This document shows, piece after piece, positions 1 through 35,552 of a stretch of DNA of 35,552 nucleotides (positions within the stretch are counted from its first letter, which is position 1; each line of letters begins with the position of its first letter). Source of the stretch: a virus. The notes under the pieces are model-generated. The model was not told where the DNA came from. It saw only the letters and a list, made by a program, of their open reading frames with translations, and did no database searches. The position numbers and the translations under genes were made by a program. The stretch covers positions 1-35,552 of IMG/VR virus record IMGVR_UViG_3300028835_001661, one strand, 5' to 3'.

Positions 1-299
1 CTGTGAAACCACGACCCCAAATCCTTGTCAGGATCGACTTCTTTTTCGTCCTGGTAGTTGACCCCATCCGGTGACAATTTGAACGTCAGACCATTATTCC
101 ACGTCTGGACCCAGATAGCCTCGCTCTGCTCCAAATTCGGGAACTGTATCATCGCCGGGTAGGCGTCTCCTGTAGTGCCATCATAGGTCGTGTTCCGGGT
201 CGGTATGTTCCCGTCAAGCTCCCAAATGGCAAGCTGGACGCGCCCTCCGACTTTAAAAACAAATTCCCTGTAACCGTAGAACATCCCGCGATGATTCAT
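1..299 (-). CDS. Virion-like beta-rich protein, N-terminal part (gene crosses the circular join)
   Basis: The reading frame opens at an ATG at 299 and runs leftward through base 1. Because bases 1-144 equal 35409-35552, it continues at 35408 and stops at 35327, giving 126 residues in all. The C-terminal half contains W-N-N-G-L-T-F-K-L-S-P-D-G and ends with NKTPGSNARYQ. The protein at 3429-3713 has W-D-N-N-L-N-I-R-L-S-S-D-G and NKTAGSNSRYQ, so the two are paralogs. The start is uncertain: the ATG at 299 has no clear ribosome binding site, and a second in-frame ATG lies at 284. I do not recognise a named family. Position among the leftward virion-type genes suggests a small structural protein. 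Confidence 0.75.
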   Translation of the reverse strand, partial: MNHRGMFYGYREFVFKVGGRVQLAIWELDGNIPTRNTTYDGTTGDAYPAMIQFPNLEQSEAIWVQTWNNGLTFKLSPDGVNYQDEKEVDPDKDLGSWFH

Positions 300-305
300 A
301 ATAGA

Positions 306-662
306 TTAGGGCCACAGCCAGGGCTTTTTGATTTTCGGATCTCCGCGCGTTCCCAGGCCTCGCGCCTGAGCGTTAAACGGTGTCGTATCGTGGCCGTGTG
401 CCAGTCCTGTCGGTTCGTTGTGGGTCAGGTCTCCCATGTCCAGTAGTGGCTCCGTCGTGACTTCGTTTGCGTAGGGCCAATTTGCAGACCCGCGATCAAG
501 CCCCGTCGGCGCGTTTGCGGTTCTAGCGTCGGCGTCGTCCAGGATGACTCCCATAGCCGGGACGTTTGGATAACTCCAATTCGCCGGGAGGGTGTCTGGC
601 TCCAGGAGCGGCGCGGCCCCCACAAATCCCCTCCCTGCTGCCCCGACCCATCCCTTCACCAT
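306..662 (-). CDS. Hypothetical protein, Pro/Asn/Gly-rich
   Basis: A 118-residue frame with no domain I recognise. It holds a degenerate internal repeat: ANAPTGLDRGSANWPYANEV and HNEPTGLAHGHDTTPF share an (N/A)-x-PTGL-x-(R/H)-G core, and NWSYPN resembles NWPYAN. No membrane segment or signal is visible. It starts 1 base after the stop of the upstream beta-helix gene, so the two are probably co-translated. The low-complexity composition makes this call weaker than its neighbours, but the tight spacing and the absence of a better frame favour a real gene. Confidence 0.6.
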   Translation of the reverse strand: MVKGWVGAAGRGFVGAAPLLEPDTLPANWSYPNVPAMGVILDDADARTANAPTGLDRGSANWPYANEVTTEPLLDMGDLTHNEPTGLAHGHDTTPFNAQARGLGTRGDPKIKKPWLWP

Positions 663-663
663 G

Positions 664-1908
664 CTACCCGACCCCTTTCCTCAACTGTAGCCCCGCCGCT
701 ATAAGCGCGGAGGTCGGGTTCAGAGAGAAATTCTTGGCGGCCCGGTTCACGTAGTCGGGATCGACGGCGAGCGTGTTGGGTCCCTTGAACACGTTTGTTA
801 CGTCAGTACCGTTAGTATAGAAATCGTTGTAGTCGAGGTAATTTGACTCTCTGACGTTGTTGGCGCTGATCCCGGTTCCGTTGTTCGAGAGGATATTGTT
901 CACTATGTCGTTGATCTCCCCGTTTCCCAATTCGATCCCCGCGCCTGTGTTTCCGTCACAGGTATTCCCCTGATATTTGCCATAGAAACTTGCCGTAAAT
1001 ATGCCGTCCTGGTTATCATAACACAGGTTATTCAGGAGCGTTACCTGTGACGACATTGCATATATGCCCTTAACCGAGTCGTGACATTCGTTAAACCTGC
1101 CGATCCCATTGGATGAAATATTAAGCGCATACCCATTGTCAGATATAACTTCACAATCCTCAACGACTACCCCGCTCCCGGTCGCGGATATGCCGTACCT
1201 GTTCGCGGTTCCTGAGTTGTTCTGCACTTTCAGATTCCGCGCTCTGGAATAGCTCCCGGATAATTGGAGAACGTTGACCGCGCTTCCTAATATCCTCAAG
1301 TGTTCGATGATCCAGTGAGTCGGGAGATTGATCCAGAACGCAGCAGTACAGATGATATATGGTCTATCATCGTCCTGGGGATCATCCCCGCGTGTGGTGT
1401 TATATCCGTAGATTCTGATCCTCAGTGTCGTGGTCCCGATCTTCGCTATGGCAAGTATCTCCGTGAGGGTATACGTCCCGGCCATTATCCAGATCGTGTC
1501 ACCTGCCAATACTCCCTCGAAAAAGGCGTCTAAGAGGCTCGCCCTGCTGCCCCCGACCTTGCCATCACCGGACGATCCAGCCGCGCCGGGCGTCGGGCTT
1601 CTGTCCAGGACGACGTTGTTGGCGTCCGTCCAGGTCTTGATATAGTACATCGCGACTGTGAAGTTTACCCCTGCGCTGATATATACACCGTTCCCCGGCA
1701 TCAAGTTCGTGAAAAGCCCTCCCGCGTCGCCGTCTGTGAGGGTCGTACTGCCAGCCCCGGAGGTGGTGAGGTTCGTGAAGGTTTCCTCTGCTGCATCCTG
1801 ATCCGTGTAGTCAACCGAAGTCCCTGGAATCTCATCATAGAAATAACAGCCGTTGAGGTCGTTCCCACCGGGTCGTACTCCCCATAGAGCGCCCGCCGTT
1901 AGTGCCAT
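664..1908 (-). CDS. Right-handed beta-helix (pectate-lyase-like) protein
   Basis: A 414-residue protein. Residues about 130-150 (AGDTIWIMAGTYTLTE) match the usual N-terminal cap of parallel beta-helix proteins. The stretch from about 200 to 380 is a run of short repeats rich in N, G, V and I (for example V-V-E-D-C-E-V-I-S-D-N-G, V-T-L-L-N-N-L-C-Y-D-N-Q-D-G, I-V-N-N-I-L-S-N-N-G-T-G-I) of the PbH1 type. Such folds are common in phage receptor-binding or polysaccharide-degrading spikes. I see no signal peptide. The ATG follows GGGAGGTTTAATC. It lies directly downstream of the 501-residue gene in the leftward module, so host-surface binding is the likely job. A specific lyase or hydrolase activity cannot be read from the sequence. 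Confidence 0.8.
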   Translation of the reverse strand: MALTAGALWGVRPGGNDLNGCYFYDEIPGTSVDYTDQDAAEETFTNLTTSGAGSTTLTDGDAGGLFTNLMPGNGVYISAGVNFTVAMYYIKTWTDANNVVLDRSPTPGAAGSSGDGKVGGSRASLLDAFFEGVLAGDTIWIMAGTYTLTEILAIAKIGTTTLRIRIYGYNTTRGDDPQDDDRPYIICTAAFWINLPTHWIIEHLRILGSAVNVLQLSGSYSRARNLKVQNNSGTANRYGISATGSGVVVEDCEVISDNGYALNISSNGIGRFNECHDSVKGIYAMSSQVTLLNNLCYDNQDGIFTASFYGKYQGNTCDGNTGAGIELGNGEINDIVNNILSNNGTGISANNVRESNYLDYNDFYTNGTDVTNVFKGPNTLAVDPDYVNRAAKNFSLNPTSALIAAGLQLRKGVG

Positions 1909-1910
1909 GA

Positions 1911-3416
1911 TTAAACCTCCCTGAACGCCAGATTCGTATTGAAGTATCGGAAAGAGCGGCCGCCTATCGCGACGGTATCCATAATGCTGAACGCCGGCCC
2001 TGATAGCCTGTGAACGTACCTAGCGATGCCGATAGGAGTGGAAAGCCTTATGAGTGGATACTGCCAGACGACATTCGTTACGCCGTCATACAAGTTGGGC
2101 GAGGAATTGACATAATAATCTGTCATCTCTCCCAGGGAAAGGCCCCAGCTTCCATTATGCGCTCTCAAAATCACCGGGGTCGCGGTTCCCACAACTCCGA
2201 CTTTATACGGTGTGGCATAGCTTTCGGGGTCGGGCATAAACGTCTGAAACATTCCCCCCCAGAACCAGTTATAAACACCGGCGACCTCTAACGTCATAAA
2301 AAAGCAATCGCGATCCGCCGTGAGGTAGTAGTAGGTCGGGAAGTCTCCGGGTAGTGCGTCTATGGTCTGATAGGCCGTCCCGTGTGATGGGACTGTATCA
2401 TCCGTCGCTCTGATCTCATAGCGATCCTGATCTTCCTCATACCGATAATGAATGTATATGTCGTCTATGCCGCTCTCACCGGGAGAGTTCCAAAAGTGGT
2501 CAATGGGAAAAGCAGGTGTCGGGTTTGCAACCTTCGTCCATCCTATAGCCGTGAGGAAAGCTGATATTTTGCTCTCAAGGTCGGTCTGACCGGTCGCGAC
2601 CCCGTTTGCATGGGCGAAATGAGCGCCCTCAAGCTGCCCTACTGGCACATTGCCGCCGCTTCGCATACACCACCGCATCGTACCCGTACCCATGACGATC
2701 CACGTCGAGGTTGCGCCTGCGTATCCCGTCGTGATAATGTCCTCCGGGTTTACGCCGGCGAGGACGTTGATCCGGCCGGATACGTCCGTCGGCTGTCCCA
2801 CGATTTTGTCATAGGCTACCTCGTCCTCCTTAAGAGCAAAGACCGCCACCGAATCGTCAAGGGGGTCTTTTATGTAGCTATGGGTCAACTGCGATGCTCT
2901 GATGGCCTGATCCCATGCCCCGTCGTCCGCTTTGAGGACGTAGCCATTTCTGATCTGATCCATCATGTGCAGGCCGATAGCGACCATCTGCTGTTCTTCA
3001 TCTACAGTCAGCGAAAAAGGTTCCACGATCCCCACGTAGCAGCCTGTATATCCGGCTCCGGCTTTGAAGTTCAGGATCACCTTGTCCTTATCCGCGCCTA
3101 TCCAATACTGGAACGGGACCGCACCCGCGCCCGGGGCCTCCAAATGTCCCACGTATACCGTCGTCTCCGTTGTGAAGTGAGTTCCAGCAGCGTCGTCCTG
3201 GACCCTGTACCATACGCGTCCCAACGTTACAGCATCCCTCCGAAAGCGGATAAATAACTTCGTTCTGCCGCCGAGTTCTCCTGGAGAAGAAAAGACGACG
3301 GTTGTTGTCCCTGTCCCTGATTCGACCGTCCATCCTATCGCCACCAGACCGGCCTCTAAGAGGGCAAACATGTTCGGCACGTCGTTTGCGGTTCCCGTCA
3401 CGTAGTTATAAGCCAT
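1911..3416 (-). CDS. Large duplicated virion-like protein, unknown family
   Basis: A 501-residue protein, beta-rich and aromatic-rich, with no membrane segment. Its two halves look like an internal duplication. Residues ~13-60 (LLEAGLVAIGWT, then SSPGELGG, then LFIRFR) correspond to ~290-335 (KISAFLTAIGWT, then NSPGESG, then IYIHYR). Each unit is followed by a Y-R/E-I/V-x-D-D segment and a Y-W-I-G-A-D-K-D or Y-L-T-A-D-R-D strand. The A-I-G-W plus SPGE pattern resembles hypothetical phage structural proteins I have seen, but I cannot name the family. The ATG follows a strong GGGGGAGGTCTGC site. It is flanked by the beta-helix protein and by small beta-rich proteins, which fits a fibre, spike or baseplate-like component. 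Confidence 0.75.
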   Translation of the reverse strand: MAYNYVTGTANDVPNMFALLEAGLVAIGWTVESGTGTTTVVFSSPGELGGRTKLFIRFRRDAVTLGRVWYRVQDDAAGTHFTTETTVYVGHLEAPGAGAVPFQYWIGADKDKVILNFKAGAGYTGCYVGIVEPFSLTVDEEQQMVAIGLHMMDQIRNGYVLKADDGAWDQAIRASQLTHSYIKDPLDDSVAVFALKEDEVAYDKIVGQPTDVSGRINVLAGVNPEDIITTGYAGATSTWIVMGTGTMRWCMRSGGNVPVGQLEGAHFAHANGVATGQTDLESKISAFLTAIGWTKVANPTPAFPIDHFWNSPGESGIDDIYIHYRYEEDQDRYEIRATDDTVPSHGTAYQTIDALPGDFPTYYYLTADRDCFFMTLEVAGVYNWFWGGMFQTFMPDPESYATPYKVGVVGTATPVILRAHNGSWGLSLGEMTDYYVNSSPNLYDGVTNVVWQYPLIRLSTPIGIARYVHRLSGPAFSIMDTVAIGGRSFRYFNTNLAFREV

Positions 3417-3428
3417 GCAGACCTCCCC

Positions 3429-3713
3429 CTAATCCCCCGCCGCGCCCTGATAGCGTGAATTCGATCCGGCGGTTTTATTCTGAACCTGTAAATGAGTCGC
3501 GGAAAAGGGAAAGACAAACGGGCGATCCACATCGACCTCGAATGCGTCATTGTAGGTCGTCCCTCCATCGCTTGAAAGCCTGATATTGAGGTTGTTATCC
3601 CAAGATTCCGCCGATATAAGCCGACTCTGGAAGTCCAGGGGTATATCCGCGCTCCACGCGTCAATGCTGCTTCCTGTTTTAACATCCAGCCGTCTTGAGG
3701 GTCTCCATCCCAT
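3429..3713 (-). CDS. Small beta-rich virion-like protein, paralog of the join-spanning gene
   Basis: A 94-residue protein. I chose the ATG at 3713 because it follows GGGAGGAGGTAAAG; the frame stays open further upstream, but that part overlaps the 3716-3940 gene. The segment W-D-N-N-L-N-I-R-L-S-S-D-G-G, the EVDVD stretch and the end NKTAGSNSRYQ align with the protein crossing the circular join, which lacks the same N terminus. The upstream proteins at 5168-5554 and 4631-5146 have looser versions of the pattern (W-Q-I-R-I-S-D-N-G). Their repeated presence in one operon suggests several related virion subunits. Biochemical role unknown. Confidence 0.75.
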   Translation of the reverse strand: MGWRPSRRLDVKTGSSIDAWSADIPLDFQSRLISAESWDNNLNIRLSSDGGTTYNDAFEVDVDRPFVFPFSATHLQVQNKTAGSNSRYQGAAGD

Positions 3714-3715
3714 CT

Positions 3716-3940
3716 TTACCTCCTCCCTTCCCTGTATTGAGCGTATCGCTCCCAACAGCGCGAGCAAAGCGGCCGGTCGTACTCGATGATCTGCCATCCT
3801 AATTGTGCGCTGCCTGTGATAGAATATGACTTGTTTATGATGGGGTTGTACCAGACCTCCGACCCCATTCCTGCCCTCATGAATTCTGTACCCTGTGGGA
3901 GTATGATATTATCGCCGGGTTTGACCTGCCAAGACCTCAC
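3716..3940 (-). CDS. Hypothetical small protein with C-terminal CxxC
   Basis: A 74-residue frame starting at a GTG (3940), lying 10 bases after the stop of the lytic transglycosylase gene and ending 2 bases before the next start. The ribosome binding site is weak (AGGGGC). The protein has short beta-like segments (VKPGDNIILPQGTEF, VWYNP, SYSITG) and a C-terminal cysteine pair, L-C-S-R-C-W, in a basic tail. No family is recognised. The tight packing between two genes with good starts is the main reason to accept it. Confidence 0.55.
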   Translation of the reverse strand: MRSWQVKPGDNIILPQGTEFMRAGMGSEVWYNPIINKSYSITGSAQLGWQIIEYDRPLCSRCWERYAQYREGRR

Positions 3941-3950
3941 GAAAAAGCCC

Positions 3951-4580
3951 CTATCTGTAGATACCGTTTGCCCTGTCGATCAGCGTCCTGAATCGCGGGT
4001 AACGGTATCTGATAACGCTGTCAACGTATTCCTGATTTCTGAACTTGCCTCGGTCGATCTGCGGCGTTCCTGCGTTGTACCCTGAGACGGCCCACGATAT
4101 GGGGTCGAATTGATCCATAAATCGCTGCCTCTGCCAGTCCAGGTATTGAGCGCCATAGCGGATGTTGATCGAGGGATTGAGCAGGAGATCGGGGTCGTCA
4201 CTGAAGCCCAACATTTGAGCGGTCGTAACGCGTATCTGCATTAAGCCGTATTCACCAACAGCGCCGCGAGCTGCGTAGTCGCCGCCGCTCTCTTTTGAGA
4301 TTATAGCAGCGATAAGCGCCGCGTCAAGGTTGAACCGCTCGGCGTTTGCCTCGATCTCCGTGAGGTAGGATAGCACGCGGGCCTCGGTGGACGTTATAGG
4401 CTCCGGGATCATCTCCGGGTGTTCCCGTAGAAGCTCCGCGACCTCCTCATTAGTCCTCCACCGCTCGTTTACGCTGTCCCAAAAGAGATGGTGTAGCTCG
4501 TCCGGGATGAAGCCCTGCGGACGTGAGCGCAGATAGAGTATGAACCCGCACCCGATGACGATCCAAAACAACTTGATCAC
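3951..4580 (-). CDS. Lytic transglycosylase (SLT domain) with N-terminal membrane anchor
   Basis: A 209-residue protein that should cleave the MurNAc-GlcNAc bond of peptidoglycan to give 1,6-anhydro-MurNAc ends. Residues 2-17 are a hydrophobic segment that could anchor it. The SLT signature is clear from about residue 75: I-S-K-E-S-G-G-D with the catalytic Glu, then G-E-Y-G-L-M-Q-I, then L-L-N-P-S-I-N-I-R-Y-G-A-Q-Y-L, then S-G-Y-N-A-G. All conserved motifs are present. In a virus such an enzyme usually opens the cell wall during genome entry, and in conjugation systems it opens a path for the channel; no conjugation genes are seen here. Residues 25-70 are charged and unassigned. Confidence 0.93.
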   Translation of the reverse strand: MIKLFWIVIGCGFILYLRSRPQGFIPDELHHLFWDSVNERWRTNEEVAELLREHPEMIPEPITSTEARVLSYLTEIEANAERFNLDAALIAAIISKESGGDYAARGAVGEYGLMQIRVTTAQMLGFSDDPDLLLNPSINIRYGAQYLDWQRQRFMDQFDPISWAVSGYNAGTPQIDRGKFRNQEYVDSVIRYRYPRFRTLIDRANGIYR

Positions 4581-4602
4581 GGCGATTGCCTCCCCTTCCG
4601 CT

Positions 4603-4628
4603 TTTGCTCAAGATTTCTCCAAAAGCTT
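4603..4628. repeat. 26-bp direct repeat, copy 1
   Basis: These 26 bases recur exactly at 5589-5614. On the minus strand the copy lies 2 bases after the stop codon at 4631 and upstream of the transglycosylase start. It contains TTGAGCAAA, a motif found at several other gene junctions. A short TCAAG/CTTGA pairing is possible here. Confidence 0.9.
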
Positions 4629-4630
4629 GA

Positions 4631-5146
4631 CTAGACTACAGGAAGCCAAAGAGTTGATACGGCTACCGTGACGTTGCCCGGACCCGCGACTACAACGTAG
4701 AGGTCTTGGGAGGGGGTAAGATAGAGTTTCATGCTCTTTTCCGGCTCGATGAATGGTGAATTGTCCGAAGAGTTCACCGTACCCGACCCGTAGAACAGGA
4801 ATTGAGCGTTATCGAGGTTTGTCACCAGGATCGGGATCGTGTAGCTGTACGGGTTCTCTGCCAGCACTTGCCGGGAAGTGCCTATACTGGCAGTTCTGTG
4901 ATCCTTCGGGAAGTTGGCAAGCTGTAACCTCTTAAGCTCTACCAGCCGGCCGATGGGAGTATAGGCGACCCCGGGGCCGCTGATAGGGGCTTCAAGTTCC
5001 GGGGCTAGTTCCTGCCGCTCGATAACGTCTATCAGCTTATCCAGCCTGAACGCAATCTGCCTCGCGGCCGCACAGATAACCTCAGCCTCCGAAGTTCCCA
5101 TATCCGGCCATTCACCGCGCTGTATCCTCGCTAGAACATCGTTCAT
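4631..5146 (-). CDS. Hypothetical virion-like protein
   Basis: A 171-residue protein. The N-terminal ~45 residues look helical (ARIQRGEWPDMGTSEAEVICAAARQIAFRLDKLIDVIERQ). The C-terminal ~90 residues look like a beta sandwich, with alternating hydrophobic strands (YTIPILVTNLDNAQFLFYG, MKLYLTPSQDLYVVVAGP, VTVAVSTLWLPVV). It starts at an ATG after AAGGAAGGGGG and is closely spaced with the 5168-5554 gene. The strand pattern resembles the neighbouring small structural-type proteins. No family is recognised and no enzyme motif is visible. Confidence 0.7.
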   Translation of the reverse strand: MNDVLARIQRGEWPDMGTSEAEVICAAARQIAFRLDKLIDVIERQELAPELEAPISGPGVAYTPIGRLVELKRLQLANFPKDHRTASIGTSRQVLAENPYSYTIPILVTNLDNAQFLFYGSGTVNSSDNSPFIEPEKSMKLYLTPSQDLYVVVAGPGNVTVAVSTLWLPVV

Positions 5147-5167
5147 GACGATCCCCCTTCCTTTGGA

Positions 5168-5554
5168 TTAAACCGTCGGTGTAGGGAGTCTCCGCCCGAT
5201 GAATAGCAAGTACAACGTATCTGTCGCGCCTCCGTTGTTAGTGGCCTCCACCATGATAGCCGAACCCTTATCGAACGTATACGGTTCGGGAAGCTCGAAG
5301 GGCTTTTGATCCACGTCACCAACGAGGGCATTTATGGGAACCTCGTCGGAACTGAAAAACTGACCGGCTCCGTTGTCACTGATCCTGATCTGCCAGTCTC
5401 CGTTCGTGGCGTCCCAGTAAGCCCCTAGCCTCTCCCACCTGAACGGATAACTCCCGATGGGCTTCGCCGGGCTTGTGCTGGTTGCCGACACCGTCGCGGC
5501 TGTCAACGCGACCTCGATCATGTAGAAATAGCCGCGCCCGTTCTGCTGTCCCAT
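5168..5554 (-). CDS. Small beta-rich virion-like protein
   Basis: A 128-residue protein. I placed the start at the ATG at 5554 (MGQQNGRGYFYM) because it follows AAGGAGGTTTATCTT; the frame stays open upstream to 5596 but that extension lies inside the 26-bp repeat. It carries W-Q-I-R-I-S-D-N-G-A-G-Q-F-F, a loose match to the W-x-N-L-x-I-R-L-S-x-D-G segment of the 3429-3713 protein, then a P-F-E-L-P-E-P-Y strand and I-M-V-E-A-T-N-N. It probably belongs to the same structural family. Role unproven. Confidence 0.7.
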   Translation of the reverse strand: MGQQNGRGYFYMIEVALTAATVSATSTSPAKPIGSYPFRWERLGAYWDATNGDWQIRISDNGAGQFFSSDEVPINALVGDVDQKPFELPEPYTFDKGSAIMVEATNNGGATDTLYLLFIGRRLPTPTV

Positions 5555-5588
5555 AAGATAAACCTCCTTCCTTGCGGTCAAACCGTGT

Positions 5589-5614
5589 TTGCTCAAGATT
5601 TCTCCAAAAGCTTA
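5589..5614. repeat. 26-bp direct repeat, copy 2
   Basis: An exact second copy of 4603-4628. On the minus strand it lies 16 bases after the stop at 5631 and 34 bases before the start at 5554. Both copies therefore sit at the 3' end of one leftward gene and before the next. Confidence 0.9.
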
Positions 5615-5630
5615 AACGGCCATTGACGCG

Positions 5631-6284
5631 TTATCTCAGAGGTCTGACTTGCAGAACGTCATAGATCACGTAGACATACCCCGTTGCCGAGAGCGTTACT
5701 AACGTGTAGAATTTTATGTCGAACCTGAACGTGCGGTTTTCCGCGAGGTAGACCGGGATCATCATCCTGGGATTGGCCCCGGGGGATGGTACGCCGTTAG
5801 TGATAACGCCCACTGTCGCGAGGTTCGTGGTTGTCTGCTCGTTGCCATACGTGCCATACGCTGACGGGAAAGTAACCACCGGACCAGACTTGATCCTCAA
5901 GTCGTCGTCCATGATGGCCTCCGCGTATGCCCCGGCACAGAACAAGCGGATGTCTGCCTCGTCCATATCAGCTTGCGGCATCACGTTCATGCGATAGACG
6001 ATGGCCTCTTGACCTTCTGGCAAGCGTGACGACTGGCTCATGTTCGTATCCTGCCGGGTTTTCCCCTGGATGTCCCGGAAGTACACAAAATCTGTCCCGG
6101 CTGGTATGGCCGCCGGCGTGATCTGGACGCGGTCATATATGACATCCTGTCTCATATCCGCGAATTTGCGGACGCCGACCCCCTCGATGAATAATTCGCC
6201 CGGCTTGCCCGTTGGGGATATTCCCGGAGGGAAAACCTGACCTAGAGTTGACATAAAAGCTGCGCTGTACTGTCCTCCACGCAT
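5631..6284 (-). CDS. Candidate major capsid protein (jelly-roll-like), unproven
   Basis: A 217-residue soluble, beta-rich protein. The start is the ATG at 6284, after AAAGGAAA; an in-frame TTG lies two codons earlier. Its middle reads D-V-I-Y-D-R-V-Q-I-T, then T-D-F-V-Y-F-R, then K-T-R-Q-D-T-N-M-S-Q-S-S-R-L-P-E-G-Q-E-A-I-V-Y-R-M-N-V-M. The pattern of a strand, a D-T-N-M turn, L-P-x-G-Q-E and another strand resembles segments I associate with metagenomic capsid-like proteins, but I cannot confirm it. It lies mid-module, next to the basic and membrane proteins, and has the most elaborate leader RNA in the window (four hairpins at 6300-6376), as expected for an abundant product. At ~24 kDa it would suit one jelly roll. 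Other structural roles remain possible. Confidence 0.5.
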   Translation of the reverse strand: MRGGQYSAAFMSTLGQVFPPGISPTGKPGELFIEGVGVRKFADMRQDVIYDRVQITPAAIPAGTDFVYFRDIQGKTRQDTNMSQSSRLPEGQEAIVYRMNVMPQADMDEADIRLFCAGAYAEAIMDDDLRIKSGPVVTFPSAYGTYGNEQTTTNLATVGVITNGVPSPGANPRMMIPVYLAENRTFRFDIKFYTLVTLSATGYVYVIYDVLQVRPLR

Positions 6285-6299
6285 TTGCAAATTTCCTTT

Positions 6300-6376
6300 C
6301 TCTTTTCAGAGGGCATCGCGTTCGCGCGATAGGTGGCCTATGCCACTACCCTTTTTCGTTACGGGCGTATCGCCCG
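6300..6376 (-). promoter_or_regulatory. Leader region with four consecutive perfect hairpins
   Basis: The 137-base gap before the capsid candidate holds four perfect inverted repeats in a row: 6362-6376 (CGGGCG/CGCCCG, 3-nt loop), 6333-6346 (GTGGC/GCCAC, 4-nt loop), 6315-6330 (ATCGCG/CGCGAT, 4-nt loop) and 6300-6311 (CTCT/AGAG around GAAA on the minus strand). The last lies just before the AAAGGAAA ribosome binding site. They may stabilise the mRNA, mark a processing site, or partly stop transcription from upstream. None is followed by a clear U-run on the minus strand, so a simple terminator is less likely. Confidence 0.6.
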
Positions 6377-6421
6377 GTCTGCTGGTGTAACGCAAGAATT
6401 AGTGGTGATCCCGGCGGCGCT

Positions 6422-7033
6422 CTACATGGCCCAAGCCGGATTCTCCTGCTGTACCTTCTGTAGATACGGGTCCTGGAACATCCATTCCGGGAGCGTACCC
6501 GCCGGCACAGTGACACCGAGTTCGTTCGAGGCTTTTACTGGCGCTCTCCGACGACCAGCGACCGCGCCTGAAGCCCCCGGCGTCAAAAGCGGCCCGACGA
6601 TCCTCAACCCGTTTACTATGACTGGACCCAGAGCGACGGCCGCTCCCAGGTCTGGCTGTTTCGCAAACCGAGCGACGGCGTAGCCGCCGAGCAGGCCCAC
6701 GATTACCTCCAGCGCCATTATCCACTTGGAATCTGCGGCGATCTTGATCATGGGGGCGAGGTAAGCGACCGCCTTACCAGCGACTATAGCCCCACCAACC
6801 GCGACGGCTCCCGTCAGTAGCGTTCCCTTAAGCTGCTCGATGTTAAACGGCAGAGCGCCAAGTTCACCAAGACCCACGCCGCCGCCTGAGAAATTCGCGC
6901 ACCTCATGACGTACTTCCTGTGTGCTTTGCTCCACACGCGCTTTTTGCGCGTACAGTGTCTACGTCCTAACACAGAACTACCTCCTCTCAAAGTCGGTAT
7001 GCCCGAAAAGAGCAAAACCTCTTCTACTGGCAT
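6422..7033 (-). CDS. Membrane protein with basic N-terminal region
   Basis: A 203-residue protein. Residues ~23-48 are strongly basic (RRHCTRKKRVWSKAHRKYV and on). From about 68 there are three or four hydrophobic stretches rich in Gly and Ala (LLTGAVAVGGAIVAGKAVAYLAPM, WIMALEVIVGLLGGYAVARF, LGAAVALGPVIVNGLRIVGPLL). It starts at an ATG after GGAGGTAAAC, 30 bases after the basic protein gene. A positively charged head plus membrane spans would suit a protein linking a virion membrane to DNA, as in membrane-containing phages, but that is inference. No family is recognised. Confidence 0.7.
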   Translation of the reverse strand: MPVEEVLLFSGIPTLRGGSSVLGRRHCTRKKRVWSKAHRKYVMRCANFSGGGVGLGELGALPFNIEQLKGTLLTGAVAVGGAIVAGKAVAYLAPMIKIAADSKWIMALEVIVGLLGGYAVARFAKQPDLGAAVALGPVIVNGLRIVGPLLTPGASGAVAGRRRAPVKASNELGVTVPAGTLPEWMFQDPYLQKVQQENPAWAM

Positions 7034-7063
7034 GTTTACCTCCTATATCTCATTGATCATGCC

Positions 7064-7450
7064 CTAGCGTTTGCGCTTCCGGGTCGTTTTCTTCCTAGTC
7101 GTTTTCCTCTTCGTCGCTTTCTTCCTCGTTGGCTTCCTTTTCGGTGTCGAAGGGTCACGCGTACATCGTCGGATAGGGACGAATTTTCCGTCTTTGTCCC
7201 TGCAACTCTTACCGTCGAACGTAAAGCCGAGGCTGCTCCTACTGAGCGTTCTACTTCCTCCACCGGAAAAACCGGGAAGCATTTTCAGGGCCTGCGCTGC
7301 TGATACGATAGGAATACCCAGACCCGTTAGCGTCTTAGGATTCACGAAGCGGAAAACCACTTTGCCTCCACGCTTCTTTATCCAGCATCCGGCCTTCCCA
7401 CCTTTTACACGTTTACACGCGATAGCGTTTGCTCTGGTGACTCTTGCCAA
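7064..7450 (-). CDS. Highly basic protein, putative DNA-binding virion protein
   Basis: A 128-residue protein whose last ~30 residues are almost only K, R and T, with a repeated KRKTTRKK/KKTTRKRK pattern. The N-terminal part is also basic and has cysteines at C12, C22, and near 85 and 97. The start is probably a TTG at 7450, after GGGGGATC; no ATG or GTG fits better. The composition resembles nucleic-acid-condensing proteins such as adenovirus core proteins or bacterial H1-like proteins. Placement between the membrane protein and the candidate coat pair suggests genome condensation in the virion. No family can be named. Confidence 0.7.
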   Translation of the reverse strand: MARVTRANAIACKRVKGGKAGCWIKKRGGKVVFRFVNPKTLTGLGIPIVSAAQALKMLPGFSGGGSRTLSRSSLGFTFDGKSCRDKDGKFVPIRRCTRDPSTPKRKPTRKKATKRKTTRKKTTRKRKR

Positions 7451-7481
7451 TTTTTGATCCCCCTTTCTCTCGTCATGCTCC

Positions 7482-8132
7482 TTACAAAATGATCGAATGT
7501 AGGCAAGCCGCGATTATCTCAACCAGTCGCGCGGATGCCATACTATTATCCACGTAGATATTCGTCGCGTCCGCCGCGCTGCCAAGCGTGACCTCACCGA
7601 AAAGATCGGGATGTCCTGACAGGTCGCTGTAAACCGCGTTCACATTCGCCGCGTCCAGATCGGTCGTGCCTCCGGTGAAATTGGCCGCCGTCGGGTTTAC
7701 CGAAATCTGAGCAACGACACAGGAATTCGCCGGGGTATCTGGCAGAACGACGCCGCCAAGTGTCGCGGCCTCTGTGCCGATCCCGATCTGCATAGCCCCG
7801 GCCGTGTCAATGCACAGCAGAACTATGTTATACATATCCTGGGTGCAATCGAACCCGGTCAGGACGAAAAAGTTATCAGTGATCCCCTTAGCGTAGTGAA
7901 CGCCCGCGACAAGATAAGCCGCCGCGACCGCGACCTTTGCGGTGGTTTTCGTTGTCCCGATAGCCGCGCCGATAGCGGTAAAACACTGTGCCAGAAGCGC
8001 CTTTTTCGGGCCTGTCAGGTCGTTCTTCTCCACGATAAAAATCCAGTCGGGCGTTCTCTCCAGGCCGTGAACCACTACCTGATCGCTTGCCAGGGCAAGA
8101 ACGTTGACCGACAGCTTCGCTATTTGTGACAT
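7482..8132 (-). CDS. Putative coat/virion protein, paralog A
   Basis: A 216-residue protein, about 60 percent identical by eye to the 219-residue product of 8189-8848. Shared segments include VHGLER(T)PDWIF-VEKN-LTGPKKAL, then AQCFT, then GVHYAK, then MYNI-LLCIDTAG-MQIGIGTE, then PDLFGEVTLG, then YVDNSMASAR and AACLHS. It is beta-rich and alanine-rich with no signal peptide. It starts at an ATG after AAGGAGGCTTTAGA. Tandem paralogs of equal size inside a virion-type module suggest abundant structural subunits, for example two coat proteins or a coat plus a decoration protein. I do not know the family. Confidence 0.75.
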   Translation of the reverse strand: MSQIAKLSVNVLALASDQVVVHGLERTPDWIFIVEKNDLTGPKKALLAQCFTAIGAAIGTTKTTAKVAVAAAYLVAGVHYAKGITDNFFVLTGFDCTQDMYNIVLLCIDTAGAMQIGIGTEAATLGGVVLPDTPANSCVVAQISVNPTAANFTGGTTDLDAANVNAVYSDLSGHPDLFGEVTLGSAADATNIYVDNSMASARLVEIIAACLHSIIL

Positions 8133-8188
8133 TCTAAAGCCTCCTTACTTTTTGCAGGCCTGCCCTTGATCCAGCAAGCGGCGCGCCC

Positions 8189-8848
8189 TTACGCAATAAG
8201 GGAATGAAGGCAAGCCGCGATGACCTCGACGTTACGCGCAGAGGCCATGCTGTTATCAACATACACATTGGTAATGTCCGCCGCTTTTCCTAGCGTGACC
8301 TCTCCAAACAGGTCGGGATGACCTCCCAGGTCGGAGTAAACCGCGCCCGGTACAATTACACCATCGTCCAGGTCGTCAGTACCTCCGACAAAGTTCCCGG
8401 TTCCTGTGGGATTCACCACGACCTGAGCAACGACACACGAATCTGCCGGCGTATCTGGCAAAACAACCGCGCCCAACGTCGCCCCTTCAGTACCGATCCC
8501 GATCTGCATATCCCCGGCCGTGTCGATACACAAAAGACAGATGTTATACATGGCATTTGTGACATTGAACCCGGTCAAATCCCAAAAGTCGTCAGTCGCG
8601 GCTTTCGCGTAGTGAACGCCGCCGACTGTGAACGCCGCCGCCGCAACGTTCTGGATGTCCGTTTTCGTTGTCCCGATTGCTGTTGCGACATCAGTGAAAC
8701 ACTGTGCATAGAGCGCCTTCTTCGGGCCTGTCAATTCGTTCTTCTCCACGAGGAAAATCCAGTCGGGGATTCTGACGAGGCCGTGAGGTACAGCCTGATC
8801 CGCCGCGAGGGCGGCTATAGTTGCCGTCAGCTTCAATATTTGTGACAC
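8189..8848 (-). CDS. Putative coat/virion protein, paralog B
   Basis: A 219-residue paralog of the gene just downstream, differing mainly by small inserts (GTGNFVGGTDDLDDGVIVPG near residue 150). It starts with GTG (8848) after GGAGGTTTTAGC, where the partner uses ATG. Upstream sequences of both genes are also similar (GGAGG, TTTAG, then the start and TCACAA), so the duplication included the ribosome binding site. The central beta-rich segments are the best conserved. Role as for the partner: structural by context, unproven. If the 5631-6284 protein is not the capsid protein, this pair is the next best candidate. Confidence 0.75.
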   Translation of the reverse strand: MSQILKLTATIAALAADQAVPHGLVRIPDWIFLVEKNELTGPKKALYAQCFTDVATAIGTTKTDIQNVAAAAFTVGGVHYAKAATDDFWDLTGFNVTNAMYNICLLCIDTAGDMQIGIGTEGATLGAVVLPDTPADSCVVAQVVVNPTGTGNFVGGTDDLDDGVIVPGAVYSDLGGHPDLFGEVTLGKAADITNVYVDNSMASARNVEVIAACLHSLIA

Positions 8849-8860
8849 GCTAAAACCTCC

Positions 8861-9256
8861 TTACTTCCTGCCGCCGATCCTTGACTTCGCGGCGGTTATC
8901 ATTAGCTGCGTAACGAACCACATCCCAAAGACGGACGCGGCTATGAGTATGAAAGACTGAGCGTTAAGCCCGAATTTGAAGCCTCCCCCCCCCTCAACGT
9001 CCCCACCGCAGACCAGAGCGGCCTCCTGCGGTGACATATTATACGGCGCGTTGCTGTAGGTCTGGACGCACTTAAGATAGTCAGACTTTTCCTCCCGTTT
9101 TTCGTGGAACTGCCAGAGCGTGCCTCCCCCCAGGATAAGCGCGCCACCGGCAATTATCGGGATCAAGAGTGGGATACCTAACTCCCCATTTCCCGGCTGT
9201 GAAAGTATCGGCCCTGCTGCCTGTGGCAGAGTCATCGCGGATCTGCTGAATATCAT
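8861..9256 (-). CDS. Two-span membrane protein
   Basis: A 131-residue protein with membrane segments at ~28-48 (IPLLIPIIAGGALILGGGTLW) and ~100-120 (FILIAASVFGMWFVTQLMI), the second followed by a basic tail. Between them is a loop with two cysteines (K-C-V-Q-T-Y ... S-P-Q-E-A-A-L-V-C), like the cysteine-pair motif in the proteins at 9269-9529 and 16470-16727. The ATG follows AGGAGGGCTCGGCA. It is probably a virion membrane or assembly protein. No family recognised. Confidence 0.7.
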   Translation of the reverse strand: MIFSRSAMTLPQAAGPILSQPGNGELGIPLLIPIIAGGALILGGGTLWQFHEKREEKSDYLKCVQTYSNAPYNMSPQEAALVCGGDVEGGGGFKFGLNAQSFILIAASVFGMWFVTQLMITAAKSRIGGRK

Positions 9257-9268
9257 TGCCGAGCCCTC

Positions 9269-9529
9269 CTAGAAAAAGACCTTGCCGGCGATAAGCCCGG
9301 CGGCCAGCCAGAAAAGCGGGTGACTGTAGAGCGGCTTCTGTGCCGGCGGTGGACAGAGGAAGGGTACAAAGCCGAGCATCCTCTGACATTCCTCCTGTGA
9401 CAACAGATCCGCGCACGTATTAAAAGCGGCGTCGAAAGCCTCCTGATAAGTGACTCTCGGCCCGGCTTCCACTTGCCCCAGAACGCCGTTAAAAGCAGCG
9501 AGGGCCGTCTGTCCTCTTGCTAATGTCAT
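9269..9529 (-). CDS. Small protein with cysteine pair and C-terminal membrane segment
   Basis: An 86-residue protein. Residues 1-17 (MTLARGQTALAAFNGVL) resemble the N terminus of the 9971-10447 protein. Residues ~29-50 contain A-F-N-T-C-A-D-L-L-S-Q-E-E-C-Q-R-M-L, close to A-Y-D-L-C-V-E-T-F-G-Q-A-R-C-R-Q-M-L of the 16470-16727 protein. The C terminus (PLFWLAAGLIAGKVFF) is a membrane span. The start overlaps the stop of the upstream gene by 1 base (TAATG). Likely a membrane or virion component; function unknown. Confidence 0.7.
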   Translation of the reverse strand: MTLARGQTALAAFNGVLGQVEAGPRVTYQEAFDAAFNTCADLLSQEECQRMLGFVPFLCPPPAQKPLYSHPLFWLAAGLIAGKVFF

Positions 9530-9960
9530 TAAACCTCCTCCTCCTCACTGTAGGCCTCCGGTTCCGACGGCTGCCTCCGTCTCTGTGTCCTCACAGGTTG
9601 CTGACCTCCCAGGGCGATGAGGGCAAAAACAGCGACCCCCATAACTACCAGGAGCCACTTATTGATCCCCTTTTCCACTTCCACGCCGTTCGGGATGGGT
9701 GGCAGTATTTCTTCTTCTTCCTCTTCCATTTCCGTTATAACCGGCGTCGGGTAGATCGGGATATACTTCCCATCATAGTCTATCTCGTCACGCGGCCCGA
9801 CGACAACAATCGCGTCCTCTGGGCCATCTGGTGGAACTAACAGCCCGTCGGGTATTTCACCATCCTCACCATCCGGGACCGGCGGCGCCATTGTGACAGT
9901 TATGCCGCGTGCCAATAGCTCATTCTCAATGTCCGTGTTGGTGATTACTCCGAACTGCAT
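9529..9960 (-). CDS. Acidic single-span membrane protein
   Basis: A 143-residue protein. Residues ~25-100 are proline-rich and very acidic, including a run of Glu near residue 80. A membrane span follows at ~100-118 (WLLVVMGVAVFALIALGG), then a short R-rich then E-rich tail. Starts at an ATG after GGGAGGCCGAT. The layout of a long Pro/acid stalk plus C-terminal anchor is shared with the proteins at 31083-31910 and 33581-34282. Likely an anchored stalk or virion protein; no named family. Confidence 0.7.
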   Translation of the reverse strand: MQFGVITNTDIENELLARGITVTMAPPVPDGEDGEIPDGLLVPPDGPEDAIVVVGPRDEIDYDGKYIPIYPTPVITEMEEEEEEILPPIPNGVEVEKGINKWLLVVMGVAVFALIALGGQQPVRTQRRRQPSEPEAYSEEEEV

Positions 9961-9970
9961 ATCGGCCTCC

Positions 9971-10447
9971 CTAGAAAATCTTGCCGCTTTTCATCACGAT
10001 AAAAGCGAGACCGCCAATGACTATCCAGCCCCAGGTCGGAATTGCACCAAGCCCGGCCTGCGCGGGGATGGGTAAGCAAGCCCCGTCGGGCGTCGGATAG
10101 AACCCCTCTGGACACTTCACGCCAGGGACAACCGCTCCGCCGCCGAACTGCTGACTCAATAATGCCTCCCAGGTCGCGGCCGACCGGTGCTGAGGGTCTG
10201 CCTTGCTGATCTGTGAGGCTATAGCTGCGACCTCGCTCTTCTCCAACGTAACAACGCCGGATTGATCCTTCGCTCCCTTGACAGCCTCATACGCTGACAC
10301 GCCGAGCCCGATCCCGCTTATCACCCATCCGGCGATCTGCATCGCCAGGGACCAGTCGAACCCCAGACCGGCCCGGCTTCCTGAAAACGTCATCACCGGG
10401 TCAAAGGCCTTGAGCGCCGTCTGTCCTACTTTCCTCTCGATTACCAT
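9971..10447 (-). CDS. Membrane protein with shared N-terminal motif
   Basis: A 158-residue protein. The start is the ATG at 10447, after GGAGGGAGGTTCGT; the frame extends upstream but overlaps the previous gene. It opens with MVIERKVGQTALKAFDPVM, closely matching the N termini of the 9269-9529 and 10482-13067 proteins. A hydrophobic segment lies at ~33-52 (SLAMQIAGWVISGIGLGVSA), a cysteine loop at ~110-125 (K-C-P-E-G-F-Y-P-T-P-D-G-A-C-L) and a second span at the C terminus (WGWIVIGGLAFIVMKSG). Probably a virion membrane protein. Confidence 0.7.
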   Translation of the reverse strand: MVIERKVGQTALKAFDPVMTFSGSRAGLGFDWSLAMQIAGWVISGIGLGVSAYEAVKGAKDQSGVVTLEKSEVAAIASQISKADPQHRSAATWEALLSQQFGGGAVVPGVKCPEGFYPTPDGACLPIPAQAGLGAIPTWGWIVIGGLAFIVMKSGKIF

Positions 10448-10481
10448 ACGAACCTCCCTCCTCCGTTTCGTGTGAAAAAAA

Positions 10482-13067
<2,586 letters not shown>

Positions 13068-13110
13068 CACACGATCTCCCATTGCTGGAAAATCGCGAAC
13101 GCCAGGGAAC

Positions 13111-13157
13111 GGAAAACCCGCGAGGATGAAACATTCCCTAGCATTCGCGGGTTTTCC
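13111..13157 (-). terminator. Perfect 13-bp hairpin between two leftward genes
   Basis: GGAAAACCCGCGA at 13111-13123 and TCGCGGGTTTTCC at 13145-13157 pair perfectly around a 21-nt loop. The A and T runs in the arms would suit a terminator in both directions. It sits in the 100-bp gap between the transglutaminase-like gene and the Thr-Pro protein gene. On the minus strand the loop carries AGGGAA, which can also pair with TTCCCT just after the hairpin, so two folds compete. Confidence 0.65.
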
Positions 13158-13182
13158 TCTTCTGTCTTGTCAAGAAACTTGC

Positions 13183-13788
13183 TCAGTAAACCTCATATAA
13201 CCGTGAATCTTCGATCCCGGCCGCCTCATATCCGACCGGGTTCTCTGCCTGTGTAGTGTCAAACGCGATCCATTGTTCCGGGTCGTGTGGTGGCAGGCCA
13301 ACGACCAAATAGATATGATGAAAGTCGGGTTGACCCTCCATCCGAATAACTTTGATCATGATAGGATAGCCGACGGCCTGCAGTACCGCGCCGCCCAGGG
13401 CTGCCATGTCGTCACAGTCGCCCATCGCAAGTTGTAGCGTTCGCTGTGGGGTTCTGTACGTGTCGATCCCGAAGGTGTCAAGAGTGTAGCGGACGTTTGC
13501 CGTTATACGGTTCGCGATCTGTGTGACTTCTCCAAGCCAGTTCCGGGGTTCCACACACCAGCGGCCGGCGCATCTATCGGTCAAGGCCTGCGCGGCGAAG
13601 ATGTGAATATCCTCAGAGACGCGCCCGATCTGGATGTTCTTCGCGATGAGTTCCACGCGATCATCCGTCGAGCTAACCGTCGTCAGCTTCCCCCTCATCG
13701 TGCCGAGAGTTTCCATCGAAGCGGTCATGCTCTTCCGGCGTTCCGGTGGGAACCTGTTTGGATTCATCTGTAGAATCGTCAACCTCAT
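13183..13788 (-). CDS. Transglutaminase-like cysteine protease-fold protein, paralog 1
   Basis: A 201-residue protein with the transglutaminase-core triad: Cys in M-G-D-C-D-D-M-A (~residue 124), His in F-H-H-I-Y-L-V-V (~156) and Asp in W-I-A-F-D-T (~178). The fold includes proteases and amidases as well as cross-linkers. A second member is encoded at 31932-32510 (G-D-C-D-D-V-A, A-H-A-Y-A-E, H-W-L-N-L-D). Both lie in the virion-type module, so processing or cross-linking of virion proteins, or attack on peptidoglycan, are the natural ideas. The start is uncertain: ATG at 13788 has GAGAGG before it but overlaps the upstream gene by 116 bases; ATG at 13728 is an alternative. Confidence 0.8.
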   Translation of the reverse strand: MRLTILQMNPNRFPPERRKSMTASMETLGTMRGKLTTVSSTDDRVELIAKNIQIGRVSEDIHIFAAQALTDRCAGRWCVEPRNWLGEVTQIANRITANVRYTLDTFGIDTYRTPQRTLQLAMGDCDDMAALGGAVLQAVGYPIMIKVIRMEGQPDFHHIYLVVGLPPHDPEQWIAFDTTQAENPVGYEAAGIEDSRLYEVY

Positions 13789-15163
13789 CCTGTGCCTCTC
13801 CGGCTGGCTCTGCCTCGTCCTCTGTCTCTGCCTCTGCCTCTTCCTCTATTTCTTGCGCTGCCTCTTCTTCCTCTGCCTCTTCCATAGACTCACTGTCCGG
13901 GTTAAGCTGTTCGTGAACAGCCTCGATCAGCGCCGCCCGGCACTCTGCCATAAAGGCGGGATCGGCTGCGAATTCCGGGATCATAGGAGCGTATTGATCA
14001 AAGATGTCTCCTGCATTATCGTCGGTGATGAAATTCTGCCACCTCCCGGCGATGCGCTGCGACCCCAGTATCAGGTTTACGGAGTCAACCATCTCGGCGG
14101 CTACGCTGTACGGATCATCCCTCTGCGCGATCACATATCGCAGCTTCATGAGCGCGCCGTATGCGGCATGTGACGAATCTCCGCCCCCTCCCTCCAGTTC
14201 GCCTAGTGGCGCGTCAAGAGCGGCGAGGGGATCAAGTGGGACGACTACCTGGGAATTGTCCGGCGGAGTAGTGGAAGAGGGAGCGGCCTCGGCCGACGCT
14301 GGTGTATCTAATCCCGACACGTTTACCGGGGCTTCTGTCCTTCCAGTCGGGTTAGTATCTGCCGGCAATGCGGCCGGGCCTGTTCCTGGATTCAGGCGCG
14401 AAGCGATGAGCGGCGCGAAGGCCGGGACCGCCTGTCCCAAGCCCTCGAAAAATTTGTCCATGCCACTAGAATTCGATCCTGTGGTCTGAACGGGAGCGCG
14501 GGTCTGCATCTCGTATTGCTTCATAAGCTGCATAACGCCAGATACCAGCGTGAGGGGATCGACCCCTCCATCACCAGCAACCGCTTTCATCTCTTTGATT
14601 CCCTCAATCATGCTCTTTACGATTGCTGACGGGTCGCCTTTCCCGTTCCCCTGATTTGTTAGGAGCGCCGTTATCATCGTCGTTAGCATCGTCGTGACGA
14701 GTTCCATGTTTTTGCCTTGCTGCTCCATCACGATTTTATACACGCTTGGGTCGCTTGCCTCGTCGGTTTTCTTCTCCGCTCTCTCTGCCTTTTCCCTGCC
14801 CTTTGCCATCCCTCCGACTTTGATCTTGTGGGTCTCCGGCTTTCCGTTGTCGGTCCTGATTAGCAAATGCCCGTCAGCCTTGCGGAATCCGACCCTGTAA
14901 TTGCCTCCCCCTAGATGCTCACCTATCAGCTCGCGAAATGTGACGGGATCGACTTCATCCATCTCAAAGTTCTTGTTCTGAAAACCGCGCCCGTCAGAAC
15001 CGATCCGCTCGACCTCGATAGTGATGTCCGCACCGGTCGCCTTGAGGTCTGCGATCCGTCCCTGCGGATCGATTGGCAAAGCCTCTTTCTCAATCTTTGA
15101 GGCCTTTTCCACGACGCCGTTTTTGCCGTCGAGAAATTGCCTCAAGCGTCGTCTCAGTCCCAT
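13673..15163 (-). CDS. Large acidic protein, unknown (scaffold or assembly candidate)
   Basis: A 496-residue protein. The N-terminal ~130 residues form a folded-looking domain with F-R-E-L-I-G-E-H-L-G-G-G-N-Y-R-V-G-F-R-K-A-D-G, a pattern met in uncharacterised phage and plasmid proteins. Charged helix (~130-150) and hydrophobic helix (MELVTTMLTTMITALL, ~165-180) regions follow, then a Pro/Ala/Ser-rich linker (~265-320), a helical domain (~325-420) and a very acidic C terminus (~430-496, mostly E, A, D). Helical, acid-tailed proteins at the start of late modules are often scaffolds, but this is inference. The ATG follows GGGGAGGCACA and lies within the end of the upstream regulator gene. Confidence 0.7.
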   Translation of the reverse strand: MGLRRRLRQFLDGKNGVVEKASKIEKEALPIDPQGRIADLKATGADITIEVERIGSDGRGFQNKNFEMDEVDPVTFRELIGEHLGGGNYRVGFRKADGHLLIRTDNGKPETHKIKVGGMAKGREKAERAEKKTDEASDPSVYKIVMEQQGKNMELVTTMLTTMITALLTNQGNGKGDPSAIVKSMIEGIKEMKAVAGDGGVDPLTLVSGVMQLMKQYEMQTRAPVQTTGSNSSGMDKFFEGLGQAVPAFAPLIASRLNPGTGPAALPADTNPTGRTEAPVNVSGLDTPASAEAAPSSTTPPDNSQVVVPLDPLAALDAPLGELEGGGGDSSHAAYGALMKLRYVIAQRDDPYSVAAEMVDSVNLILGSQRIAGRWQNFITDDNAGDIFDQYAPMIPEFAADPAFMAECRAALIEAVHEQLNPDSESMEEAEEEEAAQEIEEEAEAETEDEAEPAGEAQDEVDDSTDESKQVPTGTPEEHDRFDGNSRHDEGEADDG

Positions 15164-15488
15164 TGTGCCTCCCCTTCATAGCGCGCCTGATAGTGTCGGC
15201 GTCCAGAGTGTGACCGTTCGTTAGCAGTTCGATCTCCGATTTGAGAAAAAATCGCGCCTTCCCAGGCCCCCTTAAGGTCGTCAGACCCCACAGGTCGATT
15301 TTCTGGTTCAGGGTCGTCTTACCAACACCTAGCAACCTCGCTGCCTCCGAAACCCTTACACTCACGGCCGGAGACAAAGCCCACTCTGGCGGGTTCCAAA
15401 TGTCCTTCTGATGGTTCGCGACGTATTTCCTGGGATATTCGTCATTCACATTCTCTAGGCGCGCCCTAGCTAGTTGATACGGTATCAA
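15090..15488 (-). CDS. Helix-turn-helix (excisionase/MerR-like) DNA-binding protein
   Basis: A protein of up to 132 residues, first in the leftward module. Residues ~43-90 read V-R-V-S-E-A-A-R-L-L-G-V-G-K-T-T-L-N-Q-K-I-D-L-W-G-L-T-T-L-R-G-P-G-K-A-R-F-F, a winged HTH of the HTH_17/excisionase kind; the C terminus is basic. The longest frame starts with TTG at 15488 inside a perfect palindrome (TTGATAC-G-GTATCAA); a GTG at 15449 is an alternative. A consensus promoter lies upstream (15556-15585) with another GTATCAA beside its -10. It probably regulates the late module and itself. Confidence 0.75.
   Translation of the reverse strand: MIPYQLARARLENVNDEYPRKYVANHQKDIWNPPEWALSPAVSVRVSEAARLLGVGKTTLNQKIDLWGLTTLRGPGKARFFLKSEIELLTNGHTLDADTIRRAMKGRHNGTETTLEAISRRQKRRRGKGLKD
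15474..15488. promoter_or_regulatory. Palindromic operator candidate TTGATACGGTATCAA
   Basis: A perfect 7+1+7 palindrome overlapping the start of the leftward regulator gene. A third half-site, GTATCAA, occurs at 15551-15557 and overlaps the -10 box of the leftward promoter. The spacing suits repression by a dimeric regulator. Confidence 0.55.
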
Positions 15489-15555
15489 ATCCCCGTCGAA
15501 AGTCTCTCAAATACTATGTGTTCTGGTTCGGTGTCTGATTGGTGGGCTTAGTATC

Positions 15556-15585
15556 AATATACCACGAAGCGCCGGCCAATGTCAA
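15556..15585 (-). promoter_or_regulatory. Leftward sigma-70 promoter for the virion module
   Basis: On the minus strand TTGACA (15585-15580) is followed after 18 bases by TATATT (15561-15556). The sequence before the -10 is CGTGG, like other promoters in this window. It fires toward the regulator gene at 15488 and so heads the 21.7-kb leftward block. Confidence 0.75.
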
Positions 15586-15600
15586 GAAAGAAGCGGAAAG

Positions 15601-15655
15601 ACGCCGCCGGCCGTGACCAAACTACCAATCCACCAATCCTAACGGCCGGCGGCGT
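15601..15655. promoter_or_regulatory. 14-bp perfect inverted repeat flanking a tandem ACCAATCC
   Basis: ACGCCGCCGGCCGT (15601-15614) pairs with ACGGCCGGCGGCGT (15642-15655). The 27-base centre contains ACCAATCC twice in direct tandem, and a reverse copy, GATTGGTGG, lies at about 15536-15544. It lies between the two divergent promoters. It could be a regulator-binding site, a transcription block or a replication-related site. Confidence 0.6.
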
Positions 15656-15731
15656 TACCCTCCCTCTGGAACGGGATCAACCCCGATCTCAGTATATAGG
15701 GGATAGCAGAGCGCCGTCAATCACTTTCTCG

Positions 15732-15760
15732 TTGACGTTCTGACAGAATCGAGGTATGAT
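15732..15760 (+). promoter_or_regulatory. Rightward sigma-70 promoter for the glycosyltransferase gene
   Basis: TTGACG (15732-15737), a 17-base spacer and TATGAT (15755-15760) lie 24 bases before the ATG at 15784. The spacer begins with the palindrome TTCTG-A-CAGAA (15738-15748), and GTTGAC/GTCAAC (15731-15736, 15765-15770) flank the promoter, so an operator is likely. Confidence 0.75.
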
Positions 15761-15783
15761 GAAAGTCAACGGGGGAGGCTGTT

Positions 15784-16473
15784 ATGATTGTGATCTCGAA
15801 TCCGTCAAGGCGACGGGTTCCCCTTGCATTTAACGTGATCGCAGGAAAGACCGCGCTGGTAAAATTTGAGCGCATGATCCGGAGTATAGCGCCAGTCGCG
15901 GATCAAATCACCGTTGTATTCGATGAAACGGCCTCCCCTCCCATGTACGATATCGCGCGGCGGTATGGTGCGGACATAACGACCTCCAGATGGGTCGGAG
16001 ACTTCGCAGGCCAGAGGAATATCGCCCTGGACATGTCCCGGTATCTTTACAACGCCTGGATGGATACCGACGAATCGCTCCGACCGGATGTGGCGCGGCG
16101 GATCGCCTCACTGATGACGGCCCCGCGTCTAAAGGCTTTTTACCTCTGGCAAGCTTCCCCGTCGGTGGATGGAAGCGTTACCTACGTTCCTCAGATTCGG
16201 ATTTTTCCCCGGCTTCCCGGCGTCCGGTGGGAAATCCCGGCGCATGAGCAGATATATCCAAGCCTTGAACGCGCTGGCGTCCGTACAGAGCTAACGGATT
16301 TGAGGATCGAGCATTCGGGCTACTGGAACGAGCGGCGGGTCAGACAGAAGAACCTCAGAAACCTCAAGATTCTGGCGCGCTGGGTCCAGGAACACCCGGA
16401 GGATCGATTCTCCATGAAAAACTACCAGAACGCTGTCGCTTTCGAGCGGAGCAGGAAGGGGGCCGCGCTGTGA
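15784..16473 (+). CDS. Family 2-type glycosyltransferase
   Basis: A 229-residue GT-A-fold protein. The pattern D-F-A-G-Q-R-N-I-A-L-D ... Y-N-A-W-M-D-T-D-E-S-L matches the usual family 2 signature D-F-S-x-x-R-N ... L-D-A-D-E, with D-T-D-E as the metal-binding DxD. Later V-R-W-E-I-P-A-H-E-Q-I and I-E-H-S-G-Y-W-N-E-R-R-V-R-Q-K-N-L-R-N-L match the C-terminal part of the family. No membrane segment is present. It should move a sugar from a nucleotide donor to an unknown acceptor. It has its own promoter and GGGGGAGG site. The Thr-Pro-rich virion protein is a possible acceptor; host surface glycan change is the other option. Confidence 0.85.
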   Translation: MIVISNPSRRRVPLAFNVIAGKTALVKFERMIRSIAPVADQITVVFDETASPPMYDIARRYGADITTSRWVGDFAGQRNIALDMSRYLYNAWMDTDESLRPDVARRIASLMTAPRLKAFYLWQASPSVDGSVTYVPQIRIFPRLPGVRWEIPAHEQIYPSLERAGVRTELTDLRIEHSGYWNERRVRQKNLRNLKILARWVQEHPEDRFSMKNYQNAVAFERSRKGAAL

Positions 16474-16727
16474 ACGTCCTTAGAGAGAGTTTCCTTGAGA
16501 GCTACGATCAATGCAAGCGACTCCGCTCACCGGAAGAATGCAGAGCGATTGCGGTAAGTGGAGCGTCCGTCAGTGTGGACGGCTACCTCAGAGCATACGA
16601 CCTCTGCGTTGAGACCTTCGGGCAGGCCCGTTGCAGACAGATGTTATCCTCTCCAACGACGACGACTATCACGGTCGCGCTTGTGGCTTTGCTTGCTGGT
16701 TTTGTCGTGGGGAGGCTCTTGAGGTAG
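16470..16727 (+). CDS. Small cysteine-pair protein with C-terminal membrane segment
   Basis: An 85-residue protein starting with a GTG that overlaps the stop of the glycosyltransferase gene by 4 bases. It holds two copies of a motif: Y-D-Q-C-K-R-L-R-S-P-E-E-C-R (~12-25) and Y-D-L-C-V-E-T-F-G-Q-A-R-C-R-Q-M-L (~43-59). The second is close to A-F-N-T-C-A-D-L-L-S-Q-E-E-C-Q-R-M-L of the virion-module protein at 9269-9529. A C-terminal span (TVALVALLAGFVVGRLL) follows. It is probably a membrane partner of the glycosyltransferase or a virion protein. Confidence 0.75.
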   Translation: MNVLRESFLESYDQCKRLRSPEECRAIAVSGASVSVDGYLRAYDLCVETFGQARCRQMLSSPTTTTITVALVALLAGFVVGRLLR

Positions 16728-16733
16728 GCTCTG

Positions 16734-16808
16734 AAATAATAAGAGGCGACCTGCGCTAGTCTGTTCAGCGCCCGTCACCTCTGCCAAATAAGCAATATAG
16801 TTCGCTCA
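16734..16808 (-). ncRNA. Candidate small RNA, leftward
   Basis: A consensus minus-strand promoter (16815-16843) predicts a start near 16808. About 25 bases later a hairpin forms: AGAGG-GAC pairs with GTC-CCTCT over 16742-16782 with one mismatch, and an inner GCGCT/AGCGC stem, followed by TTATTATTT. No leftward gene follows, and beyond the terminator the strand is antisense to the 16470-16727 gene. This gives a ~75-nt untranslated transcript candidate. The terminator U-run is imperfect. Confidence 0.45.
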
Positions 16809-16814
16809 AAGGTT

Positions 16815-16843
16815 ATTCTACCACAAAACCGTCAGATTGTCAA
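16815..16843 (-). promoter_or_regulatory. Leftward sigma-70 promoter
   Basis: On the minus strand TTGACA (16843-16838), a 17-base spacer and TAGAAT (16820-16815). The sequence TTGACAATCTGAC ... TGTGGTAGAAT closely resembles the promoter at 28241-28270 (TTGACTATCCGAC ... TGTGGTATAAT), so the two are probably controlled alike. Confidence 0.7.
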
Positions 16844-16857
16844 GAAAAGGGCAGAGG

Positions 16858-16890
16858 AAAAGGCCGGCTGGAACACGCCCGGCCGACCTT
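16858..16890 (-). terminator. Terminator of the pilin gene
   Basis: On the minus strand AAGGTCGGCC pairs with GGCCGGCCTT-type sequence across a short loop (one G-T pair, one mismatch) and is followed by TTTTCCT. It lies 22 bases after the pilin stop codon. Confidence 0.65.
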
Positions 16891-16911
16891 CTCTCGCAAG
16901 GGACACAGGGT

Positions 16912-17379
16912 TTAGTAGTCGCCAAGGCCTAGATTTTCCGGCCTGGGATAGGGAGACGTACCTTTGGTAATCGTCCATACAGCGTCAACGTCATCATCAT
17001 CCAAGTCGCCTGTAGCTGTAGCTTCAAAGACGTTAGGATCAGGCACAGTCACCTCATACCTGTACCGGACATCTCCATCAGGCTCGAAGCCAATATCATC
17101 AAACCCGGCGGCAGGAACATCCCATTTTCGAGGTGAGGAATTAGGCGCACCGAGTGGATTTGGCGTACAAACCATATAAACATCGTCCTCAGCCCTGTAC
17201 GACTCTTCGCAGGTGCGGATCGCCGCCAGATTCCCGTTCGCTTCTGAAACCTTAGACTTCATAGCGAACTGCATAAACGCCGGGATCGCGATGGCGGCCA
17301 GAATAGCGATAATAGCGACGACTATCATCAATTCGACCAGAGAAAAACCACTTTCTTTTCGCAGCTCAAACATTTTCAT
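16912..17379 (-). CDS. pilA: Type IV prepilin, major-pilin type
   Basis: A 155-residue class IVa prepilin. A short charged leader MKMFELRKESG is cut after Gly11, before F-S-L-V-E; Glu5 of the mature chain is present. The hydrophobic N-terminal helix (LMIVVAIIAILAAIAIPAFMQF) is canonical. The following SKVSEANGNLAAIRTCEESYRAEDDVY resembles deltaproteobacterial PilA proteins. The C-terminal part has two cysteines (~52 and 66) and an acid loop D-L-D-D-D-D-V-D-A-V-W-T-I. It needs a host prepilin peptidase and assembly machine, as none is encoded here. It stands alone, with its own perfect sigma-54 promoter (17523-17539), AGGAGG site and terminator, which indicates capture of a host gene with its control region. 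Confidence 0.93.
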   Translation of the reverse strand: MKMFELRKESGFSLVELMIVVAIIAILAAIAIPAFMQFAMKSKVSEANGNLAAIRTCEESYRAEDDVYMVCTPNPLGAPNSSPRKWDVPAAGFDDIGFEPDGDVRYRYEVTVPDPNVFEATATGDLDDDDVDAVWTITKGTSPYPRPENLGLGDY

Positions 17380-17522
17380 TTCTCCGTCCTCCTGGTAGTT
17401 TCTTCGTGAGTTTATCGAACATTAGGAGAGTCTTAGCGTTCGGCGATGACAGAAGCTCCAAATCCCCTATCCCAAATAAGAGGGATACTCACTCGACCAA
17501 CCGAAGGGTTCCCCTACTACAT

Positions 17523-17539
17523 AGCAATATATGTGCCAA
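17523..17539 (-). promoter_or_regulatory. Sigma-54 (RpoN) promoter of the pilin gene
   Basis: The minus strand reads TTGGCACATATATTGCT, a full match to the -24/-12 consensus YTGGCACRNNNNTTGCW. It lies 143 bases before the pilin ATG and gives a leader with an AACC-CTTC-GGTT hairpin. Host pilA genes in several Gram-negative groups use RpoN with the activator PilR, so control by the host pilus regulator is likely. The upstream activator site cannot be identified by eye. Confidence 0.8.
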
Positions 17540-17716
17540 TATCTGCGGCTTAAGGAAAAACTAGCATACCTCTATGCCGATCTAGGGCTAGAAGCGCAGA
17601 GGGAGTCGGTTTCAAGCCCGTAGTGTCCTGTCTAGCTGGATATGTTACCAGCGAGGCATAGGTCCGCTCCATGTGCATTTTCCGAAAGCCGCCGAGCGGT
17701 TTATGCAAACGCTGCC

Positions 17717-17745
17717 TTGACTTTTGCACCGTTCTATGGTAAACT
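17717..17745 (+). promoter_or_regulatory. Rightward sigma-70 promoter of the early operon
   Basis: TTGACT (17717-17722), a 17-base spacer and TAAACT (17740-17745), with TATGG just before the -10. It lies 54 bases before the ATG at 17800, which has a TGGAGGT ribosome binding site. Confidence 0.7.
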
Positions 17746-17799
17746 TCCATGTAATTCTAATTATGCCTAGTTAGTGCTACTTAATGGAGGTATAGTAAA

Positions 17800-18039
17800 A
17801 TGTCGGAGCAGAAGAGACCATTAAGCCCCGCCGAAAAGGGCGCGGAAGATGAATTACTTACCGTTCCCCAGGTGGCGGAAATAACTAAGAGATGCAATAA
17901 GACGATCCGTAATTGGATATATCGAGGTGATCTACCAGCGCAAAAGATAGGAAAGTACGGCCGGTTCCGAATCAAACGGAGCGACCTAAACGCCGCTCTG
18001 GCATATACACCAACTTCACCGAGCAATAATGCAGAGTGA
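17800..18039 (+). CDS. Excisionase-like winged-HTH protein
   Basis: A 79-residue protein. Residues ~20-67 (L-L-T-V-P-Q-V-A-E-I-T-K-R-C-N-K-T-I-R-N-W-I-Y-R-G-D-L-P-A-Q-K-I-G ... F-R-I-K-R-S-D-L) match the HTH_17 / excisionase domain almost along its length. The family binds DNA as a regulator or, in integrating elements, as a recombination directionality factor. No integrase is encoded, so a transcription or replication role is more likely. It is first in the rightward operon, 23 bases before the replication-initiator candidate, as in many plasmids and phages. It could be the binding partner for the palindromes near 15480. Confidence 0.85.
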   Translation: MSEQKRPLSPAEKGAEDELLTVPQVAEITKRCNKTIRNWIYRGDLPAQKIGKYGRFRIKRSDLNAALAYTPTSPSNNAE

Positions 18040-18062
18040 AACCGGGAAAGTGAAAGCCCATA

Positions 18063-19079
18063 ATGCAAAGGATGGGAGGTTCGTGGGTTCCTTTACCAGC
18101 ACAGGTTATTGAGCTATTAGCACCTTATAGCGACGCCTGTACCAGCAACTATGTTCTGATGCTAAAGCGATTCTATGTAGAGCATATAACGGATGCGGAG
18201 GGCGAATGGGTAGTCGGCAGGATAGAGGCAACCTTGACGGAGGTAACGCGCAGGATCGACGTGAGCCGGGGCTGGTTTCTTAAGAGAATATGGCCGACCT
18301 GGACGGAGATCGGGGTCGCGAGGCAAGTCGAGAAGGGTTTTATCGAAGTGCCGATGCTATACGAAAAAGGTGAATATTACCAAATGCCTCTACCGGTAAG
18401 GAGGGAACTTAACGCATTGAGAGCAGAAATCCGGGACCTAAAAACGGAGCTAAAAGAGGCCAAAAGTGTCGAAAAACCGCGCGCGAAAAGGACACGATCC
18501 GCGCGCGAAAAGGACACAATGAGGCCTCATCGCGCGCGTTTTTCGCGTGATACATCCTTTTTAAAGGTTTTAAACAGTAAGAACTCTCTCTCCGGTAATA
18601 CAATTATATCCGGGTTCTATAAAGGGATCGGCCAGACTAAAATTTCAAAAGTGAAGAGAGAGAGGGCTTCAAAGATTTTCAGAAAGCTAAGAAGTGACGG
18701 ATTCGATCTTGAGGATATCGCGTTCGCTGTAGATTGGACGATAGAGAACGCGAAAGAGGAACTATACGACTTTGCAATCATCGAACACACAATCGGTCAA
18801 GCCATAGCGGCGAGTGATAAGCAGGAATTGGAGAGGAAGGGGATGGAAGAACGGGAAAAAGCGAAAGCGGAAGAAGAGTTGGAGCGTGAGGCAGAGGAAC
18901 GGGAGCGCGAAAAGATCGAAGAATACAAGGCAAACCTCAGCCCGGAAAATCGCGCCGCGCTCCGTGAACGTGCAGAAGCAGAAATTTCAGCCGCCGGAAT
19001 TTACAAGCCCGGTTTCATTTCCGAGCCGTTAATTTCTGCAAAGGAAAATGAGCTTGTCCGAAAGGAGCTAGAGGAATAG
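18063..19079 (+). CDS. Putative replication initiator with internal origin repeats
   Basis: A 338-residue protein. The N-terminal ~115 residues look like a winged-helix DNA-binding domain (L-T-E-V-T-R-R-I-D-V-S-R-G-W-F-L-K-R-I-W as the HTH, then a G-F-I-E-V-P wing). A coiled coil (~118-135) and a basic hinge (~138-165) follow. The hinge is coded by 22-bp-spaced repeats that look like iterons. A helical domain (~190-245), a highly charged helix (~245-290) and L-S-P-E-N-R-A-A-L-R-E-R-A-E-A-E-I complete it, a C-terminal pattern seen in phage and plasmid initiators. A gene with its own origin in a central linker recalls lambda O. No helicase or polymerase is encoded, so it would recruit host enzymes. 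The ATG at 18063 has only a weak ribosome binding site. Confidence 0.65.
   Translation: MQRMGGSWVPLPAQVIELLAPYSDACTSNYVLMLKRFYVEHITDAEGEWVVGRIEATLTEVTRRIDVSRGWFLKRIWPTWTEIGVARQVEKGFIEVPMLYEKGEYYQMPLPVRRELNALRAEIRDLKTELKEAKSVEKPRAKRTRSAREKDTMRPHRARFSRDTSFLKVLNSKNSLSGNTIISGFYKGIGQTKISKVKRERASKIFRKLRSDGFDLEDIAFAVDWTIENAKEELYDFAIIEHTIGQAIAASDKQELERKGMEEREKAKAEEELEREAEEREREKIEEYKANLSPENRAALRERAEAEISAAGIYKPGFISEPLISAKENELVRKELEE
18477..18600. other. Candidate replication origin (iterons plus AT-rich stretch)
   Basis: CCGCGCGCGAAAAGGACAC occurs exactly at 18477-18495 and 18499-18517, a 22-bp period. A related inverted element, GCGCGCGTTTTTCGCG, lies at about 18532-18547. An AT-rich stretch with TTTTAAAGGTTTTAAA follows (about 18557-18573). 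Repeats of one helical-turn multiple next to an AT-rich segment, inside the initiator gene, form the classic layout of a lambdoid-type origin. Confidence 0.55.
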
Positions 19080-19112
19080 AGGTGATTTTCAATGAGAAAC
19101 GCATTGTACGCG
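19060..19112 (+). repeat. 53-bp direct repeat, copy 1 (gene end and next gene start)
   Basis: Matches 19413-19465 at 52 of 53 positions. The copy holds the last codons and stop of the initiator gene, the GAGGTG ribosome binding site and the first seven codons of the lipoprotein gene. Confidence 0.95.
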
Positions 19113-19400
19113 AATGTTATGAAGACGACCATTTTATTACTTGCGCTGGTCCTGTGTGGCTGCGCTTTTAACGTGGAGTACCCGGCGGAGAGCGAGGCGT
19201 CCCGGTGGGTCGGCTACTACCACCAGCAATTCGCTCAATATGGCTATAACGTTGTTCCGCCTGAAGGAGACGCCCCGGAGGTGCAACGGCAGGCATACAT
19301 GCAAGTAAAAGGCCAGTATGACTCATTTCATCACAATGTTGAGCTGTTGGCTGCTACCATTCTCCTTGCGATCGTGTTGGGTGTCATTGCTATTTTATGA
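19092..19400 (+). CDS. Small lipoprotein with C-terminal membrane segment (lysis candidate)
   Basis: A 102-residue protein. Residues ~10-23 (TTILLLALVLCGC) form a lipoprotein signal with Cys24-type lipobox L-C-G-C. The C terminus (LLAATILLAIVLGVIAIL) is a membrane span. Between them lies a short polar region (Y-P-A-E-S-E-A-S-R-W-V-G-Y-Y-H-Q-Q). It is followed by another small membrane protein and an M15 peptidase, so this may be part of a lysis set (spanin- or holin-like). The double anchor could bridge two membranes like a one-gene spanin. ATG after GAGGTGATTTTCA. Confidence 0.7.
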   Translation: MRNALYANVMKTTILLLALVLCGCAFNVEYPAESEASRWVGYYHQQFAQYGYNVVPPEGDAPEVQRQAYMQVKGQYDSFHHNVELLAATILLAIVLGVIAIL

Positions 19401-19412
19401 CTTCCGATGTGA

Positions 19413-19465
19413 GAAAGGAGCTAGAGGAATAGAGGTGATTTTCAATGAGAAAAGCATTGTACGCG
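19413..19465 (+). repeat. 53-bp direct repeat, copy 2
   Basis: Second copy of 19060-19112. It carries a remnant of the initiator gene's end (R-K-E-L-E-E and stop) and supplies the ribosome binding site and first seven codons of the 51-residue protein. This indicates a local duplication after which the inserted gene body diverged. Confidence 0.95.
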
Positions 19466-19600
19466 GTCGCTAAGACCGTCGAGAGCGGCTATCGCTTAAG
19501 AAGGGCGCTAGGTGTAGTTATACAAATACTCGTTATATGGGCTATTTTCATGCTGTTGTACTATATCGTCTTTGAGTTAATGGCAGCCCTCACGTTTTGA
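19445..19600 (+). CDS. Small single-span membrane protein (holin candidate)
   Basis: A 51-residue frame from ATG 19445 to TGA 19600. It starts MRKALYAVAKTVESGYRLRR, whose first seven residues are those of the lipoprotein gene because of the 53-bp repeat. One strong membrane segment (GVVIQILVIWAIFMLLYYIVFEL) fills the rest. It lies 16 bases before the M15 peptidase gene. Size, topology and position suit a small holin or pinholin, but this is by context only. Confidence 0.6.
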   Translation: MRKALYAVAKTVESGYRLRRALGVVIQILVIWAIFMLLYYIVFELMAALTF

Positions 19601-19616
19601 GCAAAGAGGAGGTCTA

Positions 19617-20054
19617 ATGACAACCCTGTTAAATCTCGTAAACGAGAGGGCGCGGATCAATAGATACTTTCACACAAACGAATTCCTCTGTCGCTGTGGC
19701 TGTGGATATGTCTATATTGATCCTGACTTCTTTCTTAAGCTGATGATCGCGCGGGTTCAGTCTGACGTACCCTATAACCTCAACAGCGCCAGTCGGTGCG
19801 AGAGGCACAATGAGGCTGTCGGCGGTTCAGATCAGAGCGGCCACAAATTCGGCAAGGCGGTAGACGTGAGAGCGCGAACGGTAGGCGACTTACACGCGAT
19901 CCTGCGCGGGGCCTTCTTTGCGAGGTTTCACGGTATCATCGTCGGGCTTAACAAGGACAAGACAGAGGCATACGTTCACATGGATTCCAGGGACCGTATC
20001 TTATTCAGCGTGAAAGACTCCTTTCTATGGTCTAAGTTGGGTTTGGCGGCTTAG
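19617..20054 (+). CDS. M15-family peptidase (D-Ala-D-Ala carboxypeptidase / endolysin type)
   Basis: A 145-residue zinc peptidase. The signature S-R-C-E-R-H-N-E-A-V-G-G-S-D-Q-S-G-H-K-F-G-K-A-V-D-V-R gives the first zinc His (in S-G-H-K-F-G) and Asp (in A-V-D-V). The third ligand is the His of A-Y-V-H-M-D near the C terminus. The N terminus has a cysteine cluster (L-C-R-C-G-C-G). Phages use such domains as endolysins that cut peptide bridges in peptidoglycan. There is no signal peptide, so a holin would be needed, and the preceding 51-residue protein is a candidate. Strong GAGGAGG site before the ATG. Confidence 0.9.
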   Translation: MTTLLNLVNERARINRYFHTNEFLCRCGCGYVYIDPDFFLKLMIARVQSDVPYNLNSASRCERHNEAVGGSDQSGHKFGKAVDVRARTVGDLHAILRGAFFARFHGIIVGLNKDKTEAYVHMDSRDRILFSVKDSFLWSKLGLAA

Positions 20055-20085
20055 TGGCGGACGTTCAAGAAGGAGGGAATGCTCT

Positions 20086-20361
20086 ATGAAGTATTGGCAA
20101 ACAGAGGAATGGGTAGAAACGGATAGAAGGAGGATAGCGCATTTAACTAACAGACATACTATCACAATCGAACGGGCTTGTGGAACAGTGAGCGAAGAAA
20201 CACCGGTCGGTACGCCGATCAAAGTACAGGCTCAATACAAGCGTGGACATCCGGGTTGCTTCGTGTTCGGAGAGCTAAAAAGCGTTAAGACCAGAGCGGC
20301 TAAGAAAAGGAAAAACGAAAATATGATAGTCGTTATCGGTCCTATAGCGAATGCCGCGTGA
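20086..20361 (+). CDS. Hypothetical basic protein
   Basis: A 91-residue protein with a good AAGGAGGG site before the ATG. The middle (ITIERACGTVSEETPVGTPIKVQAQYKRGHPG) looks like a small beta barrel, and the part after it is basic (K-T-R-A-A-K-K-R-K). No domain is recognised and no membrane segment is present. It is the last gene before a 260-bp hairpin-rich gap, so it may end a transcription unit with the lysis-type genes. Confidence 0.65.
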   Translation: MKYWQTEEWVETDRRRIAHLTNRHTITIERACGTVSEETPVGTPIKVQAQYKRGHPGCFVFGELKSVKTRAAKKRKNENMIVVIGPIANAA

Positions 20362-20620
20362 GCAGTTCCGCGAAAAAACCCGGTGGTTTTCTGCCAGATG
20401 GACGCCAAAAAGGGGGAATATTTGATCCAAACATGCCAGAAAAACCCGAAATTCGGCGGATTTCTGGCATGAACCAGGGAATAATTTTTTGCAGACTCCC
20501 GGCCGGGCGCGAGCAAGTGGAGATAAACGGGCGTCATTGCTTGGACCCCGACCCTCCCCCCATCCCCACGTCGCGCCCGTCCGGTGGTCTGCATAACAAG
20601 TATTATGGGGCCTTGAGAAA
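20362..20620 (+). promoter_or_regulatory. 259-bp hairpin-rich gap (terminator or other RNA structure)
   Basis: I see no convincing gene here. Three structures stand out: AAAACC-CGGT-GGTTTT at 20375-20390; an 11-bp perfect stem CATGCCAGAAA/TTTCTGGCATG at 20432-20471 with an inner CCGAA-A-TTCGG, followed 13 bases on by T6; and ACGGGCG/CGCCCGT around 20527-20580. CTGCCAGA also occurs at about 20391. The second hairpin and T-run suggest termination between the lysis-type genes and the ART-like gene. A start site for downstream genes is not clear. Confidence 0.5.
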
Positions 20621-20962
20621 ATGGAACTAGAAAAGTCAACGGGAAAGAAGGTAATCTGCTTTCACGGAACGGATAGCGCGAACGTGCCACACATCAGGAG
20701 GGAAGGGTTCAGGGAAGGGACATTTTTCGCAAAACATTTAGAGGACGCGTTAGAATTTGGCGGTAGGTGGGTTTTTCAGGTCTGTTTCGACGAGGAAAAG
20801 CTACCGCCCGGATGCTGGCAATTCCGAATTACTGAGAGCAGATCACAGACTCAAATCGTGCGGCTGATTCACTACCGAGAGATCGAACAGGTCTTTGAGA
20901 ACAGCGATCTCAGGGAGGTGATCGCTGAGTCTCAGATTGAGGCTCTGGATTGCTCTGCATAA
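20621..20962 (+). CDS. ART-like (ADP-ribosyltransferase-fold) small protein
   Basis: A 113-residue protein. It begins with V-I-C-F-H-G-T-D (~11-18), then I-R-R-E-G-F-R-E-G-T-F-F-A-K-H-L-E-D-A-L-E-F-G-G (~25-48) and W-V-F-Q-V-C-F. The order H-G-T, then G-T-(F/Y)-F-A, then an A-L-x-(F/Y)-G helix matches small ADP-ribosyltransferase-like proteins and 2'-phosphotransferase relatives; the third catalytic residue is unclear. If active it could modify host proteins or nucleic acids with NAD, as T4 Alt and Mod proteins do. The ribosome binding site is weak (GAGAAA). The fold call is by motif only. Confidence 0.5.
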   Translation: MELEKSTGKKVICFHGTDSANVPHIRREGFREGTFFAKHLEDALEFGGRWVFQVCFDEEKLPPGCWQFRITESRSQTQIVRLIHYREIEQVFENSDLREVIAESQIEALDCSA

Positions 20963-20971
20963 GGTGTAAAG

Positions 20972-21235
20972 ATGGAACGGATGATAAAAGAGTTCAGAAT
21001 AAGGCTCTATCTTGACTCTAACTTGGGGAGGCTGTCCTTCGAGTTCAGGAAGCCTCAGCGACGGGGCCTCCCACTGGCGGGGCCGCTTGGGATTGATCGG
21101 ATCAACCTATGGCTCCACCGCCGACCGCGCCTGAGCGTAGAGTCAATACAGGAGGCCGGCTTATTGTGTGTCTGGCTCGGCTGGTTCGAGATCGATTTTA
21201 TGTGGAGATCGAAACAGAGGAAAAATCCAAGATAG
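20972..21235 (+). CDS. Hypothetical protein
   Basis: An 87-residue frame 9 bases after the previous stop with an AAGGTG site. It is basic, with beta-like stretches (E-F-R-I-R-L-Y-L-D-S-N-L, L-S-F-E-F-R-K-P) and a hydrophobic strand (AGLLCVWLGWFEIDFMW) near the end. No family is recognised. Acceptance rests on spacing and direction. Confidence 0.55.
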   Translation: MERMIKEFRIRLYLDSNLGRLSFEFRKPQRRGLPLAGPLGIDRINLWLHRRPRLSVESIQEAGLLCVWLGWFEIDFMWRSKQRKNPR

Positions 21236-21246
21236 AGGTGAAAACT

Positions 21247-21582
21247 ATGTATTACTTGGCGGCTGTTTTAGGTGCGATCTTCGGCGCTCTTATCATGCTT
21301 ATATTCTTTCTTATCATGTTTAAAGCGGGTTACTGGCGTCGCAAACAGCGTCACCAGTATCAAGAGATGATAGACCAATATCTGAACGCGGAAAGAGTTA
21401 TACACGCTCATATACGGGCGCACGTTCTAAGAGACAAAGATTTCTCCTGGGCGGTGGGAGTTGCGCCTATTGTAACCTTTGGGATCAAGCCAGATTATAG
21501 CCTCATGAGCGATGAGGAACTTGGGGAAGCGCGCCGAATGGCAGAGGTATTGCAAGCGGAAGAAGAGAAAGGGCAAAAATGA
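21247..21582 (+). CDS. Single-span membrane protein
   Basis: A 111-residue protein. I placed the start at ATG 21247 (MYYLAAVLG), after GAGGTGAAAACT; a longer frame overlaps the previous gene. Residues 2-27 form a membrane span (YLAAVLGAIFGALIMLIFFLIMFKAG), then W-R-R-K-Q-R-H and a soluble helical tail with S-D-E-E-L-G-E-A-R-R-M-A-E-V-L at the end. Its stop overlaps the next start by 4 bases. Function unknown. Confidence 0.65.
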   Translation: MYYLAAVLGAIFGALIMLIFFLIMFKAGYWRRKQRHQYQEMIDQYLNAERVIHAHIRAHVLRDKDFSWAVGVAPIVTFGIKPDYSLMSDEELGEARRMAEVLQAEEEKGQK

Positions 21583-21986
21583 CGGTCAAGGAGCTAAACG
21601 CGTATCTGGACAAGGGGGTTAGTGCTGTGGGACTCGACGCGATTATACACTGTGATACGTGCCTCTCGATCTGTATGCGCTGGCAGAATTTCTGTAGCTG
21701 TTGCAGGAAGCCCACACATTACATTTCCTGGGGGGCCTGCGAACTGGAATCGGAGATGTGGGCAAAGCGCGAACGGCTAAGGGACGGCAAGGGGTCGGGG
21801 CCGATGTCTTTTATCCATTGCGATAGTTGCTACTCTGTGATCGGTAATATTGAAAACTTCTGCGGCTTCTGTGGAAAGCGAGTCTGTGATATCGCGTGGA
21901 ATCCGGTAGACCTGGACACTGAGGCCGGGAAGGCGGAGTTTCACAGGCGCGAAGAGTTGAGGGCGAAAGCCGATACAGGAGGCTAA
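21579..21986 (+). CDS. Duplicated zinc-ribbon-like protein
   Basis: A 135-residue protein with two copies of one four-cysteine unit: H-C-D-T-C-L-S-I ... W-Q-N-F-C-S-C-C (~24-42) and H-C-D-S-C-Y-S-V-I-G-N-I-E-N-F-C-G-F-C-G (~80-100). Each is followed by I-S-W or I-A-W. The spacing suits zinc binding. It overlaps the upstream gene by 4 bases and is followed 4 bases later by the PAPS-reductase-family gene, itself with a C-terminal Cys cluster, so the two may act together. Partner or nucleic-acid binding is possible; activity unknown. Confidence 0.7.
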   Translation: MTVKELNAYLDKGVSAVGLDAIIHCDTCLSICMRWQNFCSCCRKPTHYISWGACELESEMWAKRERLRDGKGSGPMSFIHCDSCYSVIGNIENFCGFCGKRVCDIAWNPVDLDTEAGKAEFHRREELRAKADTGG

Positions 21987-21990
21987 TGCT

Positions 21991-22758
21991 GTGGCGGAGC
22001 CAAAGTCAACAAAGACATTCGCATCATTTTCAGGCGGGAAGGACAGCCTCGCGATGATCGTGCGAATGGCAGAGATGAAGGAGCGGATCGACGCTGTGAT
22101 CTTCGCGAATACCGGTTGGGATTTCCCGGAGATGCTCGCCACTGTAGAGCAAGCGGAGAGGTCTCTGCCCTTCGATTTTGTTATCGTGGACCTAAAGGCG
22201 CGCTTTGATCACTGGTTCTATGAATACAAGACCTGTCGGGGAAGGAATGAAGGCAAGAGACAGGGCTTCCCAGGGCGAATGATGCTCTGGTGCAACCGGG
22301 ACAAGGGGAGGGCGATAGACAGGTACATGAAGGCTCAAGGCGGCGGGATCAACTTGATCGGCATGGCGGCCGATGAAAGACACAGGGCAGAGCGGCCGGA
22401 GATACACAGGGAGGGGAGGATCGTCCGGAGGTTTCCGCTCATAGAGTGGGGCTGGACGGAGCAGATGTGTCTTGATTATTGCTACTCCAACGGCTATGAT
22501 TTCGGCGGCTATTATGACAATTTTAAGAGAGGCGGCTGCTTCTGCTGTCCTCAACAACCGCTATCGTCCCTGAGAACGCTGTATCAATTCTACCCGGAGC
22601 TATGGGCGAGGCTCAGGGAGATGCAAGCGAATAGTCATATAGCATTCCGCTCCAACGGTGACACCGTTTACGACCTGGAAAAGCGGTTCGCGTGGACGGA
22701 GAAGATCGACGAATTGACGTGGGCTGACGGCCATATCCCGCGCGGAGAGGTAGAGTGA
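21991..22758 (+). CDS. PAPS-reductase-family (PP-loop ATP pyrophosphatase) protein
   Basis: A 255-residue protein. The PP-loop S-F-S-G-G-K-D-S-L-A (~12-21) binds ATP or an adenylyl compound, followed by F-A-N-T-G-W-D-F-P-E as in PAPS reductases. C-x-x-x-x-E/K and W-C-N-R-D-K-G segments follow, and near the end is G-G-C-F-C-C-P-Q-Q, a cysteine cluster common in the phage members. Enzymes of this family reduce or transfer sulfur. In phages they are linked to sulfur metabolism or to modification of DNA or tRNA; no dnd partners are present here. Start GTG at 21991 with AGGAGG 8 bases before it. Confidence 0.88.
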   Translation: MAEPKSTKTFASFSGGKDSLAMIVRMAEMKERIDAVIFANTGWDFPEMLATVEQAERSLPFDFVIVDLKARFDHWFYEYKTCRGRNEGKRQGFPGRMMLWCNRDKGRAIDRYMKAQGGGINLIGMAADERHRAERPEIHREGRIVRRFPLIEWGWTEQMCLDYCYSNGYDFGGYYDNFKRGGCFCCPQQPLSSLRTLYQFYPELWARLREMQANSHIAFRSNGDTVYDLEKRFAWTEKIDELTWADGHIPRGEVE

Positions 22759-23156
22759 GGATCGTGTTTGCAAGAGGGGAAGTGCCAAAAGTGACAGAGT
22801 TTGCCGGCGTCTACAGGGTTTATATGCTCCCTCGCTGGCTCTTCTTCTGGTTTCGGAACGTGAAGCTGATAGAGGACAAGGGCGAGACGGCCAGAAACGG
22901 CGGTAATGTAGCGTATGGCCGCATTAACTGGGGGAAGTTCCTCGCTATTCAGTGGCGCGGGCTTTGCTTTCACTATGGCTATGGGGGGTCGCGCTTCCCG
23001 TTCAGCATGATCCGCGACTTCGTTAAGCGGATCGCGCCGGGGGTTTATCTGGGTTTGTTCTGTCTGTATTTCTGGCGGTTTAGAGTGTTTCTGTTCTGGT
23101 TTCTGCTGGTAGAGAAGGGGAAGGAGGTTCAGGATGTTGAAATGTCCAAAATGTGA
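22755..23156 (+). CDS. Membrane-associated hypothetical protein
   Basis: A 133-residue protein starting at a GTG that overlaps the previous stop by 4 bases. It is aromatic-rich (LPRWLFFWFRNV) and has a likely membrane segment at ~98-120 (VYLGLFCLYFWRFRVFLFWFLLV). Residues ~55-80 (GRINWGKFLAIQWRGLCFHYGYGG) look beta-like. The end overlaps the next gene by 23 bases. Function unknown. Confidence 0.6.
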   Translation: MRIVFARGEVPKVTEFAGVYRVYMLPRWLFFWFRNVKLIEDKGETARNGGNVAYGRINWGKFLAIQWRGLCFHYGYGGSRFPFSMIRDFVKRIAPGVYLGLFCLYFWRFRVFLFWFLLVEKGKEVQDVEMSKM

Positions 23157-23535
23157 CGCCGTGATCCAGATCAAGTTTCCGGCAGATTGGCAGACAACCG
23201 ACATGGCGGACCTGTCGCGCGAAAAGCGGGTACGCGGAGGGGTCGGGGTTATTAAGTGTGGCGAATGTGACTATGAAGGCGATCCCCTGGAATTTGATCC
23301 CAGATCGCTCTTACCGAAAGTTCAGACGTGTTATATCACGGCGAGGGGCATGGTGATCGGCTTCGATGCGGCAGGTAAGCAGGTGACTGAGTGTCAAGGG
23401 TTTATCCTGGCGGTCGGTTCGGAACTCAAGATCAGGTGTGACGGGAATACTAAATGGTTCTTTGGCAAGCGCGAATCCTGGCTGGAAGAGGCAGATTTTA
23501 GCTGGTGGTGGCTGGAAAAGTTTAGCCGGAGCTAA
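23134..23535 (+). CDS. N-terminal zinc-ribbon protein
   Basis: A 133-residue protein with two cysteine pairs: L-K-C-P-K-C-D-A (~3-8) and I-K-C-G-E-C-D-Y-E-G-D (~40-50), the usual layout of a zinc ribbon. The rest is unassigned, ending in W-L-E-E-A-D-F-S-W-W-W-L-E-K-F. It has an AAGGAGG site 6 bases before the ATG. Nucleic-acid or protein binding is likely; no specific function. Confidence 0.7.
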   Translation: MLKCPKCDAVIQIKFPADWQTTDMADLSREKRVRGGVGVIKCGECDYEGDPLEFDPRSLLPKVQTCYITARGMVIGFDAAGKQVTECQGFILAVGSELKIRCDGNTKWFFGKRESWLEEADFSWWWLEKFSRS

Positions 23536-23556
23536 AGTGACGAGGAGGAAATAGAA

Positions 23557-24402
23557 ATGGAGACTATGACGGAAGCGGCCGAGAGCGATTTTTGGTGTCT
23601 TGCGCTTTTCTGGCACATAATAATCGTTCCCAGATTGAAAAAGGACGCCACATACATATTTTTGCCACAGCAGGATATAGAGCTATACGAGGGGGTCGTG
23701 TTTCCCTTTGCGCTCCCTGACGACGACCCGGACAGCATGAGCATAATGGATTGTGTACGCGTTGGCTGTCTTGGGAATCCAGAGGCAGAGGATGAAAGGC
23801 TCCTACTCTCAAACTCTACCCTCAGCTTCACCAGCGAGGGCGACGGTACACAGGAAGCTAAATTGCAGCATGAAGCCCCGGCGCTCACATTCCCTGCGCT
23901 CTACAATCTCGATCCTTCCGCCGGGCGCTCCCGGCCTCTGCGGGTTCCTGAGAGGGAAGTATTGACGCCGGATTATACCGATTTCAGCATACGCTTGACG
24001 ATCCATGAGGACGGCGACCTCTCCGATCCCCTCATGGTCTGCGTTATTATGGATGGGTATATGCCTCTAGAGTTGCGCGCCTTGAGGTCGCGGACGGAGT
24101 TCGACGCTCACCTCGACGTGTGTGAGAGTCACATAGACGCGATCCGGGACGATAGCATGGTCGAGCCAGAGGACGTTAATCAAGTCTACCGCGATTCGCG
24201 CATTACTGTAGTCAGCGTCGAGGGGGGGAATGATCCTGCGGTGCTAAAGGCGCGCCTGGACAACCTCTCCGTGAATCTGCGGAGGGCTAACGCTCTGGGG
24301 TATCAGACGGCGGACCAAGAGAAGCGTTACAAGGAGGCCAAAGACTCGTTTTTTTCGCTACAGAGGGAATACCGGAGGTTCTACCTGGATCGCGATCTGT
24401 AG
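23557..24402 (+). CDS. Hypothetical protein, 281 residues
   Basis: One of the longer genes of the early-type operon, with a strong GAGGAGG site before the ATG. The acidic middle (~45-125) is followed by a segment with strand-like pieces (F-S-I-R-L-T-I-H-E-D-G-D, L-M-V-C-V-I-M-D-G-Y) and a helical C terminus (~205-281). A hydrophobic stretch near the start (FWCLALFWHIIIVP) is short for a membrane span. No motif or family recognised. Confidence 0.65.
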   Translation: METMTEAAESDFWCLALFWHIIIVPRLKKDATYIFLPQQDIELYEGVVFPFALPDDDPDSMSIMDCVRVGCLGNPEAEDERLLLSNSTLSFTSEGDGTQEAKLQHEAPALTFPALYNLDPSAGRSRPLRVPEREVLTPDYTDFSIRLTIHEDGDLSDPLMVCVIMDGYMPLELRALRSRTEFDAHLDVCESHIDAIRDDSMVEPEDVNQVYRDSRITVVSVEGGNDPAVLKARLDNLSVNLRRANALGYQTADQEKRYKEAKDSFFSLQREYRRFYLDRDL

Positions 24403-24413
24403 TAGGAGGGCCT

Positions 24414-24632
24414 ATGAGCAAATACAGACCATATAAGCGGATCACTATAATCAGAGCGAAGGTTCAGGAACCTGACACCGGGCAGGTAAACTGTCCGAAG
24501 GAAGGCAAGCGGGTCTCTTCGTGCGGTTGTTTCACTTTGTTCTGTACGTCCTGCGTAGCGCGTGGGGATAATCAGGTATTTTGCAGCTATGGCGTGGAGG
24601 TTTACTCCCATGACAAAACCAGAACGACTTGA
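24414..24632 (+). CDS. Small cysteine-rich protein
   Basis: A 72-residue protein with AGGAGG before the ATG. Cysteines lie in N-C-P-K-E-G-K, S-S-C-G-C-F, F-C-T-S-C and V-F-C-S-Y, a spacing that suits zinc binding. It overlaps the next gene by 23 bases. Unknown function; one of several small Cys-rich proteins in this operon. Confidence 0.65.
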   Translation: MSKYRPYKRITIIRAKVQEPDTGQVNCPKEGKRVSSCGCFTLFCTSCVARGDNQVFCSYGVEVYSHDKTRTT

Positions 24633-25023
24633 AAATTTCGGGATCAGGTTCCCCCGGTCGCTGACTGAGGAATTGGACGCGAAGGCGAAAGAGATGGATT
24701 GCTCCCGGTCGGTTCTTATCAGGTCGATCCTCTGGGACTTCCTGAACGAAGCGAAGATCATCCGACTGGATGAATACATGGCGGAATCTGCGGACGCACA
24801 ATTCAGAATCAGCGTCGCACGCGGAACGCCGACGGAAGGTGAGGCGACCGTTATGGTGGAAGCGACCGACGCGGATTATACAACCTGGAGGCTTGCCTGT
24901 GAATACTTCCTGAGCATGACAGCCAAAAAAAGCGGGATAGAAGATTTCGACGAGGCTCTTTGCGTACTCTGCGACGGTGCTGACAAATACGAGAACAAAA
25001 TACTCCGGCTCCATGACGTTTGA
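24610..25023 (+). CDS. Ribbon-helix-helix DNA-binding protein
   Basis: A 137-residue protein; the start is ATG 24610, after TGGAGG. Residues ~8-48 (E-N-F-G-I-R-F-P-R-S-L-T-E-E-L-D-A-K-A-K-E-M-D-C-S-R-S-V-L-I-R-S-I-L-W-D-F-L) match the CopG/Arc/MetJ fold: a strand, then two helices with S-R-S-x-L-I-R. Such proteins bind operators as dimers. The C-terminal ~90 residues are acidic and unassigned and could bind a ligand or partner. A regulator of this genome's promoters is likely, though its sites are not identifiable here. Confidence 0.82.
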   Translation: MTKPERLENFGIRFPRSLTEELDAKAKEMDCSRSVLIRSILWDFLNEAKIIRLDEYMAESADAQFRISVARGTPTEGEATVMVEATDADYTTWRLACEYFLSMTAKKSGIEDFDEALCVLCDGADKYENKILRLHDV

Positions 25024-25040
25024 GGGGAGGGAATGATTAT

Positions 25041-25283
25041 ATGTCGAGGAAGTTTAGAATATCGAAAGACGGCTTTTATCTGAAATGTCCGGCGGCTCAC
25101 AGGACGATCCTCGTAGAAAGCTGTACCCGTTCGGACGACGACCATTGCGAATACTTCCAGGGGATCGATTACTCTCACGGCTCTGGCGCTGCTTTTCTTC
25201 TGTGCGACTACGGGCTTGAGGATCGGCGGTCGTCAATCGTGCTTCCGGTTGTGGATTTTCTAAAGCGAACGGTTGGGAGATGA
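25041..25283 (+). CDS. Small cysteine-containing hypothetical protein
   Basis: An 80-residue protein; ATG 25041 follows GGGGAGGGAATGATT. Cysteines lie in L-K-C-P-A-A-H, E-S-C-T, H-C-E-Y-F and L-L-C-D-Y-G, with H residues between, which could bind a metal. No family recognised. Confidence 0.6.
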   Translation: MSRKFRISKDGFYLKCPAAHRTILVESCTRSDDDHCEYFQGIDYSHGSGAAFLLCDYGLEDRRSSIVLPVVDFLKRTVGR

Positions 25284-25302
25284 AAAAAGGGGGTTTGTGG
25301 AT

Positions 25303-25815
25303 TTGAGAAAGAGAATCAAAATCGGTGCAAAGAGCGCAGAGGAAAAGCGCATGACGCCGGGAGCGTTGCGACACGAGGCCTTCGTGTTCCTGGTAAAAAC
25401 CCAGAACGTCGGCCCATGGGATGTTCCGTCCTGGATGGACGACCTACTGAACCACCTGGAGGATCGGTTCACGGCGATCCGTCCGTCGGTAAGCGACCGG
25501 GCGGGTCTTATGGCGGCCATCGCGGGGCTTATTGCAGATACGCCGCCGGCAGGTGCGCCGGAGACCATAGACGCGGCGGCGGTGTATCTTGCGGAATCCC
25601 TCGGCCTCGACGTTACGGGCGACCCTGAACTCCGATGGTTTGAGGGAAGCCCGGACGCCGGCGATCCGCTCTGTATTTGCTCATATTGTGAGTGCCTCAT
25701 CGACGAGGGAACCGTCCCGATAAGGTTCTTTGACGAGAAGAAAGAGCAGCGACTTCACCCTGCTTGCTTAGAGACGTGCATTGAGTACGGGCTTGTTGAT
25801 CCTGCTACGTTCTAG
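25303..25815 (+). CDS. Hypothetical protein with C-terminal zinc-binding motif
   Basis: About 170 residues. The start is uncertain: TTG 25303 lies 9 bases after AGGGGG and is preferred; GTG 25297 is an alternative. The N-terminal ~125 residues are helical. The C terminus has C-I-C-S-Y-C-E-C-L-I-D ... V-P-I-R-F-F ... L-H-P-A-C-L-E-T-C, a Cx2C plus HxxC arrangement typical of small treble-clef or LIM-like zinc sites. Function unknown. Confidence 0.65.
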   Translation: MRKRIKIGAKSAEEKRMTPGALRHEAFVFLVKTQNVGPWDVPSWMDDLLNHLEDRFTAIRPSVSDRAGLMAAIAGLIADTPPAGAPETIDAAAVYLAESLGLDVTGDPELRWFEGSPDAGDPLCICSYCECLIDEGTVPIRFFDEKKEQRLHPACLETCIEYGLVDPATF

Positions 25816-25835
25816 CGATTATAGGAGGTCTTAAG

Positions 25836-26195
25836 ATGGGAAATGAAGAGGAAAAACAGGAAGATGAACCGCTATGGAAGAAAGATTTGACAGCCGAAGA
25901 GGAAGATCAACCGCTATGGAACGCCGGAATGGAGGAGGGAAAACAGATCATGAAGGCTTGCCTCAAAGCGGCTGATGAGGTTTGGAGGGATCACTATGCG
26001 AACAAAGTCGAGGGCTTCGGCTTGCCCGCGAACATTGCGAAGGTCCCAGAGATCGGGCAGGAGAACATCGCAAATGTCGCGATAGCGATGTATAACTCGA
26101 TAGTCATGATGGAGATGGAGCGCGGCCGGATGGATGCTCTTAAGGGGAATATATTGATACACGGCCCGGACGCCCTTGTGAGAGGGCGAAATTAG
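25836..26195 (+). CDS. Hypothetical acidic protein
   Basis: A 119-residue protein with an AGGAGGTCTTAAG start site. The N terminus repeats a short unit: E-D-E-P-L-W-K-K-D-L-T then E-D-Q-P-L-W-N-A-G-M. The rest is helical (K-Q-I-M-K-A-C-L-K-A-A-D-E-V-W; A-N-V-A-I-A-M-Y-N-S-I-V-M-M-E-M-E-R). No family recognised. Confidence 0.6.
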   Translation: MGNEEEKQEDEPLWKKDLTAEEEDQPLWNAGMEEGKQIMKACLKAADEVWRDHYANKVEGFGLPANIAKVPEIGQENIANVAIAMYNSIVMMEMERGRMDALKGNILIHGPDALVRGRN

Positions 26196-26204
26196 AGGCT
26201 GAAA

Positions 26205-26393
26205 ATGCGGGACCAGAAATTCACTATGGATAGGCTTAAGCAACAGCGATCTGGCACGTTGGAGGAGGGCTTACAGACGATGCTAGAGATGTGGTGGAGT
26301 ACGACGCGGCAGGCCAGAACAAAGCCCGTCCTTCATGGAGTGACGCTGCATTATAGCGTCGTGAAAAGGGGAAAGACCAATGGAAAACAATAA
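26205..26393 (+). CDS. Small basic hypothetical protein
   Basis: A 62-residue frame with GAGG before the ATG, overlapping the next gene by 14 bases. Helical and basic (R-L-K-Q-Q-R-S-G-T-L-E-E-G-L-Q-T-M-L-E-M-W-W). The overlap and the common direction support it; no function can be given. Confidence 0.5.
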   Translation: MRDQKFTMDRLKQQRSGTLEEGLQTMLEMWWSTTRQARTKPVLHGVTLHYSVVKRGKTNGKQ

Positions 26394-27318
26394 AGTAGAC
26401 GATAGAGATCAAAAGTGCTGCGAGGAGGTTCCTATTGAGATTAACAACCCGTCCGTCGAAATGTATCGCGATCTGATGCTGGAATGTTTTGACGCTGCCA
26501 GTGTGGTAATAGAAAAAGCGGAGCTACTACCGGCGGTCCCGGAGTTCGCGCCGGTTGGATCACAGGTGGAAGTTCCGGCGGGTATGAGAATCAGGATCGC
26601 CCTGCCGATCTTCGATAGAGTGACGAGGCAAATGCCAGTACAGGACAAGATGTATTCCCTCGCTCTGGAATACGTCGGCTTCCTCATCAAAGAGAAACAG
26701 GAAGAGGTGAAGCGGAGCGAAGAGGCGAGGGCTACTATGAAGCCGCCGGGGTTCTTCATGCCCGTCGTTCCGCCTTGCACACATCCGGGGCTTTGGACGT
26801 TGCGGGAGGCTCTAATGTGCGAGGATCACCTTTCGCCCGACGGCTATGCGGTGCTTGACGCTCTGAGCGTGAAGCGGCCTACCGCGCCGGGTAACATAGA
26901 TATGCTGCTCTGTCCACAATGCCTCGCGCATGTGCGCGCCGACATGGTGAAAAGCGGCCATCTGTGGAGGGAAGCCAGGGAAGAGAAACACCGGAAGCCG
27001 GAAGGTCCGTCGGCAAGCGATACTCCGCTTTTCGAGTTTGAGTTGCTGGACGTACAGGAGAACGGCCACTCCAAGATTGACATTATGAAGCGCGTAAGCC
27101 CGACCGACGCAACTACCGGGGTCGGTCACGACGACAGATTAGAAGATATGGAGGTTGCCGAGGTGCTTGCGGACCCGGTGTTCTTTGAGACGATCCGGGA
27201 GAAACACGGCGACGGGGTTTATATCTTCAAGCTGTGGAAACACGACCTCACGTTACACAGCGATCACGAATTCCTGCTCCAGTCAGATCAAGGACAGGAA
27301 GCCCCGGACGACGCTTGA
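26380..27318 (+). CDS. Hypothetical protein, 312 residues
   Basis: An acidic protein starting at an ATG after GGGGAAAGACCA. A helical region with F-D-A-A-S-V-V-I-E-K-A-E-L-L lies at ~30-52. In the middle, C-T-H-P-G-L-W-T-L-R-E-A-L-M-C-E-D-H (~130-150) and L-L-C-P-Q-C-L-A-H-V (~178-187) provide Cys and His pairs that could bind zinc. The C terminus ends with a likely beta hairpin (Y-I-F-K-L-W-K-H-D-L-T-L). No recognised family. Confidence 0.6.
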   Translation: MENNKVDDRDQKCCEEVPIEINNPSVEMYRDLMLECFDAASVVIEKAELLPAVPEFAPVGSQVEVPAGMRIRIALPIFDRVTRQMPVQDKMYSLALEYVGFLIKEKQEEVKRSEEARATMKPPGFFMPVVPPCTHPGLWTLREALMCEDHLSPDGYAVLDALSVKRPTAPGNIDMLLCPQCLAHVRADMVKSGHLWREAREEKHRKPEGPSASDTPLFEFELLDVQENGHSKIDIMKRVSPTDATTGVGHDDRLEDMEVAEVLADPVFFETIREKHGDGVYIFKLWKHDLTLHSDHEFLLQSDQGQEAPDDA

Positions 27319-27329
27319 GGTGGTGGAAA

Positions 27330-27668
27330 ATGAGAAAGAAGCAGAGAAAGAAGCGCAGAGGGAAGAGGGAATCGGTACAGGCTTTGCGTTCGCTGGATCA
27401 CAGGTTAGGCCTGATCAAGGGCGACATAGATATGCTTGACCGCGTACTCGGCCCGGAGGGAGGTCTGCGGTCAGACTATGACGACCGATGGATCGAGGGC
27501 TGTCGTGAAGGGATGGCGATAGCCCACGATCTTCTATTGGGTCGCATCCGTGACCTAGCGATCAGGTCGATCTTCGAGGGCCTGCCGATCAGGATCAGGT
27601 ACTACGAGGGAGCGGAGCCGACGATAACTGACCGCTCGCTCTTCCCTCCCGATCAGGTCCTACCTTGA
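27330..27668 (+). CDS. Hypothetical protein with basic N terminus
   Basis: A 112-residue protein; ATG 27330 follows GAGGTGGTGG, 11 bases after the previous stop. The first ~13 residues are nearly all K and R (MRKKQRKKRRGKR). The remainder is amphipathic (V-Q-A-L-R-S-L-D-H-R-L-G-L-I-K-G-D-I-D-M-L-D-R-V-L). It could contact nucleic acid; no family recognised. Confidence 0.6.
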   Translation: MRKKQRKKRRGKRESVQALRSLDHRLGLIKGDIDMLDRVLGPEGGLRSDYDDRWIEGCREGMAIAHDLLLGRIRDLAIRSIFEGLPIRIRYYEGAEPTITDRSLFPPDQVLP

Positions 27669-27678
27669 GGAGGCAGAA

Positions 27679-27996
27679 ATGAATGGAACAGGTAGTTTAA
27701 TCTGGGAAGTAATCAAGGCCTATCTTGCCTCGCGTGTCGCGTTCGTGGGGTTCAGGTGGCTAAACCCGCGCGAGAGTCAAGACGATCCCGATTGCGCGAT
27801 GGGAGCGGTTGATCTGGAACTGGGACCCGACCTGGTGAACTACGCCGGCGCGTTTACGCTGGTTTTGCAGAGATTAGATCGGCGGGTCAATACGGATCAT
27901 CCGATCTTTGTCTATCTGGGTAAGTGTGCAGAACGCGGCGAATCTGCGGCGGTTACTGTCACGATCTCCGTGAGACGGAGGGAGCGGGTAGAATAA
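27679..27996 (+). CDS. Hypothetical protein
   Basis: A 105-residue protein after a GAGGAGG site. It begins with a helix (S-L-I-W-E-V-I-K-A-Y-L-A-S-R-V-A-F-V-G-F-R-W-L) and ends with strands (F-T-L-V-L-Q-R-L, A-V-T-V-T-I-S-V-R-R-R). No motif recognised. Confidence 0.6.
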   Translation: MNGTGSLIWEVIKAYLASRVAFVGFRWLNPRESQDDPDCAMGAVDLELGPDLVNYAGAFTLVLQRLDRRVNTDHPIFVYLGKCAERGESAAVTVTISVRRRERVE

Positions 27997-28034
27997 TCCA
28001 CAACGAGGCGGCGGCTTTTTTTGGAGATAAAAAA

Positions 28035-28244
28035 ATGGAAACTGTAACAGAGGAAGAACAAGCGGAAGGCAGGATCATCAATCTCAATACGTGCGAGGTC
28101 TGGTGTCCTTTGCACAAAAAGAATGTGTGTGTTATCGAGAAGTGTCTGGCGGGTCGGGGTCGTTGCCGGTTCCGTGAGGGAATACATTTCATGGGCCGGG
28201 TTATCTGCACGTGGCCTGAGGATGCCCCGTCGCGAGAGTCTTGA
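28035..28244 (+). CDS. Small cysteine-rich protein
   Basis: A 69-residue protein. I chose ATG 28035, after GGAGATAAAAAA; the longer frame overlaps the previous gene. Cysteines fall in N-T-C-E-V-W-C-P-L-H-K-K-N-V-C-V-I-E-K-C-L-A-G-R-G-R-C-R, then I-C-T-W near the end, suggesting a compact metal-binding or disulfide fold. It is the last gene before the 473-bp gap; its stop overlaps the -35 of the next promoter. Confidence 0.6.
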   Translation: METVTEEEQAEGRIINLNTCEVWCPLHKKNVCVIEKCLAGRGRCRFREGIHFMGRVICTWPEDAPSRES

Positions 28245-28270
28245 CTATCCGACCTCACCTGTGGTATAAT
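28241..28270 (+). promoter_or_regulatory. Strong sigma-70 promoter
   Basis: TTGACT (28241-28246), an 18-base spacer and a perfect TATAAT (28265-28270), with TGTGG before the -10. It closely resembles the leftward promoter at 16815-16843. Predicted start near 28277. Confidence 0.75.
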
Positions 28271-28276
28271 TCAGAG

Positions 28277-28345
28277 CCATTTGTTCTTCATCTAGTATGC
28301 CCGGTGGCTCCCGTCTCCACGACCGGAGCCGCCACCTTTTTCCCG
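28277..28345 (+). ncRNA. Candidate small RNA
   Basis: A consensus promoter predicts a start near 28277. A hairpin follows, GGTGGCTCC (28305-28313) with GGAGCCGCCACC (28325-28336, a 3-nt bulge), then CTTTTTC, a good intrinsic terminator. The ~70-nt product has no start codon with a ribosome binding site. It sits between the early operon and the last gene and could act on early or host mRNAs. No known RNA family is recognised. Confidence 0.55.
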
Positions 28346-28625
28346 TCCTGGTGCTTCTTTTAACAAACGTTACCGAAAATGGAACGGGACCCGGCCGGAT
28401 CCTCCGAAAAACTCTAACAATCGTTAAAATCCATCCAAAAAGCCCCAAATCGAACTTTAGAGCGAAGTCTAGGGGGCTACAAGCGCCGTCGAGGGATCGC
28501 TGCGGGGTAAGAGTCGCATTTTTCAAATACCGCCGTTAAGGGCCGTTAAGGGGTCAAATCCGTCGCTGGTCCGCTTTGCGATTTTTCAAAAGTTTGAGCT
28601 GGTTTTGCTGGAACTGGAAAACTGC
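28346..28625 (+). other. Non-coding stretch with repeated CGTTA motifs
   Basis: I see no gene here. AACAAACGTTA (about 28365) and AACAATCGTTA (about 28417) are near copies, and CCGTTAAGGG occurs twice in tandem at about 28531-28552. CGCATTTTTCAAA and GCGATTTTTCAAA recur near 28512 and 28577. The repeats could be regulator-binding sites or part of an origin or packaging signal; nothing decides. Confidence 0.4.
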
Positions 28626-28654
28626 TTGCGAAGGATGGTAGAATCTGCTATAGT
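28626..28654 (+). promoter_or_regulatory. Sigma-70 promoter of the 28718 gene
   Basis: TTGCGA (28626-28631), a 17-base spacer and TATAGT (28649-28654), 63 bases before the GTG at 28718. An alternative -10, TGGTAGAAT, lies just upstream at about 28635-28643 and resembles the other promoters here. Confidence 0.55.
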
Positions 28655-28717
28655 TGCTGGATGTGGCTAAGGTTGTTTGAAGTGTGAAAGCAGATTACTA
28701 GAGGAAGGAGAATTACC

Positions 28718-29101
28718 GTGAGAGAAAGAAAACGAATACTGATAATGCTGCTGGCGATGCTCATGACGGGAATCTTCATGTGGCTTGTCGTTCTTCCCGG
28801 CTGTGACCCAGGAACGACGCCAGAGGACCCCGAACTGGAAAAGCAGCTCGCGGAATTAGAGGCACGAATGAGACAAATCCTCCCCGATCCGAAGGCGGAG
28901 CGCCTTGCCGACCTGCTGGAAGGTGCTTTTGATGCTGACTACATCCCCGGCGTAACGGCCGTCAGGCGCGCTACACCGGCTCCCGCCGTCGCCAAAAAAA
29001 AGGTCTGGGTCTACGTGGATGGCCTCTTAACTCCCATGTCTGAACATGACCTCATGCACATGATAAGGATCGGATTCTATATTCTAGTCGTCCCGGAGTG
29101 A
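28718..29101 (+). CDS. Putative lipoprotein
   Basis: A 127-residue protein starting at GTG after AAGGAG. The N terminus (R-E-R-K-R-I-L-I-M-L-L-A-M-L-M-T-G-I-F-M-W-L-V-V-L-P-G-C) is a lipoprotein signal with lipobox L-P-G-C. A helical acid region (P-E-L-E-K-Q-L-A-E-L-E-A-R-M-R-Q-I-L) follows, then A-K-K-K-V-W-V-Y-V-D-G-L-L near the end, which recalls [10 protein letters not shown] in the Thr-Pro protein. It has its own promoter and is the last rightward gene. It could alter the host envelope or exclude other viruses; unproven. Confidence 0.7.
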   Translation: MRERKRILIMLLAMLMTGIFMWLVVLPGCDPGTTPEDPELEKQLAELEARMRQILPDPKAERLADLLEGAFDADYIPGVTAVRRATPAPAVAKKKVWVYVDGLLTPMSEHDLMHMIRIGFYILVVPE

Positions 29102-29122
29102 CTTGCTTGGTAGGTCTGGCCT

Positions 29123-29145
29123 CCCGGCCTTCCAGGGGGGCCGGG
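29123..29145. terminator. GC-rich hairpin between the converging blocks
   Basis: CCCGGCC (29123-29129) pairs with GGCCGGG (29139-29145) between the stop of the rightward 28718 gene and the stop of the leftward 29147 gene. No T-run follows on either strand, so it may be a weak or factor-dependent stop. Confidence 0.5.
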
Positions 29146-29146
29146 C

Positions 29147-29884
29147 CTATCCGAAGGGAAAAACGGGAGGCATAGGGAGGCTCTTGGCGTGTTTTTGATA
29201 CTTCTCACGGAACCTCCTCGCCGATCTCTCCAATTCGTGTTTTGGTAGAAAGCGCCGCGTGGCTCCGCCTAAGTGCTGGATGATAAGGCGCGGCGTGTTA
29301 GCGACCCGGAAGCCGCGCTCCCTCGCCCGATAGCAGTAATCCGTATCCTCTCCATTATTCACCAGCGATTCGTCGAAATAGCCGACACAGTGGAAACAAT
29401 GACGCGTTATCGCAGTACAGCCTCCTCCAACGTGCGGATAGTCGATAAGCCCATCCGGTGACACCTTCCCATTAAGCCGCTCGATTTGATCTGAGGGAAT
29501 CCCTGAGACGATCCCGACTCCGGGCTTATGCGCTTCCTCTACGAGAATGGTCAACCATTCAGGCGGTGCTAACATATCATTGTCCAGGAAAACTAGCGGA
29601 TCGCCGGCCGCGACGGCGAGGCCCGCGTTCCGGGCTTTTGCACAGCCGCCGCGATTCGGAACGCGGATCGCCTTCTGTGCTACGGTCTGAAAGTATCGGA
29701 TCGATCCATCAGTGGAACCGTCATCGACGAGGATCAACTCATAGGGGTAGAAGGTGTTTTGCTGGATAGAGTCAATGCAGGGGATAGAGAGGTCGTTCAG
29801 GTGATTGTAAGCGCACATTATGACCGACGCCACCGGGATCGCGTCGTATGGAGAACGCGCCGGCTGTGAGACAACTATTCCCAT
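29147..29884 (-). CDS. Family 2 glycosyltransferase
   Basis: A 245-residue GT-A enzyme, the last gene of the leftward block. S-V-I-M-C-A-Y-N (~20-27), L-I-L-V-D-D-G-S-T-D-G-S (~50-61) and R-G-G-C-A-K-A-R-N-A-G-L ... L-V-F-L-D-N-D-M (DxD-type metal site, ~97-104) are canonical. The acceptor region has G-G-G-C-T-A-I-T-R, G-Y-F-D-E-S-L-V-N-N-G-E-D-T-D-Y-C-Y-R-A-R-E-R-G-F, and H-L-G-G-A-T at the end. No membrane segment is present. Sugar donor and acceptor cannot be read. Virion glycosylation or host surface change are both plausible. Start adjoins the previous stop. Confidence 0.92.
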   Translation of the reverse strand: MGIVVSQPARSPYDAIPVASVIMCAYNHLNDLSIPCIDSIQQNTFYPYELILVDDGSTDGSIRYFQTVAQKAIRVPNRGGCAKARNAGLAVAAGDPLVFLDNDMLAPPEWLTILVEEAHKPGVGIVSGIPSDQIERLNGKVSPDGLIDYPHVGGGCTAITRHCFHCVGYFDESLVNNGEDTDYCYRARERGFRVANTPRLIIQHLGGATRRFLPKHELERSARRFREKYQKHAKSLPMPPVFPFG

Positions 29885-30550
29885 TTATTCTTCCTCATCT
29901 TCACCAGTACAGCAAGAAACCCCGGCGGCTTCCAGGGACCCGAACTCCTTTTCCAGCCGGGCGAGGCAATCCTCAATAGCCTCCGACAGTTGAGCCTCAC
30001 CGCCAGTCAATTCCTCCGCTTCGGTCTTGAAGAGGTCGAGGGTCTGTTTCTGTGCTATAGAGGCCATGAGCGTTTCCACGCGATCCAGTTTCCAGCCGGC
30101 GCGCTGCAAACATGCCAGAACGGGATCATCAGAGGTCGCCACGTCCTCGACCTCAAACGGCTGTAATTCCCTCTTAAGACCCGGAAACAAGGCCTCCTCT
30201 TCTTTGCTCAAGCTTTGTCCTAAAGCTTCATCTGGCAGGTCTGGCAGGTCCACAAGTGCCGGCGGCGTTGTTTTCCTTGCTGCATACCACAAGAGGCCTC
30301 CGTATGCACAGAAAACGGCCCACGTAGCTATCTGAAACGGAGGCCCCTGCAGAACGGGTCTCACGTCGCCCGGCTGGTCCGGGTCGAGGTCAGCGCCGCG
30401 CGGAATTATTATCGGGCCATATTCCGGGTGAGGATACCGGCCCGGCTCGATCCCTCTGAGAGCGGCGGTTGAGGTAAGAATCCGGGGTATTATCGCCCTC
30501 GCAGCGACTTGACCAGCGAGGTTCCCAAGAAACCGGGTAAGTGCGCTCAT
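29885..30550 (-). CDS. Single-span membrane protein
   Basis: A 221-residue protein; ATG 30550 follows GGGAGGTGGGAA. N-terminal helix (S-A-L-T-R-F-L-G-N-L-A-G-Q-V-A-A-R-A-I-I-P-R-I-L), then Y-P-H-P-E-Y-G-P-I-I-I-P-R-G, a span at ~78-93 (IATWAVFCAYGGLLWYAA) and an acidic helical C-terminal domain (~110-221) with two adjacent cysteines near the end. The copy of TTGAGCAAA at 30203-30212 lies inside this gene. Virion or membrane protein of unknown function. Confidence 0.7.
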   Translation of the reverse strand: MSALTRFLGNLAGQVAARAIIPRILTSTAALRGIEPGRYPHPEYGPIIIPRGADLDPDQPGDVRPVLQGPPFQIATWAVFCAYGGLLWYAARKTTPPALVDLPDLPDEALGQSLSKEEEALFPGLKRELQPFEVEDVATSDDPVLACLQRAGWKLDRVETLMASIAQKQTLDLFKTEAEELTGGEAQLSEAIEDCLARLEKEFGSLEAAGVSCCTGEDEEE

Positions 30551-31086
30551 TTCCCACCTCCCAGAAGAATCACAAGACCGACCGCCGCTATGCTCAGGGG
30601 CAGGATCAGGCTGCTTGTGATTCGGTCGGGTTCCGGTTCTCGCTCTAGCTCTGGCTGAATCTCCGCCGGCTCGGTGACACATTGCCTCGTTACCGGGTCG
30701 GCTTCCTCTCCATAAGAGCAAAAGGGGATCGATACGATCCGATGGCCCATATAGATTCTCATTAGCTCATACCAGTTTTGAGCGGTCTCTGTAAGAGGGG
30801 ATCGCGCAGCTAGTATCTCTCCGGCTTGCTCGAACTCAACCAGGTAGAATTTCTGATCGGGTCTTATCTCTCCATCTGCCATCCTGATCGCGCCGTCTCT
30901 ACCGAGATTCAGACCTGACTCATAATGGTTCGCGATTTTCGTGGCGATAGTTTGCGCTGTATAGAGATATGGCCCTCCACCGGTTTTGATCTCTGCCCAG
31001 GTAGTGTCCAGGGCAGCCTCCGTCACGCGGTCGCGAAAGGGATCGCGCGCCGGCGGCTGCTGGCCTAAGTTAGATACGATCATCAT
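30547..31086 (-). CDS. C-terminally anchored membrane protein
   Basis: A 179-residue protein; ATG 31086 follows AGGAGGTCGGGTCGA (an adjacent ATG lies one codon later). The soluble part (~10-130) is helical (R-V-T-E-A-A-L-D-T-T-W-A-E-I-K; T-I-A-T-K-I-A-N-H-Y) with a Cys pair (F-C-S-Y-G-E-E-A-D-P-V-T-R-Q-C). An acidic Pro/Glu stretch leads to a C-terminal span (LILPLSIAAVGLVILLGGG). Start overlaps the upstream stop. Function unknown. Confidence 0.7.
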   Translation of the reverse strand: MMIVSNLGQQPPARDPFRDRVTEAALDTTWAEIKTGGGPYLYTAQTIATKIANHYESGLNLGRDGAIRMADGEIRPDQKFYLVEFEQAGEILAARSPLTETAQNWYELMRIYMGHRIVSIPFCSYGEEADPVTRQCVTEPAEIQPELEREPEPDRITSSLILPLSIAAVGLVILLGGGK

Positions 31087-31910
31087 TCGACCCGACCTCC
31101 TTTCTTGCGAAGTGCATAGATAACAAGTGCGGTTCCTGCCAGAAGCCCCCAGGGGATTTTCGTCTCTATCTGTCCCGGGACGTGATAGGTCGGTGTTACT
31201 ACAGGCTCCAAACCCTGAGACGGTGTAACCGGCTGAATCTGATCTGTAACCTGTGGGTAAGTGACGGCCGGCGGGAGAGGTTCCGGCGGCGGCAAGTGTG
31301 GCAGCCGATCCACCACAAGCCTGATCCAGTCCAACCACACAGCCCGCGGGCCTCCCTCTGGCTTTGTCATCGGCAAATCAGGCGGCGGCAGGTCCGGGAC
31401 GAGCGGAGCCACGCGCTCGATCCAGTTTAGCCAGTCTATCGGCACGTCGCCCGGCGACGGCGGAAGCATCACCGGCTCTATGAGTACCTCTTCCACGCCG
31501 GCCACCCATTCATGCGGCGGCAGGGCAGGCCTCGGGAGCGTGAGGCGGTTCGTGAACGTCAGATACTTCTCTAAACAATCCAGGATGCCGAGACAAGTCT
31601 GATCCCCCGGCGTCGGGCCTGTGGCGTAGACATCCTGAACACACAACGTTACGAGCCAGGGCGGGAGGAGGTCGCTTATCTGTAGCTGGCCGTAGGCCTT
31701 GACGAGGGGTACGCCGTTCTCCACCAGATACCTGATGATCTGGTCCTCTTTGATGTTGGGAACCCAGAACGTGATACCATACAGCGTCAGCTTTTTGCGG
31801 AGGGGGCTGCCAGAGTCACAGCGCGGGCCTCCGCTCTGCCTCCGAATCGCGATATCCGGCGAGGCCGGGGAAACGTCGATATTCTCAGAGATGGGAAATG
31901 TCACGACCAT
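31083..31910 (-). CDS. Proline-rich, C-terminally anchored protein
   Basis: A 275-residue protein. The N-terminal ~110 residues seem folded (L-T-L-Y-G-I-T-F-W-V-P ... I-I-R-Y-L-V-E-N-G-V-P-L-V-K-A-Y-G). A Pro-rich middle (~130-215) repeats a W-L-x-W-I-R/E unit: D-W-L-N-W-I-E-R-V-A-P-L-V-P and V-W-L-D-W-I-R-L-V-V-D-R-L-P. The tail V-T-D-Q-I-Q-P-V-T-P-S-Q-G-L-E-P-V then P-G-Q-I-E-T, a span (LLAGTALVIYAL) and R-K-K-G-G-R. The first tail piece is also in 33581-34282, and the second in 32525-33190. Likely a membrane-tethered virion stalk protein. Confidence 0.75.
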   Translation of the reverse strand: MVVTFPISENIDVSPASPDIAIRRQSGGPRCDSGSPLRKKLTLYGITFWVPNIKEDQIIRYLVENGVPLVKAYGQLQISDLLPPWLVTLCVQDVYATGPTPGDQTCLGILDCLEKYLTFTNRLTLPRPALPPHEWVAGVEEVLIEPVMLPPSPGDVPIDWLNWIERVAPLVPDLPPPDLPMTKPEGGPRAVWLDWIRLVVDRLPHLPPPEPLPPAVTYPQVTDQIQPVTPSQGLEPVVTPTYHVPGQIETKIPWGLLAGTALVIYALRKKGGRVE

Positions 31911-31931
31911 TAGAGGCCTCCGGGTCTTTGC

Positions 31932-32510
31932 TCAAGTGTAGCCGTCTGTGATAGTCTCGATCCAGCCGTCAGGATAGACGCCGTATTCGTCCCGCGCATC
32001 GAACAGGAAATCGCCAGGGTGTTTTCGACGAGCCAGGGAGTCGAGGTTCAGCCAGTGACCCCCTACAGCGTCAACGTGACAGTATATCCTTTCGATAGCA
32101 GGATAATAATGCCGGAGATTCGGCAGAATGACAGAACTCACATAGTCGGCCTTGCCGATATAGCATTCGGCATAGGCGTGTGCGCCCAGGAAAGCATACG
32201 CGGTCACGACGCGAGCTGTACCCGCGACGGCCTCCACTATCGCAGCCATGAGGACGGCCACATCGTCGCAATCACCCACAAGCCCGGCCTCTATGGTCTG
32301 GCTTGCAGGGGAAACATACTCGAACCGGTGCGGGTCCTCGACATATTTGAAGTCGTCACTTACGCGCTGCCAGAGTAGACAAATCTGCCCGACGCTAAAA
32401 TTGCCGGGAACGGCCGCCGCTACAGACACCGCGAAGTTCCGCGTTTTGGGATTTGTGGGGTCTATGGCGGCGCTGATCTGCTTTGCGACCTTCTGTCTGG
32501 CAGCCGTCAT
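31932..32510 (-). CDS. Transglutaminase-like protein, paralog 2
   Basis: A 192-residue protein; ATG 32510 lies about 9 bases after AAAGGA (a GTG six codons earlier is an alternative). The triad is Cys in G-D-C-D-D-V-A-V-L (~95), His in G-A-H-A-Y-A-E (~123) and Asp in H-W-L-N-L-D (~165). G-D-C-D-D is shared with the protein at 13183-13788. As an enzyme of this fold it may be a protease, amidase or cross-linker. Having one member at each end of the leftward block suggests separate substrates. Confidence 0.85.
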   Translation of the reverse strand: MTAARQKVAKQISAAIDPTNPKTRNFAVSVAAAVPGNFSVGQICLLWQRVSDDFKYVEDPHRFEYVSPASQTIEAGLVGDCDDVAVLMAAIVEAVAGTARVVTAYAFLGAHAYAECYIGKADYVSSVILPNLRHYYPAIERIYCHVDAVGGHWLNLDSLARRKHPGDFLFDARDEYGVYPDGWIETITDGYT

Positions 32511-32524
32511 CTGAGTTGATCCTT

Positions 32525-33190
32525 TCACCTGCTACGCTGTAGGATAACAGCCAGAACAACGACGCCGGCGAGCAGCCACGCGAGGGTCTCTGTGTCTATC
32601 TGCCCTCCCGGCTTCGTTATTGGTTCTGGCTCCACCACCGGCTCGTCCTCTGGGAACACAAGTTCAAACGGCTCATATTCGCCTGTCTCCGGGCTACGCC
32701 TGATCCCGTTCAGCATCAAGATAGTCTCCGCCGCGATCTCGATGGGTATGTCCGGGAGGCTTCTTCTGAATTCGTGAAAGGTCTTTGCTACTGCATAGGC
32801 CTCCCGGTTGATCTCCTCTTTGCTCATTCCCGGCTTATATTTTTCCAGAACGGCAATGACGGCATATCCGACGGTCTCTGAATACGGAAAGCGCAGGAAG
32901 CCCGGCTCGTCTGAGATCATCCTGTAGAGCGTTGACCGGCTACTGGTCCGGCGCTTCCTGATTAAGCCGGCGGCCTCCAGTTCTGCATAGACGCGCGCCC
33001 GGTAGCTTTTCATGCTCCAATAGCCGATCAAGCCTCCCAGCGCGGCCCCGATTCCTGCCCCGATAGGCCCCCCTATGCTGAAGCCTGTATAGGCCCCTGA
33101 AGCAGCGTTCACCGCGATCCCGATTTTCTTGTTCCTCATGCCGTCAGAAAGTGCCTCAAACTGCGCCCGTCTTGCCTCTGCCTCTGTCAT
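32525..33190 (-). CDS. Membrane protein with glycine-zipper N terminus
   Basis: A 221-residue protein. Residues ~24-58 are a glycine-zipper membrane stretch (A-S-G-A-Y-T-G-F-S-I-G-G-P-I-G-A-G-I-G-A-A-L-G-G-L-I-G-Y-W), a type that inserts in or permeabilises membranes. A soluble helical part (~60-165) follows. The C-terminal tail (P-I-T-K-P-G-G-Q-I-D-T-E-T-L-A-W-L-L-A-G then a span) matches the tail of the 31083-31910 protein. Start overlaps the previous stop by 3 bases. It could act in membrane fusion or genome entry; unproven. Confidence 0.7.
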   Translation of the reverse strand: MTEAEARRAQFEALSDGMRNKKIGIAVNAASGAYTGFSIGGPIGAGIGAALGGLIGYWSMKSYRARVYAELEAAGLIRKRRTSSRSTLYRMISDEPGFLRFPYSETVGYAVIAVLEKYKPGMSKEEINREAYAVAKTFHEFRRSLPDIPIEIAAETILMLNGIRRSPETGEYEPFELVFPEDEPVVEPEPITKPGGQIDTETLAWLLAGVVVLAVILQRSR

Positions 33191-33597
33191 GGTGTAGTCA
33201 ACGCTATATATAGCGTCTCCGCTTTTGCCGTTGCCGTTATCAGCGCGTCTTTGTGTGCCTGTGTTAGCGCGTGCGAGTTCCCGGCGGGGTCTCGTAGTGT
33301 ATATCCCACCGGGAAGTCTGCATTATTGAGGGTCTGGTGTCGCTCTACCTGATAGGCCATACTGAAAGTCGCCGCGCTGCTGACGGTTCCCATCTTAAGA
33401 AGCAGGGCGTCGTGATCCGCTTTTAGCTGGTCAAGTTCCGTCCGCAGCGCATCGACCTCCGCCTTCAGGCCTTCACGTCTCCAACTAAAGAATCCCTCCG
33501 TCGCGGGTTCCTGTGCAAAGCCTCTCATGACAAGTGCAGCAAGCAAAAGAGAGGCCACTATCCAGAATACACCGTATTGCCTAAGATGTCCTCTCAT
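33187..33597 (-). CDS. Secreted or anchored coiled-coil protein
   Basis: A 136-residue protein with an N-terminal hydrophobic segment (FWIVASLLLAALVMRGFAQ), either a signal peptide cut after A-x-A-like F-A-Q or an anchor. A coiled coil (L-K-A-E-V-D-A-L-R-T-E-L-D-Q-L-K-A-D-H-D-A-L-L-L-K-M) follows. The C terminus (F-P-V-G-Y-T-L-R-D-P-A-G-N-S-H-A-L-T and on) looks like a small beta domain. Start overlaps the upstream gene's end by 17 bases. Possibly an envelope or virion spike protein. Confidence 0.7.
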   Translation of the reverse strand: MRGHLRQYGVFWIVASLLLAALVMRGFAQEPATEGFFSWRREGLKAEVDALRTELDQLKADHDALLLKMGTVSSAATFSMAYQVERHQTLNNADFPVGYTLRDPAGNSHALTQAHKDALITATAKAETLYIALTTP

Positions 33598-34282
33598 AGC
33601 GCCCTCCTCGCTTCATCATGCTCGCCAGAGCAAGCCCTCCGATTATCCCGCCGACGATTATCAATAGCGTGTTATTATCCCCGTCGGTCGTCGTCTCTGT
33701 AATGTCTAGGACGACCGGCGTAAGGTCTATGTCTGGTATGTCTGGTATTGGTACAGGTTCCCAAATCTGAGAGGTTATCACCGGCTGGATTTCGTCTGTG
33801 ATCTCTGGCCCAGGGACGGGCTGTATGACTATCTCACGGATCGGCGGCTCATAATAGGGGAGGGTAACGCCGGGCGTCATTATGATTGTCGGTACAGGGG
33901 TAAGCGCCGGCTGTGTGTAGATCGGCGGCGGCTTGCTCGACATATAGCCGCGCTCGACGATAGCGGCGGCGATCTCTTGTCTGCTGATGCTTGTTCCATA
34001 CGCCGGGTCGGTTTCCCTGAGCCTGTCCTGTACCAGATCGATCATTCGCGCAAAGAGCGTCGCGCTCACACGCCAGGGGTCGCCCGTCGGCGTCACGACT
34101 ACCCTAACCGTTCGCAGGGCATAGTTGATGCTCTCATGAAGCGCATCCGGCACTTGCCCGAAGGTAACGCGACTGAGGGGCAATCCCAGGCCCGACAGAA
34201 CGTGATTGACGGCTCTCGCAAGAGCTAACGTCTTTCTGCCCCCGGCGTCGCTCCGTAGAGCGCCGGATAAAGCGATCACCAT
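33581..34282 (-). CDS. Proline-rich, C-terminally anchored protein
   Basis: A 233-residue protein starting MVIALSGALRSDAGGRKTLALARAV... The N-terminal ~115 residues are helical (F-G-Q-V-P-D-A-L-H-E-S-I-N-Y-A-L-R-T-V-R-V). The next ~85 are Pro- and Ile-rich with I-T-D-E-I-Q-P-V-I-T-S-Q-I-W-E-P-V, also found in the 31083-31910 protein. A span (LLIIVGGIIGGLALASMM) and a basic end complete it. Start overlaps the previous stop by 7 bases. Anchored stalk-type virion protein by architecture. Confidence 0.7.
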   Translation of the reverse strand: MVIALSGALRSDAGGRKTLALARAVNHVLSGLGLPLSRVTFGQVPDALHESINYALRTVRVVVTPTGDPWRVSATLFARMIDLVQDRLRETDPAYGTSISRQEIAAAIVERGYMSSKPPPIYTQPALTPVPTIIMTPGVTLPYYEPPIREIVIQPVPGPEITDEIQPVITSQIWEPVPIPDIPDIDLTPVVLDITETTTDGDNNTLLIIVGGIIGGLALASMMKRGGRYERTS

Positions 34283-34569
34283 GTCAGCTTGCCTCCCTTC
34301 GGCTTCCTTTTCCGCTTCCCCGAAACGCCGGATAGTGGCGGGTAGCAGTAGCAGCTCGCGGTTTTAACGCCGGCCTTCAGTCTGCCTTTACAGTGAACTG
34401 GTATGTTTAGCCTCAAGAAAGCGTCCCAGGTGTTGCTAAACTTTTCATGGGCTGCCTCTTTTCTGAGGTCTCTGCCAAGACTATTCAGATACCAGACCGC
34501 GCGCTCACAAAGCTGCTTCGGAATTTGGCTCTGCTTTGGTGCTGGTTTGTATGGGTCTTTTCCTGCCAT
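34276..34569 (-). CDS. Small basic cysteine-containing protein
   Basis: A 97-residue protein after AGGAGGAGGATC. Strongly basic at the C terminus (G-K-R-K-R-K-P-K-G-G-K), with C-Y-C-Y before it and further cysteines at ~21 and 62. It may bind nucleic acid or metal. No family recognised. Confidence 0.65.
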   Translation of the reverse strand: MAGKDPYKPAPKQSQIPKQLCERAVWYLNSLGRDLRKEAAHEKFSNTWDAFLRLNIPVHCKGRLKAGVKTASCYCYPPLSGVSGKRKRKPKGGKLTW

Positions 34570-34612
34570 GATCCTCCTCCTCCCCTTTGCTCAAGCTTTT
34601 GAAAAAGGTTGA

Positions 34613-35311
34613 TTATTCCCATTCACCGTCCTCTATCGCGTCCTCAATCATGCCATGAGCGGCGTCCTCGAACTCGTCCCAGGTCTTTCTACGGAGCTTC
34701 CGCCACGCTCCCTTTTCTTTTTTCGGGTATGCCTTGTGTATTTGCTCCATCAGGTCATCGAAATAATCATATCCCATCTCGGCGGCCATCTCATCCATCG
34801 CAAGCCCCTCGCTGTTTCTCAAAAACAAAGGGATCGCCGTATATTCCTCCGCCTGAAATTCTGGCGGTTCCAGACCGCTCGGCCATCTCGGCGGAGCGAT
34901 CCCGCCGCGTGATAAGATTTCCCTGGCGAGTATCGGTTCTCTCTCAAAGGTTTCCTCGTTGTACATCTCGGCCATCCATTGAGCCATCGACCTCACCTCT
35001 GAGGGTTTTGGCTTGACCTTCTCTGAGGCCTCCTCCGGGTAGGGCGCGATGAAATCCATACATGCCCTGCCCTCGCAGGCCGTCTTATATTTCTTGCAGC
35101 GTGTCACCTGCTTATCGTAGAAAAGAGAGAAAACCTTTTGATTCTTAACGCAGACCTTGACCTGTTTTACCTTCGGGTCCGGCGCATCGGCGCAGGAGCG
35201 GACGTTGCACTTTCGGGCGTACATTCCACACTTCCAGCCGCCGTAGTCGTCAGGTATCCAGATCGCGCAGTTTATGAGCTTCCCTTGAAGTGTCGCCGGC
35301 AGCCCCCTCAT
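34613..35311 (-). CDS. Cysteine-rich hypothetical protein
   Basis: A 232-residue protein; ATG 35311 follows GGAG. The first ~85 residues hold eight cysteines (N-C-A-I-W, K-C-G-M-Y-A-R-K-C-N-V-R-S-C, V-C-V-K, R-C-K-K-Y-K-T-A-C-E-G-R-A-C), probably a metal-binding or disulfide domain. The C-terminal part (~105-232) is helical and acidic. Nothing suggests an enzyme. On the circle it lies next to the join-spanning virion-like gene. Confidence 0.65.
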   Translation of the reverse strand: MRGLPATLQGKLINCAIWIPDDYGGWKCGMYARKCNVRSCADAPDPKVKQVKVCVKNQKVFSLFYDKQVTRCKKYKTACEGRACMDFIAPYPEEASEKVKPKPSEVRSMAQWMAEMYNEETFEREPILAREILSRGGIAPPRWPSGLEPPEFQAEEYTAIPLFLRNSEGLAMDEMAAEMGYDYFDDLMEQIHKAYPKKEKGAWRKLRRKTWDEFEDAAHGMIEDAIEDGEWE

Positions 35312-35326
35312 TACTCTGCGCTCCTT

Positions 35327-35552
35327 CTATGCGAAAAACACAACGACCTGATACCTTGCGTTTGATCCGGGCGTCTTGTTCTTGAGAGCGATTCCCCGCG
35401 CCGACGCCCTGTGAAACCACGACCCCAAATCCTTGTCAGGATCGACTTCTTTTTCGTCCTGGTAGTTGACCCCATCCGGTGACAATTTGAACGTCAGACC
35501 ATTATTCCACGTCTGGACCCAGATAGCCTCGCTCTGCTCCAAATTCGGGAAC
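35327..35552 (-). CDS. Virion-like beta-rich protein, C-terminal part (continues at 1-299)
   Basis: Stop at 35327. The frame runs off the right edge and, through the 144-bp overlap, is the same gene as 1-299. The full protein has 126 residues. This part carries W-N-N-G-L-T-F-K-L-S-P-D-G, EVDPDKD and the NKTPGSNARYQ end shared with the protein at 3429-3713. Confidence 0.8.
   Translation of the reverse strand, partial: FPNLEQSEAIWVQTWNNGLTFKLSPDGVNYQDEKEVDPDKDLGSWFHRASARGIALKNKTPGSNARYQVVVFFA
35409..35552. repeat. 144-bp terminal overlap identical to 1-144
   Basis: The last 144 bases equal the first 144, base for base. Because the reading frame that spans them is intact, this is best read as assembly overlap of a 35,408-bp circle. 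A linear genome with 144-bp direct terminal repeats is the alternative. Confidence 0.95.

Follow-up and report, generated by a model that had tools for sequence, protein, structure and literature searches.

The protein encoded at 5631-6284 on the minus strand of the window (the whole 35,552-nucleotide stretch analysed, IMG/VR record IMGVR_UViG_3300028835_001661) is probably the single-jelly-roll (SJR) major capsid protein (MCP) of an undescribed tailless bacterial virus. An SJR capsid protein is now the best explanation of the extreme conservation of this protein, of a gene cassette shared with the tailless phage SSIP-1, and of the predicted fold of a homologue with its matches to capsid proteins. 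The first-pass annotation had likewise read the protein as a candidate SJR capsid protein, closer in size to the small capsid proteins of P23-77/SH1-type viruses; the first part of that reading gains support here, and the proposed kinship gains none.

The genome and the candidate gene

An exact 144-bp repeat at both ends of the window indicates that the genome is complete and circular, with a length of 35,408 bp. Two relatives were identified, IMGVR_3300024432_000937 (G1) and IMGVR_3300028610_002683 (G2), whose end repeats measure 127 and 144 bp, respectively, and whose records open the same map elsewhere. The minus-strand structural half is syntenic in the three genomes, and the plus-strand half is mostly different. 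Genes for peptidoglycan enzymes (SLT and M15) and for a prepilin with an N-terminal methylation motif suggest a bacterial host. The type IV prepilin-like gene (16912-17379) is found in the window only among the three genomes and is possibly host-derived; a search for relatives of its product for host assignment found none. The features discussed below are as follows (G4 is the 70-kb contig 3300014202_000530, and G3-type denotes a second group of contigs described in the next section).

1-144, no strand: exact 144-bp end repeat, left copy; its right copy lies at 35409-35552
3951-4580, minus: SLT lytic transglycosylase, for lysis or entry (Pfam SLT E 6e-19; G4 homologue E 7e-19)
4631-5146, minus: next protein downstream in the block, beta-rich and, from position and pattern, a possible SSIP-1 gp48 counterpart
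5168-5554, minus: all-beta, gp47-like structural protein that accompanies the candidate in the cassette (G4 and G3-type matches)
5631-6284, minus: candidate single-jelly-roll major capsid protein, 217 aa (conservation, reciprocal HMM matches, fold of the homologue)
6285-6421, minus: 137-nt leader or intergenic stretch with a ribosome site only; RNA structure unsupported
6422-7033, minus: protein with hydrophobic stretches and a basic N-terminus (compared by position and pattern; the top HMM matches are weak)
7064-7450, minus: strongly basic protein (30% K+R); by inferred function, a candidate virion protein for DNA condensation
7482-8132, minus: first tandem paralogue of a conserved ~217-aa virion-cluster protein, perhaps decoration or spike
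8189-8848, minus: second tandem paralogue of the same ~217-aa protein (85-aa positional relative in G4, E 0.022)
8861-10447, minus: four small proteins, three with predicted transmembrane helices, conserved in relatives
13183-13788, minus: transglutaminase-like protein homologous to gp34, a virion protein of SSIP-1 (sequence and profile matches)

The candidate ORF starts with an ATG at 6284, preceded by an AAGGAAA ribosome site, and its product has 217 residues, a mass of 23,968 Da (24.0 kDa) and a pI of 5.2, with the motifs DTNM (residue 79) and LPEGQE (residue 88); the coordinates, size and both motifs given in the first-pass annotation are accurate. The gene is real, as relatives with 79% and 76% identity occupy the same position in the two other viral genomes. 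At these identities the candidate is the best conserved among the 26 genes common to the three genomes, which fits a major capsid protein and not a spike. Direct searches with the candidate found nothing beyond G1 and G2, and gave no relatives in Pfam, PHROGs, PDB sequences, plasmids, described phages or GTDB genomes. Matches to CD81 in PDB (E 0.1-0.9) were attributed to chance. A diverged second copy of the capsid family (27% identity) lies at 12388-13017 on the minus strand, in the non-structural half of G2, and none is present in the window or G1.

The stretch in front of the gene had been described as an elaborate leader RNA. Its folding was no better than expected from shuffled sequences (z = -0.84; 39 of 200 shuffles equally good), nothing apart from the ribosome site is kept in G1 and G2, and Rfam gave zero matches in the window; this description is not supported. 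The basic and membrane proteins noted beside the candidate are, in contrast, borne out: the product of 6422-7033 has hydrophobic stretches and is basic at its N-terminus, K and R make up 30% of that of 7064-7450, and transmembrane helices are predicted for several of the small proteins. The tandem pair at 7482-8132 and 8189-8848 is highly conserved, and its HGLxxxPD start and HSII end recur in the 85-aa protein of G4. The 866-aa protein of 10482-13082 contains repeated segments of ~100 residues and a long linker of Pro-Thr repeats, the ends being conserved and the linker variable. An hhalign similarity of this protein to P23-77 VP20 was rejected, as both contain low-complexity sequence rich in proline and threonine and the aligned region shifted upon realignment.

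Distant homologues, the shared cassette and the predicted fold

A scan with the gp34-type transglutaminase family identified five further contigs, SSIP-1 among them. The transglutaminase-like protein at 13183-13788 matches SSIP-1 gp34 by blastp (E 1e-9), hhalign (96.6%) and HMM (E 4e-12); a second transglutaminase-like protein of the window is encoded at 31932-32528. Contig G3 (IMGVR 3300030707_000046), one of the five and a ~35-kb circle, carries a 256-aa protein that was the top match in G3 when searched with candidate profiles (E 0.0012 and 9e-5). Fifteen relatives of this protein were found, on contigs mostly of 32-39 kb, and the profile of the 15-member family returned the candidate as the single match in the window (E 0.0017) and likewise in G1 and G2 (E 5.8e-5 and 4.7e-5), with the next-best matches at E 0.36-0.79. 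The candidate and the 256-aa family thus appear linked by reciprocal best HMM hits, a link of moderate strength for the window protein at E 0.0017. G3 and the 15 other contigs share with the window a homologous protein of 250-260 aa and its cassette; they differ in the low identity of the homologue (~23%) and in their remaining gene content. These 16 IMG/VR contigs, mostly 32-39 kb, form an undescribed group with membrane-MCP-gp47-gp47 cassettes. A limited literature search found no paper describing this virus group; one on Methylomirabilis phages was set aside, as its genomes encode terminases or tail proteins.

A fixed cassette consisting of a membrane protein with a basic N-terminus, the candidate and a gp47-like beta protein spans several distant virus lineages. 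In the window the order is 6422-7033, the candidate, 5168-5554, 4631-5146 and the SLT gene. The corresponding order in G4 is 62701-63339, 63420-64064 and 64585-65382, followed by SLT, while 14 G3-type loci have a membrane protein, the homologue and two gp47-like proteins, and SSIP-1 has gp44, gp45/gp46, gp47 and gp48. The product of 5168-5554 matches that of G4 64585-65382 (HMM E 7e-7) and the G3-type downstream gene g47b (hhalign 89.6%, E 1.9e-6), and the HMM of G3 g47 matches SSIP-1 gp47 (E 6e-6) and G4 (E 4e-17). The product of 6422-7033 is the positional equivalent of SSIP-1 gp44, of G4 62701-63339 and of the gene upstream of the G3-type homologue. Judged by these comparisons, homology of the cassette is significant for gp47, and the membrane-protein link rests on position and pattern. 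For 4631-5146 a significant match was sought and none was found. The 214-aa protein of G4 63420-64064 has a candidate-like pattern and is linked by position and pattern, with scores that are not significant. As an observation apart, G4 (IMGVR_3300014202_000530, 70.5 kb) combines the cassette with an FtsK-like ATPase and sugar-modifying genes; if the contig is complete, it would represent a tailless phage of large size.

The SSIP-1 equivalents of the cassette genes, and gp34, are annotated as virion structural proteins. Aligned with the candidate family, gp45/gp46 gave the best of 35 window alignments, covering 49 columns only (P 0.0043). The score of 25.8 was not reached in any of 150 shuffles (mean 13.1, sd 2.3), and the alignment falls at the position expected by eye.

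Structure prediction by AlphaFold2 from the three close relatives gave low-confidence strands for the candidate (pLDDT 34). The G3-type 256-aa homologue, modelled from 19 sequences including the candidate, gave a jelly-roll-like strand order (pLDDT 62, pTM 0.59, confident beta core with pLDDT 73-91), with strands at 46-52, 61-63, 99-110, 127-132, 135-141, 203-205, 211-216 and 241-254, and the low-confidence strands of the candidate sit at corresponding places. When the homologue model was compared with PDB by Foldseek, the SPV1 capsid protein ranked first (E 0.016, probability 0.66, TM 0.26-0.35) and the FLiP penton protein third, and capsid proteins of PBCV-1, IBDV, a circovirus, a nodavirus, SH1, P23-77 (VP16), a papillomavirus and an iridovirus were also among the top 50. 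No match reached E 1e-3, and the top matches, with TM-scores of 0.26-0.40, include unrelated beta proteins. Many jelly-roll capsid proteins of CRESS-DNA, parvo-like and picorna-like viruses were matched in a viral structure library. The structural check proposed in the first-pass annotation gave, for the homologue, a jelly-roll-like strand order with capsid matches that are individually non-significant, and, for the candidate itself, a model of too low confidence to show a fold. A single jelly roll is the probable fold of the candidate, as read from the model of a homologue of ~23% identity.

A jelly-roll protein in the structural block could also occupy the vertices, with the tandem pair or the gp47-like protein forming most of the shell. 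The tandem pair is highly conserved too, and the third rank of the FLiP penton protein agrees with a vertex role. We nevertheless regard a penton function as unlikely, because the tandem-pair family was undetected in G3 and SSIP-1 and is represented at most by the 85-aa protein in G4, whereas for the candidate, the most conserved protein, homology or position points to a counterpart in every lineage that was examined closely. The failure to detect the pair in G3 and SSIP-1 equally disfavours it as the MCP. Conservation further bears on the proposal that the candidate is a beta-sandwich of the virion surface, such as a spike or receptor-binding protein, and no part of the shell. Beta-sandwiches are common in virion spikes and the gene lies within the structural block, but spikes are typically the least conserved virion proteins, as stated for alphasphaerolipoviruses (PMC5332951), and the candidate is the most conserved protein; we consider such a role improbable.

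Comparison with known viruses and the packaging of DNA

By gene content, SSIP-1 is the nearest described virus, and the best structural match, a weak one, is SPV1. Like SSIP-1, the window appears to represent a tailless virus with circular DNA, a collinear cassette (hydrophobic gp44, gp45/gp46 of ~210 aa, gp47 and gp48), a homologous gp47 (via intermediates), a transglutaminase-like gp34 and a PAPS reductase. SSIP-1 differs by its genome of 43.8 kb, by two paralogous proteins in the capsid position (gp45 and gp46, blastp E 1e-12) where the window has one, and by the structural ATPase gp40, where no ATPase is recognisable in the window.

The viruses P23-77, SH1 and HHIV-2 (Helvetiavirae) resemble the window in a possible SJR capsid, in being tailless with membrane proteins, and in the PAPS reductase of P23-77. 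These features, the size of the candidate and the weak structural matches of the homologue to SH1 and P23-77 VP16 would suit a virus of this type with the candidate as its small MCP. However, the candidate family showed zero sequence or profile similarity to the MCPs of P23-77, SH1 and HHIV-2, and a profile of all relatives gave nothing against P23-77, SH1 and the contigs G5 and G6. Moreover, the Helvetiavirae have two adjacent MCP genes and an FtsK/HerA-type ATPase, whereas the structural block contains one member of the capsid family in each of the three genomes, although a second, non-homologous capsid protein may be present, and the ATPase was not detected despite working controls. As far as the genes reveal, the defining features place the window outside the P23-77/SH1 group, and we consider membership very improbable; the kinship proposed in the first-pass annotation lacks MCP similarity, another MCP of this family within the structural block, and the ATPase alike. 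The reading as a diverged tailed phage, with a head of HK97 type and the candidate as accessory head protein, can practically be dismissed, since the match of the long protein 1911-3416 to a PHROG annotated as a phage structural protein stands against the absence of a terminase match from a complete genome and of any portal or HK97 capsid family match among roughly thirty window proteins scanned.

The window lacks a recognisable DNA-packaging motor. No credible Walker A motif was identified in the window or G1 among segments of at least 60 residues in all frames; the few matches to the Walker A regular expression lie in the basic protein or in ORFs of other frames, and the one in G2 belongs to a small protein that is unrelated. 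Profiles of FtsK_SpoIIIE, HerA/DUF87, terminase and Zot were silent in the window, G1, G2 and G3. As a control, the FtsK and HerA profiles together detect, with weak scores, the ATPases known from P23-77, SSIP-1 and SH1; PF01580 and PF01935 were weakly matched in P23-77 and PF01935 in SH1, and both were silent in the window, G1 and G2. The wider group is not uniform, as weak P-loop matches were seen in 4 of the 10 G3-type contigs tested. A motor too divergent for recognition from sequence may exist.

A packaging ATPase is stated to be absent from SPV1 and FLiP (PMC8812541), and the DNA of SPV1 is a coiled nucleoprotein (PMC8459092). The Portogloboviridae (SPV1) resemble the window in a circular genome, an SJR capsid, which is probable for the window, the lack of a recognisable packaging ATPase, a glycosyltransferase gene and few replication genes (PMC8459092, PMC8812541). 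They differ in having hyperthermophilic archaeal hosts and genomes of ~20 kb, whereas the host of the window seems, from indirect indications, to be bacterial. By its gene logic the window is most portoglobovirus-like, though probably infecting bacteria, to judge from its peptidoglycan enzymes.

Proposed assembly and evolutionary setting

With the candidate as SJR major capsid protein, its single eight-stranded jelly roll would form capsomers, and these an icosahedral shell around an internal membrane, which would carry several of the small transmembrane proteins. The upstream protein 6422-7033 may link the shell with both the membrane and the DNA, the latter perhaps condensed by the basic protein 7064-7450. 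As the searches revealed no recognisable packaging NTPase, we propose that shell and membrane probably close around the condensed nucleoprotein, the DNA not being pumped into a finished shell, and the same may happen in the ATPase-less SPV1. Release would occur by lysis with the SLT and M15 enzymes.

To our knowledge, an SJR capsid without a recognisable packaging motor has so far been known only in one archaeal virus family. More tentatively, this bacterial lineage of ~35-kb circular tailless viruses might have kept the predicted ancestral state of the two-jelly-roll viruses, with one SJR capsid gene, no packaging ATPase and the genome as condensed nucleoprotein, and SSIP-1, in which the capsid gene is duplicated and an ATPase is present, might represent the next step of the same lineage; this is a possibility to which we give rather less than even weight. 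A bacterial group with these features would make the model of such an ancestor testable, and one would have to ask how 35 kb of DNA can be enclosed when there is no motor. SSIP-1, a near-orphan among tailless phages, is now tied to about twenty environmental viral contigs through the window, G1, G2 and the 256-aa family. The window also contains a PAPS-reductase-like gene at 21991-22758; PAPS reductases are annotated in P23-77 and SSIP-1 too, and appear as a recurring accessory gene of tailless phages.
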